Part shown: positions 1-64,000 of the stretch, piece by piece | How positions within the stretch are numbered: the first letter of the stretch is position 1 | Layout: the number at the start of each line of letters is the position of its first letter | The notes under the pieces: model-generated | The model's database searches: none | What the model was told of the DNA's origin: nothing | What the model saw: only the letters and a program-made list of their open reading frames with translations | Origin: Leuconostoc mesenteroides subsp. mesenteroides ATCC 8293 | GTDB lineage: Bacteria; Bacillota; Bacilli; Lactobacillales; Lactobacillaceae | NCBI RefSeq assembly: GCF_000014445.1 | Contig: NC_008531.1 | Location: forward strand, 1,805,001 to 1,869,000 | DNA length: 64,000 bases | Direction of reading: 5' to 3' | Program-made: the position numbers and the translations under genes

Positions 1-753
1 CTCACCTTCATCCTGACCATGGGTAGGTCACTTGGTTTCGGGTCTACAGCATCGTACTATTCGCGCTATTCACACTCGCTTTCGCTGCGGCTCCGGTCTT
101 TCCACCTTAACCTCGCACGATACCGTAACTCGCCGGTTCATTCTACAAAAGGCACGCCATCACCCATTAACGGGCTCTGACTTCTTGTAGGCGTCGTGGT
201 TTCAGGAACTATTTCACTCCCCTTCCGGGGTGCTTTTCACCTTTCCCTCACGGTACTGGTTCACTATCGGTCACTAGGGAGTATTTAGCCTTACGGGATG
301 GTCCCCGCAGATTCCGACCGGATTTCACGTGTCCGGCCGTACTCAGGATCCTGAAAAGAGTGTGCTTCATTTCGCTTACGGGGCTATCACCCTCTATAGC
401 CAAGTTTCCCAACTTGTTCTGCTATAAAACACTTTTGTAACTCTTATATATCAGTCCTACAACCCCAACATGCAAGCACGTTGGTTTGGGCTCTTCCCCG
501 TTCGCTCGCCGCTACTTAGGGAATCGATTTTTCTTTCTGCTCCTGCTGCTAATGAGATGTTTCAGTTCACAGCGTATTCCGTCAAATATCCTATGTATTC
601 AGATACAGACAACTCTTACGAGTTGGGTTTCCCCATTCGGAAATCTTTGGGTCATAGCGTACTTACCGCTCACCAAAGCTTATCGTAGTTAGTCACGTCC
701 TTCATCGGCTCCTAGTGCCAAGGCATTCACCACGCGCCCTTATTAACTTAACC
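1..753 (-). rRNA. 23S ribosomal RNA, 5' part (runs off the window)
   Basis: On the minus strand the sequence begins at about 753 with the typical bacterial 23S start (GGTTAAGTTAATAAGGGCGC, then the conserved 'ggtgaatgccttggcactagg' region) and stays 23S-like down to position 1. Only the first three quarters of a kilobase of domain I is present. It follows 16S and tRNA-Ala in the usual rrn order. ORFs in this stretch are artefacts of rRNA sequence. Confidence 0.97.
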
Positions 754-941
754 TATACAACCGAAGTTGTGGTTTAAGTTTATGAGTTGGTCATTTTTCA
801 GACCTGCGATTAAACCGTTCTTTTTAAAGAACTTTTTGTGTTGTTTCTCGGTTCATTTTAGTGCAATCTTACGATTGCTTTTAAAAGAATTTGTTACTAT
901 TCAGTTTTCAATGTACAACATGCTAGCCTTTCGACTAGCTA
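754..941 (-). other. Spacer between tRNA-Ala and 23S
   Basis: No gene. The plus-strand 12-mer CAGTTTTCAATG at 902-913 (RNA: CATTGAAAACTG) recurs upstream of 16S at 2831-2842. This pair of motifs flanking the rRNA genes is common in Firmicute rrn operons, probably as part of processing or antitermination sequences. The second role is inference. Confidence 0.6.
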
Positions 942-1014
942 TGGAGAATAGCGGGATCGAACCGCTGACCCCCTGCTTGCAAAGCAGGTGCTCTCCCAGC
1001 TGAGCTAATTCCCC
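942..1014 (-). tRNA. tRNA-Ala (TGC)
   Basis: Read on the minus strand this is a 73-nt cloverleaf. The acceptor stem GGGGAAT pairs with ATTCTCC, the discriminator is A, and the anticodon loop carries TGC. The CCA end is not encoded. It lies in the 16S-23S spacer, a standard location for tRNA-Ala in lactobacilli. Confidence 0.97.
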
Positions 1015-1119
1015 ATAGGATCACTTTGAGACCATGATACCTATTAAAGTATCACACTCAAAACTAAACAAAACTTTGAAACAAACAAATTGACACTTAA
1101 GTCCCTGTCGCTTTCCGAT

Positions 1120-2680
<1,561 letters not shown>

Positions 2681-2873
2681 AAATTTGAAGATTGCTCTTC
2701 GATTAAACTGACTATATTTCGCTATATCTCTATAACGTAATCCGTTTATTGTTTGTTACGAATTGACTTCGCAAATTTGTTTTTGTTACTTTACGTAACA
2801 GCTACAGATTCGTTTGTTCAAAGTTTTGTTCAGTTTTCAATGTGCTACTCGTTGTCGCTGAGACAACTATATT

Positions 2874-2902
2874 ATCTTACCACGCTCGTTTCGCTTTGTC
2901 AA
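2874..2902 (-). promoter_or_regulatory. rrn promoter P2
   Basis: On the minus strand TTGACA (2902-2897), a 17-nt spacer and TAAGAT (2879-2874). It lies about 190 nt upstream of the 16S 5' end, as expected for the proximal rrn promoter. Confidence 0.75.
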
Positions 2903-3005
2903 CTACTTCTTTTAAGAAGTTTTCGTCGACCTCACTGCCCTTACGCTCTCGCTCCCCCTTGCCTCGCAACGCTTTGCGTCGCTTCGCTCCGTCGGAACAT
3001 ATACT

Positions 3006-3034
3006 AATATACCAACTTTATTCCCCCTCGTCAA
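3006..3034 (-). promoter_or_regulatory. rrn promoter P1
   Basis: On the minus strand TTGACG (3034-3029), a 17-nt spacer and TATATT (3011-3006), about 130 nt upstream of P2. The stretch upstream to 3183 is strongly A-rich on the minus strand, which could serve as an UP element. Tandem P1/P2 promoters are usual for rrn operons of Firmicutes. Confidence 0.7.
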
Positions 3035-3183
3035 CTACTTTTTTTACTTGTTTTTTATCTCTTTCCTTCGTTCGCTTTTTATCCCTTTTTATCCCCTTAC
3101 TTTACCTCCTCATTCGCTTTATCCGCCCCTTTTTTACCCCTTCCCTCCTTTTCGTTCTTTTGCCTTTACCTTTACTTAAGTAA

Positions 3184-4242
3184 TTACTGCAACGTTAGCT
3201 TGAGATCTTCTGCTTTAATCATTTTTAACTTAGTCATGAATAACCATTTTAAAACTGTGGCGATAATAACAGGAAGTATGACAAATACCAGCAGAATGCT
3301 GAATATAGATACAAGACTTTTGTCTGATTCCGACCAAGCAGTCAACGGACCGACTAATCCAGAAAATCCAAATCCTGCGGAAAATGGCGTCCCTTTGATA
3401 TTCAACATAGTTGCTACCGCCCCCATTATTGCCGCACCAATACTTGTTGGTATAAATAATTTGGGTTTCACTAACATATTTGCCATTTGAATTTTTGGCG
3501 AGCCAACAAAATGCGCCAACGTACCACCAATGGGATTCACACTAGCGCCCATTAACGCTAATGTAAAACTTGCCACTGTAATTCCTGCATTAGCAGCGCC
3601 TGATCCAACTCCTGCCAGGCTAATAGCCATCGCAATACCTACCGAAGATAACGGGGAAACAATAAGAAAAGCAAAAATCACCCCCAAGGCCGCGCCCATT
3701 ACTAGTGGTGTTAATTCAGTAGCATAAGCGACGCCATCCCCTATCCATGTTTGCAAGACACTGATCGGCTGTAAAGTCATCAGCCCAATACCGCCGGCAA
3801 TAACCGCTACAAATAATGGCTGTAATAATATTTTAAAATGTCCAAAAGATTTCTCAGTGAACTTCACCAATATAGATGCCAAAAACGCTACGAGCAAAAT
3901 ATTGAGCATCACACCGCTACCAGAAATGATTGCGCCATTGGCTGTGCTTTTCACAACACCAGCAGAAACAAACATCGAAAGCGCGATGGCCCCTGAATCA
4001 ATTACTGTCAATTTTAAAATTTGACCCACAGCAAATCCTGCTACTAATGGCAATGTACTTTGAATCAGTGTCGTCATAAACGCAATCTGGGTAGCAATTT
4101 CGTTACCAGAAAACAATAGCAGTAATTGACTGACCAATGCACTAGGAATTAAAGTCAAAACTATACCCAAGCTCGTACCATTCAATATATCAATAATGAA
4201 TTTTTTTATTGTTGCCGCGGAACTATGTTTAACTGATTTCAT
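3184..4242 (-). CDS. PfoR-like PTS EIIC-type membrane protein
   Basis: A 352-residue polytopic membrane protein with about ten hydrophobic segments and Gly-rich loops, including the GGTLAHFVGSPKIQMANMLV region near residues 240-260. It resembles the PTS_EIIC_2/PfoR family, EIIC-like permeases that usually occur without EIIA or EIIB partners. Neither partner is nearby. A ribosome binding site (AGGAAAG) precedes the ATG. It is the last gene of the operon behind the aminotransferase and dehydrogenase, 34 nt after the latter. The substrate is unknown. The operon context suggests an aromatic amino acid, keto acid or hydroxy acid rather than a sugar, which is inference. No convincing terminator is visible between its stop and the rrn promoters. 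Confidence 0.75.
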   Translation of the reverse strand: MKSVKHSSAATIKKFIIDILNGTSLGIVLTLIPSALVSQLLLLFSGNEIATQIAFMTTLIQSTLPLVAGFAVGQILKLTVIDSGAIALSMFVSAGVVKSTANGAIISGSGVMLNILLVAFLASILVKFTEKSFGHFKILLQPLFVAVIAGGIGLMTLQPISVLQTWIGDGVAYATELTPLVMGAALGVIFAFLIVSPLSSVGIAMAISLAGVGSGAANAGITVASFTLALMGASVNPIGGTLAHFVGSPKIQMANMLVKPKLFIPTSIGAAIMGAVATMLNIKGTPFSAGFGFSGLVGPLTAWSESDKSLVSIFSILLVFVILPVIIATVLKWLFMTKLKMIKAEDLKLTLQ

Positions 4243-4276
4243 ATTTCTTTCCTATGTATGCGCCGAAGCGCTTAAT

Positions 4277-5266
4277 TTAAACTTCGTGTGGTGAAGATTG
4301 TCCGTTTAGTATCATTAAAGTATCATCTAACGAAATATCAACCATGTTCTTGACGGCTATGTTAGTAAAGAAGCCAACATGTGGCGTAATAATTACGTTT
4401 GACATTGATAATAGTTTTTGGATGCGTGCATCTTGCACCCCCTGACCATGTAAATCGTGATTGAAAACACCGGACTCATTTTCCACCGTATCCAGTGCCA
4501 CGGCACCCACTTGACCATTCCCTAAAAAAGTAATTAAATCACTTGTGTTGATAACTGGGCCACGCGAAGCATTTATTAACAACACACCCTTTTTCATTTT
4601 TAGGAAATCCGCCTCAGAAAGCAAATGAATTGAAGTTTCATTTAAATCGACATGTAAACTGATTACGTCACTTTGTGCCAATAGCTCATCTTTTGTAACG
4701 TAGGTAATCACATCACAAAGTGAAGCATCGCGGTCTGTATCGTAACCTAAGACATTGACACCAATACTATTTAGTAGTTTTGCCAATGTCCCACCAATTC
4801 GTCCTACACCGACAATGCCGATAGTAACAGAGTGAATTTCTCTCGCTTGAAGACCTGTCCAGCGAAAATCATTGTTAGCAATCCGTTTGTCAAATTCTGG
4901 CGTATGACGCAATAATCTCAGGATCTGCATAAGCGCCATTTCGGCTACTGATCTTGGTGAATAGGCTGGTACATTTGTTATTTTCAAACCAGCTTTTTTA
5001 GCCAGATCAACTTCAATCATGTCATAACCAGCAGTCCGTGTCGCTATTTGAGTTATTTGTTTAGCAATATGATGATAAAATTGTTGATCCCCACCAATTT
5101 TTGCAGTTTGTTGTATGACTAATCCGTCAATTTCTGTTAAGTCAGGTAGTGTTTCAGGATGGAAATCATCACGAGAAATCACTATTTCCACATTATTCTT
5201 TTCAGCGTAGTGACGAATAGCCTGCTCTTCGTCACTACGCACACTTGTCATCAATATTTTATTCAT
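4277..5266 (-). CDS. D-2-hydroxyacid dehydrogenase (D-lactate dehydrogenase family)
   Basis: A 329-residue NAD-dependent enzyme reducing 2-keto acids to D-2-hydroxy acids. The Rossmann motif GVGRIGG is at 153-159. An Asp follows the second strand (GYDTD, residue 176), pointing to NAD over NADP. The catalytic Arg235 (NASRGP), Glu264 and His296 (TPHVGF) are present. Length is normal for D-LDH-type enzymes. Its start overlaps the aminotransferase stop by 4 nt (ATGA), so the two are translationally coupled. With a transaminase upstream and a Phe/Tyr leader peptide in front, the likely substrates are phenylpyruvate and hydroxyphenylpyruvate, giving phenyllactates. Lactate dehydrogenase activity cannot be excluded. 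Confidence 0.88.
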   Translation of the reverse strand: MNKILMTSVRSDEEQAIRHYAEKNNVEIVISRDDFHPETLPDLTEIDGLVIQQTAKIGGDQQFYHHIAKQITQIATRTAGYDMIEVDLAKKAGLKITNVPAYSPRSVAEMALMQILRLLRHTPEFDKRIANNDFRWTGLQAREIHSVTIGIVGVGRIGGTLAKLLNSIGVNVLGYDTDRDASLCDVITYVTKDELLAQSDVISLHVDLNETSIHLLSEADFLKMKKGVLLINASRGPVINTSDLITFLGNGQVGAVALDTVENESGVFNHDLHGQGVQDARIQKLLSMSNVIITPHVGFFTNIAVKNMVDISLDDTLMILNGQSSPHEV

Positions 5267-6456
5267 TTACCATTTTCTTCCATATAAGCAGTCAAACGGT
5301 GCATAGCTTTTTGCAATGTTTCAATGGATGCCGCATAGCTTAGTCGAACATATCCTTCTCCTCCAGGACCAAATGACGAACCTGGAATCAAAGCTAGACC
5401 ATTATTTTGAGCTAAATCACGAGCAAAAGCAAAATCATCCTGAATATAGCCAGCCGGTATTTTAGCAAATATATAGAATGCCCCATCTGGTTTAGCAACT
5501 TTAAAACCAAGTTGTGTCATTGTGTCATAAACATAATCACGTCGTTGAAGATACTCAGCCTTCATGACTAACGTATCTTGCCGCCCTGCCTCTGTCCCTA
5601 ACGCCTCTGCAGCTGCAGCCATAGCTGGATTAGAGGCAGTTGTTGTTGCAAATTGGTGAATCATCGCTATTTTTTGAACCAATTGTGCTGGACCAGCCAA
5701 AATACCAATGCGATAACCCGTCATTGCATGTGATTTTGAAACACCATTCAGCAAAATTGTTTGTTCAGGCAAATATTTAGCCATTGATACATGACTATTT
5801 TCATATGATAGTTCAGAGTAAATTTCATCGGAAATAACAATAATGTCAGTACCACGCAAAACATCTGCAATCGCTTTTATTTGTTCATCATTGTAAGTAA
5901 CCCCAGTTGGATTAGATGGAAAGTTTAATACAACAGCTTTGATATCATCCCCATGCTTGGCAATTGCAGCCTTGAGCATCTCTGGACTTAACACAAAATC
6001 ATTTGAAGAAGTGTCGATAAATACTGGTTCAGCACCATCTACTAATCCCACTGCTATATATAATGGAAAAATCGGTGTAGGGAGTATTATTTTATCCCCC
6101 GGATTTAATATAGTTGTGAGCGTATCATAAATAGCTTCAGTTGCCCCTATAGTTACAATAATTTCGTTAGTAGGATCGTAATCGATATCATAACGGTCTG
6201 CCAAAAATCCAGCCGCAGCCTCACGTAAATGGATCGTACCATTTGATGCAGCATAGTGTGAATCATTTGCTTCAATCGACCGAATTGCCGCTTGTTTGAT
6301 GTGATCGGGTACATTAAAATCCGGTTCCCCTAACGTCAGCTTAATAATATCTGGAATCTCACTCACCTCAATATCAAATGCTCGAATAGCAGATGGACCA
6401 ACAAGTTTCAAATGTTGATTGAGATTATTCAATAACGAGGGTTTTACTTCTGGCAT
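5263..6456 (-). CDS. PLP-dependent class I/II aminotransferase, probably aromatic
   Basis: A 397-residue fold-type I aminotransferase. The PLP lysine is Lys241 (GVSKSHAMTG), with Asn182 in SNPTG, Asp210 (ISDEIYS) and Arg249 around the cofactor. It resembles the PatA/AraT-like group of lactobacilli. It is the first structural gene of a three-gene operon. Its ATG has a good Shine-Dalgarno (TAGGGAGA) 30 nt past a terminator hairpin. The leader encodes a peptide with five aromatic residues out of seven near its end. This argues for a role in Phe/Tyr synthesis (phenylpyruvate or hydroxyphenylpyruvate transamination) or catabolism. Substrate specificity is inferred from the leader, not from the active site. 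Confidence 0.88.
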   Translation of the reverse strand: MPEVKPSLLNNLNQHLKLVGPSAIRAFDIEVSEIPDIIKLTLGEPDFNVPDHIKQAAIRSIEANDSHYAASNGTIHLREAAAGFLADRYDIDYDPTNEIIVTIGATEAIYDTLTTILNPGDKIILPTPIFPLYIAVGLVDGAEPVFIDTSSNDFVLSPEMLKAAIAKHGDDIKAVVLNFPSNPTGVTYNDEQIKAIADVLRGTDIIVISDEIYSELSYENSHVSMAKYLPEQTILLNGVSKSHAMTGYRIGILAGPAQLVQKIAMIHQFATTTASNPAMAAAAEALGTEAGRQDTLVMKAEYLQRRDYVYDTMTQLGFKVAKPDGAFYIFAKIPAGYIQDDFAFARDLAQNNGLALIPGSSFGPGGEGYVRLSYAASIETLQKAMHRLTAYMEENGK

Positions 6457-6480
6457 AATTTTCTCCCTAATTTAACACAA

Positions 6481-6514
6481 AACGCACATCCAGAAAAAAT
6501 TCTGAATGTGCGTT
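6481..6514 (-). terminator. Attenuator terminator in the aminotransferase leader
   Basis: On the minus strand AACGCACATTCAGAA pairs with TTCTGGATGTGCGTT around a T4 loop, 15 bp with one G-U, followed by TTTGTGTT. It ends 24 nt before the aminotransferase ATG, inside its transcript. The 5' arm can alternatively pair (CATTCAGA) with TCTGAATG just upstream at 6541-6549, an antiterminator candidate. Confidence 0.75.
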
Positions 6515-6595
6515 TGCTCAAATGTAGATGAACTCACTAGGCATTCAGAGGGTTAATCCGAATACCTACGCAAAATGCCTTAAGTACTTGGATAG

Positions 6596-6652
6596 TTAGC
6601 CAAAATACTTAAAGTAAAAATTTGCTGTAGTTTTGTTCATTAAATGTGACAT
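6596..6652 (-). CDS. Phe/Tyr-rich leader peptide (attenuator uORF)
   Basis: An 18-codon ORF, MSHLMNKTTANFYFKYFG, starts about 27 nt after the predicted transcription start. A modest AAAGG lies upstream. Residues 12-17 (FYFKYF) contain three Phe and two Tyr. The codons for the aromatic run form the 5' arm of a hairpin: TTTAAGTATTTTGG pairs with CCAAGTACTTAA. That hairpin is followed by a second hairpin (GGCATT with AATGCC) and then the terminator. This is the textbook layout of ribosome-mediated attenuation, analogous to the enterobacterial PheL leader. It is too short for ordinary gene finders. Translation is not proven. Confidence 0.7.
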   Translation of the reverse strand: MSHLMNKTTANFYFKYFG

Positions 6653-6685
6653 TGTGTTAAAACCTTTTTTATTTTTATGAGATTA

Positions 6686-6714
6686 ATTTTAATATTAATT
6701 CCATCATTTGTCAA
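6686..6714 (-). promoter_or_regulatory. Promoter of the aminotransferase operon
   Basis: On the minus strand TTGACA (6714-6709), 17-nt spacer, TAAAAT (6691-6686). The predicted start near 6679 gives a leader of about 220 nt, long enough for the leader peptide and all attenuator hairpins. Confidence 0.7.
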
Positions 6715-6731
6715 GTTTCTTATTAACAAAA

Positions 6732-7325
6732 TCACATTTTACCTTTTTTGGGTAGACTACGGCCGCTCATAATATCATTGACAAGTAGATCGAGACGTAC
6801 TTTAGTTTTTGCCCAATCATCGTTCGCTAGTTCGTAGGCAACATTCTTCAGTTCTTTTGGCAAAGTTACGTCGCGTAAAAATTCCGGCGAGGCTATTCGT
6901 TGTTCAACCACTAATGGATCATCTCCTCGAACTTGCACGCGGTCAATTAACATATCAGGATGCGTGACTGTAACGAAAATGATTACAGCTTGTTCACCTA
7001 GTTCCTGAGAATACGTAATAGCCCCCGCAGTGTCCAAGACAATTGTTGCATATGGATTTTTTCCCCAAGCGCGCTCTAATGCCTCGTATGATGAGCCGTA
7101 CTTATACCCAGCATACTGCACCCGTTCCAAATAATGATTCTTTTCAAAACTATTATCAGTTTCAAAATAATAGGCTATGCCGTCCTCTTCCCGCTCCCGC
7201 GGGGGGCGCGTTGTATGCGTTAAAACTCGTGGCATCCGATATGTATCTTGCAAATAGCGGGCAATTGTTGTCTTACCGACACCTGTGGCACCAGTAATTA
7301 CAAAAACTTTGTTATTTTTCATCAT
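6732..7325 (-). CDS. Guanylate kinase-like P-loop protein
   Basis: A 197-residue protein with the P-loop GATGVGKT at 12-19 and a GMP-binding-like THTTRPPREREEDG segment near 37-50, then YYF. These are hallmarks of the guanylate kinase family. The C-terminal part diverges and ends in basic residues (PKKGKM). LAB chromosomes often carry such paralogues beside the housekeeping gmk, so I do not call it gmk. A weak AAGGA site precedes the ATG. It is divergent from the amino acid permease and lies upstream of the aminotransferase promoter. GMP phosphorylation is plausible but unproven. Confidence 0.75.
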   Translation of the reverse strand: MMKNNKVFVITGATGVGKTTIARYLQDTYRMPRVLTHTTRPPREREEDGIAYYFETDNSFEKNHYLERVQYAGYKYGSSYEALERAWGKNPYATIVLDTAGAITYSQELGEQAVIIFVTVTHPDMLIDRVQVRGDDPLVVEQRIASPEFLRDVTLPKELKNVAYELANDDWAKTKVRLDLLVNDIMSGRSLPKKGKM

Positions 7326-7370
7326 TCAAATTCCTTAGTTATTATTGTATCGTAAAACTATTTATAAAGT

Positions 7371-7399
7371 TCGACAAGTATACTTGAAATTGATAAAAT
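7371..7399 (+). promoter_or_regulatory. Promoter of the amino acid permease
   Basis: TCGACA, 17-nt spacer, TAAAAT, followed 30 nt later by GGGAGA and the permease ATG at 7439. Confidence 0.55.
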
Positions 7400-7438
7400 A
7401 GCTGGTGTACAAAAACTATTAAAAATGGGAGAACTATT

Positions 7439-8839
7439 ATGTCACTTCTTGCGCGAGCTTTTAAGCGGGAATCTGTTGATAATTACCTGAGTGCAGATTC
7501 ACATATGTCGCGTGTTTTAACAACGCGCGACTTGATTAGTCTAGGAGTAGGCACAGTCATTGGTACAGGAATATTTATTTTACCCGGCCACGAAGCCGCT
7601 GATCATGCAGGTCCAGCAGTCGCTATTGCATTTCTAATTGCTGCAATTTTCTCTGGATTATCAGGTATGGCTTTTGCTGAGTTCTCAGCAGCCATGCCAG
7701 TTGCTGGCTCAGCTTACTCATACGGGGGTGCTATTTACGGAGAAATCATTGGTTGGCTATTGGGTTGGTCATTAATTGTTGAATATTTCTTAGCAGTATC
7801 AGCAATTGCAACCGGATTTTCAGCCTACCTTGGTAATTTATTAGCTATATTTGGCATTCACATCCCTAAATATCTATCTGCCGGTCCAATGGAGGGCGGA
7901 ATTGTCAATTTATTTGCAGTATTAATTATTTTATTCGTCGCTGCTATACTATCACGAGGATTAAACACCTCAAAGAAAGTTGAAAATGGCGCAGTCGTTA
8001 TCAAAATTGCCATTTTAATCTTGTTCATTGTTGGCGGATCATTTTTTATTAAAACAAGCAATTATGTACCATTTTACCCTAAAGAATTTCACAGTGGATT
8101 GGGCGGTTTGAACGGAATTTGGGCCGCAACCGCCAGCATTATTTTTGCTTTTCTAGGCTTTGATACCATCGCCGCCCACGCTGCTGAAGTTAAGAACCCA
8201 CAAAAGACAATGGCCAAGGGTATTGTTGGTACGGTTATTATTTCAGCCCTATTATATACACTCTTCTCTATAGTGTTAACGGGAATTGTCAATTATAAAA
8301 AACTTGGTGTTGATGACCCAGCAGCATTTGCTCTGCAAGTTGTCCATCAAACACAGTTCTCTATCGTCATTACTATTGGTGCGTTAATCGGTATGTTCAC
8401 AGCTGTATTAGCCTTGATCTATGCTTCATCCCGTTTAACTTATTCCTTCGGGCGTGACGGTTTGCTCCCCCGCAGCCTAGGTAAAATATCCCCAGGATCG
8501 CATTTACCAGTAAATGCACTAATTTTGGCAGTTGCCGTTGAGGTTATTTTTGCGGGCCTTATCCCCCTCAGCACATTGGCTAGTTTAATTAATGCAGGTA
8601 CTTTAACAGCATTCGCCTTTATCAATTTTGGTATCTTAATCCTTCGTCGTCGTAAAGATTTAGCTCACGATGGTTTCAAAGTACCTGGCTATCCAATTGT
8701 ACCGTTTATTGCGGGTATGATAAGTTTGTTCTTTATTACACAGCTATCTGCCGAGACACTCAAAATGTTTGGCCTCTGGTTACTACTTGGTGTTATCTGG
8801 TACTTCTCCTATGGCATTAAGCATTCTAAATTATCATAA
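7439..8839 (+). CDS. APC-superfamily amino acid permease (cationic amino acid transporter type)
   Basis: A 466-residue protein with about 12 to 14 membrane segments. TM1 has the APC signature GVGTVIGTGIFILPG at about 36-50. Later come the conserved FAFLGFDTIAAHAAEVKNP region of TM6 and the SSRLTYSFGRDGLLP loop. This combination is typical of the CAT/YfnA subgroup of proton-coupled amino acid importers. A GGGAGA site precedes the ATG. The gene is monocistronic, ending in a strong bidirectional terminator. The exact substrate cannot be read from the sequence. Confidence 0.88.
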   Translation: MSLLARAFKRESVDNYLSADSHMSRVLTTRDLISLGVGTVIGTGIFILPGHEAADHAGPAVAIAFLIAAIFSGLSGMAFAEFSAAMPVAGSAYSYGGAIYGEIIGWLLGWSLIVEYFLAVSAIATGFSAYLGNLLAIFGIHIPKYLSAGPMEGGIVNLFAVLIILFVAAILSRGLNTSKKVENGAVVIKIAILILFIVGGSFFIKTSNYVPFYPKEFHSGLGGLNGIWAATASIIFAFLGFDTIAAHAAEVKNPQKTMAKGIVGTVIISALLYTLFSIVLTGIVNYKKLGVDDPAAFALQVVHQTQFSIVITIGALIGMFTAVLALIYASSRLTYSFGRDGLLPRSLGKISPGSHLPVNALILAVAVEVIFAGLIPLSTLASLINAGTLTAFAFINFGILILRRRKDLAHDGFKVPGYPIVPFIAGMISLFFITQLSAETLKMFGLWLLLGVIWYFSYGIKHSKLS

Positions 8840-8847
8840 CCTAACAT

Positions 8848-8883
8848 AAAAGGAGCCACCGCTCAATAGCGGTGGCTCCTTTT
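8848..8883. terminator. Bidirectional intrinsic terminator
   Basis: A perfect 16-bp stem, AAAAGGAGCCACCGCT with AGCGGTGGCTCCTTTT around CAAT, has T-runs on both strands. It separates the convergent permease and ezrA genes. Confidence 0.92.
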
Positions 8884-8890
8884 ATTTTTA

Positions 8891-10606
8891 CTATACTAAT
8901 GGTGTTTTTCGACGCATGTATGAATCAACTAATCTTTCATAAACACCTGGTTCAGCACTGTCAAGAGCTGAGCCGAGGATATCCATTGCCTGCTTGAAAT
9001 TATAATCCCTCTCGTAAAACATCCGTGCTTGCTCGCTTGCAGCAGCAACACGCTCATTCGAAGCACGATAACGATTAGCATATTGTAATAGCTGTTCCGT
9101 CAGTGCAGCCTGATCAACAATTTCTTCTGTCTTTTCTTTTAATGTATCAATGTCAGCTGATACAATGTTCAATTGACGTTGTACCTCATCCATATCAATC
9201 AAATTTGTATTTAATGACTTAGCGAGACGCTTTAATTCGTTTGATACAGCGTAAAAATATTCTAAATAAGCGACTGGTAAGCCAGGCAAATTCATCCGTT
9301 CAACAGCATGCTTAATGGCTTCAACTTCTTTTTGGTATTGCCCACCCAGCTGTCTAGCTGATCGGTCAGCTTTTTCTAGGCCAGAAATTTTATCCCAAAT
9401 GTCTACCTGTTGTGTCTCAATTTCTTCAAACTGCTTCAGCAATTTTTCTTGCTGAATTTGCAATTCACTGTATGATATTTCTTTGGCCTCAAGCAAATCA
9501 TCATTATGATTAATTTGCTCCTCTGCCATGTTGATTTGTTCAAGTAAAGTACGTCGTGTTTCCAACTCTTTATGATTAAATTGGAAGCTTTGACCTAATC
9601 TATCCAGCTCGATCGATAGTGTCTGATTCTGCTCACGCAGACGTAACAAATCAGAAGATAGACGATCGGCATTTTTAGTGACGTGCTTGCGCGCCGTTAC
9701 TTCCGTTTCCATCGTTTCGTACATTGCATCAATGCGCTGTTCGATATATCCAGTTTGTTCCGTTACTTCCTTTAGCTTCAAATCTGCTAATAAATTCAAA
9801 ACTTGCTGACGTTGTGAGTCAATTGCTTGAAGTTCTTGCTCCACGCTATCGTTTGGAAAAACATAACCGGCTTCTACAAGCTTAGTGTGCCCTTGGGCTA
9901 GTTCATTTAATTGATCAACATACTTAATGTTTAATTGATCAAACAAATCTGGAATATCAGCCATCATTTTTTCCATTTGAGTTGTTTCCATCGCTAATTG
10001 CTCATAAATATCAGAGGCCGTAGCGTGGTCACCATTCTCTGTTAACTCTGTAAACTCATCGTAGTCTGCTTCTAATTGACTCAAAAACTTATCTAGAGCA
10101 GGGTTAGCTGGTCCAAACTTAAAGTTTTCAGCAAGCAAACGCTTACGCAATCCTTCATACTTCTTCTTAAGATCGTTGATTGCCTCGCGATGCTCTTCAT
10201 CAGTTTTCTTTAAATCAAGCAGACCAGCCCGCACATCTTTAATGGTAGTTTCCGTATCATCCACCATACCTTGCAAACGTTCTAATTCATTACGCGTTTT
10301 AATAAAGTTGATGCCTCGAGCCTCAAAAAGTACTAAATTAGCTTGTTGATCAATTTTCAAAAACTTATTATTTTGAACATCATTAAAAGAACTCTCAAAT
10401 TTCTGATAGTTCTTTAAAGACTGACCTGTTAAAGGTAATTTTCGTCCCTCGACAAGCTCTTCGCGAACTTTCAAAGATTCAAGCTGATCTTTTCTTGCTC
10501 TGAGGTCACTAACTTTTTTGACCGTAGTTCTTTGCATCACAAATATTGCTAAATAAGCGATGACAACCAAAAGTAATATAATTGCTAAGACTGTAAAGTT
10601 AAACAT
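8891..10606 (-). CDS. ezrA: Septation ring formation regulator EzrA
   Basis: A 571-residue protein. One N-terminal membrane segment (FNFTVLAIILLLVVIAYLA) is followed by a long, almost wholly helical coiled-coil region rich in Gln, Glu and Leu. Length and layout match EzrA, the FtsZ-binding spectrin-like regulator of Z-ring formation in Firmicutes, exposed to the cytoplasm. I chose the start MFNFTV at 10606. A longer reading to 10651 would add 15 basic residues ahead of the membrane anchor, which is not typical. It converges on the permease gene and shares its terminator. Confidence 0.92.
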   Translation of the reverse strand: MFNFTVLAIILLLVVIAYLAIFVMQRTTVKKVSDLRARKDQLESLKVREELVEGRKLPLTGQSLKNYQKFESSFNDVQNNKFLKIDQQANLVLFEARGINFIKTRNELERLQGMVDDTETTIKDVRAGLLDLKKTDEEHREAINDLKKKYEGLRKRLLAENFKFGPANPALDKFLSQLEADYDEFTELTENGDHATASDIYEQLAMETTQMEKMMADIPDLFDQLNIKYVDQLNELAQGHTKLVEAGYVFPNDSVEQELQAIDSQRQQVLNLLADLKLKEVTEQTGYIEQRIDAMYETMETEVTARKHVTKNADRLSSDLLRLREQNQTLSIELDRLGQSFQFNHKELETRRTLLEQINMAEEQINHNDDLLEAKEISYSELQIQQEKLLKQFEEIETQQVDIWDKISGLEKADRSARQLGGQYQKEVEAIKHAVERMNLPGLPVAYLEYFYAVSNELKRLAKSLNTNLIDMDEVQRQLNIVSADIDTLKEKTEEIVDQAALTEQLLQYANRYRASNERVAAASEQARMFYERDYNFKQAMDILGSALDSAEPGVYERLVDSYMRRKTPLV

Positions 10607-10713
10607 ATGGATAGTTTCCAACCTTTTAATTTTCACTTTCCATCTTAGCACTTATACGATTCAATTAAAGGAGATTTGCTAAATCTCAAATCGTTTACAA
10701 TTTTCTTAACAAT

Positions 10714-10742
10714 TTGCTATTCCTTAATGGTTCTGATATTAT
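10714..10742 (+). promoter_or_regulatory. Promoter of rpsD
   Basis: TTGCTA, 17-nt spacer, TATTAT. The predicted start near 10749 begins a leader of about 160 nt. Confidence 0.6.
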
Positions 10743-10764
10743 GTAATAAGTTGTTAAATTGAGT

Positions 10765-10880
10765 AGCAGTAAGTAAGGAAGCGCGTCAACAACGCCCCAA
10801 ATCGTTAGTAAGGCCATAGCTACTGGCTCTGAGAAACGTCAAGATAGGCGCTGCACGCATCTGGTACTTACCCTCAAATG
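10765..10880 (+). promoter_or_regulatory. Ribosomal protein S4 leader (rpsD autoregulatory RNA)
   Basis: The rpsD transcript has a long structured leader. GTAAGTA near 10770 pairs with TACTTAC near 10865, closing a multi-branched element with inner hairpins. One of these contains CCATAGCTACTGGCTCTGAG. In Firmicutes S4 represses its own synthesis by binding such a leader. The assignment rests on position and structure, as I could not run a covariance model. Confidence 0.6.
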
Positions 10881-10911
10881 TACAGCATAATACATTTTGG
10901 AGGACATATAC

Positions 10912-11523
10912 ATGTCACGTTATACAGGTCCAAAGTGGCGTATCTCACGTCGCTTAGGTGTTTCATTGTCTGGTACTGGTAAAGAATTGTCACGCCGTGC
11001 TTACGCACCTGGTGATCACGGTGCCGGCCGTCGTGCTAAAATTTCTGAATACGGAATGCAATTGCGCGAAAAGCAAAAGTTGCGTTTTACTTACGGTTTG
11101 ACTGAACGTCAATTCAAAGCTTTGTTTAACAAGGCTGGTAAGATTCGTAAGGGTACTCATGGTACTAACTTCATGATCTCATTGGAACAACGTTTAGATT
11201 CAGTTGTTTATCGTCTCGGTTTGGCAACAACACGCCAACAAGCACGTCAACTTGTTAATCATGGTCATATCTTAGTAGATGGTAAGCGCGTTGATATTCC
11301 TTCATACAGCGTTCAACCTGGACAAGTTGTATCAGTTCGCGAAAAGTCAAAGAACATCTTGCCTATTCAAGCTGCTATCGAATCAGTTGTGGCTCGCCCA
11401 CAATTCGTATCATTAGACACTGAAAAGCTTGAAGGTTCACTCGTTCGTTTGCCAGAACGTGAAGAGCTAGATGCTGACATCAACGAAGCGTTGATCGTCG
11501 AATATTACAACCACTTGGGTTAA
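10912..11523 (+). CDS. rpsD: 30S ribosomal protein S4
   Basis: A 203-residue protein starting [16 protein letters not shown]. It has the N-terminal S4 region and the S4 RNA-binding domain at about 93-150 ([33 protein letters not shown]). It is a primary 16S-binding assembly protein. The start is set by TTGGAGGA 8 nt upstream. An upstream in-frame ATG at 10897 lies within that ribosome binding site and is not used. It is monocistronic with its own leader and terminator, the usual arrangement in Bacilli. Confidence 0.98.
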
Positions 11524-11545
11524 TATTTTAATTCTTAGTTGGTTG

Positions 11546-11575
11546 AAACGTCACCATATTTGGGTGACGTTTTTT
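11546..11575 (+). terminator. rpsD terminator
   Basis: AAACGTCACC pairs with GGTGACGTTT and is followed by further T residues, 22 nt after the stop codon. Confidence 0.9.
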
Positions 11576-11595
11576 AATTTTTATTAGTAACGAGC

Positions 11596-11627
11596 AAAAA
11601 GGCAGCCTGATTTTGGGCTGCCTTTTT
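11596..11627. terminator. Second terminator between rpsD and the SgrR-like gene
   Basis: AAAAAGGCAGCC pairs with GGCTGCCTTTTT around a TGATTTTG loop. T-runs on both strands suit it for termination of the convergent regulator gene too. Confidence 0.88.
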
Positions 11628-11647
11628 GTGCGAACTTTTTTATTCGT

Positions 11648-13357
11648 TTAATTATTTATTTCTGGCATTTTCCAAGCATTTTTATAATCATATTGATACC
11701 CTTCATTTACTAAAAACTGATGGACATATATTTCTCGAACAGCATGAGTCGTGTAAAATAAGATGTTTTGTTTTATTAGCCAATTATCAATTTTCAAATA
11801 AATAAGATGTCGGTCTTTTTCATTTTCAGTTTGTTTGAAAAGAAAAATTAAATACTGAAGTTGTTCTAATAACGACGGCGTTAGCATTCTTTGTACAAGC
11901 AATGTCGGACTACTAACAAATTCAATGTACGCAAATTCATCGAGGTTCATGGGAATGTCAGCCAACATGACTAAGTCTGCATTTTTTTCTAAAAATTCAG
12001 TATAGTAATCTGTAGCAAAATTATAGTAAATTATTTCCATGTTCAATCCGATTTTCTTAGCACGCCTTTGAATCCATTTTGAAAGTTCTTCAGCTTCTTT
12101 TGAATGTGATAACGTAGCTAGAACGATAGGCTCCCCTTGATAGTTCGCTTGATTTAATTTTTTTTGAGCCTGCGCTAATGTTTTATCCCTTCGTACTGCT
12201 GAATCACGAGAATCATAATGACTGGCAGGAATTCCGCCAATGCCATCGTAAACTCGTGTATCAATAACATGATATAAAGCTGATCGAACGAATGGTTGTT
12301 GAATTATTGTTGGGCGTTTTAAGTTGGAAATGATAAACTCTGCACCAGGAAATGTATGCTTCTTTTTCACATAATCATGATTGCCGTAATCCGCCGGATT
12401 AAGGAGACCTGACACAACTTTCCAGTCATCTACTAAATAATAAACTACTTCATCTATCATCGGACGCAACCCGTAATAATCATCAAAAGCCGCCAGTTTG
12501 AACGTCGTATCAGTACTTTCCGTCACCTGAAATGCACCTGTCCCCACCCAATGAATTTCATCAAATTCAACATCACAATCAACAATAACATATTTTGCAT
12601 CAACAACATATCTCACGAATAAGGGTTCAGGTGCTGAAAATTTGAACTGGACAATATCATCTGCTAGCAAGATGATATCCACTAAATTAACAAGTTGCCA
12701 GTACGATTCCCCCACTTCATTTCGAACTCGTTCAAACGTGCGTTTCACATCAACCGCTGTCATCGTTTTCCCATTATGAAATCGTACCCCTTTGCGCAAA
12801 TAAAACGTCCAAACGGTGGCATCGTTATTTGACTGCCAATGGTGAGCCAATCCAGCTTTCAATCCTTCATCGAATTGAACTAATGTATCTCCCAACTGCA
12901 AAACTAATTGATACTCACGTCGAATGGCCACTTGAACAGGATCTAAGGTAGTAATAGGACGTGTCGCCAGCTGTCTTAAAACACGCTTATTTTCACTATA
13001 CGTTTGTATGCCTAAAAAATTAGTGAGATTTCCCCGAAAAGATGCCAGCCAGCTGGCAGGTACTGATAATTTTAGCAAGTAGAAAATCGTTATTGTGTCC
13101 TCAGTAACAATTGCTTGCTTCATCTCCATAATCACCTCATCTCTGAAGCTACTTTGAAAAATGATTTGCGTTAGATGTCCACGCCCCTGTCCAGGGTAAT
13201 AATGCAAAAGTTTTTGCTCTTCATAAGCGCGTAAACGACGTTTAACCTGCTTTGTTGATATCGACCAAAACTTAGCTAATTCAGAAATACTGATAGTTAG
13301 TTTTTGCCCAATTTGTTGATATGTCATTCGTAAATCAAAGTATGTCTGGTCAATCAT
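11648..13357 (-). CDS. SgrR-like transcriptional regulator with solute-binding domain
   Basis: A 569-residue protein. The first 100 or so residues form an SgrR-type winged helix (ISELAKFWSISTKQVKRRLRAYEEQKLLHYYPG). The rest resembles a family 5 extracellular solute-binding protein but has no signal peptide, so it is cytoplasmic and probably senses a small ligand. The start is ATG at 13357. A GTG at 13366 abuts the AAAGGTGA ribosome binding site with no spacing, whereas the ATG is about 9 nt away. It diverges from an MFS transporter, with repeated sequence in between, and likely controls that gene and itself. The ligand is unknown. The E. coli homologue responds to phosphosugar stress. Confidence 0.82.
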   Translation of the reverse strand: MIDQTYFDLRMTYQQIGQKLTISISELAKFWSISTKQVKRRLRAYEEQKLLHYYPGQGRGHLTQIIFQSSFRDEVIMEMKQAIVTEDTITIFYLLKLSVPASWLASFRGNLTNFLGIQTYSENKRVLRQLATRPITTLDPVQVAIRREYQLVLQLGDTLVQFDEGLKAGLAHHWQSNNDATVWTFYLRKGVRFHNGKTMTAVDVKRTFERVRNEVGESYWQLVNLVDIILLADDIVQFKFSAPEPLFVRYVVDAKYVIVDCDVEFDEIHWVGTGAFQVTESTDTTFKLAAFDDYYGLRPMIDEVVYYLVDDWKVVSGLLNPADYGNHDYVKKKHTFPGAEFIISNLKRPTIIQQPFVRSALYHVIDTRVYDGIGGIPASHYDSRDSAVRRDKTLAQAQKKLNQANYQGEPIVLATLSHSKEAEELSKWIQRRAKKIGLNMEIIYYNFATDYYTEFLEKNADLVMLADIPMNLDEFAYIEFVSSPTLLVQRMLTPSLLEQLQYLIFLFKQTENEKDRHLIYLKIDNWLIKQNILFYTTHAVREIYVHQFLVNEGYQYDYKNAWKMPEINN

Positions 13358-13375
13358 TAATTTCACTCACCTTTT

Positions 13376-13429
13376 AAAGTGGACATTTTTCTATATAGAT
13401 GTCCATTTTAATATCTAGATGTCTATTTT
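13376..13429. promoter_or_regulatory. Candidate operator repeats between sgrR-like and MFS genes
   Basis: Three copies of an 11-bp element occur: AAAGTGGACAT (13376-13386, inverted), ATGTCCATTTT (13399-13409) and ATGTCTATTTT (13419-13429). The two direct copies start exactly 20 bp apart, two helical turns. They lie immediately upstream of both starts, so the SgrR-like protein is the obvious candidate to bind them. Confidence 0.55.
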
Positions 13430-13467
13430 ATAATCTTAACATATCGTTTGAAAGTAGGATAAACAAT

Positions 13468-14697
13468 ATGTGGAAAAATTTACATCCAAACATCAGAAAA
13501 AGAATCCAAATTGAATTTTTAAGTCGCCTCGGAAGTTCTCTCATATTTCCTTTTATGTCGATTTACCTTTTTCATGCTTACAATGCACAAATCACCGGTG
13601 TGTTAATGATGATAAATATCATCATTTCTTTTCTAGCTGGCATTTATGGTGGATACTTAACGGATGTATTTGGGAGACGACGTTTACTTCTTTTTGGGGA
13701 GTTCATTAAGTTATTGGCTTCTATTGGTATTGTCTGTGCTAATCTACCCGTTTATCATTTTCCTTGGCTTACCTTCGTGATGATGTTTCTTGGAAATATT
13801 GCTAGTGGCTTGATTAGCCCAGCTAGTGAAGCAATGCTCATCGACGTCTCAACTGAAAAAACACGTGCCTTTATGTATGCCATCAATTATTGGGCGAATA
13901 ACCTGGCATTGATGGTTGGGATGATCATTGGTGGCTGGTTATTTGAACGGCATTTCTTATTACTTACTACTATTCTAGTCATCATAAATATTAGTTCGTT
14001 ACTTTTGACCAAATATTTAATTACTGAAACCCATGAACAAATGGTTAATATAAAATGTCACGTTGGGTTTCAGTCTGTATTTCATAGTTACCAGATTGTA
14101 TTATGCGATGTTCGTTTTGTTATCTTCACATTAGGTGGCATCTTATTACTTAGTGTTGAGTTTCAACGCACTAACTTTATCGCCATTCATTTGGTACAAA
14201 GTTTTATCCATACAAAATGGTTAGGTATATCATTTGATGGTGTAAAAATGTTAAGTCTATTGACAAGCATTAATACAGCTATTATTGTTTTGTTTACTGC
14301 ACCAATATCTCGTTGGATAACTAATCGCAACACGAAAAAAATATTTGTAATGGGTACTACATTATTTACGTTAGGCTACGCTCTGCAAGCATACGTCAAC
14401 ACGCTACCCTTATTAATTTTTTCAAGCTTCATATTATCTTTTGGTGAATTGATGTATGTCCCAACACGTCAATCAAAATTAGCCGATTTAATGCCAGAAA
14501 ATAAACGTGGTGCCTACCTTGCTTTTAATGGTTCAATTTTTCAATTAGGAAAAGTCATTGCATCATCAATGCTGATTGGCGCACCATTTCTTGGTTCGTT
14601 TGGTATAGCTACCGCGATTATTTTTCTGGGATTAGGAGCGATTATCTTAACTCTTTGGGCATTACGTTTAATACCAGATAACCAAAGCAACATGTAG
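13468..14697 (+). CDS. MFS transporter
   Basis: A 409-residue major facilitator protein with about 12 membrane segments. The loop 2-3 motif GGYLTDVFGRRR (about residues 65-76) is present. The start MWKNLHPN at 13468 is preceded by AAAGTAGGA. An upstream in-frame ATG at 13399 falls in the operator repeats and is unlikely. It diverges from the SgrR-like regulator, recalling the SgrR-SetA sugar-efflux pairing. It may be an efflux pump for a sugar-related compound or drug. The substrate is not deducible. Confidence 0.82.
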   Translation: MWKNLHPNIRKRIQIEFLSRLGSSLIFPFMSIYLFHAYNAQITGVLMMINIIISFLAGIYGGYLTDVFGRRRLLLFGEFIKLLASIGIVCANLPVYHFPWLTFVMMFLGNIASGLISPASEAMLIDVSTEKTRAFMYAINYWANNLALMVGMIIGGWLFERHFLLLTTILVIINISSLLLTKYLITETHEQMVNIKCHVGFQSVFHSYQIVLCDVRFVIFTLGGILLLSVEFQRTNFIAIHLVQSFIHTKWLGISFDGVKMLSLLTSINTAIIVLFTAPISRWITNRNTKKIFVMGTTLFTLGYALQAYVNTLPLLIFSSFILSFGELMYVPTRQSKLADLMPENKRGAYLAFNGSIFQLGKVIASSMLIGAPFLGSFGIATAIIFLGLGAIILTLWALRLIPDNQSNM

Positions 14698-14756
14698 GTT
14701 TAGCATTGCGCCTCATTGACTGAGAGTTTAGGTACAAATTAACGACTAAGATAACG

Positions 14757-14762
14757 TATAAT
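14757..14762 (+). promoter_or_regulatory. Possible -10 box of the yueI-rarA unit
   Basis: TATAAT lies 30 nt upstream of the yueI start. No good -35 match is seen at the right distance. Confidence 0.35.
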
Positions 14763-14791
14763 AGAAGTATCAAATATTAATGGAGAAAATC

Positions 14792-15166
14792 ATGGACGTC
14801 AATGAACGCTTACAACAAGAACAGCTTGGTAATGGCAGCCCAAAAATTAACCCTGATGAGCAAAACCGCTATCTTGGCACGTTCCGAGAACGTGTCATTG
14901 TCGCAATTAAGGTATCTCAATTGGGCAATTCAAACATCCAATCACAATTTGCCGCATCACTTAAATCACATAGCATTGGCAAGGTTCTAATTGATCAGCA
15001 ACTTGCCGGCGACTATTTTTCAACGTATGTTGGTTTAGCAACGCAGAGCAAACATAGTTTCACCTTGCTTTCCGACTCTACAAAATCCGCACATCAAGAA
15101 GATCCAATTGCAGTGGTACTAGCCGCTAATACTGCTGTCAACGTAGATAACATTTACTTAGGATAA
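14792..15166 (+). CDS. YueI family protein (DUF1694)
   Basis: A 124-residue protein with the family pattern: an N-terminal segment ending in RYLGTFRERV and then a compact alpha/beta domain ending in NTAVNVDNIYLG. Function is unknown. Members are widespread in Bacilli. The start MDVNERL is chosen because TGGAGA lies 7 nt upstream, while an earlier ATG at 14780 overlaps that site. The stop is 6 nt before rarA, so the two are probably cotranscribed. Confidence 0.8.
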   Translation: MDVNERLQQEQLGNGSPKINPDEQNRYLGTFRERVIVAIKVSQLGNSNIQSQFAASLKSHSIGKVLIDQQLAGDYFSTYVGLATQSKHSFTLLSDSTKSAHQEDPIAVVLAANTAVNVDNIYLG

Positions 15167-15172
15167 ACGTTT

Positions 15173-16459
15173 ATGACACAAGAACCGCTAGCGTACCGTA
15201 TGCGCCCCACAAAAATTGAAGAGATTGTTGGCCAACAACATTTAGTTGGTGAAGGCAAAATCATCTGGCGCATGGTCGCTGCTCATCGGCTGAGTTCGAT
15301 GATTTTGTACGGGCCGCCTGGTACTGGTAAAACATCAATAGCTAGTGCCATTGCCGGTTCATCAAAATATGCGTTTCGCATGCTAAACGCTGCTACCGAT
15401 AGCCAAAAAGATTTACAAATCGTTGTCGAAGAAGCAAAAATGTCAGGGACTGTCGTCTTGTTACTAGACGAAATTCATCGCTTAAACAAAATCAAACAAG
15501 ACTTTTTACTACCACATTTGGAGTCCGGAGCAATTATATTAATCGGTGCGACCACAGAAAACCCTTATATTAATGTCACACCAGCTATTCGTTCTAGAAC
15601 GCAAATATTTGAAGTTAACAGTCTAAGTGAAACAGATATCACAAGCGCTGTTAAAAGAGCCATTGCTGATAAAGAAAAAGGCCTTGGGCAATACAATATC
15701 GTTCTCGATGATAACGCTATGTTACAGTTATCGCGAGCAACAAATGGTGATTTACGCAGTGCTTTAAATGGTTTAGAATTAGCGGTTTTATCAACAAAAG
15801 CAGATAAAAAGGGTGTCGTTCATATCAGTTTGCCAATCATTGAAGAGACTGTGCAACGCAAAGCATTATCAGCAGATAAAGATGGGGATGCGCATTATGA
15901 TGTGATTTCAGCACTACAAAAATCAATTCGCGGATCCGACACCGATGCGGCGTTACACTACGCTGCCCGCATTATCGAATCCGGTGATTTACCGATTTTA
16001 GCACGCCGACTTACCGTTATTGCATACGAAGATATTGGGTTGGCAAATCCACCGGCAGCTCAGCGGGCAGTAACTGCTATTCAAGCCGCGCAAACACTAG
16101 GATTTCCAGAAGCCAGAATTCCGATCGCCAATGCTATTATTGAACTTTCTCTCTCACCTAAATCTAATTCGGCCTACAAAGCAATTGACTTGGCTATTAG
16201 TGATGTTCGTCATGGCAAATCTTACGATATACCTGATCATTTAAAAGATGCACATTATAAGGGATCTTCGGAGTTGAATCACGGTGTAGATTACACATAT
16301 CCGCATGACTATGATAATGATTGGGTAGCTCAACAATATTTACCAGATAAAATGACAAACACTCAGTATTTTCATCCTAAAGGTAATTCGAAAATTGAAC
16401 AACAATTATTTGATGTCTATCAGACACTAAAATTGCGACAAGAAAACGGGCTAAACTAA
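15173..16459 (+). CDS. rarA: Replication-associated recombination protein RarA (MgsA)
   Basis: A 428-residue AAA+ ATPase. The Walker A motif GPPGTGKT is at 47-54, Walker B is LLLDEIHR at about 97-104, and GATTENP (sensor 1) follows. The C-terminal part has the RarA/WRNIP1 features ARRLTVIAYEDIGLANP and the YKGSSELNHGVDYTYPHDY region. The protein acts at stalled replication forks. Length is normal. It follows yueI by 6 nt. Confidence 0.95.
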   Translation: MTQEPLAYRMRPTKIEEIVGQQHLVGEGKIIWRMVAAHRLSSMILYGPPGTGKTSIASAIAGSSKYAFRMLNAATDSQKDLQIVVEEAKMSGTVVLLLDEIHRLNKIKQDFLLPHLESGAIILIGATTENPYINVTPAIRSRTQIFEVNSLSETDITSAVKRAIADKEKGLGQYNIVLDDNAMLQLSRATNGDLRSALNGLELAVLSTKADKKGVVHISLPIIEETVQRKALSADKDGDAHYDVISALQKSIRGSDTDAALHYAARIIESGDLPILARRLTVIAYEDIGLANPPAAQRAVTAIQAAQTLGFPEARIPIANAIIELSLSPKSNSAYKAIDLAISDVRHGKSYDIPDHLKDAHYKGSSELNHGVDYTYPHDYDNDWVAQQYLPDKMTNTQYFHPKGNSKIEQQLFDVYQTLKLRQENGLN

Positions 16460-16493
16460 AAAGTCAAGTCTTTCAGTTAACGAGTTTTCGCGT

Positions 16494-16499
16494 TATAAT
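16494..16499 (+). promoter_or_regulatory. -10 box of the 6S-like RNA
   Basis: TATAAT with a poor -35 (TTTCAG at 16471-16476, 17-nt spacer). The predicted start is near 16506. Confidence 0.5.
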
Positions 16500-16505
16500 A
16501 CTATA

Positions 16506-16733
16506 TGAATTCCTCAGATATACGCATTGCTACATCATCAGCTTTTTCCTTACAACTTTTATTTTCGGTTGGGAATTCAGGACTTAGAAGATATGCCCTT
16601 TCATTCGGTAATCTGACAATCTTGATGAACCATCCACCTCGATAATTTCGAGGAAAATCTGCGTAGCGATTAACGGTATCAATTGAGTGTTCCGGGCTAA
16701 GCCCGTGCGTCCACATTTGTGGGCGTTTTTTTT
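16506..16733 (+). ncRNA. 6S-like RNA (Lacto-usp motif)
   Basis: About 228 nt of non-coding sequence that folds as a long rod. CCTCAGATATACGCATTGCTAC on the left pairs with most of GTAGCGATTAACGGTATCAATTGAG on the right. Further in, CAGCTTTTTCCT pairs with AGGAAAATCTG. An internal bubble lies between these stems. A terminator ends the RNA. The position directly upstream of a usp gene is exactly where the Lacto-usp motif of lactic acid bacteria occurs, a motif suggested to be their 6S RNA. 6S RNA mimics an open promoter and sequesters RNA polymerase. The minus-strand ORF in this interval is not a gene. Confidence 0.65.
16708..16733 (+). terminator. Terminator of the 6S-like RNA
   Basis: CGTCCACA pairs with TGTGGGCG (one G-U) around TT and is followed by eight T residues. 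Confidence 0.85.
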
Positions 16734-16789
16734 GTATAAATTAAAATCAGTGTTTAATTAGGTTAAAGAACATACTATTAATTTTATTA

Positions 16790-16803
16790 TGAAAGCGCTA
16801 TAC
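16790..16803 (+). promoter_or_regulatory. Candidate cre (CcpA) site at the usp promoter
   Basis: TGAAAGCGCTATAC matches 12 of 14 positions of the cre consensus TGWAANCGNTNWCA. It overlaps a TATACT -10-like box at 16799-16804, so binding would affect usp transcription. Confidence 0.35.
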
Positions 16804-16850
16804 TAGAGGTATAGAAGAACGCATTGCATATTGCAAGAAGGGATGTTATT

Positions 16851-17294
16851 ATGACAGCAAATTATCATAGGATTTTAGTACCAATGGATGGATCAAAAGA
16901 ATCTGAAGCTGCATTAACGCGCGCGATTGAACTGACCTTGGATGCTGGTGATGAAGGCATCTTGTCAATTTTAAACGTTATCGATACCCGTGCATTTCAA
17001 AATGTGGCTAGTTTTGACGATACAATGGTTGAAGCAGTTTCAGATGAAACGCGTAAAAGCTTAGAAAAATACAAAGCACAGGCAATTGAAGCTGGTGTTA
17101 AAAATGTCGATTATCTAATCGAATATGGTTCACCCAAGTCGTTAATCGCTAAAGATGTACCTAACGAAGTCAATGCTGATTTGATTGTCATTGGTGCAAC
17201 TGGATTAAATGCTGTAGAACGTTTAGTTATTGGTTCTGTTACTGAATTCGTAACGAGATCTGCTAAAGTTGACGTCCTAGTGGTTCGCGGTTAA
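16851..17294 (+). CDS. Universal stress protein (UspA family)
   Basis: A 147-residue Usp domain. It starts with YHRILVPMDGSKESEAAL and ends with the nucleotide-binding pattern IGATGLNAVERLVIGSVTEFV near 119-139 (G-2x-G-9x-G-S/T). The family binds ATP and is induced by stress. The start MTANYHR is chosen because AAGAAGGGA lies at the correct spacing. An upstream ATG at 16824 would add unrelated residues. The gene follows the 6S-like RNA and carries a possible cre site. Confidence 0.93.
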   Translation: MTANYHRILVPMDGSKESEAALTRAIELTLDAGDEGILSILNVIDTRAFQNVASFDDTMVEAVSDETRKSLEKYKAQAIEAGVKNVDYLIEYGSPKSLIAKDVPNEVNADLIVIGATGLNAVERLVIGSVTEFVTRSAKVDVLVVRG

Positions 17295-17308
17295 GTTATT
17301 GCTCATAT

Positions 17309-17342
17309 AAAAAAGACACTACAATGATGTAGTGTCTTTTTT
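17309..17342. terminator. Bidirectional terminator between usp and lysP
   Basis: AAAAAAGACACTACA pairs perfectly with TGTAGTGTCTTTTTT around ATGA. Confidence 0.92.
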
Positions 17343-17350
17343 ATATGTCT

Positions 17351-18790
17351 TTATTTATATTGTTTTAGATCAACATCTTTTAGAGCAATTAGCTTCGTTT
17401 TGTGAGAAACCTTGTACCAAAAGTATAAGATTACAAACAAAGGAACTGATAAGTAGGTCACAAATATTTTTTCCCAATTTAGATGGGCAAAACTGTCCGG
17501 ATCCTGACCAATAATAACACCAATAGAAATCACTAGCGCAAATAGTGGACCGAATGGGAACCACTTAGCCTTGTATTTCAAATCAGACAGACTCTTTCCT
17601 TGCGCCACATAAGCTCTTCGGAAGCGATAATGAGAGATAGCAATGCCGACCCAAGCGATGAATCCAGTTAACCCAGAAGCATTGACCAGCCAAGTATAAG
17701 CAACTGATCCCCCTTTGGTGTTAGCAATAAATGCTAATAACCCAATCGCAGTAGTTAATACTAAGGCTGCAACTGGAACCCCTCTAGTTGAAAGCTTGGC
17801 AAAAATTTTAGGGGCATCCCCTTTACGCGCCATAGCATACAACATACGTGTAGAAGCATATGAACCTGAATTTGCTGACGAAACAATTGATGTTAAGATA
17901 ACTGCATTCATTAAACTAGCCGCAAAAGCAATTCCTGCGTTTTTAAATACGATTGTAAATGGTGAGACCGCAATGTTTTGTGTGGAAGAACTCAACAAGC
18001 GCGGATCTTTATAGTAAACCAGAGCGGAAATGACAAAAATTGCCAGAATATAAAACAATAAGATACGCCAAAACACTTGATTTATCGCCTTGGGAACTGA
18101 CTTATCAGGATCCTCTGCTTCTCCAGCAGTAATACCAATTAACTCAGTTCCTTGAAAAGAAAATCCAGCAACAACGAATACTGATAAGATAGCTTGAGGT
18201 CCACCAACAAATCCGTGATTACCGACCGACAAGTTTTTCATGACATTGATGTCAGAATGAATTACACCAAAAATAGTAGCCAGACCAACAATCAAGAAGG
18301 CAATAATAGTTACTACCTTAATCATCGACAACCAGAACTCAGCTTCTCCAAAAGTTCCAACTGAAAAAATATTAATTAAGAAGATAAGTAATAAAGCAAT
18401 CGCGGAAAATATCCACCCTGGTGTATTTGGAAACCAAAATTCAGCCACCAAGCCAACTGCCACAATGTCGACAGCTAATGTTATAGCCCAATTAAACCAG
18501 TAGTTCCATCCCATGGCAAATCCCAATGCTGGGTCAACATATTTACCAGCATAGTCGGAAAATGAACCTGAAGTTGGTGAATAAGTAGCCATTTCACCCA
18601 GCGAAGTCATTAAGAAATAAACCATCACACCAATAGCTAAATAAGCGACAATAGCACCCAGAGGACCTGCTTGCGCAACAGTGGCTCCCGAAGCTACGAA
18701 TAAGCCCGTTCCAATTGAACCACCTAATGCAATCATTGACACATGGCGCGTTTTTAAATTACGCTGTATGTGCCCTTTATGTTCAGACAT
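17351..18790 (-). CDS. lysP: Lysine-specific amino acid permease
   Basis: A 479-residue APC permease of the amino acid transporter subfamily with 12 membrane segments. It begins with the LysP-like IQRNLKTRHVSMIALGGSIGTGLF and carries GFSFQGTELIGITAGEAEDPDKSVPKAI in TM6. The upstream leader is a lysine riboswitch, which supports lysine as the substrate better than homology alone. AAGGAGA precedes the ATG. Expression is expected to fall when lysine is plentiful. Confidence 0.9.
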   Translation of the reverse strand: MSEHKGHIQRNLKTRHVSMIALGGSIGTGLFVASGATVAQAGPLGAIVAYLAIGVMVYFLMTSLGEMATYSPTSGSFSDYAGKYVDPALGFAMGWNYWFNWAITLAVDIVAVGLVAEFWFPNTPGWIFSAIALLLIFLINIFSVGTFGEAEFWLSMIKVVTIIAFLIVGLATIFGVIHSDINVMKNLSVGNHGFVGGPQAILSVFVVAGFSFQGTELIGITAGEAEDPDKSVPKAINQVFWRILLFYILAIFVISALVYYKDPRLLSSSTQNIAVSPFTIVFKNAGIAFAASLMNAVILTSIVSSANSGSYASTRMLYAMARKGDAPKIFAKLSTRGVPVAALVLTTAIGLLAFIANTKGGSVAYTWLVNASGLTGFIAWVGIAISHYRFRRAYVAQGKSLSDLKYKAKWFPFGPLFALVISIGVIIGQDPDSFAHLNWEKIFVTYLSVPLFVILYFWYKVSHKTKLIALKDVDLKQYK

Positions 18791-18810
18791 AAAATCTCCT
18801 TCTCAAAATA

Positions 18811-18845
18811 AAAAAACCTCTCCTTAGCAAACAGGAAGAGGTTTA
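18811..18845 (-). terminator. Expression-platform terminator of the lysine riboswitch
   Basis: On the minus strand AAACCTCTTCC pairs with GGAGAGGTTT and is followed by seven T residues, 20 nt before the lysP ATG. Confidence 0.85.
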
Positions 18846-19030
18846 AAAAGTCATTATATAATCACTTTTCAAAGCGCACCGCATTTCTGCGACAGTCTAG
18901 CAACTCTTAATCACTAGCCCAAAGGTTATCTTGCCTGTTAACCCTTTCGGCAACCTTCCCTTTTACATGATTTCAACATCCTGGCGGACTCATTCATGTG
19001 ACTCATGTTGGCTGCAACCTCTTTGACAAT
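18846..19030 (-). promoter_or_regulatory. Lysine riboswitch (L box)
   Basis: The minus-strand leader of lysP carries L-box core elements: AGAGGTTGCAGCC near the 5' end, AAGGGAAGGTTGCCGAAAGG in the middle, and AGACTGTCGCAGAAATGCGG toward the 3' side. The aptamer is followed by a terminator and then lysP. Lysine binding is known to favour termination in this class. Confidence 0.9.
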
Positions 19031-19036
19031 ATGAAA

Positions 19037-19065
19037 ATAATAACACACTTACACGCGCCCGTCAA
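19037..19065 (-). promoter_or_regulatory. Promoter of the lysine riboswitch-lysP unit
   Basis: On the minus strand TTGACG (19065-19060), 17-nt spacer, TATTAT (19042-19037). The -35 box lies inside the 3' end of the upstream membrane protein gene. Confidence 0.7.
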
Positions 19066-19702
19066 TTTCAAGTACCTTTTGCCAATGTCGCGCCCGTTTA
19101 TAATATTGTTGTGCACTAAACTGCCACCAAAAATAACCAAAGGTAATTGCTCCCAAGCCACTAGTCAATGCCATATGATGAGATTGAATACGGGCTAACA
19201 TAATTGATAACCAAAATAAACCAATTAAAATATTGATCATCACTTGAATTTTTCTCGACTTAACCAAATGTGGCATAATAATGACTAGTAGTAAGAGCAA
19301 TTGCAACCACCACACCAACAATAAGTTAGGAATAGTTTCACCTATTTTAGGACCATCCTGCCAATGGATGCGCAAAATAATTGTAATAACCCATGTCAGC
19401 AACATCGCAACCAATTGTGTAATGGCAAACCACCAGGCAGCGATTTTGTAATTTATTAAATAAAGAAATGCTACCATAACCGCTATCAATGGGATGACGA
19501 CCCAATAATGGGAAAAAAGATTACCTAACCCTAAGTATAGGGGTATTTTCAACGATAAAATATTGTTTACTGCAAAATCTGTAGTCGCGTCCAGAACTTG
19601 CATAAATATCATATGAAATCTAACTTGAATACCTAAAAAAACAAAAATAATGCCAAAGGTAATGATTAAAATTTTTCTTAATTTATCCGGTGGAATTAAC
19701 AT
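19049..19702 (-). CDS. Membrane protein, degenerate PAP2-like
   Basis: A 217-residue protein with about six hydrophobic segments. The order of segments, and the C-terminal ARIQSHHMALTSGLGAITFGYFWW region, recall type 2 phosphatidic acid phosphatases. However, the KxxxxxxRP and PSGH motifs are not visible, and the SRxxxxxHxxxD motif is not intact. It may be a non-catalytic relative. No good Shine-Dalgarno precedes the ATG. Its 3' end overlaps the lysP promoter. I would not assign an activity. Confidence 0.55.
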   Translation of the reverse strand: MLIPPDKLRKILIITFGIIFVFLGIQVRFHMIFMQVLDATTDFAVNNILSLKIPLYLGLGNLFSHYWVVIPLIAVMVAFLYLINYKIAAWWFAITQLVAMLLTWVITIILRIHWQDGPKIGETIPNLLLVWWLQLLLLLVIIMPHLVKSRKIQVMINILIGLFWLSIMLARIQSHHMALTSGLGAITFGYFWWQFSAQQYYKRARHWQKVLEIDGRV

Positions 19703-20201
19703 TGTTTATAATTGTGATGATACGGATAAGCACATTCAAATTGTACTGACAAAAACATAGTTTTATGACGACAATGATATTCAATATGCTCAATTGACCC
19801 CGCTTACTCACATTCTCCCAAATATTAAATTTCTACAAACTCATTTGCTTATAGCTCTTAATAATTGTAGCATTATATGAGATATAATTATAAAAAAAAG
19901 CTGATATGGTTAAAATTTAATCTTGACTTTAACTTGGTCCGATATCATTACTATCAGTTGGTTTTTTGCCGATATTTTTAGTCGTGCCCTTAAATATCTA
20001 TACATGGCAGATGAATTATTGCTAGATGAATAATCTCAAAATATGGTGAGAACACTGGTTACTATTTTTTGATTGATCGTTAGTTTCAAGCCTTTTGCCT
20101 TTGTTGCCCAAAAATGGCAGTATATCGATAAAATTCGGTAGCTGTCTTTATTATCTTACAAACCGCCATATTTCATTGGCCAAAACAATCGAGAGACCGT
20201 T
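19703..20201. other. 499-nt intergenic region before the LCP gene
   Basis: No ORF with a ribosome binding site is seen. TATAAT at 19883-19888 is a possible -10 without a clear -35. AAATGGC at 20113 could pair with GCCATATTT at 20165, giving a weak stem near the LCP start. I recognise no known RNA family. The region is unusually long for this compact window. Confidence 0.4.
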
Positions 20202-21380
20202 ATGAAAAAAAATAAACAAACTGCAGTTAAGTCCAGAATTGATCGCTATTCAAAAAGTAGTCACAGACTACGAAATATTATCTTGCTTATTGTCGGTCTC
20301 TTACTTATCGTGTCAGGCACATTTGCTTGGATGGCTATCCATAATACTAAATCAGCAATTGATAAAACATACAAGAGCAGTGGCGTCACTAAATCCCGAA
20401 ACGTCTCAAGCGTTGTTCAAAGTGGAAAGCCCTTGTCTATTTTGTTATTTGGAACGGATACCGGTGAATTAGGACGTACATACAAAGGACGTACCGATTC
20501 AATGATGTTGCTTCTTGTTAACCCCAAGACAAAAAAAACAACAATGATTTCTATCCCTCGTGATGCAATGGTTTCTATTCCGGGGTACGAAAGTACTTTC
20601 CCTCAAAAAATAAATGCAGCCTACGCCTATGGTTCAACGGCAACTGCCATTAAAACTGTAGAATCTTACTTAAACATTCCTATTGATTTTTATGCCTTAG
20701 TTAATATGTCCGGCTTGGAAAAAATGGTTACTCAAGTTGGGGGAATTTCTGTTAAGTCCCCCATTGACTTCACTTATAGTCAGGAAACAGCCCATGCTTA
20801 CGGTGCAAACCTATACCGTTTCCACAAGGGAAGCACAGGCTATGAACATTCTGATGATAATGGGGTCACTTGGTCGGCAACCAAGCACGTCATGACTGGT
20901 GATGCAGCCCTTGCATTCTCGCGCATGCGTTACGATGATCCAGATGGTGACTATGGGCGTCAAAAACGTCAACGATTGGTATTAGAAGGTTTGATCAAAA
21001 AGTCAGCTAATGTTTCAAGTTTGTTAAATACAAAGTTTATGAATACAATGAGTTCAAATGTTCAAACTGATTTGTCATTTGGAGATATAACGACAATTGC
21101 TAGCAAATACATTAATGCAGCAAAAAATATTGTCACCGAGCATATTCAGGGTGTCAGCACGAGTTATCCTGATTCTGAAGGGAACAACGTTTCATATGAA
21201 GTTGTTACTCAAAAAGAAAAGCAACGCGTTACTAACTTAGCTCGTAAAGCACTTGGCTTAAAGCACGCTTCCACCGGCTCAGCATATGGTGGTGACATAC
21301 CAAGTTCTCTACAAACAATAGCTGATTCTCTCCGACCAGCAGATGATGAATCAACAGATTCTGATGATTCATCAAATTAA
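20202..21380 (+). CDS. LytR-CpsA-Psr (LCP) family cell-wall ligase
   Basis: A 392-residue protein. A short basic cytoplasmic tail precedes one membrane anchor at about 28-50. The LCP domain spans about 80-260, with ILLFGTDTG, the conserved Arg/Asp in GRTDSMMLL, and the ISIPRDAMVSIPG and KINAAYAYG motifs. The C-terminus is low-complexity and Asp/Ser-rich. LCP enzymes transfer teichoic acids or polysaccharides from lipid carriers to peptidoglycan outside the cell. GAGAGACC lies upstream of the ATG. It is monocistronic. Confidence 0.93.
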   Translation: MKKNKQTAVKSRIDRYSKSSHRLRNIILLIVGLLLIVSGTFAWMAIHNTKSAIDKTYKSSGVTKSRNVSSVVQSGKPLSILLFGTDTGELGRTYKGRTDSMMLLLVNPKTKKTTMISIPRDAMVSIPGYESTFPQKINAAYAYGSTATAIKTVESYLNIPIDFYALVNMSGLEKMVTQVGGISVKSPIDFTYSQETAHAYGANLYRFHKGSTGYEHSDDNGVTWSATKHVMTGDAALAFSRMRYDDPDGDYGRQKRQRLVLEGLIKKSANVSSLLNTKFMNTMSSNVQTDLSFGDITTIASKYINAAKNIVTEHIQGVSTSYPDSEGNNVSYEVVTQKEKQRVTNLARKALGLKHASTGSAYGGDIPSSLQTIADSLRPADDESTDSDDSSN

Positions 21381-21382
21381 AT

Positions 21383-21410
21383 AAAAAGACGCCTTTAAAG
21401 GCGTCTTTTT
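21383..21410. terminator. Bidirectional terminator
   Basis: AAAAAGACGCCTTT is directly followed by its complement AAAGGCGTCTTTTT. It serves the LCP gene and the convergent amidohydrolase. Confidence 0.9.
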
Positions 21411-21426
21411 TACGTTTTTCATTTAT

Positions 21427-22659
21427 CTATGAAATGATGTTCTCTTCTTGATGAAATACCACGGGTTGCCCATGTTGAAATACCCACTTATCTTTTTCCT
21501 GAATAGCTTTTATATTATCATTTGGGTTCTCTTGAATTACGATGAAGTCAGCATATTGCCCAACTGCTATCATCCCATAATTATCACTAATTCCCATCAA
21601 TTTAGCTGCATTAATCGTAGCTGATTGTAAAACTTGTTGTGGTGTCATATGACCAAATTCAACCATCATATCCATTTCCACAGCGCTCTCATTTGCAAAA
21701 CCATTGAAGGGTGTACCAGCATCTGTTCCCATGGCAATGTTAACTCCTGCCATGGCAGCTCGTGCAACGCTCTTCTGATGTGCTTGCCAATGCGTTGTCG
21801 CACGTTCAATCATCCATGCCGGAACTTCCTCAGGCCGATCAATAATACGCTTCATCGCAATCATTGTTGGAACTACAAAGGTCCCATTTACTTTCATCAT
21901 ATCAATTGCTTCATCATCAATGTGAAATGCGTGTTCAACGGAATCAACACCAGCACGAATTGCAATCTTAATTCCCTCAGCCCCTTGAGCATGTGCCGCA
22001 ACTTTGATACCTTTTTTATGTGCTTCAATAACACCTGCTCGTACCTCGTCTTCATTTAATTGAACTTGATTGGGATTTTCAAAATCTCCAGCGCTCACCC
22101 CGCCAGTCACCATAAACTTAATGATTTGAGCGCCTTCTTTCATAGCTTGCCGTACTGCCTTGCGCACTTCATCAACACCATCTACCTCAATGCCTCCTCC
22201 ACCACTACCGTGCCCACCAGTCATGGAAAAAGCTGCCCCACTAGCAATCATCATTGGTCCTTCTACACTGCCTTCACGCTGCATGCGTGCAATTTCAATA
22301 TCTGTCATGCGTGCTGTTCCAACATTTCGTACAACTGTTACACCATGACGTAACATCGTTTTCATATTGTGGGTTGCCACAATCACTGCACGAACATGTT
22401 CGTTTTCATTATCCACACCAAATTTAGTTTTTCCAAATTCATAATTCACATCAGAGTCAACATGAATGTGCGTATTAATTATACCAGGCATCATATATTT
22501 TTCACCCACATCAACGCTCTGTCCCAATTTAGGACCTTCACCATGCCCGACTTCAGTATATCGTCCTGTTTCATCATCCACAATGGCATAACATTGTGGA
22601 TCAAAATTACCTGTTTTTGAATTAAAACCATTAAAATTATAATATTTAGTTTCTGTCAT
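21427..22659 (-). CDS. Metal-dependent amidohydrolase (prolidase/imidazolonepropionase-like)
   Basis: A 410-residue amidohydrolase-superfamily enzyme. The metal ligands are visible: His64 and His66 (NTHIHVD), Lys181 (IIKFMVTGG), His223 (AAHAQG), His243 (VEHAFH) and Asp313 (GTDAGTP). The carboxylated Lys suggests a binuclear centre. This pattern matches the Xaa-Pro dipeptidase-like branch that cleaves dipeptide or imide bonds. It is cytoplasmic. It lies 27 nt downstream of an OppA-like protein in one operon under a Leu-rich attenuator, consistent with hydrolysis of an imported peptide. The exact substrate is inference. Confidence 0.82.
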   Translation of the reverse strand: MTETKYYNFNGFNSKTGNFDPQCYAIVDDETGRYTEVGHGEGPKLGQSVDVGEKYMMPGIINTHIHVDSDVNYEFGKTKFGVDNENEHVRAVIVATHNMKTMLRHGVTVVRNVGTARMTDIEIARMQREGSVEGPMMIASGAAFSMTGGHGSGGGGIEVDGVDEVRKAVRQAMKEGAQIIKFMVTGGVSAGDFENPNQVQLNEDEVRAGVIEAHKKGIKVAAHAQGAEGIKIAIRAGVDSVEHAFHIDDEAIDMMKVNGTFVVPTMIAMKRIIDRPEEVPAWMIERATTHWQAHQKSVARAAMAGVNIAMGTDAGTPFNGFANESAVEMDMMVEFGHMTPQQVLQSATINAAKLMGISDNYGMIAVGQYADFIVIQENPNDNIKAIQEKDKWVFQHGQPVVFHQEENIIS

Positions 22660-22686
22660 TTGCTAATCCTGCCTTTATTTATTATC

Positions 22687-24303
22687 TTATTTCCAATACA
22701 TATCCTGATATGCTGGCGAATGAAAACTATTACCTTTAAATCCACCAATTTTATCGGTAACAACGTTGGCTGTCACCGGTTGATATATCGGTACCATATA
22801 TGCTTTTATTTTGGTGAAGTATTCATTGGCGACCTGTAATGTTTCATAGCGTTTTTTAGTATCACTTACTTGTGTCGCTGCCATTGTTAGATACCCATCG
22901 TATGTCTTATCACTGACCTTTGAAAAATTCAATCCATATCCGGTTTTTCCAATTGCCAATGGATATGCTGCATCCGGTACATTAACACTTAAACCAATAT
23001 TTACCATATCAAAATCCTGTTTTAACACTTCTGAGACAACTTGTGAATGCGGAACATACTTTGTATTAATGCTAATGCCCTTAAAAGTGTGTTCAGCAGC
23101 ATATTGAATGTACGCCCCAACCTTTCTACTGGTTGAATCATCGTCAAATGTCATTGTAAACGTAGCATTATTTTTTCCAATACTCTGCAAATATGCAGAC
23201 CACTCAGATTGTGCTTTTTTCTTGTCCACCTTAAATTGTGTGCCAGCGTCTTTAGTAAAATCTGCGCCAGTTATAGGATTCGTCATAATTCCTTTTGGCA
23301 CGGCGTTTGATTGTGGCATTGAACCATCATTCATTACGTTAGACGTAATAGCCTCACGATCGATTAAATATCCAAATGCTTGTCGCAAATGCTGATTATT
23401 CGTTTTATCGCTCGTCTCATTAAAGTATATCCCTCTAACAACAGCTTGTGGTGTAGCATGATAGTACTTTGTATTTTTATAAGTCTTGATATATTCATCA
23501 GACAACTGTGCAATATCTAAGTGCTTATTCTTAAATTCATTGGCAGCAGTCATTGGCGTTTTGATGACACGAACTTTGACCTTCTCAATTTGAACACGTT
23601 TAGCTGACCAATAATTTGAATTTTTAGTGAACATAAAACTTGAATTTGTTCCAGTCCAACCATTCATTTGATATGCGCCATTAGTCACCATGTATTCTGA
23701 AGCTGTACCATACTTATTCCCCCACTTAGCATAATTTTTAGTGTTAACCGGAATGATTGCAGTTGCCAATTTATCAAATGATGGTGTTGCTTGCGTTAAA
23801 GTAATTTGGACTGTGTGAGAATCAATCGCTTTAACGCCTAGTTTATCCGGTGTCATCGCACCCACATGCACCGAATCATAATTTTTCATAATTGAAATTG
23901 CATCAGCAGACGCTTGTGATTTTGTTTTTGGATCGGCAGTTGCACGAATTGCAGTCACAAAATCTTGTGCTGTAACTTTGTCGCCATTCGACCATTTAGC
24001 GTTATCACGTATTTTGAAAGTATAAACGGTGCCATTTTGTGAAGGTTTAACAATTTTTTCTGCCATAGCAGGGACAACTTTATTGCCCTTATATCGATAA
24101 AGTCCTTCATAAACTTGATCTTGTGCTTGACTTGAATAAATATCGGTAGTCATAATTGGATTCATCGTCATGACATCGTCTTTCATCATAACTTGCAGAG
24201 TTCGCACTTTGCTAACATCGCCATCATTATTCTTCGTAAACAAAACCCCTGATATAGCAGCGACAATGATCACTCCTGCTGCCCAACGTATATTCTTGTT
24301 CAT
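22687..24303 (-). CDS. Oligopeptide-binding protein, OppA-like, without lipobox cysteine
   Basis: A 538-residue family 5 solute-binding protein. Typical segments include NGTVYTFKIRDNAKWSNGDKVTAQDFV near 90-115 and YLIDREAITSNVMNDG near 310. The N-terminus (IRWAAGVIIVAAISGVLF) is hydrophobic but has no LxxC lipobox, so it looks membrane-anchored rather than a lipoprotein. No permease or ATPase genes are adjacent, so it must work with a transporter encoded elsewhere or not be an importer component. CGAGGAAA precedes the ATG. It is the first gene after a leader with a Leu-rich peptide and a terminator, followed by the amidohydrolase. Confidence 0.85.
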   Translation of the reverse strand: MNKNIRWAAGVIIVAAISGVLFTKNNDGDVSKVRTLQVMMKDDVMTMNPIMTTDIYSSQAQDQVYEGLYRYKGNKVVPAMAEKIVKPSQNGTVYTFKIRDNAKWSNGDKVTAQDFVTAIRATADPKTKSQASADAISIMKNYDSVHVGAMTPDKLGVKAIDSHTVQITLTQATPSFDKLATAIIPVNTKNYAKWGNKYGTASEYMVTNGAYQMNGWTGTNSSFMFTKNSNYWSAKRVQIEKVKVRVIKTPMTAANEFKNKHLDIAQLSDEYIKTYKNTKYYHATPQAVVRGIYFNETSDKTNNQHLRQAFGYLIDREAITSNVMNDGSMPQSNAVPKGIMTNPITGADFTKDAGTQFKVDKKKAQSEWSAYLQSIGKNNATFTMTFDDDSTSRKVGAYIQYAAEHTFKGISINTKYVPHSQVVSEVLKQDFDMVNIGLSVNVPDAAYPLAIGKTGYGLNFSKVSDKTYDGYLTMAATQVSDTKKRYETLQVANEYFTKIKAYMVPIYQPVTANVVTDKIGGFKGNSFHSPAYQDMYWK

Positions 24304-24349
24304 ATATTTTCCTCGTATTCGTGCAAATGTATCGTCACACGGTTAAAAT

Positions 24350-24383
24350 CAAAAAGCCAATCCGTTAATGGATTGGCTTTTTG
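24350..24383 (-). terminator. Attenuator terminator in the oppA-like leader
   Basis: On the minus strand CAAAAAGCCAATCC pairs perfectly with GGATTGGCTTTTTG around ATTAAC, 46 nt before the oppA-like ATG and inside its transcript. Its 5' arm can alternatively pair with GGATTTGCTTT at 24407-24417 (one mismatch), an antiterminator candidate. Confidence 0.8.
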
Positions 24384-24456
24384 ATAATGTCGTGTTATTT
24401 TCACGGAAAGCAAATCCAGTCGCACATATTGTAGCGACTGAAAATGCTCAACCGCT

Positions 24457-24531
24457 TTACTCAAGAATGAGGGCGTTGAGGAGTAATTGTGCTTGTTCAG
24501 CTTTCTTTTTCATTTTTGTTTTAATCATCAT
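24457..24531 (-). CDS. Leu-rich leader peptide (attenuator uORF)
   Basis: A 24-codon ORF starts MMIKTKMKKKAEQAQ and ends LLLNALILE, with five Leu and one Ile in the last nine residues. A good ribosome binding site (CGGGAGAAC) precedes it. The Leu codons contain CTCAACGC, which pairs with GCGGTTGAG right after the stop (24447-24455). A 7-bp hairpin (CAGTCGC with GCGACTG), the antiterminator segment and the terminator follow. This matches ribosome-mediated attenuation, as known for the leucine leader of Lactococcus. It would couple peptide uptake to leucine supply, which is inference. Confidence 0.65.
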   Translation of the reverse strand: MMIKTKMKKKAEQAQLLLNALILE

Positions 24532-24561
24532 GTTGTTCTCCCGACATATTTGATGAAATTA

Positions 24562-24590
24562 ATATTACATTATTATGGTATATTTTTCAA
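24562..24590 (-). promoter_or_regulatory. Promoter of the oppA-like operon
   Basis: On the minus strand TTGAAA (24590-24585), 17-nt spacer, TAATAT (24567-24562). The predicted start near 24555 leaves a leader of about 250 nt before the structural gene. Confidence 0.65.
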
Positions 24591-24599
24591 CTATTTTTT

Positions 24600-25404
24600 A
24601 AAATTATAATAAATATCAATTTAGAGCATTTATTTAGGGGATTCAATGTGTTGACATCTTGATTAAAGAAAACATCTCGTAATTCCTTACCGGTTACTTT
24701 TGACCACCACTTGATTTTTTATATACTATCAACTGTTCTCTTAGGCATGCATTTTTATACGTTAACGATTATAAAATTTCCCATTTAATCAAATAATCAT
24801 TTCCAGTTTCACCATAAAATTGTGTTGATAGAGTTGTTGATGGGTTATTAGTACGTTATCTGGTTTATTGTTTTACATCGACAGATAATCTAAATGATTG
24901 ATAAATTTTTCAAACGATTCATATTCGCAATTGCTTCAGCTTGATATCTAGTCATTACTTTAGTAAATTCCCGTGTTACTGCTTTTTCGATGTCCTCAGC
25001 CCGAGACCATATTCTCGATACTAATTATCTTCATGCGTTACAGCGTGCAGCACTATCAGCCTATTCAAGCGAACAGGACTTCGAATCCCAATCGAAGCTA
25101 ACCTTGAAAGAATCTCGTATCATATAGCTATCCATTTTGAGGACGCTATTCATCTCTCCTCCACTTCTATGCCTATTTTGACGTCCAGTATAGAGGTTTT
25201 CAAATCTCGTGACAGTATGAGATTAACAATTTTGTCTGGTGACCTTATTAATTACCGCCAATTTAAATCTCTCTTTGAAACAAAAAAGCCCATCCAAAAA
25301 TGGATAGGCCATGTTGTTATTAGCTGTTCAAGACCGTCACATTGCGAACAACTAAAGGACTAAAACATCTCATTTGAAAATTAAGGGATTGAAGAGGAGC
25401 ACAT
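24600..25404. other. Probable decayed coding region
   Basis: About 0.8 kb without an intact gene but with protein-like fragments on the minus strand. These include a stretch from RAEDIEKAVTREFTKV to its stop near 24895 and one ending GETGNDYLIKWEIL near 24776. A third runs from GIRSPVRLNRLIVLHAVTHE to a stop near 25025. GGAGAG and an ATG (MNSVLKMDSYMIRDSF) occur near 25150, soon after a minus-strand terminator. Frames shift between pieces. I do not recognise the parent proteins. It reads as eroded pseudogenes, consistent with loss of one or two accessory genes. Confidence 0.4.
25282..25309 (-). terminator. Minus-strand terminator
   Basis: On the minus strand GCCTATCCA pairs with TGGATGGGC (one G-U) around TTTT, followed by six T residues. 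It could terminate the SteT-like permease transcript about 200 nt past its stop, or be the leader terminator of the decayed gene downstream. Confidence 0.65.
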
Positions 25405-25485
25405 ATGATACTATTGCTATGTCAGTTCTTCACTCAATCATATATATTTCTGTCCGATTTAATCAAACTAATAGCATTCTATTAG
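25405..25485 (+). CDS. Possible small hydrophobic peptide
   Basis: A 26-residue ORF (MILLLCQFFTQSYIFLSDLI...) with a good AAGAGGAG ribosome binding site 6 nt upstream. It lies in otherwise decayed sequence and converges on the permease gene. It could be a chance ORF or a small membrane or toxin-like peptide. There is no supporting context. Confidence 0.2.
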   Translation: MILLLCQFFTQSYIFLSDLIKLIAFY

Positions 25486-25504
25486 ATCAATATTTACAAA
25501 TACT

Positions 25505-26836
25505 TTACTCCTTATTCGTGCGGCGAGATAAGAATATATAAACAGGGTAACCAGCAGCGACAATTGCTATAGAAATTATTACACCAGACAAATCGTGCAT
25601 AATCTCAGAGATTTCAACATAGAGTGAACCACAAATAGCGACGATTGGTATCCAAGGATACAGCGGCATAGAAAAGCTACGCTTCTCTCCAAAAGGATCC
25701 TTTTTGCGTAATTTAAAAACACCAGCAAAAACAAGTATATAAAATAAAAAGGTTGTAAAAATCGCAATATCGGTTAATCTATCTGGATTTGTAAAGACAA
25801 TCATTAAAATGCCAAGAAAAATCATAAACCAAATGGACTTATTAGGTGTTCGAGAACGCATATTGATTTTGGCAAATTGTTTGGCAAACGGAAACAATCC
25901 ATCGTTAGCCATTGCAAACAACACCCGAGGGAATGAAACGATTTTCCCGTTTAGTGTTCCAAGTAAAGAAATTAATACAGCGATACTCAATAACCTGCCA
26001 CCAATAATACCAAATGCATTTGTAGCCATGTATAACGTTGTGTTTTGTCCCAACTTAACAATAGTATTAGCGGGCAAACTCTGATAAACGCCAAAACTCA
26101 CACCAACATAGGCAACTAGAACAATCAAAATACCAAAAATAATAGCCTTGGGTAATACTTTTTGTGGATTTTTAATTTCACCACTTATATTAGCTAGAGT
26201 AACCCAACCATCGTAAGCAAATAAGGTGGCTAATACAGCCACTCCGAAGCCACCTTGGCCACTCTGCGAAACCTGAGCAACAGTCTGTCCAATCGCATCA
26301 TGCTGTCCAAAAAAAAGGCCAAAAATGATTAATGCAATAATCGGCAACATTTTCACTGTAGTTGTTATTATTTGAAAACCGGCACTGAATCGGTTTGGAA
26401 TTGAGTTAATAAGACCTACAAAAGATAATGCAATAATTGCGGATGGTATAGCTAAAGACTTAGATAATCCAAATAAATCAACAAATAAAATGCCAAAATA
26501 TGCTGCAATAGATCCCATCATTGCTGGGCCGTAAAATACCACTTGCATCCACCCAGCTAAGAAACCCCAAACCTTACCATAAATTTTCTCGATATAAATA
26601 TAAATGCCACCAGTTTTGTCCATTTGAGAGCCAATTTCAGCTACGCTGATTCCTGACGCTAGCGTTAAAAGACCTCCAGCAATCCACGCTAGCATCGCTG
26701 CGTTTGTACTACCTGCTGATTCTAAGACACTGCCTTGCTTAAAAAATATACCAGAACCAATGATTGTTCCAACAACTAAAGCTAATGATGCTGTTAATCC
26801 AAAACCACGATTCAATTTCTGTTCATTATTTCCCAT
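25505..26836 (-). CDS. APC-family amino acid permease (SteT-like)
   Basis: About 443 residues with 12 membrane segments. It begins GFGLTASLALVVGTIIGSGIFFK and carries LFAYDGWVTLANISGEIKNPQKVLPKAI in TM6. This is the L-type/SteT pattern of serine-threonine exchangers in Bacilli. Two adjacent ATGs are possible. The second (26836) has better spacing from TGGAGA. It is monocistronic. The substrate is uncertain. Confidence 0.82.
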   Translation of the reverse strand: MGNNEQKLNRGFGLTASLALVVGTIIGSGIFFKQGSVLESAGSTNAAMLAWIAGGLLTLASGISVAEIGSQMDKTGGIYIYIEKIYGKVWGFLAGWMQVVFYGPAMMGSIAAYFGILFVDLFGLSKSLAIPSAIIALSFVGLINSIPNRFSAGFQIITTTVKMLPIIALIIFGLFFGQHDAIGQTVAQVSQSGQGGFGVAVLATLFAYDGWVTLANISGEIKNPQKVLPKAIIFGILIVLVAYVGVSFGVYQSLPANTIVKLGQNTTLYMATNAFGIIGGRLLSIAVLISLLGTLNGKIVSFPRVLFAMANDGLFPFAKQFAKINMRSRTPNKSIWFMIFLGILMIVFTNPDRLTDIAIFTTFLFYILVFAGVFKLRKKDPFGEKRSFSMPLYPWIPIVAICGSLYVEISEIMHDLSGVIISIAIVAAGYPVYIFLSRRTNKE

Positions 26837-26896
26837 CATATCTCCAAGATAAATAGATGATATCTTTATTATTCATCAATACCCATCACATCAAAT

Positions 26897-26921
26897 AAAA
26901 AAGTTCGGAAAGTCCGAGCTT
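26897..26921 (-). terminator. trpS terminator
   Basis: On the minus strand AAGCTCGGA pairs with TCCGAACTT (one mismatch) and is followed by T residues, directly after the trpS stop. Confidence 0.75.
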
Positions 26922-27953
<1,032 letters not shown>

Positions 27954-28037
27954 CTATTAATTAGTTAACTCATTCTATTATACGTTAAATCTAGGAGCAG
28001 CGTTGAAGAAATTATCACAAAACAAAGTACGTTATTA

Positions 28038-28066
28038 TTGACATTTTCCTATAAAACTTATACACT
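28038..28066 (+). promoter_or_regulatory. Promoter of hflX
   Basis: TTGACA, 17-nt spacer, TACACT. The predicted start near 28073 gives a leader of about 160 nt. Confidence 0.65.
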
Positions 28067-28121
28067 ATCACTATTAAGAAGAAAGAGGTACGAGAACTTG
28101 TTGAACAATTTTTAAGATGTG

Positions 28122-28187
28122 GTGAATAAAAGCAATAGATTGTTTTTATGCGCTTTTCTTGAGATTGGTCTGCCTTTTTCGTACTAA
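28122..28187 (+). CDS. Candidate hflX leader peptide (uORF)
   Basis: A GTG-initiated 21-codon ORF in the hflX leader begins MNKSNRLFLCAFL and ends EIGLPFSY. Its ribosome binding site is weak (AAGAT). The codons for Glu14-Ile15-Gly16 (GAGATTGGT, 28161-28169) can pair over nine positions with ACCAGTCTC (28202-28210). That segment overlaps the arm that otherwise buries the hflX ribosome binding site. A ribosome stalled early in this ORF would leave GAGATTGGT free and so expose hflX. A shorter TTG-initiated ORF at 28098 has a better Shine-Dalgarno and is an alternative. Translation is unproven. Confidence 0.45.
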   Translation: MNKSNRLFLCAFLEIGLPFSY

Positions 28188-28197
28188 ACACGTAAAC

Positions 28198-28234
28198 TGC
28201 CACCAGTCTCGCAAGTTGATTGGAGGCATTTTTT
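28198..28234 (+). promoter_or_regulatory. RBS-sequestering hairpin/terminator before hflX
   Basis: TGCCACCA pairs with TGGAGGCA, eight positions with one A-A mismatch. The 3' arm is the hflX Shine-Dalgarno itself. Six T residues follow and run directly into the ATG at 28235. It can therefore act as an intrinsic terminator, a translational lock, or both. Confidence 0.6.
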
Positions 28235-29536
28235 ATGCAAGAAAACCCTCGTAAAGTATTTTTAGTTGGCTTAACAACTAATCAGGGAAACCTAGACTAC
28301 GAATTAGAAGAACTAGCGAACCTAGCAAAAGCAAATAATCTTGAACCCGTTGAAACTTTTACCCAAAAGCTAGAACGACCAAATCCTAGCACTTACTTTG
28401 GTAAAGGTAAGGTCGAAGAGTTAGGTGAAGCTGTAAAAACTTATGACGTTGATATGATTGTTGTCAATGATGAATTGACACCTTCTCAAATTCGTAACCT
28501 AGAAAAAACAACAGATGCTACTGTTGTCGATCGTACTGGTTTAATTCTCGAAATTTTCGCACAACGAGCCCAGACTAAAGTTGCAAAACTCCAAGTTCAG
28601 TTAGCACGTTTACAATATCAATTACCACGCTTACGTAAAAGCATGTCAATTTCATTAGATCAACAAACAGGTACAGGTGGCGCAGGTTTCACCTCACGTG
28701 GTTCTGGTGAAACAAAGCTAGAACAATCTCGCCAACGTATTACGTCTCAAATGGTTCATGTTCGTCAAGAACTGGCTGATTTAGATAAAAGTGAAAATAC
28801 GCGTTCAATGCAACGACACGCTAACAACTTACCAAACGTAGCACTGGTTGGCTACACAAACGCTGGAAAGTCTACCTTGATGAATCGTTTGTTGATGCGT
28901 TTTGGTGTTGGTGCAGACAATGATGATAGTAAGCAAGTGTTTGAAAAAGATATGCTATTTGCTACGCTAAACACCACAGTTAGACAACTGACTCTTCCTG
29001 ATAAAAGACAGTTTTTATTAAGTGATACGGTTGGTTTCGTATCCAAGCTACCTCATAACTTAGTTGCTGCTTTCAAATCAACATTACAAGAAGCGGCAAA
29101 TGCAGATCTAATACTGCACGTGGTGGATGTTTCAGACGAGCATTATAAAGCTATGATGGAAACAACTGAGAAAACATTAACTGAGATTGGTGTTACTGGT
29201 AAACCCGTTATTACAGTATATAACAAAGCTGATCGCACTGAGTTGCACTATCCGGACATCTCTGGCGATAACGTGATTACTTTGTCAGCACTAGATACCA
29301 ATTCTCAAGATGCACTGATTGATCTCATTGTTAAACATATTTTTAACGACAGCGAAGTCGTAACTTTGCATATACCCTTTGATAAAGGAAATGTTGTTGC
29401 CCAATTAGCGGCAAAACATAAATTTATAGAAGAACAATATGACGAAACCGGTAGTTGGTTAACCATTGAGCTATCTGAAGTTGAGCGAAACTTATTTCAA
29501 CAATATATTACGAAAGAAAAAAGCATGAATTCATAG
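28235..29536 (+). CDS. hflX: Ribosome-splitting GTPase HflX
   Basis: A 433-residue GTPase. The N-terminal HflX domain has RPNPSTYFGKGKVEEL and VDRTGLILEIFAQRAQTKVAKLQVQLARLQY. A coiled-coil subdomain carries GFTSRGSGETKLEQSRQRI. The G domain has GYTNAGKSTLMNRL (about 203-216), DTVGFVSKLPHNLV and NKAD. HflX splits stalled or idle 70S ribosomes, and homologues affect macrolide and lincosamide tolerance. The start is ATG at 28235. A TTG at 28220 forms part of the ribosome binding site. A structured leader precedes it. Confidence 0.95.
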   Translation: MQENPRKVFLVGLTTNQGNLDYELEELANLAKANNLEPVETFTQKLERPNPSTYFGKGKVEELGEAVKTYDVDMIVVNDELTPSQIRNLEKTTDATVVDRTGLILEIFAQRAQTKVAKLQVQLARLQYQLPRLRKSMSISLDQQTGTGGAGFTSRGSGETKLEQSRQRITSQMVHVRQELADLDKSENTRSMQRHANNLPNVALVGYTNAGKSTLMNRLLMRFGVGADNDDSKQVFEKDMLFATLNTTVRQLTLPDKRQFLLSDTVGFVSKLPHNLVAAFKSTLQEAANADLILHVVDVSDEHYKAMMETTEKTLTEIGVTGKPVITVYNKADRTELHYPDISGDNVITLSALDTNSQDALIDLIVKHIFNDSEVVTLHIPFDKGNVVAQLAAKHKFIEEQYDETGSWLTIELSEVERNLFQQYITKEKSMNS

Positions 29537-29551
29537 GAATTCATGCTTTTT
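29517..29551 (+). terminator. hflX terminator
   Basis: AAAAGCATGAATTC pairs with GAATTCATGCTTTT around ATAG. The stop codon lies in the loop. Confidence 0.88.
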
Positions 29552-29565
29552 CTTGAAAGTAATTA

Positions 29566-29638
29566 TGCCGACCGCCGGGCTCAAACCGGCGACCCCCTCA
29601 TTACTAGTGAGGTGCTCTATCAACTGAGCTAGGTCGGC
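29566..29638 (-). tRNA. tRNA-Thr (AGT)
   Basis: A 73-nt cloverleaf on the minus strand. Acceptor GCCGACC pairs with GGTCGGC and the discriminator is A. The anticodon stem CCTCA/TGAGG has loop CTAGTAA, so the anticodon is AGT. CCA is not encoded. An A at position 34 in a bacterial tRNA-Thr is uncommon and would be expected to need deamination to inosine for broad decoding. Confidence 0.95.
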
Positions 29639-29712
29639 AAATTAAAGTACTCAGGTACTACAAGTGAATAATACCAGATACCTCAATATATAAATATGGC
29701 GGCGGCCATATT

Positions 29713-29794
29713 ATACGGGTGACAGGAATCGAACCTGCACGGATTACTCCACTGGAACCTAAATCCAGCGCGTCTGCCAGTTCCGCCACACCCG
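29713..29794 (-). tRNA. tRNA-Leu (TAG)
   Basis: An 82-nt class II tRNA. The anticodon stem CTGGA/TCCAG has loop TTTAGGT (anticodon TAG). There is a long variable arm, and the T-stem GCAGG/CCTGT encloses TTCGATT. The first acceptor pair is G-U. CCA is not encoded. It is probably cotranscribed with tRNA-Thr. Confidence 0.94.
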
Positions 29795-29885
29795 CATGTA
29801 TCACACAACCCTTTAATTCTACTGGAAAAACCTAAATCAGTCAAGAGGGTAATACAACTTAAATCAAAAAAATGTTAAAAAACTG

Positions 29886-30995
29886 CTATTCTAACGATTC
29901 CTTAGTCAATTGACGCATTTCAATGGCAAATTTAACAACAGTTCGAGCAACTGCATACATTGGCACAATCAATATCATGCCAAAAATACCCCAAAGATTA
30001 CCGGCTACCATCAAAAGAATCATAATTGTTAATGGGTGAATTTGTAATGATTTTCCAATAACATTTGGATAAATAAAGTTTCCATCCAATTGCTGAACAA
30101 CCATCATCACAATCATTACCAACAACATTTGTTTCCATGATTGTGTACTGGCAACAATCAACGCTGGTATAACCCCAATCCAAGGGCCAATATATGGCAC
30201 AATGTTAGTAATACCAGCAATCACACCCAGTAACCATGCGTATGGTTCACCAATAATTAAATAACCCACAGCCATGGTCATCCCGACAAACAACATTTCA
30301 AGAGCTTGCCCCGATATATATCTTTCAATAGTTTTATCCATTTTAAGTGTCAATTCTTTGACATTATCAGCAAAACGAACCGGAAAAAGCTTCTGGATTG
30401 CTGGTAGCAAGCGATCACCATCACTTAGCATATAAAATAAAACGACTGGAATAGTCACGACATTAATCGTGACCGATGTAACCATCGAGACAGCACTGCC
30501 TAATGTACCTGCCGTAATAGTTAAAAAAGAAGCCGAGTACTTGCCAACAGCACTCTTTACTTCATCTATATCAATTGACAAATTTAAATTTGATAACCAC
30601 TTACTTTGTAGTGAATCTGTTACAAAGCGCTGTACGTTTTGTGCAAATTCAGGTAATGCAGTAATTAAATTAGTAATTTCCGCCACTAGAGTTGGTATCA
30701 ATAAAATCAAGGAACCAGCTATCACGGCTAGGAACAACACAAAAGTAATTATAACAGCCAGTTGATGCGGCATTTTATGCCCTTTAACTGTAATTTTCTT
30801 TAAAAGTGTCAAAACAGGTTTCAAAACATAGTACAAAGATCCGGCGACAATCAATGGTACAAAAACCGTGGAAATAAATACTGAAATTGGTTTCATTAGA
30901 AAATCAAATCGGGAAACAATCAAAATTAAGAGCGATAGCGCTAATAATTCAATGGTCCAAAAAAATATATTTTTGTATTTAGAATTCGGTATCAT
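29886..30995 (-). CDS. AI-2E family transporter
   Basis: A 369-residue membrane protein with about eight hydrophobic segments. It has the family layout: a long soluble helical part in the middle and a C-terminal block with GIPYAWLLG-like, ITNIVPYIGPWIGVIPA and GNFIYPNVIGKSLQIHPL sequences. Family members were proposed to export autoinducer-2 or to exchange ions, so the substrate is open. Its start lies 17 nt inside the mutY 3' end, indicating an operon. Confidence 0.88.
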   Translation of the reverse strand: MIPNSKYKNIFFWTIELLALSLLILIVSRFDFLMKPISVFISTVFVPLIVAGSLYYVLKPVLTLLKKITVKGHKMPHQLAVIITFVLFLAVIAGSLILLIPTLVAEITNLITALPEFAQNVQRFVTDSLQSKWLSNLNLSIDIDEVKSAVGKYSASFLTITAGTLGSAVSMVTSVTINVVTIPVVLFYMLSDGDRLLPAIQKLFPVRFADNVKELTLKMDKTIERYISGQALEMLFVGMTMAVGYLIIGEPYAWLLGVIAGITNIVPYIGPWIGVIPALIVASTQSWKQMLLVMIVMMVVQQLDGNFIYPNVIGKSLQIHPLTIMILLMVAGNLWGIFGMILIVPMYAVARTVVKFAIEMRQLTKESLE

Positions 30996-32007
30996 ATAAT
31001 TTCTCCAATAATTTATGTTGTACCTTTGGTAAGCTTAATGCCGACCACTCATCAGAACTAAAATATTGTTGATTATCATTCAACATAGCTGTTTCTTGCT
31101 TCACTAACCAAATTTCCCATCGACGATGTGTAAAAATATGTGTCACGGGCTTAATATTTAACTGTTGACCCGTAATTGATTCTATACTTTCAATTTGTGT
31201 TAGTGGAAATGTCCAAAATCCAGCCAACAAACCGCTATCCGGTCGTTTTTCAAATAATAATTTACCATCTTTTTCAAAAACTGAAGCCATAAACAACTGT
31301 TTTACTGGTCGTTGTTTCGTGGTTTTAACAGGGTATTGATCCTCAACACCATCTCGAAAAGCCGCATTAAATTCACGCACCGGTGAATACAAGCTATCGG
31401 GATTTTTGGTTGTCATATAACTTGATCCCAAATCCATAATTGCTTGGTTAAAGTCCCCTGGTCTTTCCGGATCAACAATTGGCGCAATAATATCATAAAA
31501 TATCTTACGTGATTTTGTATCAGCAATGTCAGCGTCAATTTTAAGTAATCTACTAAAAACACGATATTGGTTGCCATCAACTGCTGGGACTACCTCATTG
31601 AAACTTATTGACGCAATAGCTGCCGCTGTATATGGACCCACTCCTGGCAAGCTTTGCAGATCATCACTACTCTCTGGCCATTGCCCATGCAATTCATTGA
31701 CAACAAACTGCGCCGCCTTTTGTAAGTTTCGCGCTCTCGAGTAGTAGCCTAAACCCTCCCATAATTTGAGCACAACATCCTCTGGTGCGGTCGCTAAATC
31801 ACCAACCGTTGGTAACGATGTCATAAAGCGATCAAAATACGGAATAACTGTATCTACGCGTGTCTGTTGCAGCATAATTTCCGAAACTAAAACGCGATAA
31901 GGATCATGATTGACACGCCATGGCAAGTGCGCTCGCCCTTCTTTATCATACCAATTGAGCAATGTTTTACGAAATTCTTTAATTGTTTGTTCATTCCAAG
32001 TTTCCAT
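30979..32007 (-). CDS. mutY: A/G-specific adenine glycosylase MutY lacking the [4Fe-4S] cysteines
   Basis: A 342-residue DNA glycosylase that removes adenine opposite 8-oxoguanine. Catalytic Glu43 (SEIMLQQTRV) and Asp144 (PAVDGNQYRVFSR), plus the helix-hairpin-helix LPGVGPYTAAA (120-130), are intact. A C-terminal MutT-like domain begins near 240. The segment where typical MutY carries C-x6-C-x2-C-x5-C reads MDLGSSYMTTKNPDSLYSPVREFN here. All four cysteines are replaced (Met198, Ser205, Ser208, Asn214). No strong Shine-Dalgarno is visible. It overlaps the AI-2E gene downstream. Confidence 0.92.
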   Translation of the reverse strand: METWNEQTIKEFRKTLLNWYDKEGRAHLPWRVNHDPYRVLVSEIMLQQTRVDTVIPYFDRFMTSLPTVGDLATAPEDVVLKLWEGLGYYSRARNLQKAAQFVVNELHGQWPESSDDLQSLPGVGPYTAAAIASISFNEVVPAVDGNQYRVFSRLLKIDADIADTKSRKIFYDIIAPIVDPERPGDFNQAIMDLGSSYMTTKNPDSLYSPVREFNAAFRDGVEDQYPVKTTKQRPVKQLFMASVFEKDGKLLFEKRPDSGLLAGFWTFPLTQIESIESITGQQLNIKPVTHIFTHRRWEIWLVKQETAMLNDNQQYFSSDEWSALSLPKVQHKLLEKLYDTEF

Positions 32008-32024
32008 AATATATATTGTAACAC

Positions 32025-32053
32025 TTGTAATCGTATAGATTTTGCCGTATAAT
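32025..32053 (+). promoter_or_regulatory. Promoter of the small basic protein gene
   Basis: TTGTAA, 17-nt spacer, TATAAT, 43 nt upstream of the small gene at 32096. Confidence 0.7.
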
Positions 32054-32095
32054 TATTATTTGTATGAAATCATTGAATAAAAAAGGAGCACAATC

Positions 32096-32239
32096 ATGGT
32101 ATTAAAGAAGCCACTTAACTCATTTGCACGTGCCCGCAAAGTTAGTCATAGCGCTGCTAAGAAACAACGTCAAGCTGCTATCGCAAAATTGCAACAATGG
32201 GCAAAAGGTAAGTCAGAAGAATTACCTTCTACAAAGTAA
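32096..32239 (+). CDS. Small basic protein, 47 residues, unknown function
   Basis: A complete short gene with a clear promoter, a strong ribosome binding site (AAAAGGAG, 7 nt from ATG) and its own terminator. The protein starts MVLKKPLNSFARARKVSHSA and continues with AAKKQRQAAIAKLQQWAKG. It is rich in Lys, Arg, Ala and Gln, predicted helical and strongly positive, so nucleic-acid or ribosome binding is conceivable. I recognise no family. Codon use looks normal. Convincing signals on both sides make this a real gene rather than noise. Confidence 0.75.
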   Translation: MVLKKPLNSFARARKVSHSAAKKQRQAAIAKLQQWAKGKSEELPSTK

Positions 32240-32254
32240 TTTTATTGACTACTT

Positions 32255-32280
32255 AAAACCAGTATTTATACTGGTTTTTT
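32255..32280 (+). terminator. Terminator of the small basic protein gene
   Basis: AAAACCAGTA pairs with TACTGGTTTT around TTTA, with further T residues. Confidence 0.88.
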
Positions 32281-32323
32281 GTTTGCATTTTTATGAATAA
32301 AAACCATGAAAGGTAGGATACTG

Positions 32324-33721
32324 TTGAATATAACACAAAAGCAAAAAACAATCTTAATCATATTAGTTATCGGCACCTTTTTAGGCTTTTTGAATCAAAC
32401 ATTAATGAATGTTGCCTTGCCAGATATCATGCGTGAATTTCATATTTCCACAGACTTGGGTCAATGGATGACAAATGGCTACATGTTAGTCAATGGTGTG
32501 ATGGTTCCGTTAACAGCTTTTCTGATTCAACGCCTAACAACACGTACACTATACTTGACCGCCGCTGGACTATTCGCCGTCGGAACAGTAACTGCTGGAT
32601 TTGCGCCAACATTTGATGTCCTCATTATCGGGCGTATGATTCAAGCAATGGGCGCCGGTGTATTCGGCCCTTTAATGAACGTCGTTGTCATGAACTTGTT
32701 TTCGCCCAATGAACGCGGATCTGCAATGGGAACAATCGGTTTGGCGCTTAATTTCGCCCCTGCTTTGGGTCCCAGCTTGTCGGGATTAGTCGTTACTAAT
32801 TTAAGTTGGCGCTTCCTATTTTATCTTGTCGCACCATTAATTATTGCGAACTTCATCTTGGCTTATTTCTTACTACAAAATATTGGGCAACAAAAGAGGT
32901 TAAAATTCGATTTTATCGGCGTTGTTTTGTCAAGTATTGGTCTTGGATCATTACTTTACGGATTTTCTAACGCAGGTGCAACCCCTTGGAATGAGTTTAC
33001 TGTATGGGGATTTGTATTAATAGGTATTATTGTTACAAGTTTATTCATTTGGCACCAGTATACAACTAAAACACCATTGTTAAATATGTCCGTATTTAAA
33101 TATAGACAATTTAACGTTGCTGTTTTAATCAACGTTGTTTTGATGATTGCTATGTACGGTGGTGCACTGATGTTACCCCTCTATATGCAAAATGTGCGTG
33201 GTACCACGGCTTTTCAATCAGGTCTAGTGTTGTTTCCTGGTGCCTTAGTAACCGCATTTTTATCACCGTGGAGTGGTCGTTTATATGATCGCTACGGTGC
33301 TAAATACTTAACATTAGTTGGTATTATGATTACAGCGTTTGGCACTTTTATTTTAGCTTCTCTGACATTAACAACTTCACTTTGGCTCGCTGTTCTCGGA
33401 CAGTTTGTCCGTCAACTTGGACTAGTCTTGGTCCTGATGCCAATTCAAACAGAGGCCTTCAATGCGTTACCTTTAACACTCATTCCTGATGGATCTGCCA
33501 TGTTTACTACAATCAGACAACTTGCAGCATCATTTGGTACAGCCGCTTTGGTAACAATTATGACGAAAAGTGCACTTAACTATGGTCATAAACACGCACA
33601 CCTCAGTGCTGAAATAGTTGATTTGCATGGTGTACAAGTAACTTTTTTAACTGCTGCATTCTTAATGTTGGTTGCAGCAAGTTTAACTAGCCTACTAAAA
33701 CTTAAAACACGCGCCACATAA
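32324..33721 (+). CDS. MFS multidrug transporter, DHA2 (EmrB/QacA) family
   Basis: About 465 residues with 14 predicted membrane segments, typical of drug/proton antiporter family 2. Visible are the TM1 segment FLGFLNQTLMNVALPDIM and a motif C-like GLALNFAPALGPSLSGLV. I prefer the TTG start at 32324 because AAAGGTAGGA lies 6 nt upstream. An ATG at 32306 would sit within that site. The substrate is unknown. It resembles the second DHA2 gene at 47375-48886. Confidence 0.87.
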   Translation: MNITQKQKTILIILVIGTFLGFLNQTLMNVALPDIMREFHISTDLGQWMTNGYMLVNGVMVPLTAFLIQRLTTRTLYLTAAGLFAVGTVTAGFAPTFDVLIIGRMIQAMGAGVFGPLMNVVVMNLFSPNERGSAMGTIGLALNFAPALGPSLSGLVVTNLSWRFLFYLVAPLIIANFILAYFLLQNIGQQKRLKFDFIGVVLSSIGLGSLLYGFSNAGATPWNEFTVWGFVLIGIIVTSLFIWHQYTTKTPLLNMSVFKYRQFNVAVLINVVLMIAMYGGALMLPLYMQNVRGTTAFQSGLVLFPGALVTAFLSPWSGRLYDRYGAKYLTLVGIMITAFGTFILASLTLTTSLWLAVLGQFVRQLGLVLVLMPIQTEAFNALPLTLIPDGSAMFTTIRQLAASFGTAALVTIMTKSALNYGHKHAHLSAEIVDLHGVQVTFLTAAFLMLVAASLTSLLKLKTRAT

Positions 33722-33777
33722 AATAAACAGATATTGTTTGCTATAATGTAACTATAAAACACAAAGGAGTCTCGACT

Positions 33778-34545
33778 ATGAATTATGGTTTCATTGGTGC
33801 TGGCAACATGGCTACTGCGATGATTAAAGGCTTGATTTACGCAGGTATTGATAGCAAAAATATTTATGTTTCCTCTCCACACAGTGCGGCTAAATTGGCA
33901 GCAAATTTACATATCCAAGCAGCCGACTCAGAAACAATCGCAAAAAAGTGTGATATTGTCATTATCGCTTTCTTGCCTAACCAACTACGTACGCTGGGTA
34001 ATTCTTTAAACCTAGACGGTAAAATTGTTATTTCAGTACTTGCGCAAGTGACGATTGCGGATCTTGATGAAGTGTTCCCAACAGCTTTTAATGTTCGTTC
34101 ATTACCCAATATTAACTCAGCAATCGGTAAAGGTAGTACCGCTTTAGCATTTTCAAAGCGTTTAAACGAGGGTCAAATTGAAGTAGTGCAAAATTACTGG
34201 CATTTGTTAGGTACTACTAGTGTCCTTGATGAACAACATTTCGCTATTTTTTCAGCAATCGCGGGTTCAGGTCCTGCATTTGTCCTCAAATTTATCGATG
34301 CATTAACTCAGGCTGGCATCAACAACGGATTAGATGGAGAGAGTGCAGCCGCCATTGCTGCTTCAACTGTGGCTGGTACAACTGAAACCCTACAAAAATC
34401 AAATAGCGATGCAGTAACATTAATGAACAACGTTGCTTCTCCAGGCGGGTCCACTCGTGCTGGATTGGATAATTTTGAACAGAATGATTTTGATACTATT
34501 GTGAACTCAGCCATCAATGCTACCGTTAATCATAAACATACTTAA
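33778..34545 (+). CDS. proC: Pyrroline-5-carboxylate reductase
   Basis: A 255-residue enzyme reducing pyrroline-5-carboxylate to proline with NAD(P)H. The N-terminal Rossmann motif is GFIGAGNMATAMIKG. The C-terminal signature covers AGSGPAFVLKFIDAL and ASPGGSTRAGLD. AAAGGAG precedes the ATG. TATAAT at 33742-33747 is a likely -10. Monocistronic with a terminator. Confidence 0.95.
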   Translation: MNYGFIGAGNMATAMIKGLIYAGIDSKNIYVSSPHSAAKLAANLHIQAADSETIAKKCDIVIIAFLPNQLRTLGNSLNLDGKIVISVLAQVTIADLDEVFPTAFNVRSLPNINSAIGKGSTALAFSKRLNEGQIEVVQNYWHLLGTTSVLDEQHFAIFSAIAGSGPAFVLKFIDALTQAGINNGLDGESAAAIAASTVAGTTETLQKSNSDAVTLMNNVASPGGSTRAGLDNFEQNDFDTIVNSAINATVNHKHT

Positions 34546-34565
34546 GCGTTCTTAGAACGCTTTTT
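34544..34565 (+). terminator. proC terminator
   Basis: AAGCGTTC pairs with GAACGCTT and is followed by TTT; it starts at the stop codon. Confidence 0.85.
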
Positions 34566-34582
34566 ATTTGCATTTTTTATAC

Positions 34583-34616
34583 ACAAAAAAAGCCACAACC
34601 TAAGTTGTGACTTTTG
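34583..34616 (-). terminator. Terminator of tRNA-Glu
   Basis: On the minus strand AAAAGTCACAAC pairs with GTTGTGGCTTTT (one G-U) with a long T-run, immediately after the tRNA. Confidence 0.85.
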
Positions 34617-34617
34617 A

Positions 34618-34689
34618 TAGCTCGTGAGAGAATCGAACTCTCGATTCTGCCGTGAAAGGGCGGCGTCTTAACCACTTGACCAACGAGCC
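34618..34689 (-). tRNA. tRNA-Glu (TTC)
   Basis: A 72-nt tRNA on the minus strand. Acceptor GGCTCGT pairs with ACGAGCT (terminal G-U) and the discriminator is A. The anticodon loop CTTTCAC gives TTC. The anticodon stem is CCGCC over GGCAG, with a C28-A42 mismatch. CCA is not encoded. Confidence 0.94.
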
Positions 34690-34744
34690 ATGATCAATAT
34701 GTCATTTGTTTCAATCAAACAACTATATTAGTATATCAAGAATA

Positions 34745-35989
34745 CTAATTATCGTCAACCCTTTTCTTCAAAGTCATTAATTTTGTCGGATCAATCTGTT
34801 GTCTGGGCTGAGTTGGCATACTTTTATAGTATTTCCAAGGTGTCTTTGGATCGAATTCTATGTCAGTTGTTACTGGGAACCCATTTTTAAAACGAGTTAA
34901 TAACCACTTTTTTAGTGGCTTAGGTACTCCCAATAGATCAAAATCGGCTGGAGAAACAGCGTACCTAATAGACTTTTCATCATTTAATTTTACTTTCTGA
35001 ACCCAATTTGGGTCAGCAATCAGCGCTCTACCCATGGCTGCAAAGGTCACTCCTTCATCGAGTAATGACTCAACTTGCATCGGTTGCTTAATGAGTCCTG
35101 CTACCATTAGTGGCACATTATCTGGTAAAACTTCCGTATAATAAGTCGTTATTTGTTTGACGGCTTTTGCGTCACGAAAAGGCTTTTGAAAAGCATCCTT
35201 TAGTGATAGATGTAAATAATCTATCTGTAGAGTAACCAACCTTTGTACAAAAGCTAATGAGTCTGCCAATGTAATCCCTGGGGTAGTTGATTCCTCTGGA
35301 GACTGCCTATAGCCCAGTAAAAATGGACGCTCTGCATACTTATCGATGGTATCACCGACCTTAGCGGTAACCGCTAACCCAAAACGCATTCTTTTTTCTA
35401 AAGTCCCACCCCAAATGTCTTGGCGTCGGTTACTTTCTGGTGAAAAAAACTGTTGTAATAAATACAAATTGGCACCATGCAACTCAACACCATCGAATCC
35501 AGCTAATATGGCCCGTTTTGTTGCTGCTGCAAAATCCTCAATTGTTTGCGAAATTTCCTCATGTTTAAGCTCACGAGGCGTTTCATGGCTACCGTGAGGG
35601 TAAGGCTGAGCAGAAGCTGAAACAATTTGTTCACCACGCAAAATTGTTTGGTTTGATTGACGACCAGATGCAAATAACTGCAAAATAGCCTTAGCACCAC
35701 CAGAATGAATTGCACTAGCTAACCTTGACAGTCCCTCAATCTTATCGTCATCAGCAGCTGAAAGGCCACCTTCCCAGCCTTTTCCGAGTTCATTAACGTA
35801 TGCTGCCTCAACAATAATCATTCCCGGACCATTTGAACGCATTTGATAATATTTCAGTTCATTATCTGACACACTGCCATCTTCCAGAGAGCTTTTTAGC
35901 GTAGTTGGTGCCATAACTATATGGTTTCGAACTGTTATTGGTTTATTTTTAAATGTATATGAGTCTAAAAAATCGTAATTTATTTGCAT
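34745..35989 (-). CDS. NADH-dependent flavin oxidoreductase (Old Yellow Enzyme family)
   Basis: A 414-residue flavoprotein. It has NHIVMAPTT near 25, GFDGVELHGANLYLLQQFFSPESNRRQDIWGG at about 165-195, LHLSLKD near 260 and a C-terminal AMGRALIADPNWVQKV. These are the FMN-binding and active-site regions of the YqiG-like OYE branch. About 60 C-terminal residues extend beyond the barrel. There is no Shine-Dalgarno. TATAAT ends 6 nt before the ATG on the minus strand, so the transcript may be leaderless. Confidence 0.88.
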   Translation of the reverse strand: MQINYDFLDSYTFKNKPITVRNHIVMAPTTLKSSLEDGSVSDNELKYYQMRSNGPGMIIVEAAYVNELGKGWEGGLSAADDDKIEGLSRLASAIHSGGAKAILQLFASGRQSNQTILRGEQIVSASAQPYPHGSHETPRELKHEEISQTIEDFAAATKRAILAGFDGVELHGANLYLLQQFFSPESNRRQDIWGGTLEKRMRFGLAVTAKVGDTIDKYAERPFLLGYRQSPEESTTPGITLADSLAFVQRLVTLQIDYLHLSLKDAFQKPFRDAKAVKQITTYYTEVLPDNVPLMVAGLIKQPMQVESLLDEGVTFAAMGRALIADPNWVQKVKLNDEKSIRYAVSPADFDLLGVPKPLKKWLLTRFKNGFPVTTDIEFDPKTPWKYYKSMPTQPRQQIDPTKLMTLKKRVDDN

Positions 35990-36004
35990 AAATTTATTAT
36001 AACG

Positions 36005-36024
36005 AAAAAAAACGCCAAATGGCG
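36005..36024 (-). terminator. Terminator of the LysM protein gene
   Basis: On the minus strand CGCCA pairs with TGGCG around TT and is followed by eight T residues. Confidence 0.8.
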
Positions 36025-36049
36025 ACTTTCTTTTTTATAAAACTAAATT

Positions 36050-36688
36050 TTAATACCAACCAGTAGAATTTGAATGTGCCAAAGCGTTAACAGCAGTACC
36101 ATAACGGGCTGCAATATATGCCTTCATAGCATTCAATTGATCATTGTAGTCGGCAGTGTTACCACCGTAAATAGAACGTGCTTGTGCAGATAATTGACCC
36201 AAGCCATAGTATTGACCGTTAGTAGCATTAACATTTCCACTTGATTCACGTGCAATCAGTGCATTCAAAGCAGCTGTTTCTGATGATGAAGATGATGACG
36301 TTGTTGTTGAGCTAGTAGCAGCTGTTGTTGTTGAAGCTGTTTGTGTTGAAGTTGAAGCTGTGTTATCAGTTGAAGATGTTGTTGAGGCTGCTTGTGTTGT
36401 TGATGAAGTATCAGCAGCAGCTGTTGTTGTTGAAGCTGTTTGTGTTGAAGTTGTGTCATCTGTGGCAAAACTCAAATGTTGTCCTGTAACGATCCAGTTA
36501 ACATTTGAAATATTGTTTTGAGCAGCAATTTTGTCAACTGAAACGTTGTACTTTGCTGAAATTTTATTTAATGTGTCACCTGATTGAACAACATAATCTG
36601 TTGTATCGGCACTTGCATGGGCTCCTCCGAACGCTAAGGCACCGGCAACACCGGCAGCGATTGTCAAAGTCTTCTTAATATTAAACAT
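36050..36688 (-). CDS. Secreted LysM cell-wall protein, Apf-like
   Basis: A 212-residue secreted protein. The signal peptide ends about ...AHASA-DT (27). One LysM domain (YVVQSGDTLNKISAKYNVSVDKIAAQNNI, about 32-75) binds peptidoglycan. A Ser/Thr/Ala-rich linker of about 60 residues repeats TSTQTASTTTAA twice. The C-terminal domain (ALNALIARESSGNVNATNG..YYGLGQLS) resembles the lysozyme-like domain of LAB aggregation-promoting factors, with a candidate catalytic Glu in ARESSG. TTTAGGAG precedes the ATG. It probably acts in wall turnover or surface properties. Confidence 0.85.
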   Translation of the reverse strand: MFNIKKTLTIAAGVAGALAFGGAHASADTTDYVVQSGDTLNKISAKYNVSVDKIAAQNNISNVNWIVTGQHLSFATDDTTSTQTASTTTAAADTSSTTQAASTTSSTDNTASTSTQTASTTTAATSSTTTSSSSSSETAALNALIARESSGNVNATNGQYYGLGQLSAQARSIYGGNTADYNDQLNAMKAYIAARYGTAVNALAHSNSTGWY

Positions 36689-36786
36689 ATATATTTGTAC
36701 TCCTAAAGTTGTCTGTTCTGATTTAGATACACCAGAATTGGCACATCCATGTAATTAACTTACGAGTATTAGTTTAGTCGTTGAAT

Positions 36787-36815
36787 ATAATAGACAAACG
36801 TCTGGAACATATCAA
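36787..36815 (-). promoter_or_regulatory. Promoter of the LysM protein gene
   Basis: On the minus strand TTGATA (36815-36810), 17-nt spacer, TATTAT (36792-36787). The 5' UTR would be about 90 nt. The rest of the interval up to 37015 is AT-rich and shows no gene. Confidence 0.65.
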
Positions 36816-37015
36816 GAATATTACATACTATTATTTACTATACACTCTACTATCACCTTGTCTTATAACAATCTTAATATTTGGTTATCTGCTTAATATA
36901 GATGTTTTCTGTCTTTTTTAATTGCACTAAAATGTAGTTTTTAGCCTAAAAATGTCATTATATCTTACTTTGAACTAGGACTTATTATCGATATTCAATC
37001 ATTTTTTCATTATAA

Positions 37016-37045
37016 AAACCCTCGAAACAATTATTTCGAGGGTTT
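37016..37045 (-). terminator. Terminator of the atp operon
   Basis: On the minus strand AAACCCTCGAAA pairs perfectly with TTTCGAGGGTTT around TAATTG and is followed by T residues. Confidence 0.9.
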
Positions 37046-37058
37046 AAATTCTTTTTAT

Positions 37059-37505
37059 TTAGCGACCAGATTTCAGAGCCGCAACGTGAATACGGTTCAC
37101 CGCACGCATTAAAGCAATTCGTGCGCGACGTAATTCAGCGTCATTATGATCATCTTGTGCATGTGCCAAACGTGCTTCCGCACGCTCCTTGGCGCTTTCA
37201 GCACGCGACACATCAATCACATCCGAAGTTTCAGCACTATCGGCTACAACTGTCAAAGTATCATTTGAAAACTCAGCAATACCACCATTAACAGCCAATG
37301 ATTCCTTATCATCACCGCGCTTGACGATTAACTCATCAATTGTTAGAGCTGCTAATATCGGTACGTGCTTTGCCATGATACCCACTTGACCACCTTGAGT
37401 GTTTACAACAGCGATATCAATACCACTTTCATTGTAAACTTCACCCGCTGGTGTCACGATTTGAACAGTAATGCCTTTTGTTGCAGTTGTTGTTTCATCT
37501 GCCAT
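37059..37505 (-). CDS. atpC: ATP synthase F1 subunit epsilon
   Basis: A 148-residue protein with an N-terminal beta-sandwich (VQIVTPAGEVYNESGIDIAVVNTQGGQVGIMAKH) and a C-terminal helical hairpin (AESAKERAEARLAHAQDD). It is part of the central stalk and regulates ATPase activity. Last gene of the atp operon, 14 nt after atpD. Confidence 0.95.
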   Translation of the reverse strand: MADETTTATKGITVQIVTPAGEVYNESGIDIAVVNTQGGQVGIMAKHVPILAALTIDELIVKRGDDKESLAVNGGIAEFSNDTLTVVADSAETSDVIDVSRAESAKERAEARLAHAQDDHNDAELRRARIALMRAVNRIHVAALKSGR

Positions 37506-37519
37506 ATGTCAATACCCCC

Positions 37520-39082
<1,563 letters not shown>

Positions 39083-39991
39083 TTATTCCAAAGCCGCCAT
39101 ACCACCAGTAATTTCAGTAATTTCAGTCGTAATTGCTGCTTGACGTGCACGGTTGAACTGTAATTCTAAACGACCAATAAGATCTTTCGCATTATCAGTT
39201 GCACCCTTCATCGCTGTAGATGAAGCAGCGTGTTCAGCCGTTTTTGCATCAAGCACTGCTTCATACACTAAACTTTGCGCAAACTGTGGCAAAACAACGT
39301 TCAATACTGCTGTTGTATCTGGTTCGATTTCATAAGTTGCTTGAACATTAAGTTCAGCTTTTTGTTCTTCCGTTCCACCCATTGCATTCAGAGTGTCCCC
39401 AGTTAGTGGCAATAATTGCACGTCCCTGTATTCACTAGTCAAACGGTTCACGAAATGGTTATAAACCACATGAAGTGCGTCAAACACTTCATTTTCATAT
39501 AGACTTGTCACCGTTTTAACAACCGAACGAATTTCATTAAATGTTGGAACATCTGACACACCGCGGTGTTCTAAAATAACCTCAAACCCACGTTTCTTAT
39601 AAAAATCAGCTCCATTACCACCGACAGCCAAAATCGTTGTATTGCTTGTATCCAAATTCAGATTTTGCATTAAAACATTGGTTTGTTTAATAACATTTGC
39701 ATTGTATGATCCAACTAACCCACGATCTGATGTGACCACCAGAATACCAGTTTTTTTAATTGGACGTTGTGCAATCAATGGAATATGATCAGCATCTGCA
39801 TTATCAAAGAGGTGAGCTGAAACTAAATGTTCAACAACTGCCTCTAAACGAGCTGCATAAGATCCATACCCTGCACTGTATTTTTGAATTTGACTTAATT
39901 TTGCCGTTGAGACCATTTGCATGGCACTCGTAATTTGACGTGTTTTTTTAGTGGATGAAATACGACGCTGAATATCTTGCAAAGAAGCCAT
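39083..39991 (-). CDS. atpG: ATP synthase F1 subunit gamma
   Basis: A 302-residue rotor subunit. It starts [32 protein letters not shown] and ends with the conserved [24 protein letters not shown]. Its long N- and C-terminal helices form the shaft inside the alpha-beta hexamer. 14 nt after atpA. Confidence 0.97.
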
Positions 39992-40005
39992 AACAGCGCC
40001 TCCTT

Positions 40006-41532
<1,527 letters not shown>

Positions 41533-41535
41533 TCA

Positions 41536-42078
41536 CTAACCTAATAATTGTGCCTTCATTTTGGCAATTTTTGTTTGCAAGCTACCATCAATTAAAGTTG
41601 ATTGTGACTGCAAGATAACACCACCAAGGATGCTTTCATCAACTACGTTTTCAATATTAACTTGCTGTGCACCTGTTTTTGATGCAAAGACAGAAGCTAA
41701 TTTATCTAAACGTCCATCGTCTAGTGCAACAGCCGTAGTTGCTTGCACATCCACGATGCCATTTACTTCATTATATTGGCTGACAAATTCATCAACTACA
41801 ATTGATAAAATGTTCAAACGATTGTTAACCTGTAACAGCTTAACCAAATTTTTAACTGAGTCAGTGCTGTTACCTGTTAATGTTTTTAACAGATCATCAC
41901 GTGAAGCAATAGCAACGTCCGCTGATGAGGCAATAGTTATGAAATTTTGGTTTTCATCAAGCACTGTTTTAATTGTGCGTAAATCCGTCAAAACCTCATC
42001 AACATTATCTTGTTCGCCAGCAAGTTCAAAAATTGCTTTGGCGTATTGGTTAGCAATATCTTTAATATTCTTTGCCAT
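41536..42078 (-). CDS. atpH: ATP synthase F1 subunit delta
   Basis: A 180-residue peripheral stalk subunit (OSCP family). It starts with IANQYAKAIFELAGEQDNVDEV and ends with LGGVILQSQSTLIDGSLQTKIAKMK. It joins F1 to the b-subunit stalk. 11 nt after atpF. Confidence 0.95.
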   Translation of the reverse strand: MAKNIKDIANQYAKAIFELAGEQDNVDEVLTDLRTIKTVLDENQNFITIASSADVAIASRDDLLKTLTGNSTDSVKNLVKLLQVNNRLNILSIVVDEFVSQYNEVNGIVDVQATTAVALDDGRLDKLASVFASKTGAQQVNIENVVDESILGGVILQSQSTLIDGSLQTKIAKMKAQLLG

Positions 42079-42089
42079 CCCAATACTCC

Positions 42090-42593
42090 TTATTTAGTTT
42101 CTAAATCTGAAATGTAAGCATCAATTAATGCTTGTTGATCATTTAACGATAGTTCTTTTTGCATTAACTTTGAAGCGATTGCCACCGAAAGGGCTGCAAC
42201 ATCGTTTTTTGCACCAGAAATTGCGTCTTCCTTGAGCTTTTGTGCATCTGTCTGCGCTTGTTGGCTGACAGAAGCTGCGCGATCGTTAGCTGCAGAGACG
42301 ATTAGGTCACTTTGCTTTTGAGCGCTAGCTTTTGCATCATTAACCACTTTTGTGGCATTTTGACGTGTTTCAGCCAATTCAGCTTGACGTTGTGATGCTA
42401 ATTTCTCTGCCTCTTGACGAGCTACTTCAGCACCGTCAATGTCAGAAGAAATTTTATCAGCACGTTCATCAAGAACTTTTGTCAATGGTCCGTAGGCCAC
42501 CTTCTTCAAAATGAGCATCAACAAGAGGAAGGCGATGATAATAAACAGCATATTTCCAAGTGGAAGTGCTGCCAATGTTGTTATTCCCAACAT
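42090..42593 (-). CDS. atpF: ATP synthase F0 subunit b
   Basis: A 167-residue protein with one N-terminal membrane segment (about 12-32), followed by a long charged helix (SQRQAELAETRQNATKVVNDAKASAQKQ). This is the dimeric stator. GAGGAAA precedes the ATG. Confidence 0.95.
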   Translation of the reverse strand: MLGITTLAALPLGNMLFIIIAFLLLMLILKKVAYGPLTKVLDERADKISSDIDGAEVARQEAEKLASQRQAELAETRQNATKVVNDAKASAQKQSDLIVSAANDRAASVSQQAQTDAQKLKEDAISGAKNDVAALSVAIASKLMQKELSLNDQQALIDAYISDLETK

Positions 42594-42619
42594 GATTTTC
42601 CTCCGCTACTATTGTGTGA

Positions 42620-43019
<400 letters not shown>

Positions 43020-43745
43020 TTACTCGTTACCCGACAACTGTGAGATGAATACACCTGTCAAAATGACAAACACATATGCCTGAATACCACCGATGAAGAG
43101 TGAAAAGCCTTGCCAGACCATTTCAATCGGCAATGCCAGCACTGACCAGAGCCCATTAAAGTGCCCAGGCCAGGCCAAACTGTTAGCCACGAGCGTTAGT
43201 AACATTTCACCAGCGAAGATGTTACCAAACAAACGCAGTGACAACGTCAAGAAATTGGCTAATTGTTCAATAATATTCAACGGAAGCATCCATGAATATG
43301 GGGTGAAGAACATGTTCTTAATATAGCCCTTAAAACCAAGTTCTTGAACGCCCATACCGTGAGCAACCATCAACGACATAATTGCAAGCGTCATTGTTAC
43401 AATCGGATCAGCAGTTGGTGACTTAATATAAGTCACACCATCGCCAAGCTTAAACTGTATTAGCAAGCCCATTTCGTTTGACACAATTACAAAGAAAAAC
43501 AATGTAAATGCGAACAAACCAAACTGGCGCGCTTGCTTCTTTGTTAGCTGTCCATTCACGATACCGTTGGTGAAATCTAACAAATATTCGATTGCGTTTT
43601 GCCGTTTGTTAGGCTTTACACTAAGTTTGCGGGTTAACACAATTGAGACAATGATAACAATTGCCATAGCCAGCAACGTTGAAATAATCGTTGTCCAATC
43701 AAAGGTTAGACCAAGAAACTTAAACGTTGCCGTTGGGTCATCCAT
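43020..43745 (-). CDS. atpB: ATP synthase F0 subunit a
   Basis: A 241-residue membrane protein of about six segments. The essential Arg is in the LSLRLFGNIFAGEML motif near 170. It forms the proton channel with the c ring. First gene of the operon. atpI is not visible upstream. Confidence 0.96.
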   Translation of the reverse strand: MDDPTATFKFLGLTFDWTTIISTLLAMAIVIIVSIVLTRKLSVKPNKRQNAIEYLLDFTNGIVNGQLTKKQARQFGLFAFTLFFFVIVSNEMGLLIQFKLGDGVTYIKSPTADPIVTMTLAIMSLMVAHGMGVQELGFKGYIKNMFFTPYSWMLPLNIIEQLANFLTLSLRLFGNIFAGEMLLTLVANSLAWPGHFNGLWSVLALPIEMVWQGFSLFIGGIQAYVFVILTGVFISQLSGNE

Positions 43746-43814
43746 GCGCCTTCTCCTTTCTCATATAATTTGGCGAAATGGTCGAAATCGGCTATTCGTC
43801 ATAACATAAAATAT

Positions 43815-43842
43815 ATGATACGCCTTTCATTTTGAAATTCAA
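43815..43842 (-). promoter_or_regulatory. Candidate atp operon promoter
   Basis: On the minus strand TTGAAT (43842-43837), 16-nt spacer, TATCAT (43820-43815), 70 nt before atpB. The remaining interval 43843-44061 is AT-rich with no gene. Confidence 0.45.
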
Positions 43843-44061
43843 CTGTTTACCGCGATGTTTTTCACAAACTTTTTGTTTTCCTTAAGAGAAACGTTGTTAG
43901 TTAAGTTCTTCCGACCTAAATATAAGAATAATAACGTTTATCAGGATTTTTACATTATTTTAAATGTATACGTTTACAATTTCTGTTCGTATCACAAACT
44001 TTAACATTTTTATAGAATAGTAAATTTCAGACCAATGTTTATTGACTGTCTAATCATTAAT

Positions 44062-44094
44062 AAAAAAGAACCGAATTTTTAACAAATTCCGCTC
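44062..44094 (-). terminator. Terminator of the uracil permease gene
   Basis: On the minus strand GAGCGGAATT pairs with AATTCGGTTC (one mismatch, one G-U) and is followed by six T residues. Confidence 0.7.
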
Positions 44095-44102
44095 TCTATG
44101 AT

Positions 44103-45374
44103 TTACTTTTCACTTGCAGCCACTTTTGGCAACACCAAATTCAATACAATGCCCAAAATAGTAGCAATGGCAACACCAGAAAAATCAACTTGTGTGCTTA
44201 ATTGTAAATGAAAGTTTCCAATACCGACAACCATAATAGGTGCTGCAATCATTAAATTACGTTTCTTACTATAATCAACCTTATTGTCAACGATAACTTG
44301 CAACCCTGCAGCCGCAATGACACCATACAACATAAAGCCAACACCACCCGTAACAGCGCCAGGGATCGTCGAAATCAAAGCTGATAGCTTACCAACAAAA
44401 CTAAAAACGACCGCAAAAAAGGCTGCTCCACCAATGACCCAAACTGAATAAACACGGCTCAATTGCATAACGCCAATGTTTTCACCGTAAGATGTTACCG
44501 CTGGTCCACCAATCAATCCAGCAACAACAGAAGCCGTACCATCCCCCGTTAAGGTACGTTTCAAACCTGGATTTTCAAAAAAATCAGTCCCAGTGATTTT
44601 TGACAAAACCATCAAATGTCCTAGATGCTCAGACAGCGTAACTAAAGCTAATGGTGCCATGCTCAGTACAGCCGCTGGATAAAAGACGAAACCATCTTTA
44701 CCAATGAACGTCTCAAAATTAGGTAATTGGAACCAATGGGCAGAAGCCACAGGGCTTAAATCTACTAGACCAGTGATTAAAGCCACAATATAACCAAAGA
44801 TAATTCCAAGTAGCACTGGCAATAGTCCTAAAAATCCCCTTAAAAACATATTAAAAGCAATCGTTGCCAGCAACGTAACCAACGCGACCGTAAACACACG
44901 AATATCATAATGTCCATTCATGGTAGTCGCTGAGGAAGCAGCAGAACCAGCTAGACTCAAGCCAATTACCATGATGATAGGTCCCACGACCTCAGCTGGG
45001 AAAATATGCTCAATCCAAGCAGTGCCAGTAAAAGTTACAATGAAAGCAACAACCAAATATACTAGCCCAACAGAGATAATTCCTTGCGCTACGGCTGGAT
45101 AACCAACTGTCTTCAGCAAGGACGTCATGGGAATAATGAAAGCAAAGCTCGAACCCATGTAAGCTGGTACTTTACCACGTGTAATCAGTAAATGAAGCAG
45201 TGTACCGACTCCTGATGTAAACAGGGCTACTCCAGGATTGAGGCCAACGAGTAATGGCACTAAAACAGTAGCGCCGAACATAGAAAACAGATGTTGCAAT
45301 GATAAACCTAACCATGTAAAAAAGGGTGGCTTATCATGTAAATCATAAATCGCATTATTTTGATTTTTTGACAT
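44103..45374 (-). CDS. Uracil permease (NCS2 family)
   Basis: A 423-residue membrane protein with about 14 segments. It has the NCS2 pattern: FFTWLGLSLQHLFSMFGATVLVPLL near the start, and APLALVTLSEHLGHL with TGDGTASVVAGLIGGPAVTSYGENIGVM later. This is the UraA/PyrP proton-uracil symporter group. The start MSKNQN at 45374 has CAGGAGAG upstream. A longer in-frame reading begins in the promoter. No PyrR leader is visible. Confidence 0.9.
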   Translation of the reverse strand: MSKNQNNAIYDLHDKPPFFTWLGLSLQHLFSMFGATVLVPLLVGLNPGVALFTSGVGTLLHLLITRGKVPAYMGSSFAFIIPMTSLLKTVGYPAVAQGIISVGLVYLVVAFIVTFTGTAWIEHIFPAEVVGPIIMVIGLSLAGSAASSATTMNGHYDIRVFTVALVTLLATIAFNMFLRGFLGLLPVLLGIIFGYIVALITGLVDLSPVASAHWFQLPNFETFIGKDGFVFYPAAVLSMAPLALVTLSEHLGHLMVLSKITGTDFFENPGLKRTLTGDGTASVVAGLIGGPAVTSYGENIGVMQLSRVYSVWVIGGAAFFAVVFSFVGKLSALISTIPGAVTGGVGFMLYGVIAAAGLQVIVDNKVDYSKKRNLMIAAPIMVVGIGNFHLQLSTQVDFSGVAIATILGIVLNLVLPKVAASEK

Positions 45375-45407
45375 AAGGGGGTCTCTCCTGCAGAATATAC
45401 TTATTTT

Positions 45408-45437
45408 ATTATAAACAAAATTCCAAAATAATGTCGA
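45408..45437 (-). promoter_or_regulatory. Promoter of the uracil permease gene
   Basis: On the minus strand TCGACA (45437-45432), 18-nt spacer, TATAAT (45413-45408). The start near 45401 leaves a short leader of about 27 nt. Confidence 0.6.
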
Positions 45438-45500
45438 AAGATTGCATAAAAAAAGACACACTACTCAATCTATGAAACAGCATATCTTTTATGAATTAAA

Positions 45501-46214
45501 TTACTTAGTTAATGTCTTTTTTGATACGACTGACAAATCATCAGCCAAATCATATACCAATGGTTGTCCGTTAGCAATTTCAACATTCAAAATGTCGTCA
45601 TCTGAGATGTTTTCCAAGTGCTTAACCAAGGCACGCAATGAGTTACCGTGAGCGGCAATAACCACGTTTTTACCAGCTTTTAAATCTTTTGAAATGTCTG
45701 ATTCCCAGAAAGGCAATACACGTTCCAAAGTAATTTTCAAGTTTTCACCCAATGGCAATTCACCTTCAGGTACATCGGCGTAGCGACGATCAAATGCTGG
45801 GTAAGTATTACCTTGTACTGTCATTGTTTCATCATATGAGTCCAACAATGGTGGCAAAACGTCGTATGAACGACGCCAGATGTGAACTTGCTCGTCACCC
45901 CACTTTTCAGCAGCTTCGGCTTTGTTTTGACCTTGCAATGCGCCATAATGACGTTCATTCAAACGCCATGACTTTGCTTCTGGAATAAACAATTGTCCTG
46001 CTTCTTCTAAAGCCAAGTGCAATGTTTGGATTGCACGCGTCAAAACTGACGTATATGCTTGGTCAAATTGAATACCTTCAGCAGCCAAAAGATCGCCAGC
46101 TTCTTTGGCTTGGGCAATACCTTTTTCAGACAACTTTGTGTCAATCCAACCATTAAACAAGTTTAATGCATTCCATTCACTTTGACCGTGACGGATTAAT
46201 ACTAACTTAGCCAT
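45501..46214 (-). CDS. gpmA: 2,3-bisphosphoglycerate-dependent phosphoglycerate mutase
   Basis: A 237-residue glycolytic enzyme. The phosphohistidine is His9 in [10 protein letters not shown]. The second catalytic His is in [34 protein letters not shown] and [10 protein letters not shown] are the typical dPGM sequences. Cytoplasmic, monocistronic. Confidence 0.97.
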
Positions 46215-46283
46215 GTGTGCTAAACTCCTTAGTTTGTGTTTAATTTAACGACTATATTATACCACGTTTTGGTGACACAAAAA

Positions 46284-46311
46284 AACACACAACTTATATA
46301 AGTTGTGTGTT
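46284..46311. terminator. Terminator after the cold-shock gene
   Basis: AACACACAACTTAT is followed directly by its perfect complement ATAAGTTGTGTGTT. On the minus strand a T-run follows. Confidence 0.88.
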
Positions 46312-46321
46312 CCAAAAGAAA

Positions 46322-46522
46322 TTAACCCTTTGTGATGTTTGTTGCTTGCAAACCGCGGTCTGAAGTTTCAACGTCAAATGTAACTGCTTGACCTTCGTCA
46401 AGAGTCTTGAAGCCGTCGCCTTGGATTGCTGAGAAGTGTGCAAATACATCTTCGCCGCTTTCGCGTGTGATGAATCCGTAACCCTTTTCTCCGTTAAACC
46501 ACTTTACTGTGCCTTTTTCCAT
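46322..46522 (-). CDS. Cold-shock protein (CspA family)
   Basis: A 66-residue single OB-fold RNA chaperone. RNP1 is KGYGFIT and RNP2 is DVFAHF. The start [10 protein letters not shown] has AAGGAGAAAC. An upstream ATG would add ten unrelated residues. The untranslated stretch upstream (to about 46650) is long and AT-rich, typical for cold-inducible csp mRNAs. Confidence 0.96.
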
Positions 46523-46700
46523 GATATGTTTCTCCTTTGGTGTGCTCACCAAGTTTTATTGTTCGTAATTTAAATAATTGGTACTGAGCGCCTTCCGAGA
46601 AAAACAAATCAAAATCAAAAACTTTTATTACTCTTACAGTGTAACACATCCATAAAAATTAGCAAGTATTACGCATATTAATTTAAATCCTATGATGAAA

Positions 46701-47378
46701 TCATTTACTATCTAGAGCTGCCTTAACTGCCTTAACCTGCATTTGCGCTGCTTTGTCAGGATCTTTTTGAGCTAATTCTGCTAATTGCTTTTGTTGTTCA
46801 GCAGCAGCAGCTTTTTCAGCATCTGTTTTAGGCGTCATTTTAGCAGATAGTGATTTTGCCTGAGTAGTTGTCAAGGCAATCCAGGTACTTGGTACTTGAT
46901 AAATAGTACGTCGATGCTTCAAACTCTTATTATTATCAGCAATTCCAAACAATAATTTGTAAGTATTGTTTTTATAAACCCAACGTGTCGTTTTTGTGAC
47001 CTTGTATGCTTTGTTTCCAGCGATACTTTCTCGTCTAGAAGTTGTTTTCAAATCTGGCTTTGCCACGAAAGTTTTCTTAGCATCGGAACTTGTTTTATAA
47101 ATATAAACATTTTCTTTACCATTAGTTCCAACACCTTGATACAACAGCATACCAAATCCTTGATTAGCATCACCCGCTGTATAAATTTGCTGTTTTTTGG
47201 TCGTCGTAACTGCTTTCATACCATAATGATCGTGCATGTTTGCAACAATGCCAATCACAGAAATAATTAAACCGATAAACATAATCAGAGCGGTTAGCAA
47301 ACGAATAACACGGTTTTCTAACATCATATTTGCTAAAAAGCCTAGCAGCGCAAATACTGCCATAATTAAAATAATCAT
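46701..47378 (-). CDS. DUF4811 membrane protein
   Basis: A 225-residue protein. Two N-terminal membrane helices (1-50) precede an extracellular domain (VGTNGKENVYIYKTSSDAKKTF..., TTRWVYKNNTYKLLFG). The C-terminus is charged and Ala/Gln/Lys-rich. It matches the DUF4811 proteins found beside DHA2 exporters in lactobacilli. Its start overlaps the exporter stop by 4 nt, so they are coupled. It may be an accessory factor of the pump, which is inference. Confidence 0.75.
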   Translation of the reverse strand: MIILIMAVFALLGFLANMMLENRVIRLLTALIMFIGLIISVIGIVANMHDHYGMKAVTTTKKQQIYTAGDANQGFGMLLYQGVGTNGKENVYIYKTSSDAKKTFVAKPDLKTTSRRESIAGNKAYKVTKTTRWVYKNNTYKLLFGIADNNKSLKHRRTIYQVPSTWIALTTTQAKSLSAKMTPKTDAEKAAAAEQQKQLAELAQKDPDKAAQMQVKAVKAALDSK

Positions 47379-48886
47379 TTTGACGCCTCCATCTTTGATG
47401 GTGTGTTTACCTTACCGCTGTGCAATGTAAATGCAATAATAACAGCTACAATGGCAAAGGATGCTGCCAGAAGAAATGAAGCATGAAAACCTTTCAACGT
47501 CGCATCAATCATTTTTTGTGCCCATTCTAACGGATCTTGCCCTTTTAAGGCAGATGATGGCTTATTATTATCTGTTACTGATTGCATCATTGAAGCCAAA
47601 ATAGCTGTTCCTAGGGATGAAGCAATTTGACGCATTGTGTTGTTAGCTGCCGTTCCTTGTGCAGCAGTCTCTGGAGACAAAGCACCCATAGCTGATGCTG
47701 TTAGCGGCATCATAACCATGGCAATACCAAACATACGCAATGTGTAAAGTGCTGTGATATATATAGACGGCGTATCAGCGGTCATATAAAACAATGGTAG
47801 TGTGCCAATAATTAAAATAGTAAAACCAGTAATAGCTAAACGCTTAGCGCCATGCTTGTCATAGAATGCACCGGCTAATGGTGAAATAAGTCCCATCATT
47901 AATGCACCCGGTAATAATGTTAATCCTGAGTGCAAAGGCGTCATGCCACGAATATTTTGTAAGAAGATTGGCAGAATCATTTCAACCCCAATCATGGACA
48001 TCATAGCTAAAGAAACCAAAATTGTCGTAATCGTGAACTGCCTATTTTTGAATACTGACATATCTAAGAATGGCTTATCCATTCTTGATTGATGCCACAT
48101 AAATTCTGCAATAATTAAAATACCTGCTATTAATGGTAAGATAACCCAACCAAGGTCGCCCCAACCATGTGTTGATACCATGGCAAAACCGAATAGTAAC
48201 AATCCAAACCCAAATGTCGATTCGATTAGTGAACGCACATTAAGAGAAATATTCCTAGTAGGTAAAACATCGTGGAATACAAAGAATGAGGCAATAATAA
48301 CAATAATGACGACTGGTAAGTCAATTAGAAATATAGAGCGCCAAGAATTTTGTAACGTGAAACCCAGAAAAGTATGATCTTTCTCCAAAATCCACCCTGA
48401 TAGTGTTGGTCCGATGGCAGGTGCCATACCAACAACTAGACCACCCAAGCCCATGGCTTTTCCACGTGACTCTGCATCAAACAGCGTCAAGGATACGACC
48501 TGCATCAGAGGCATCAAGACACCAACTGCCATTGCTTGTAATACACGTGCAACCATTAGTAACCAGAATGCATTTGTTGGTGTCATAAAGGCCAAAAAAG
48601 TTCCGGCTGTAAATAAGCTCAACGCTGATAAATAAAGCGTTTTTGTGGGAATTCTTGTCGTTAAGAAGGCTGAAACCGGCACCATAATACCGTTAGCCAT
48701 TAAGAATATGGTCGTCAACCATTGTACGGTAGAGGCATTAACATCAAAAGCCTTCATCAGTGCTGGTTGTGCTGTTCCAAGTGAGGTCTGCATCAGCATC
48801 ACCGAGAAGACACCAACCAATAAGACGAGCATCATAGCTAAGCGATTGACGCTTTTACCATGTGTATCTGTAATTGTATCTGACAT
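47375..48886 (-). CDS. MFS multidrug transporter, DHA2 (EmrB/QacA) family
   Basis: A 503-residue, 14-helix drug/proton antiporter. MQTSLGTAQPALMKAFDV in TM1 and GLVVGMAPAIGPTLSGWIL (motif C) are present. GAAAGGA precedes the ATG. It is cotranscribed with the DUF4811 gene. A perfect palindrome covers its -35 box, so a repressor encoded elsewhere probably controls it. Confidence 0.9.
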   Translation of the reverse strand: MSDTITDTHGKSVNRLAMMLVLLVGVFSVMLMQTSLGTAQPALMKAFDVNASTVQWLTTIFLMANGIMVPVSAFLTTRIPTKTLYLSALSLFTAGTFLAFMTPTNAFWLLMVARVLQAMAVGVLMPLMQVVSLTLFDAESRGKAMGLGGLVVGMAPAIGPTLSGWILEKDHTFLGFTLQNSWRSIFLIDLPVVIIVIIASFFVFHDVLPTRNISLNVRSLIESTFGFGLLLFGFAMVSTHGWGDLGWVILPLIAGILIIAEFMWHQSRMDKPFLDMSVFKNRQFTITTILVSLAMMSMIGVEMILPIFLQNIRGMTPLHSGLTLLPGALMMGLISPLAGAFYDKHGAKRLAITGFTILIIGTLPLFYMTADTPSIYITALYTLRMFGIAMVMMPLTASAMGALSPETAAQGTAANNTMRQIASSLGTAILASMMQSVTDNNKPSSALKGQDPLEWAQKMIDATLKGFHASFLLAASFAIVAVIIAFTLHSGKVNTPSKMEASK

Positions 48887-48956
48887 GTGTAAATCCTTTC
48901 ATTCGATTCCTGCTTTTTACAGAAAACACTTTGATACTATTTAACTTCAAATGCTT

Positions 48957-48996
48957 ATTTTACGCTTTAACAAAAAATTGTCAACATAGTTGACAA
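48957..48996 (-). promoter_or_regulatory. Promoter with palindromic operator for the DHA2 operon
   Basis: TTGTCAAC and GTTGACAA form a perfect 8-bp inverted repeat around ATA (48978-48996). Its inner arm contains the minus-strand -35 TTGACA (48984-48979), followed by a 16-nt spacer and TAAAAT (48962-48957). A bound dimer would block RNA polymerase. Confidence 0.65.
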
Positions 48997-49006
48997 TAAA
49001 TAACAG

Positions 49007-49696
49007 TTATTTTAATTCGATGTCAAAAATACGGTGTTGTTTATCAAAATGAACAATCATGTCAGCAAGTGATTTCGTGGGTAAAATATACTGATCCAGA
49101 TTTTTTTGATTAGTGTTTTCCCAAACTTGCATAACTAACTGAGTAAATTCGTCGATCGGCATTTTGGCGTAATCATAACGCCAACTAGAGGGATCATCCT
49201 TGGCTAAAGCTGTGACCTCAAGCGTTCGGGATAGATACCATTCTTTGATATCTGCCAAATCAGCATCTATATATATTTTCAAATCAAAATGTTTGGGTGG
49301 TAACTGCAAAGCAACAACACCCTCAACGATTAGGATATTAGGTAATTCAATAATTTGTGTCTCGTTTGGATGAATATCCGCAAGTTCCTGTGTATAAACT
49401 GGAATATTGAGTGACTTTTCCCCCGCACGAAAGCGCGTGATAACTTTTTCCAACAGATCAAGATTGTATGTCTGTGGAAAACCTTTTTGATCAAATAGAC
49501 CACGCTCATGGAGTTCATCATTAGACATTAAAAAGTCATCAGTGCTGATGACTGTTGTTTTGATATTCTGTTGGCTAAGCTTATCAGCCAAATCATGTGC
49601 AAATGTGCTTTTACCGACGGCCACAGAACCTGTAATACCAATAACCATAAATGGCGCAACGTACTTGCTTTTAATCAAATTATCTAGATCAATCAT
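49007..49696 (-). CDS. Pantothenate kinase-like protein, short form
   Basis: A 229-residue P-loop kinase. GSVAVGKST (23-31) and TDDFLMSNDELHERGLFDQKGFPQTY (51-76) are close to type I CoaA, which phosphorylates pantothenate in CoA synthesis. Usual CoaA has over 300 residues. Here the N-terminal portion before the P-loop is missing, but the core looks intact. Its ATG overlaps the helD stop (TAATG), so translation is coupled. Uridine kinase-like activity is a less likely alternative. Confidence 0.72.
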   Translation of the reverse strand: MIDLDNLIKSKYVAPFMVIGITGSVAVGKSTFAHDLADKLSQQNIKTTVISTDDFLMSNDELHERGLFDQKGFPQTYNLDLLEKVITRFRAGEKSLNIPVYTQELADIHPNETQIIELPNILIVEGVVALQLPPKHFDLKIYIDADLADIKEWYLSRTLEVTALAKDDPSSWRYDYAKMPIDEFTQLVMQVWENTNQKNLDQYILPTKSLADMIVHFDKQHRIFDIELK

Positions 49697-52071
49697 TATC
49701 GAACCTCATAGAGGTTTTTTGACACATTATTTAGTAGCGGTGTCGTAGCCCTTTCTGCAATAATTGTCAGGCGATGCATAGCTCGCGATGAAACAGTATA
49801 CAATAGACGGCGTTCACTATCTTCCTTATACCGTGTTTTATCTGCATGCCATATGATAACGGCATCGAATTCTAGTCCCTTAGCAAGGTATGATGGCACG
49901 ATAATAACACCTGGAGCTAGCCGCTGGTTTTCTGATTGAATCAAAGTAACTGTTTTGTCATTAAGCGTTTGTGACAAAGCTTTTGCATCGGCCAATGTTT
50001 TTGTAATGATTGCTGTTGATTCTTGTTCTTCAGTGTTTTCACGCAATTGATTTTCTAGCAATTTCAGTAGTTCGTTCTCATCTTGCCCAATATAGACTAC
50101 CGGTTTCTCACCATCTCGATTAAACGCGTCAATGTTTTGACCGTCTATCAAAATTTCTTTTGTAAAATCTGTAATTTGCTGTGTAGAACGATAGGTTTGC
50201 GTTAGTTGAACATTTTCAACACGCTCTGGCGCAAATAAAGTTGCAAAGTCTTCCCGTAAATGGCCAGCATTATCCTTTGTAAATATAGCTTGGTTCAAAT
50301 CTCCTAAGACCGTGAACTTAGCCAGTGGAAAACTAAACTTCAAGAAGGCAAGTTGGAATGGTGTATAATCTTGAATCTCATCAATAAACAAAAAGCGAAT
50401 ATCACGTTCACCATGCTTCCCTGTGATTAAGTCATAAAGATATAAATAAATCGTTGTATCAGCGAGGGACATTTGATGATTCTTTAAATTGCTAATCACT
50501 TGTTCAACATGTTCACGCCACTCATCATTTGAGATGCCATACGCAGATAAATCAATATATTTGTGAGCTTCACGTAGAAAATCCACAAATTGCGCATTAA
50601 TATTTAAAAAGCGACTACGTCTAATTTGTTGTGCCAAAGGTTTTAAGGCACGCGTTACGATTTGTTTAGCCAAGAACTTCCTTTCAGCTTTTTCACTAGA
50701 AAACTCACGTTCTTGCTCACCTTGACCAAGTTGCGTACGTCGTGTAACAGCCGCAGCATCAACCTCTTCATTATCCCCCATGCGCACACGACCGGCACCC
50801 ACTAGTTCATCATATTCCTGCTTTGACAGATTTTCAATTTCAAGATCAACCCAATCTTTACGCATTTCTGTGCCAAGACGACTGCTCAATATTCGCATCA
50901 ACGTATCTCGCGTTGCTTCCAAACGTTGGCTGAGTTTGTAGTTCTCATTGTATTGATAATAAATTTCAGCAATACGCTCTTTGGGAATCAATGGTTCATC
51001 ACGAAACACAATACTACGTAACTTCATTCCACCACGATTTAAACTGTCAGCATATGCTGCGACAGCTTTGAACATCATTAAGCTACCTTTAGCAAGAGCA
51101 ATTTTACTATCGGTTTTGTCAATTTCAAAGCGTTCTTGCAATGTTTCAACAGCAATTTTTGGTAAACGACGTGAAGCATATTGATAAAATGTCATCTGTA
51201 CCATGTTTTGCTCGCCTAATTCGGGTAAAACTTGATCAATGTAGTCATTAAACAGTTGGTTTGGGCTAAACAAAATAACTTGTCCACTAGTTAGTTTTCC
51301 GCGGTAACGGTATAGCAAATAGGCAATACGTTGCAAAACAGCAGCTGTCTTACCTGATCCAGCTGCTCCTTGGACAAATAATAAATCGGCGCTTGTATTA
51401 CGAATGATTTTATTTTGTTCTTTTTGGATGGTAGTGACGATTGATTTCATCTTCGTTGACGACTCACCATTCAGCGCGTTCATCAACATTGCATCACCAA
51501 TCGCCTCTTCCGTATCAAACAAGGTTACAATGATACCATCTTCAATTTGAAATTGGCGTTTCAGCGTTACATGCGCCTTTTGCGAGCCATCAGGTGTCAA
51601 ATATTCAACATCCCCAATACCACCATCATAATAAATTGATGCTACTGGTGCGCGCCAATCATAGACATAATAGTTGTTCTCATTATCGCTAAAAGAGCCA
51701 AGCCCAATATAAATTGTCTCTGCTTCGCCACTTTCACTGACTGATTCACTAAAATCTATACGCGCAAAATAAGGTTTTTTAATTTGCTTGGTTAATGTTT
51801 CAAATCTTGCTTCTGCTCGTGTTTTTGAACTTTCACGTTCAGCAAGCATTTGTTGCTGCTGACGTACTGACATGGCTGTTTCGACAATGCCAGAATAGGT
51901 GTCTGTTTTTAAACGTACATCTCCCCAGCTTTTTGATACATCATTAATATTCCGATTAGAACGCTTTATCTCAGCTTCGGTATCAATCAACGATTTTTTC
52001 ATTTTCTTGAGGGTTTTGTTTAAATACTGCGTTTCAACTTGTTTAATTTTATCGTTCAAAATGCGTCTCAC
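49696..52071 (-). CDS. helD: HelD-like RNA polymerase recycling ATPase (UvrD/Rep family)
   Basis: A 791-residue superfamily 1 protein. The N-terminal coiled-coil arm (LNKTLKKMKKSLIDTEAEIKRSNRN) is typical of HelD. Walker A is GAAGSGKTAAVLQR near 236-249 and LFIDEIQDYTPFQLAFLKF (Walker B) is near 565. TYRST and SRAMHRL motifs follow. HelD removes stalled RNA polymerase from DNA. It is upstream of and coupled to the kinase gene. Confidence 0.88.
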   Translation of the reverse strand: MRRILNDKIKQVETQYLNKTLKKMKKSLIDTEAEIKRSNRNINDVSKSWGDVRLKTDTYSGIVETAMSVRQQQQMLAERESSKTRAEARFETLTKQIKKPYFARIDFSESVSESGEAETIYIGLGSFSDNENNYYVYDWRAPVASIYYDGGIGDVEYLTPDGSQKAHVTLKRQFQIEDGIIVTLFDTEEAIGDAMLMNALNGESSTKMKSIVTTIQKEQNKIIRNTSADLLFVQGAAGSGKTAAVLQRIAYLLYRYRGKLTSGQVILFSPNQLFNDYIDQVLPELGEQNMVQMTFYQYASRRLPKIAVETLQERFEIDKTDSKIALAKGSLMMFKAVAAYADSLNRGGMKLRSIVFRDEPLIPKERIAEIYYQYNENYKLSQRLEATRDTLMRILSSRLGTEMRKDWVDLEIENLSKQEYDELVGAGRVRMGDNEEVDAAAVTRRTQLGQGEQEREFSSEKAERKFLAKQIVTRALKPLAQQIRRSRFLNINAQFVDFLREAHKYIDLSAYGISNDEWREHVEQVISNLKNHQMSLADTTIYLYLYDLITGKHGERDIRFLFIDEIQDYTPFQLAFLKFSFPLAKFTVLGDLNQAIFTKDNAGHLREDFATLFAPERVENVQLTQTYRSTQQITDFTKEILIDGQNIDAFNRDGEKPVVYIGQDENELLKLLENQLRENTEEQESTAIITKTLADAKALSQTLNDKTVTLIQSENQRLAPGVIIVPSYLAKGLEFDAVIIWHADKTRYKEDSERRLLYTVSSRAMHRLTIIAERATTPLLNNVSKNLYEVR

Positions 52072-52205
52072 TCTCTTGATTTCAATGTAATAATTATACG
52101 CTTAGTAATTTCAAATGAACAGTAAAATGAATAATGAAAGTACGATACCATTCGAATAAAATAAAATATCGCATATAACTTCCGATAAAATAAAGTATAA
52201 TTCAG

Positions 52206-52234
52206 TTGACAAACTAAATAATTAAGGATATGAT
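52206..52234 (+). promoter_or_regulatory. Promoter of the marR-CDF operon
   Basis: TTGACA, 17-nt spacer, TATGAT. The -10 overlaps the left arm of the large palindrome. Confidence 0.7.
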
Positions 52235-52276
52235 TAACAAAAGTAATTACCTTTGATAACTACTTTTGTTAATCAT
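52230..52276. promoter_or_regulatory. 47-bp palindromic operator of the MarR gene
   Basis: ATGATTAACAAAAGTA and its exact complement TACTTTTGTTAATCAT are 16-bp arms separated by 15 nt. The repeat covers the -10, the transcription start and part of the leader, ending 16 nt before the MarR start. No T-run follows, so a protein operator is likelier than a terminator. The length could hold two MarR dimers. Confidence 0.65.
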
Positions 52277-52292
52277 ATATTGGAGGAAGTAT

Positions 52293-52712
52293 ATGAAACC
52301 TATAAGCCACATCTTCTCAGAATTGTACGATAAAGTATTGTTGCAATACCAGCAACAGTCTGATAGCAACGAACGCTTTCCTAATCTGTCTTCAAATGAT
52401 GAATATTACATTGATCTCCTATATACATTGGAAAATCCAACTGTAACTAGCTTTGCGGATAAGGCAAAAATATCCAAACCCGCTGCTACTCGAATCATTC
52501 ATCGCTTTGTTGCAGAGAAATATTTAGTTAAACGACCATCAACAGTCGACAAACGGACATCATACTTAGAATTAAGTGCAGAAATGAAAATAAATTGCGA
52601 AAAAAATCGTCAATTATTTGATCAGGTTTTTCTAGATTCAATTTCTGTATTAACTCCTGAAGAACAAACAGTGTTACACAAGATTATGTTCAAGATTAAC
52701 GAGAAAATATGA
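52293..52712 (+). CDS. MarR family transcriptional regulator
   Basis: A 139-residue protein with a central winged helix (TVTSFADKAKISKPAATRIIHRFVAEKYLVKRPSTVDKRTSYLELS, about 50-95) and flanking dimerisation helices. TTGGAGGA precedes the ATG at 52293. An earlier in-frame ATG lies inside the palindrome. It overlaps the CDF gene by 4 nt (ATGA). It very likely represses its own operon through the palindrome. The inducer, perhaps a metal, is unknown. Confidence 0.88.
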   Translation: MKPISHIFSELYDKVLLQYQQQSDSNERFPNLSSNDEYYIDLLYTLENPTVTSFADKAKISKPAATRIIHRFVAEKYLVKRPSTVDKRTSYLELSAEMKINCEKNRQLFDQVFLDSISVLTPEEQTVLHKIMFKINEKI

Positions 52713-53632
52713 ATCAAAAAAATATTGAACAGCGTAGTCTAGTCATTGGTTGTATATGGCTTTTTGCAATGGGGGTTGCAGCGCTTACAGCATATTTTTC
52801 AACACGACTAGAAGCATTATTTGTTGATGCATACTTTACTTTAATCACACTAACCACTGGTCTTTTATCTATTGTCATCTCAAAAATAAGTACACAAGTT
52901 AGCAAACGTTTTCCAAATGGTCTGTTCGTTTTGGAACCGCTATATGCATTTTTTCAGTCATTATTGACAATTGTACTATTGTTGATTTCATTAATGACTG
53001 TCAGCTCAAAAGCCTATCAATACTTTGTCTACGGCCACAGGCAACTTTTAAATATTGCCCCTGTCATACCGTATGAGATTGTGATGGTTATTCTATCATT
53101 AACACTCTCATGGTTCTATCAATTACAAAACAAAAAAATCCACAATATCAGTACACTTCTATCAGCTGAAACAAAAGGAGCGATGATTGATGGTGTCATG
53201 TCAGCCGGAATTGGGGTCGCTGCATTTTTCATCCTATTCATTGATAAAAAGTCCCCATTAAGCTTTCTTTTATATACTGGAGATTCCTTTATTACAGTGA
53301 TTATTGTTTTATTTATTATTAGAATCCCGTTGCGTATAATGAAAAATGCTTTGATTGAGATTAGCGGCGGCCTAACACAAGATCAAGGGATAAAATCATT
53401 CATTGAAAGAGCCATTCAAAGTCACCTAACAACCGATTTTTCAATTGATGATTGCAAAATCTATAAGGTTGGTATGTCTTTTAAAGCTTGTATATCTGTT
53501 AGCAGTCGAACAGATATGGTCGATACCAAAAAATTGACAACCTATAAAAAGAACATCTTAAATGACCTCTCTCGTAAAATTTCTTTCATAAATATTATCT
53601 TTATCTATTCAAACATTGGGGAAAAAAGTTAA
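52709..53632 (+). CDS. Cation diffusion facilitator family protein with altered metal site
   Basis: A 307-residue protein with six membrane helices and a C-terminal cytoplasmic domain (from about 220), as in CDF transporters. In TM2 the ligand pair reads VDAYFTLIT, keeping the first Asp but not the second. In TM5 it reads KGAMIDGVMSAG, again with one Asp. The canonical four-ligand zinc site is therefore incomplete. Substrate may differ from zinc or transport may be lost. It is cotranscribed with the MarR regulator. Confidence 0.78.
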   Translation: MNQKNIEQRSLVIGCIWLFAMGVAALTAYFSTRLEALFVDAYFTLITLTTGLLSIVISKISTQVSKRFPNGLFVLEPLYAFFQSLLTIVLLLISLMTVSSKAYQYFVYGHRQLLNIAPVIPYEIVMVILSLTLSWFYQLQNKKIHNISTLLSAETKGAMIDGVMSAGIGVAAFFILFIDKKSPLSFLLYTGDSFITVIIVLFIIRIPLRIMKNALIEISGGLTQDQGIKSFIERAIQSHLTTDFSIDDCKIYKVGMSFKACISVSSRTDMVDTKKLTTYKKNILNDLSRKISFINIIFIYSNIGEKS

Positions 53633-53643
53633 TTTTTATTTCT

Positions 53644-53669
53644 AAAAAGCTGCGGTTACGCAGTTTTTT
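53644..53669 (+). terminator. Terminator of the marR-CDF operon
   Basis: AAAAAGCTGCG pairs with CGCAGTTTTTT around GTTA. Confidence 0.82.
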
Positions 53670-53756
53670 GCATTCTATAAGAACCCTTTACATAACTTTG
53701 ACGATATAACAATATCTATCAAATATACTAAAGTTATTAATTTGGAGGACAACATT

Positions 53757-54746
53757 ATGCAATGGGCTGCTAGAACTACTAACGTGAAACTACCGAGTGA
53801 AAATCAAAGTACATTTGAGACCACAGACAGTGAAAAAAAAGTACTTACACTGCTTCTAAGCATTGGATTCGTGACTTTATTGTTCGCTACATTTTTTGAT
53901 AAAAATGTCACCTCTGCAGTAATGGACCAGAATTCTATATTTGGTAATATTTTCCAAAATTACGCTGATCAAGGCGCAGGAATTGTTTTATTCACTGCCT
54001 TTGAGATCATTGCCTGGACAATATGGCGACGCGTTCAGGGAAACATTTTGAAATATGTTATGACAGGTGGCGCTTTGATATTTGCCTTTAATCAAATGCT
54101 AGCGATATTGCAAGATATGTTGAGTTACACGTATTCCATGCTCAATAATTTATCGAAAGGAATTCCCATGGGCGTTGCAAACAATACTTCGGCAGTGGCA
54201 AACTATCCTGAACCGCTTCGTTGGAGTGCAGCCATTATCTTAACAATATTACTGTCATTTGTATTCTTTAATTGGCTTAAAGATAAAAACAACGCCGCTA
54301 TTAGCTATCTACTCAATGCTGCTTTAATCGGAATTGCCGTTGTTTTCATCGCACAAACAACAATCGGCGATATGAAAGCATTGTGGGGACGCTTTCGACC
54401 CTACGAAATGACAACCATTTCCGGAAACACAATGAGTGAATTTACACCTTGGTATCATTTGAACGGTGTGAATGGTCATAACTCTTTTCCTTCTGGTCAC
54501 ACAATGTCCGGCTGGTTATTTTTATACTTAACTTTCTTTGTTCCTCGAGGAAATATTAGTTTGCAAAAGAAAATGACAATTTTTGGGATTGCAATGGGTA
54601 TTCTTACCGGTCTTAGTCGCGTACGGATTGGTGCACATTGGCTAAGTGATGTTACTGTGTCAAGCATGTTAGTCGGTCTCATCATCTTCATGGCGAGTCG
54701 TTTATTAACAGCACATTTTGTTGAAACCCGCTCCTCGCTGAATTAA
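53757..54746 (+). CDS. PAP2 family membrane phosphatase
   Basis: A 329-residue membrane protein with about six to seven helices. All three PAP2 motifs are present: K-x6-RP (KALWGRFRP, near 207-215), PSGH (near 244) and SR-x5-H-x3-D (SRVRIGAHWLSD, near 286-297). Such enzymes dephosphorylate lipid phosphates such as undecaprenyl pyrophosphate or phosphatidic acid. The N-terminal half carries extra helices. The start ATG at 53757 has TTGGAGGA. Monocistronic. Confidence 0.88.
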   Translation: MQWAARTTNVKLPSENQSTFETTDSEKKVLTLLLSIGFVTLLFATFFDKNVTSAVMDQNSIFGNIFQNYADQGAGIVLFTAFEIIAWTIWRRVQGNILKYVMTGGALIFAFNQMLAILQDMLSYTYSMLNNLSKGIPMGVANNTSAVANYPEPLRWSAAIILTILLSFVFFNWLKDKNNAAISYLLNAALIGIAVVFIAQTTIGDMKALWGRFRPYEMTTISGNTMSEFTPWYHLNGVNGHNSFPSGHTMSGWLFLYLTFFVPRGNISLQKKMTIFGIAMGILTGLSRVRIGAHWLSDVTVSSMLVGLIIFMASRLLTAHFVETRSSLN

Positions 54747-54820
54747 GATAATCGCTATTAAGAATCGCTATGAAAATAAATCACAGCAGTTCTTTTTATT
54801 TTCGCTCAAATAAAATTTTG

Positions 54821-55441
54821 TTATCCAATTGTGTACTCGTACTTAAATACCCAAGTATCATTGACTTGTCCGAATGAAGTAAAAGACGACCTAGTGACCT
54901 CATTAAAGCCATTTTTCTGATAAAAAACACTGTTGATTGCTGTATTAGTAATCAAACATAGATCTTTACCACCTCTTTTTTCAACCATATCAATAATTTG
55001 TGATATCGTTCTTGAGCCTATTTTCTGGCCTTGATATTTTGGTGAAACAACCAATGTATCTATGTACCAAAAATTTTCAAATTCTTCAGGCATGACATCA
55101 TCTGATTGAGATAGATTTTGCATGATACGTCCGGCTATTTTAGGAGAACATTTAAAAGGTAGTTGCCATCCACCGACCTTAACATACGTCCAAAAACTAA
55201 TCTGGTGCTGTTGTGGTGCTTTCAAAATAAAGGAAGCAACTATCTCTGACCCTTCAACACAAACGAAACAATCTTCACGCCTAATATTCGCTAGCGTATT
55301 TAAATACAATAAAAAATATAGTGCTTGCTGTAATTGAGACTTGTCAGTTGAGACATTAAATAGAGGATAATCATGGAAAGCATCATATGTCAATTTAGTA
55401 ACATGATCCAAGTCTTCCAGCGTAGCTGTTCTAATAATCAT
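54821..55441 (-). CDS. GNAT family N-acetyltransferase
   Basis: A 206-residue acetyltransferase. It starts MIIRTATLEDLDHVTKLTYDAF. The acetyl-CoA loop is LVVSPKYQGQKIGSRTI (near 135-151), followed by KRGGKDLCLITNTAINSVFYQKNGF. The start at 55441 is set by TTGGAG; a TTG there forms part of the site. The substrate is unknown. Confidence 0.85.
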   Translation of the reverse strand: MIIRTATLEDLDHVTKLTYDAFHDYPLFNVSTDKSQLQQALYFLLYLNTLANIRREDCFVCVEGSEIVASFILKAPQQHQISFWTYVKVGGWQLPFKCSPKIAGRIMQNLSQSDDVMPEEFENFWYIDTLVVSPKYQGQKIGSRTISQIIDMVEKRGGKDLCLITNTAINSVFYQKNGFNEVTRSSFTSFGQVNDTWVFKYEYTIG

Positions 55442-55523
55442 TCTATTCTCCAATATTTTTAAAGTAAACTGTAGTTTATTATCTCATAAACCCAACAAAG
55501 TGTCGTCTTTAAAAATGAGATTA

Positions 55524-55551
55524 TTGACAGAAAAACACTTTAGCGTAATAA
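55524..55551 (+). promoter_or_regulatory. Promoter of the immunity-like gene
   Basis: TTGACA with TAATAA after 16 nt (or AATAAT after 17), 48 nt upstream of the start codon. Confidence 0.6.
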
Positions 55552-55598
55552 TAGCATTAATTAAACAACGTTTATTAATTGAGGGGAATTTTAAAACT

Positions 55599-55901
55599 AT
55601 GCAAAAAGATGAAAAAGTTGAAACCATGTTGGATCAAATGAGCGTCGCCTTTTCTGATGAGGATGTTAAAAATCAACCAGAACTACGAGAAATGATTTTC
55701 AATTACGCACAGGAGTTGACTAAAACGCAAAATACCGGCTTAGTGGCTACTAAAATGGTTAAATCTCTTGTTCAATACTATTGGATAACAAAAACTCAAT
55801 TACCCGAAGCAGCAATCGAACTTCATCATCAAATCAAAAGAGATGCCACCGTGTACGACGGCATCGCGATGTCTGCCATGCTGTTACCTGTATGGTTCTA
55901 A
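55599..55901 (+). CDS. Bacteriocin immunity-like protein
   Basis: A 100-residue, mostly helical protein starting MQKDEKVETMLDQM. The segment NYAQELTKTQNTGLVATKMVKSLVQYYWITKTQLPEAAIELHHQI resembles the four-helix enterocin A/pediocin-type immunity family of LAB. The start at 55599 follows GAGGGGAA. An upstream extension to 55500 runs through the promoter. No bacteriocin precursor with a double-Gly leader and no ABC exporter are nearby, so it would be an orphan protecting against foreign class IIa bacteriocins. The family call is tentative. Confidence 0.6.
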   Translation: MQKDEKVETMLDQMSVAFSDEDVKNQPELREMIFNYAQELTKTQNTGLVATKMVKSLVQYYWITKTQLPEAAIELHHQIKRDATVYDGIAMSAMLLPVWF

Positions 55902-55934
55902 TTGCTTGGGTCATTTATCGTTAGCTTAAAATAC

Positions 55935-55997
55935 AAAAAGCTTCTATATAAATACTGACTGCTTGATCAGTTATGCATTTATACAGAGGCTTTTTTA
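55935..55997. terminator. Long bidirectional terminator
   Basis: AAAAAGCTTCTATATAAAT on the left pairs with ATTTATACAGAGGCTTTTT on the right, with further pairing (CTGA/TCAG) toward a short loop. Mismatches are few. T-runs lie on both sides. Confidence 0.8.
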
Positions 55998-56104
55998 CGT
56001 TTTTAATTTTTTCACCCAAATAGCTTACCTACACAAAAACAGATAGGCTAATTTACTGCTCATTATCAAATTGCATCTTTGAAATCAAAAGGCAATCGAG
56101 TTGT

Positions 56105-56545
56105 TCACTTTTTTAATATTTTTGCCCAAAAGCCTTTCGATTTCTCTTTTTGCAATTCATTTTTTAAGTTATCAATTTCTGATACAAACTCAGAAGTGTC
56201 TGAAACTTCAAGATACTGCTGTTCCTTTGCATCAATTTTATGTTGTAAATCAAGAGAGAGCGTTTGTTGCTGGTCGAGTAATTTATGAAGTTGTTTAATT
56301 TGTTCATCTTTTGTCTTGAGTTGTTCTGACAAAGTCTTGACACTTTCTGAAACAGCATCAGAATGATTATTATCAACATTTTCAGGCATTGACTCGAGAT
56401 TTTTTAGTTCTTCCTGTGTAAATTCACGCTGACTAGGATTGATGTTCCAAGCCTTTGCTCTCCTATAATACGTAGCTTTACTAATATCAAGTTTCTTAAG
56501 AATACTTGTTAATGTTTTGAATTCTACTTTTTCACTCTCAGCCAT
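56105..56545 (-). CDS. DUF536-type HTH/coiled-coil protein, plasmid-associated family
   Basis: A 146-residue protein. An N-terminal helix-turn-helix (FKTLTSILKKLDISKATYYRRAKAWNIN, 9-36) is followed by a long coiled coil (SVKTLSEQLKTKDEQIKQLHKLLDQQQTLSLDLQHKI). The tail is KGFWAKILKK. This layout is that of the accessory ORF found next to repB on theta plasmids of lactic acid bacteria. Here no Rep or partition gene is adjacent. It may be a remnant of integrated plasmid DNA. AAAGGTA precedes the ATG. Confidence 0.68.
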   Translation of the reverse strand: MAESEKVEFKTLTSILKKLDISKATYYRRAKAWNINPSQREFTQEELKNLESMPENVDNNHSDAVSESVKTLSEQLKTKDEQIKQLHKLLDQQQTLSLDLQHKIDAKEQQYLEVSDTSEFVSEIDNLKNELQKEKSKGFWAKILKK

Positions 56546-56668
56546 TGTCTGATACCTTTCTGATAAACATTGAATACTAACAGTATACCTTTATCTTGAA
56601 AAATAGGAAACAGAAAACAAAAAAGTCCCTTTAATAAAAAGCTTTAAAAAACTATCTACTTAAAAGTT

Positions 56669-57423
56669 CTAAATGCCGTTGTTCGAAAATGGATTAATTG
56701 AGTTGCGCGGTCCAAAATTTTTCTTGTCATACTTTAAATACTGATCCTCACTACCTATATTACTGCGATACAAAGTTGGTACTTGGTCCTTTGTAATTAA
56801 TCGAGCACGTTTCACGTAGGATCCTTTATGCAACACAACAGCATATTATATCCCTTAGGAATAGTTCCAACTTGAAACTTCAACCACTCTCCCGCACCAA
56901 AAATGTCACTATATACATAAGCATCTACTGGTTGGGGCATATCCAAGACCACTTTTTTAGTCGTGGTTTTTCCATTCGCATCTGTGCTTTGTTGTGTTCC
57001 CCTAACTTTCTTAGTGGCAACTTTTTCAGGTAGCAGTGCGTAGCCATACGTTTCTTTTAGAAAGGGATTAAACCGGTCAATTAATTGATTTTGTGTCGCC
57101 CGCCCATAAGTTAATATAGCGATAAAAAATAAAAACGCACTTGCTAAAATAGCTAGTTGCCACACAATTTTCTTGTATCTTTTTCCCGCTGTCAGTTCCT
57201 TATTAATGCTATCAATCATATCTGTCCCCTCTTCTTTTAACGTTGTATCCAAAGAAAAACCTAAGTAATCACTCAACGTAACCAACATATCCAAACTCGG
57301 ATAAGTATCATTATTCTCCCAATGTGACACCGTTTGCCGCGTAACATGCAATTCTGTGGCCATTTGTTGTTGTGTTTTATTTAATGCTAATCTACATTCT
57401 TTTAATTTTTGACCGAGCTCCAT
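56669..57423 (-). pseudogene. Membrane-anchored XRE regulator, frameshifted near the C-terminus
   Basis: The intact part is an XRE helix-turn-helix (MELGQKLKECRLALNKTQQQMATELHVTRQTVSHWENN, 1-38), a linker, one membrane helix (about 88-107) and an extracellular domain. Translation stops at 56812 after 203 residues with a non-domain tail (MLLCCIKDPT). In another frame from about 56848 the domain continues as YAVVLHKGSYVKRARLITKDQ. It ends ...NSINPFSNNGI at 56669, adding about 60 residues. One nucleotide missing or extra near 56843-56850 explains this. A sequencing error or true inactivation are both possible. Confidence 0.75.
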
Positions 57424-57533
57424 GTCGCTTCCCCTTTCATAACAAACTTAAGTATACGAAATTGTCACGTAAAGATCGAGCAAGTATTCTTTAACATGTT
57501 GATATGAGGGCATTTCAATACAATGATAGATAA

Positions 57534-57570
57534 AAAGAATGTTCAACTCATATTGAGTTGAACACTCTTT
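57534..57570 (-). terminator. Terminator of the yhgE-M24 operon
   Basis: On the minus strand GTTCAACTCA pairs with TGAGTTGAAC around ATA, extended outward by a few pairs and followed by CTTTTT. Confidence 0.85.
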
Positions 57571-57573
57571 AAA

Positions 57574-58698
57574 TTAATTCTCGACGGTTAATTCTTCCAA
57601 AGTAACCGGTGCGTTAGTTAGTAATTTATAACCATCTTTAGTTATCAACACCGTGTCTGAATGTCGATAACCGCCTTGACCTTCAAAATAAATTGCTGGT
57701 TCCACCGATACAACCATATTTTCTTTCAAAACTGTGTCATTACCTAATGATAAAGTTGGCTCTTCATGGTTATTTAATCCGATGCCATGACCAGGTCGAT
57801 GAAGAATGTTAGCCGTAAGATGCTGGTCAATAAGGTAATCTCGCACTTTTGTCTCTACTTCAGATGCCTTAACACCAGGTCGCAGCATATCGAGCATTAT
57901 ATTTCTAGCCGTCATCATCTGATTAAAGTGTAATTCTTCTTCTTTTGTTGGTTTCTCCATGAAGAAGGTACGTTCACATTCGGCAGCATAGCCCGCTAAT
58001 CTAAACACAGCGACGTTAACATTTGGTCCATGATCAACTGTTGCCGCCATATCAGGAATACTATGAGGCATGAAACTATAAGTTGACGGCCATACACCGT
58101 TTGTTACTCTATTTGTGAGACTAAAATTATCCGCGATTTCTTTACCAACTACCTTAAACGGAAGGTTATAAAGGTCTATCACTTTGGAGTCGTTATTCAC
58201 TTGGCCTAACGTTGCACGAACCACTCGACTACATACTCTTGCAGTCGTTGAAATTTTGTCAATTTCGTAAGCACTCTTTATTTCACGTAACTTTTTGATT
58301 ATATCATTTGGTTGCCAATCTACTGTCGGTGCCTTTGCAGTTATTTCTAAAAGCGCATTACTTTCGATACCAATTTTATCCAACCCGTCAAACTTTTTTG
58401 TAACCACCTCGTACCAGTTTTGACCAACTTCAGACGTAACATCAAAATACGTTTGAATATCATAATCAAAATAGTCAACATCAATATGTGATTCTTCTAA
58501 TTTTGGTACCAGCATTAAAGGTTTCTTATCTGGATAAATAATTAAGAAAAACGGCCGTTGCTCAGGGCTATAATCAATATTGGTCAGATACCATATGTCC
58601 TCTACATCTGTTACTGCGTATGCACTTAACTCTTTTTCTTGCAAGAATCTTTGGCAATTTTGGATGCGGTTATTTATTTCATCACTGAGTATACTCAT
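57574..58698 (-). CDS. M24 (Xaa-Pro peptidase/creatinase fold) protein lacking most metal ligands
   Basis: A 374-residue protein. The N-terminal creatinase domain is about 1-135 and the pita-bread domain about 140-374. His304 (HRPGHGIGL) and Glu333 (VSVEPAIYFEG) remain. The first Asp position is Val229, the second Asp is Glu240 (GYAAECERTF) and the last Glu is Ser347 (GGYRHSDTVLIT). This pattern resembles non-metal members such as creatinase or ectoine hydrolase rather than prolidase. It lies 19 nt downstream of yhgE in the same transcript. The substrate is unknown. Confidence 0.8.
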   Translation of the reverse strand: MSILSDEINNRIQNCQRFLQEKELSAYAVTDVEDIWYLTNIDYSPEQRPFFLIIYPDKKPLMLVPKLEESHIDVDYFDYDIQTYFDVTSEVGQNWYEVVTKKFDGLDKIGIESNALLEITAKAPTVDWQPNDIIKKLREIKSAYEIDKISTTARVCSRVVRATLGQVNNDSKVIDLYNLPFKVVGKEIADNFSLTNRVTNGVWPSTYSFMPHSIPDMAATVDHGPNVNVAVFRLAGYAAECERTFFMEKPTKEEELHFNQMMTARNIMLDMLRPGVKASEVETKVRDYLIDQHLTANILHRPGHGIGLNNHEEPTLSLGNDTVLKENMVVSVEPAIYFEGQGGYRHSDTVLITKDGYKLLTNAPVTLEELTVEN

Positions 58699-58717
58699 AA
58701 TTTCCTTTTTTAAAATA

Positions 58718-61465
58718 TTAACTGTGCTTATAATTAATCTTCTTGATTTTTAATTGCTTGAACATATAGAAACCAATCATAATCAATGTAAAGGCAACAA
58801 ATATGCCAAACATAACCATCACATCACTTTTAGCGGATCCACCAATCATCAACGTTTCTCGCAGTGCATTGACTGAATAAGTCATTGGCAAATATGGGTG
58901 TATGGCTTCAAAGAAACCATTTGACAATTGAATTGGATATGTTCCTGCGGAACCACCTAATTGAATAACCATCAAAATCATTGCCAGGAATGAACCAACT
59001 TTACCAAACCACAAGTTAAGGGATGTTACGACATTAATAAAGGTAAATGATACCAGAATCAGTACCCAGAAAGTTGCGACATAGTGAACTGGTTTGATGC
59101 CAATCATACTAATAGAAACAAAGTACATAATTGCTGCTTGCAGAAATGCGAATGGATAAAGCACAGACATTTTGCTTGCCCACCAACTAATAGCCTTTTT
59201 AGGATACTTTAGAGGTGTCACTAAATCAAACATCAAGTTAAAGGCAACGGCACCAACGAACAGTGCCACTGACAACATATAAGGTGCCATAGCTGTACCA
59301 TTATTAGGAACTTTGTCTTTTTCCACATGCTTGGTGCTTGCTGGGGTAGCTAATTGATTATAGGTTAACTTATTTGAGTTAATTTTATTAACTTTGTTGT
59401 TTGCTTGACCTAGCTTGTCAGCAAGCGTTGCATTCCCATCTTTAACTTTCGTCAGCCCATCACCAAGTTGTGCTGAACCATCAGCCAACTTAGCACTGCC
59501 GTCTGCTATCTTTGTGGCACCACTAGCTAATTGAGTCGACCCGCTTAACAACTTGCTGTTATTAGCAGCCAATTTATCCAGTCCTGACGTTAACTGACTA
59601 CTTCCTGACGATAACTTTGACGTTGCTGAACCTAAAGCAGGCATCTTTTCATTTAGTGATGATAAGCCGCTGCTAATTTTTTGGGATCCAGCATTTAACT
59701 TATCACTGTTTTGTGACAACTTTTGGGTACCATCGCTCAGCTTAGAACTACCGCTAGCTAAGCTTTCAATACCACTAGTGAGTGAGGGTACATTCGTATT
59801 AAGTTGTTCAAGCCCCTCTTGTAGCTGTGTTGAACCACTAATTAACTGTGCTGATTTCCCGCTCAGTTGTGACAGCCCACTAGTTAATTTTGTTGCCCCA
59901 GTACTTAATTGCGCAGTTGAATCACCGACCTTATTAAGTGAGCCAACCAAACTGCTTATGCCACCATACAGCGTTTTTGTATCGTCACTAGTCCCATAAC
60001 TAGTGTTTAGTGTATTCACAGCTGCTTTTAACTGTGACATACTTGTGTTACTTGATTTAATTAATGTGGTTAAGTTAGTCTGTAATTCACTTAAATTTGT
60101 TGTTGCTGATTTGAGTGAATCATTAATGTCATCTGTTGGTAATAGTGCCGTTTCTAATGCACTGACTTGCGTGTCAGTTAGCTTTTGTGTTTTAGCCACA
60201 GATTCGATTTTGCTTTGCGTACCGCTGATATAATCGCTAATCGTAGTAACGTTTGCTGCAAGACTACTCATACTACTTGTTAATTTAGTAATTTGCTCAG
60301 TATTTTGATTACTGTTGTCCAACGAGGTCTTCAACTGGTTCAAGCCTGTCTGAAAACTTTGCAGCCCTGTTTGCAATTGCGTCATTTTGTTTTTGGCGTC
60401 GTCACTATTTAAAGCTTCATTCATTTGTGTCAAGCCATCGGAAACTTTTTGGCTTCCTTTATACGCTTCGTCTGTTCCGGTTGTGTATGCACTAACGCCT
60501 TTGGTCAAAGAACTCGATCCGTTAGTTAATTTATTCACCCCAGTAGCTAAATTACTACTACCACGAGCTAATTTTTGCGCACCAGTATTAAGAGCATTGG
60601 CACCAGTATTGAGTTGACTCACACCTGCTGTATATTGCTGCAAACCACTGTTTAAACTCGATGATCCTGTAGATAATTGTGAAACACCATTACTTAACGT
60701 AGGCATTTTTTCACCTAATTGTCCCAAACCAGCAGTTAACTTTGAGCTTCCTGCATCAAGTTGACTCACACCACTAAAGTATTGTGATAACCCGTCTGTC
60801 AGTGTATTCGTACCATTACTGAAAGTTAAACCACTTGAAGCAAGTGTCCGTAGATTTGTTGTGACCGTCTGATTTCCAGATTGTAATTGTTCAGTTCCAT
60901 CTACTAACTTTTTGTTACCGTTAGCCGCTGTGCCCATACCATTGCCTAACGTTTTAATTTGTTTAAACAATGTCTCAGCATAGGTCTTTGTCACTTGTTT
61001 GGAAATTGTGTTTGTAATGCTTTCAGCCGCTGATTTTGAAAACTTTCCAGCGATAAAACTGTGCCCTGAGCTTGTTGTATAGTGAATTAACATCTTTTTG
61101 GGATGCGCGTCCAGTAATGTTGTCGCATTTTTAGAAAAGTTCTTTGGAATTGTCATGACCATATAGTACTTGCCATTGGACAATCCTTTTTTAGCTTCTT
61201 TTTGCGATGGAAAACTAAACTTCATCGCATCTGAATCCGCTAAATTATCTTTTAACTTAGCTCCTACTGCTAATTTATTTCCTTGGTAATGCACAGATTT
61301 GTCTTCATTGATAACTGCCACGGGCAAATCTTTAATTTTGCCATATGGATCCCACATCGATTTCAGAAACCCAATCGCATAAATTGACGGAATCAACACA
61401 ATAGCAATTAGAACAACCACCATAAATTTATTTTTCCATATTTTTTTCCATTCTATTCCGAGCAT
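58718..61465 (-). CDS. YhgE/Pip family membrane protein
   Basis: A 915-residue protein. One N-terminal membrane helix (about 14-35) precedes a conserved extracellular domain (DLPVAVINEDKSVHYQGNKLAVG). A very long region (about 185-680) has recurring L-x-x-G-x-x-x-L pseudo-repeats (SKLSDGTQKLSQNSDKLNAG). Five or six C-terminal helices follow from about 725. This is the YhgE/phage infection protein layout, related to ABC-2 permeases. Members affect phage entry or surface secretion, but the exact role is unclear. GGGGAGTAAC precedes the ATG. A TetR gene diverges from it. Confidence 0.9.
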   Translation of the reverse strand: MLGIEWKKIWKNKFMVVVLIAIVLIPSIYAIGFLKSMWDPYGKIKDLPVAVINEDKSVHYQGNKLAVGAKLKDNLADSDAMKFSFPSQKEAKKGLSNGKYYMVMTIPKNFSKNATTLLDAHPKKMLIHYTTSSGHSFIAGKFSKSAAESITNTISKQVTKTYAETLFKQIKTLGNGMGTAANGNKKLVDGTEQLQSGNQTVTTNLRTLASSGLTFSNGTNTLTDGLSQYFSGVSQLDAGSSKLTAGLGQLGEKMPTLSNGVSQLSTGSSSLNSGLQQYTAGVSQLNTGANALNTGAQKLARGSSNLATGVNKLTNGSSSLTKGVSAYTTGTDEAYKGSQKVSDGLTQMNEALNSDDAKNKMTQLQTGLQSFQTGLNQLKTSLDNSNQNTEQITKLTSSMSSLAANVTTISDYISGTQSKIESVAKTQKLTDTQVSALETALLPTDDINDSLKSATTNLSELQTNLTTLIKSSNTSMSQLKAAVNTLNTSYGTSDDTKTLYGGISSLVGSLNKVGDSTAQLSTGATKLTSGLSQLSGKSAQLISGSTQLQEGLEQLNTNVPSLTSGIESLASGSSKLSDGTQKLSQNSDKLNAGSQKISSGLSSLNEKMPALGSATSKLSSGSSQLTSGLDKLAANNSKLLSGSTQLASGATKIADGSAKLADGSAQLGDGLTKVKDGNATLADKLGQANNKVNKINSNKLTYNQLATPASTKHVEKDKVPNNGTAMAPYMLSVALFVGAVAFNLMFDLVTPLKYPKKAISWWASKMSVLYPFAFLQAAIMYFVSISMIGIKPVHYVATFWVLILVSFTFINVVTSLNLWFGKVGSFLAMILMVIQLGGSAGTYPIQLSNGFFEAIHPYLPMTYSVNALRETLMIGGSAKSDVMVMFGIFVAFTLIMIGFYMFKQLKIKKINYKHS

Positions 61466-61522
61466 GTTACTCCCCTTTTTTTAACAACGTGTTGCTTTTT
61501 TTGTAGCTATAGTTTATATTAG

Positions 61523-61545
61523 CATTGGTTATATATAAATCAATG
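61523..61545. promoter_or_regulatory. Candidate TetR operator between yhgE and tetR
   Basis: CATTGGTT and AAATCAATG form an imperfect inverted repeat (CATTGnTT...AAnCAATG) over 23 bp. It covers a likely yhgE promoter on the minus strand (TTGATT 61543-61538, 16-nt spacer, TAATAT). Confidence 0.5.
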
Positions 61546-61588
61546 TACAAGTACTAAGGGATTTGTCTAATTTTATGAGGAGAATAGT

Positions 61589-62206
61589 ATGAATCGGCAG
61601 GAAAAAAATAAATTAACACAGCAACGAATTATGGACGCTTTCGTGAAATTAGTGAGCGAAAAAGGCTTCAATAACTTAACCGTCTCCAACATCACACGAA
61701 CAGCAAAACTAAGTCGTGGCACTTTTTATATTTATTATCTTGATAAATACGATGTATTAGAAAAAATTGAGACCTATTTACTAACTAATATGGAAAAACT
61801 AATGCAAATTAATATAGATAAGACAATATCTTGGCTAGACGATGTTGATAATAATAAACTATCGGCTGAGTTAGATACCTATTCACCGTATCGTAGTTTC
61901 ATTCAGTCTTTTGATTTTCTCGATAAAAACCGTTTTACGCTTAAGACACTCCTCTCTAAGAATGGTGATTCACAATTTGTTTACAAGTTACGTCATTTGA
62001 TTGATGAACAAATTGACTCACATTACAAAAATATTTTTAAAGATGGTAATGAAGTTATTCCCAGTGACTATACACATGATCTATTAATTAGTTCGCTCAT
62101 TAGCATTATTGGTCATTGGTTACAAAAAGATGACCCTGAATCTCCAGCTGAAATTGCCGAAATTTTGATTAGAAGTCGTATACTGGCTGCTTACCAGGTA
62201 AAATAA
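61589..62206 (+). CDS. TetR/AcrR family regulator
   Basis: A 205-residue protein. The N-terminal HTH (TQQRIMDAFVKLVSEKGFNNLTVSNITRTAKLSRGTFYIYYLDKYDVLEKIE, about 10-60) is followed by a helical ligand domain. GAGGAGAA precedes the ATG. It is divergent from yhgE with an operator candidate between, so it is probably the local repressor. The C-terminal domain resembles TetR_C regulators found beside YhgE genes. Confidence 0.9.
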   Translation: MNRQEKNKLTQQRIMDAFVKLVSEKGFNNLTVSNITRTAKLSRGTFYIYYLDKYDVLEKIETYLLTNMEKLMQINIDKTISWLDDVDNNKLSAELDTYSPYRSFIQSFDFLDKNRFTLKTLLSKNGDSQFVYKLRHLIDEQIDSHYKNIFKDGNEVIPSDYTHDLLISSLISIIGHWLQKDDPESPAEIAEILIRSRILAAYQVK

Positions 62207-62268
62207 TTTTTGTAACACAAATCAAGTCTCAGTCATTTTTCCCTAAAGTGACAATGACACCGCAATTA

Positions 62269-62313
62269 ATAAAACAAAGAGAATATGTGACTAGCATATT
62301 CTCTTTGTTTTAT
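62269..62313. terminator. Bidirectional terminator
   Basis: A perfect 19-bp stem, ATAAAACAAAGAGAATATG with its complement around TGACTAG, between convergent tetR and mocR-like genes. Confidence 0.93.
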
Positions 62314-62350
62314 CTTTATTTTTTCAAAATCAATGACACGAATTATAAGC

Positions 62351-63712
62351 TTAGCTCGACGAAATCGTACGTTTAATGGTTAGCAACAGTTTTTCTAGTT
62401 TTACTAAATCATTAATGGCAGTTATCGATACTCTAATAAAATAGTCGTTATTTGATTTCCAACCACCTGCTTGAAACTGCGGGCTGTACAATACATGTAT
62501 TCCTAGCTTGTCCAGACGCTCTTTCACTTGTTTAATATTAATTGCAGAATCTATCTTAACCCATTGAAATGGACTCAACGGCGCCTTTGTTTCAAAGACG
62601 TTCTCAAATAAAGTTAAACTAGTTTTTATCTGCTTCATTTGGCTATCAATTATCTTTAAAACAAAGTCATGGTTAATTAAATACTTAATAATTTCAAAAT
62701 CTAAGGTTGGTTCCTGTAAATTAAGATTTGTGAATGAATGCTTTATTTTCTGCTCAAACTTTTTATCAAACAATACCAGCGCTACGCGAATTCCTGGAGC
62801 AACTATTTTAGAGAAACTAGATAAGTAGATTGTATGACTCGGTGCCAAGTTAATTATGGCTTTCGTTTTTTCAACATCCAAGTATCGTAAGTAATCATCT
62901 TCGATGATTAAAAAATTATGGCTAATGCTTAGCGCTGCTAACTTTTCGCGCCGCGTAATAGACATGGCAACATTAGTGGGATTCGACCGAAAAGGCATGA
63001 CATAAACACCTGCAACCATATGCGTTGTCAACATATTTTCCAACTGATCAAGCTTCATCCCCTCGTCATCTTGTGAAATTGACAATAACTTAATATGTAA
63101 CGTTTTAGCTAATTCAATAAAATTAGAATATGTGAAGTCATCCACAACTATAGTGTCTGAAGGTTTGAATAAAGCTGTTAAAATGATGGCGAGTGCGTTC
63201 TGCCCGCCATTTGTTATTAGACTGACCATATCGTCAGATACATCTATTTTTAAATATTCAAACCATTTTTGTGTTGCCCCAGCATAACTTTCATCTAAGG
63301 ATGAATTTGTGAAATACCGTAGTAACTTTTTAACGGGAATATTTTTAATAGCTTCTTTCACATAAAATTCTGCTGAACTATTTTCAACTGAAGTTACATT
63401 CAAAATACCTAAATCATTTACGCCTTCTTTTCCTTGAATAGTATGATCAGAAATGCCATTAGGCGATATAAAAGTACCTCGCCCTTTTTCGGTATATAAT
63501 AAGCCATTTTTCAAGCCAAGATCATAGGCATGTGTCACTGTGGTGAAGTGAATATCCAAAAAATATGACAATTCACGTTGCGAGGGTAACTGATCGTGTG
63601 GCTTAAGGACACCTGTCAGAATATCATCATATAAGGATTGATAAATACTTTTATAGAAAGGTTTCTCAAGTGGTAACTTGCTCGGTACCCATGACAATTC
63701 ATAATCATTCAC
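62351..63712 (-). CDS. MocR/PdxR-type regulator (GntR HTH fused to aminotransferase domain)
   Basis: A 453-residue fusion. The GntR winged helix is at about 15-85 (LPSQRELSYFLDIHFTTVTHAYDLGLKNGLLYTEKGRGTF). A fold-type I aminotransferase domain from about 105 has the PLP lysine Lys302 (SSFSKIVAPGIRVAL) and Asp272 (EDDYLRY). Such proteins use PLP as a sensor and usually control a neighbouring gene. Here that is the divergent EamA transporter, with a palindrome in between. Confidence 0.88.
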   Translation of the reverse strand: MNDYELSWVPSKLPLEKPFYKSIYQSLYDDILTGVLKPHDQLPSQRELSYFLDIHFTTVTHAYDLGLKNGLLYTEKGRGTFISPNGISDHTIQGKEGVNDLGILNVTSVENSSAEFYVKEAIKNIPVKKLLRYFTNSSLDESYAGATQKWFEYLKIDVSDDMVSLITNGGQNALAIILTALFKPSDTIVVDDFTYSNFIELAKTLHIKLLSISQDDEGMKLDQLENMLTTHMVAGVYVMPFRSNPTNVAMSITRREKLAALSISHNFLIIEDDYLRYLDVEKTKAIINLAPSHTIYLSSFSKIVAPGIRVALVLFDKKFEQKIKHSFTNLNLQEPTLDFEIIKYLINHDFVLKIIDSQMKQIKTSLTLFENVFETKAPLSPFQWVKIDSAINIKQVKERLDKLGIHVLYSPQFQAGGWKSNNDYFIRVSITAINDLVKLEKLLLTIKRTISSS

Positions 63713-63822
63713 CCCGTTCAGCCTCCTAAATAAAATTTATCAACATCAACACCTGTAACCACTAAAATATCTGTTCATTAAAAATCAGTATACACTAATC
63801 TATGCACAATAAAAATTATATG

Positions 63823-63846
63823 GCATACAATTTTTTTATTGTATGC
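63823..63846. promoter_or_regulatory. Candidate MocR operator
   Basis: GCATACAAT and ATTGTATGC form a perfect 9-bp inverted repeat around six T residues. A related half-site (TATGCACAAT) lies at 63801-63810, giving repeat spacing like other MocR sites. A likely -35/-10 pair for the transporter (TTAATT, 17 nt, TATAAA) follows. Confidence 0.5.
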
Positions 63847-63910
63847 TTATTTAATTGCTGGTAGCCTTATACTTATAAATTTGTCCATTGAGAGAGTGAG
63901 GTTACATTGA

Positions 63911-64000
63911 ATGATGAATAAGTTATCAAAGAGTGTGCAAGCAATTATATTAGGCGTGATAGCGGCTTTTTTCTTCTCTCTTACATTTATATTTAATGAA
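63911..64000 (+). CDS. EamA/DMT family transporter, 5' end only
   Basis: The first 30 codons (MMNKLSKSVQAIILGVIAAF, then FFSLTFIFNE) are visible before the window ends. The first helix with the FFFSLTFIFNE ending is typical of EamA-type drug/metabolite transporters adjacent to MocR regulators in lactobacilli. GTGAGG lies upstream. Either of two adjacent ATGs may be used. Confidence 0.7.
   Translation, partial: MMNKLSKSVQAIILGVIAAFFFSLTFIFNE

Follow-up and report, generated by a model that had tools for sequence, protein, structure and literature searches.

The window analyzed here, a 64,000-nt stretch of the genome of Leuconostoc mesenteroides subsp. mesenteroides ATCC 8293 (Lactobacillaceae, Lactobacillales), contains on its minus strand a leader (6714-6476) that is flanked by a guanylate-kinase-like gene (7325-6732) and an aminotransferase gene. 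Within 240 bases of this leader, a promoter, a Shine-Dalgarno (SD)-like stretch, an 18-codon open reading frame (ORF), and a strong terminator are packed in succession, upstream of the aminotransferase gene set (Table 1). The closest Protein Data Bank match of the aminotransferase is 4my5, followed by 1dju, which is named as an aromatic aminotransferase. A D-2-hydroxyacid dehydrogenase gene comes next, and the gene for a PF13303 membrane protein is probably the third member of the operon, with which it would be co-transcribed. Elsewhere in the window, a lysine riboswitch is located at 18864-19031 (minus strand).

Table 1. Leader elements and the genes behind them, in window coordinates
Feature	Position	Strand	Basis or details
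Promoter TTGACA-17-TAAAAT	6686..6714	-	11/12 consensus match
Shine-Dalgarno-like AAAAAAGG	6663..6670	-	Read from sequence
Leader peptide ORF MSHLMNKTTANFYFKYFG	6596..6652, stop included	-	ATG at 6652, 18 codons
Control codons 12-17, TTT TAC TTT AAG TAT TTT (FYFKYF)	6602..6619	-	Stall scan
Segment 1, inside control codons	6606..6614	-	Alignment helices, covariation, stall scan
Segment 2, partner of 1 or 3	6578..6586	-	Helices, covariation, stall scan
Segment 3, partner of 2 or 4	6557..6568	-	Helices, covariation, stall scan
Segment 4, partner of 3 or 5	6540..6549	-	Helices, covariation, stall scan
Segment 5, terminator 5' arm	6502..6512	-	Folding, helices, covariation, stall scan
Segment 6, terminator 3' arm and U-rich tail	6476..6493	-	Sequence, folding, helices, stall scan
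Class I/II aminotransferase, first gene	5263..6456	-	PF00155; best NCBIfam PRK07309, 567.8 bits vs. cut-off 576
D-2-hydroxyacid dehydrogenase, D-lactate dehydrogenase-like	4277..5266	-	PF02826/PF00389; PDB 4xkj
PF13303 membrane protein (Pfam name PTS_EIIC_2)	3184..4242	-	Domain match

A first-pass annotation of this DNA had described a consensus promoter, an 18-codon ORF with FYFKYF at residues 12-17, a hairpin made of these aromatic codons, and a 15-bp terminator ahead of the structural gene. Each of these was recovered, with CUUUAAGUA (6614-6606) pairing with UACUUAAGG (6586-6578) in the codon hairpin and a terminator stem of ~15-16 bp. The second hairpin described at the time also exists and holds TCTGAATG, a possible partner of CATTCAGA in the 5' arm of the terminator (helix 4:5, all 8 pairs present in the window leader), but its conserved 5' arm is GGUAUUCGGA (6566-6557), with UCUGAAUGCC as the partner, rather than GGCATT. 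The minimum free energy of the leader is -70 kcal/mol, compared with a mean of -41.4 kcal/mol (sd 4.05) for 200 shuffles (z = -7.05). Overall, six segments can be arranged in two mutually exclusive folds, namely, 1:2 + 3:4 + 5:6, which includes the terminator, and 2:3 + 4:5, the antiterminator; the alternative folds of the originally proposed Phe/Tyr attenuator are upheld by covariation (see below), whereas its four-segment architecture gives way to one of six segments.

For a comparison across relatives, the aminotransferase was searched in 60 genomes, and the region upstream of the best match was inspected in the 30 loci returned, 19 of which come from the same genus. The leader is retained in 18 of these 19 genomes, the window's own included, and all 18 peptides consist of 18 codons and end in [FY]YF[KW][YC]F plus one residue, the C terminus and the length being constant and the N-terminal half variable. 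In these 18 leaders and that of L013, from another genus, the upstream promoter departs from the consensus at no more than 2 of 12 positions and AAGG, GAGG, or GGAG occurs near the SD position (19/19 in both cases), and a terminator-like hairpin is present in all 57 leaders scanned. The first-pass annotation had pointed to relatives as the place where its reading could fail; there, both the peptide and the stems are conserved. In the one exception (L020, in the same-genus genome G003), the peptide is lost, and promoter-like and terminator-like remains seem, by eye, to persist, as in a decaying attenuator.

Both folds are supported by an alignment of 18 leaders (A1), 17 from the same genus plus L013, from which L017 was left out because its upstream stretch is identical to that of L016. 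Pairing reaches 100% of the cells for helix 1:2, 95.9% for the terminator-state helices (28-50% with the partners slid), and 94.8% for the antiterminator-state helices (21-37% with the partners slid), with the outermost 2:3 pair missing in 5 of the 18 sequences. None of 500 shuffles attained the covariation score of either state; for pairs with changes in both partners, 7 and 20 of 500 did at least as well in the two analyses, and the count of further standard pair types did not exceed that in shuffles (matched by 341 and 450 of 500); these A1 shuffles leave the relatedness of the sequences in place, and the independent events are few. The clearest substitution concerns codon 15, which is TGG (Trp) in 12 of the 18 aligned leaders and AAG (Lys) in the other six (the window leader and five more), where the change is matched both in segment 2 (CCAA to CUUA, or CUUG in L004) and in segment 3 (to UAGG), leaving 1:2 and 2:3 intact. 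This compensation, which may have arisen just once, in one clade, fits selection on RNA pairing more readily than selection on the amino acid. Because TGG is replaced by AAG with both helices kept, Trp is dispensable at codon 15, and the conserved residues of the cluster, as read from the alignment, are Phe and Tyr, not Trp. Sensing of Trp by the peptide was considered as well and rejected, given that W is replaced by K in the six aligned leaders and by S, T, G, or R in others. As codon 15 encodes Lys in the clade of the window, shortage of Lys should also act there.

These features suggest how the leader might work. A ribosome would translate the 18-codon peptide while RNA polymerase is making the leader. 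With ample charged tRNA-Phe and tRNA-Tyr, the ribosome would reach the stop codon and leave, so that 1:2, 3:4, and 5:6 would pair, with 5:6 terminating transcription. If those tRNAs were short, the ribosome would stall on FYFKYF and cover segment 1, whereupon segment 2 would take segment 3; formation of 2:3 would free segment 4 to capture segment 5 before segment 6 is made, the terminator would come too late, and the aminotransferase operon would be transcribed. In a stall scan of the window leader, the RNA was folded up to the terminator 5' arm with a ribosome footprint masked, from 14 bases upstream of the first P-site base to 15 bases downstream of it. In this folding model, P(4:5) amounts to 0.96-0.99 with codons 12-17 in the A site, that is, exactly FYFKYF, compared with 0.22 or less at codons 2-11, 0.52 at Gly18, and 0.04 at the stop codon.

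Among the relatives, the response varies. When the mask extended through the stop codon and the transcript ended after segment 5, 13 of 18 leaders switched to 2:3 + 4:5, four (L010, L011, L015, and L016) barely switched, and L013 did so in part, its 4:5 helix already standing at 0.64 without the mask. In the full-length leader at equilibrium, the terminator forms, masked or not, in all of the 17 leaders, out of 18, that have mapped terminator columns, the alignment columns missing the terminator of L013. Since the terminator wins at equilibrium in the full-length RNA, antitermination must be kinetic, as it is in known attenuators. A generic scan based on automatically found terminators placed the control codons above the stop codon in 48 of 57 leaders and in 31 of 42 more, mostly by little outside the genus, a difference above 0.2 being seen in 11 of the 39 leaders that do not belong to the L001-L019 set and in 6 of the 42 from the RF02863 class introduced below; in L254 and L255, the terminator finder seems to have picked the wrong hairpin. 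Because these differences are mostly small outside the genus, no claim on individual leaders rests on the generic scan.

Strong RNA conservation could also be expected if a trans-acting RNA-binding protein or a metabolite switched the same RNA, with the ORF being incidental. We consider this scarcely plausible: 18 of the 19 genus genomes retain the reading frame, its start, the SD, and the aromatic content, an aromatic ORF is present at all 49 RF02863 loci that were opened, and the switch of the window leader coincides with the control codons in the folding model. Taken together, the leader has a short translatable ORF rich in codons for the amino acids that would be sensed, as far as the sequence tells; an intrinsic terminator ahead of the gene; a mutually exclusive antiterminator supported by covariation, with some measures not above shuffles; and a switch that, in the folding model of the window leader, depends on the position of the ribosome at the control codons, and that is weak in several relatives. 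Conservation, covariation of both folds, and the switch at the control codons thus speak for the Phe/Tyr leader-peptide attenuator originally proposed, and we regard it as highly probable that the element is a ribosome-mediated transcription attenuator sensing the supply of Phe and Tyr, a mode of regulation predicted from sequence and modeled folding. In the cell, we infer, it senses tRNA charging and responds by antitermination.

A covariance model built from the 18 A1 leaders (R1), which is blind to downstream genes, gave one strong match in the window's own genome; at E ≤ 1, it detects the element in 123 of the 397 genomes of the family, spread over 26 of 40 genera. Sixty match places, 59 of them outside the genus, were opened by our choice among the matches listed, and 53 of these have an aromatic leader peptide. 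An aminotransferase gene is the first related gene at 31 places, an APC amino-acid permease gene at 9, a PF13303 gene at 7, and a gene for an ABC transporter of the PF04392/PF02653 type at 5; eight places have no related gene, one of them near a contig end. Six matches (L092, L094-L096, L100, and L222; E 0.003 to 0.18) come with neither a peptide nor a related first gene. The order aminotransferase, hydroxyacid dehydrogenase, PF13303 protein seen in the window recurs in at least 9 of the 31 aminotransferase loci, a lower bound because the fragments span only about 4 kb. By the searches with R1 and RF02863, the element is not confined to Leuconostoc and extends farther than the first-pass annotation had envisaged. 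The APC permease gene that adjoins the operon in the window (7439-8839, plus strand) has no R1 match before it; permeases of the same Pfam families in other genera have one. One permease-type leader peptide (L086) has no related gene that we could find downstream, and at L065, L083, L098, L099, L204, L206, and L208, the PF13303 protein is the first related gene after the aromatic leader; the PTS-derived name of this family, PTS_EIIC_2, may be misleading.

A scan for the peptide upstream of 61 named aminotransferase loci yielded matches in 23, compared with 8 on reverse-strand controls, and some of the 23, such as L142 and L143, are unlike the leader. Because the peptide criterion is loose when used alone (8/61 on the reverse strand), we place weight on the peptide, the RNA, and the target jointly. 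Farther afield, a QLNN-type leader lies upstream of an aminotransferase in Sporolactobacillus shoreicorticis, of the order Caryophanales (L136), and two Bifidobacterium aminotransferase homologs (L163 and L164) have in common a small upstream ORF containing FTYWWHG.

Repeated sequences or peptides were removed before the motif, scan, and alignment counts. Of the 101 distinct leaders found beyond the genus (among L064-L273), 66 contain the motif [QK][LMS]N, mostly just ahead of the aromatic cluster and outside the described helices, and these leaders belong to different genes and families; exact QLN occurs in 57 of 100 distinct peptides. Such a distribution is what might be seen if the nascent peptide, with free Phe/Tyr or a small molecule, arrested the ribosome in place of hungry codons, in the way that TnaC arrests the ribosome with Trp. 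Yet none of the 16 distinct Leuconostoc peptides, the window's included, contains QLN, their N-terminal half is the variable one, the central residue of the cluster is not constant either (W, K, S, T, G, R), and the preference for AAT as the Asn codon of the motif (63/66) could instead mean an RNA signal, so that we consider arrest by the peptide very unlikely, the hungry Phe and Tyr codons being the preferred trigger.

The Rfam family RF02863 ("Enterococcus sRNA 2410") belongs in the same context. R1 and RF02863 both match the ABC-type leaders L072, L097, L103, and L219 (R1 E 1.9e-7 to 0.027; RF02863 over its cut-off), and RF02863 matches neither the window leader, at its gathering score, nor any place in the window's own genome; its kinship with the window leader, traced by model matches, runs through these shared intermediates. 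The RF02863 consensus starts with UUAGCUACUUUAGAUAG, which in the loci takes the form (UU)U AGC UAC UUU AGA UAG, reading F S Y F R stop. At E ≤ 0.001, the family occurs in 214 of the 395 genomes searched in the order, 98 of which exceed the cut-off, and a single genome may carry as many as five copies; of 299 genomes searched in the class, 26 have a match, including 5 that do not belong to the order. Forty-nine loci were opened among the matches listed (the best 30 plus 19 that we picked), and all 49 have an aromatic leader peptide, with YFSYFR in 42 and QLN in 39. The genes that follow encode an ABC transporter in 39 cases, with a binding protein resembling that of L072, and otherwise are aroE (7), a DAHP synthase gene (2), and aroC (1). 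NCBIfam names confirm all 10 aro/DAHP enzymes, 9 of them over the curated cut-off among the models shown and L266 half a bit under it, and for the three ABC binding proteins examined, the TrpX model (NF041285) gives E values of 1e-80 or better, with scores below its cut-off. In an alignment of 39 leaders of this class (A4; 8 near copies among 47 removed, helices positioned by eye on L224), pairing between the codons and segment 2 is seen in 99-100% of cells, 2:3 in 99%, 3:4 in 93%, 4:5 in 84%, and 5:6 in 89%, compared with 4-68% with the partners slid. Outside 5:6, this support comes mostly from conserved sequence, not from covariation, and 2:3 has no pair changed on both sides.

The name of RF02863 points to a 195-nt Enterococcus faecium RNA that was validated by Northern blot, with two bands, and is listed in one table as increased under daptomycin (2.3-fold by RNA sequencing, 4.1-fold by qPCR); the main text of that report has zero occurrences of attenuat-, leader, tryptophan, or ABC transporter (PMC5593968). 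With this validation, the daptomycin response, and the filing as an sRNA, the element might be taken for a stand-alone, trans-acting sRNA ended by a terminator, the downstream gene having its own promoter. In 52 of the 60 R1 places and in all 49 RF02863 loci opened, it lies in the same orientation upstream of related aromatic or transport genes, and the alternative antiterminator fold is kept, which makes a free-standing sRNA extremely improbable. Conversely, we infer that the validated Enterococcus "sRNA" is a prematurely terminated leader, which would explain its existence and would not account for the daptomycin change.

The window leader and the larger set of Lactobacillales aromatic leaders, with RF02863 as one branch, presumably share common descent. 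A bolder proposal is that there is one ancient Lactobacillales aromatic leader-peptide regulon, comprising the aminotransferase/hydroxyacid dehydrogenase, APC and TrpX-type transporters, PF13303 proteins, and aroE/aroC/DAHP synthase, with one branch filed as an sRNA and the QLN nascent peptide acting as a sensor beside codon hunger; in this full form, we deem it unlikely. For the operon itself, induction on Phe/Tyr shortage, if it occurs, means that the enzymes should work towards amino acids, which suggests that the dehydrogenase and the aminotransferase salvage aromatic hydroxy and keto acids, the physiological aim presumably being to make or salvage Phe and Tyr from such precursors. This direction would oppose the production of phenyllactate for which lactic acid bacteria are known, and the proposed reading ties the little-understood PF13303 membrane family and a D-hydroxyacid dehydrogenase to aromatic metabolism.

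Amino-acid genes of lactic acid bacteria are usually linked with T-boxes, which control such genes by tRNA charge. No T-box (RF00230) was detected in the window at the Rfam gathering score or in the leader at E ≤ 10, in line with the first-pass annotation, which had seen no T-box sequence here, and no related Rfam family emerged from either search. Across the genome as a whole, T-box matches at E ≤ 0.001 number 24, of which 8 exceed the cut-off, and the leader is not among these places. Matches upstream of tyrS, trpB, and pheS belong to the 24, the one at pheS exceeding the cut-off, so that aromatic genes elsewhere in the genome use T-boxes, unlike the operon behind the leader, which would share with them the control of amino-acid genes by tRNA charge and differs in having a peptide leader. 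The Leu/phe leader RF01743, which we take to be a peptide leader, resembles the window leader in coming from Lactobacillales and differs in that its model is not among the window-leader matches at E ≤ 10; it is listed for Lactococcus lactis, a member of that order (PMC2864571). Within Firmicutes, leader peptides are also on record for his genes in bacilli, in a study by Naville and Gautheret that regards the occurrence of regular leader peptides in this phylum as notable (PMC2965389), and for a Leu-rich attenuator in Staphylococcus aureus (PMC5794164); they are of the same general kind and differ in the amino acids and genes concerned. Leader-peptide attenuators are thus already known, also in Firmicutes, whereas a full-text literature search, judged on titles and the starts of abstracts and with subscription papers mostly outside its reach, returned no description of the aromatic family itself, which would give lactic acid bacteria a peptide-based aromatic regulon. 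RF02863 has the same order of parts as the window leader, shares ABC-type leaders with it, and can accommodate the six-segment pairing, and differs in an extra hairpin within the 1:2 loop, in YFSYFR in place of FYFKYF, and in its annotation as an sRNA.

The enterobacterial pheA and pheST operons use leader-peptide attenuators (pheL and pheM) that are similar to the leader described here in the Phe-rich peptide, alternative folds, intrinsic terminator, and aromatic target; the Phe leader families of Rfam are absent from the leader matches up to E 10, and the present leader departs from pheA/pheST in its six segments, mixed Phe and Tyr codons, Gram-positive host, and targets that include a hydroxyacid dehydrogenase and transporters. 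The his operon leader (hisL), with six segments, A-F, is likewise without an Rfam match to the window leader and carries His codons where aromatic codons are found here, but it has the same relay, in which 1:2, 3:4, and 5:6 alternate with 2:3 and 4:5.
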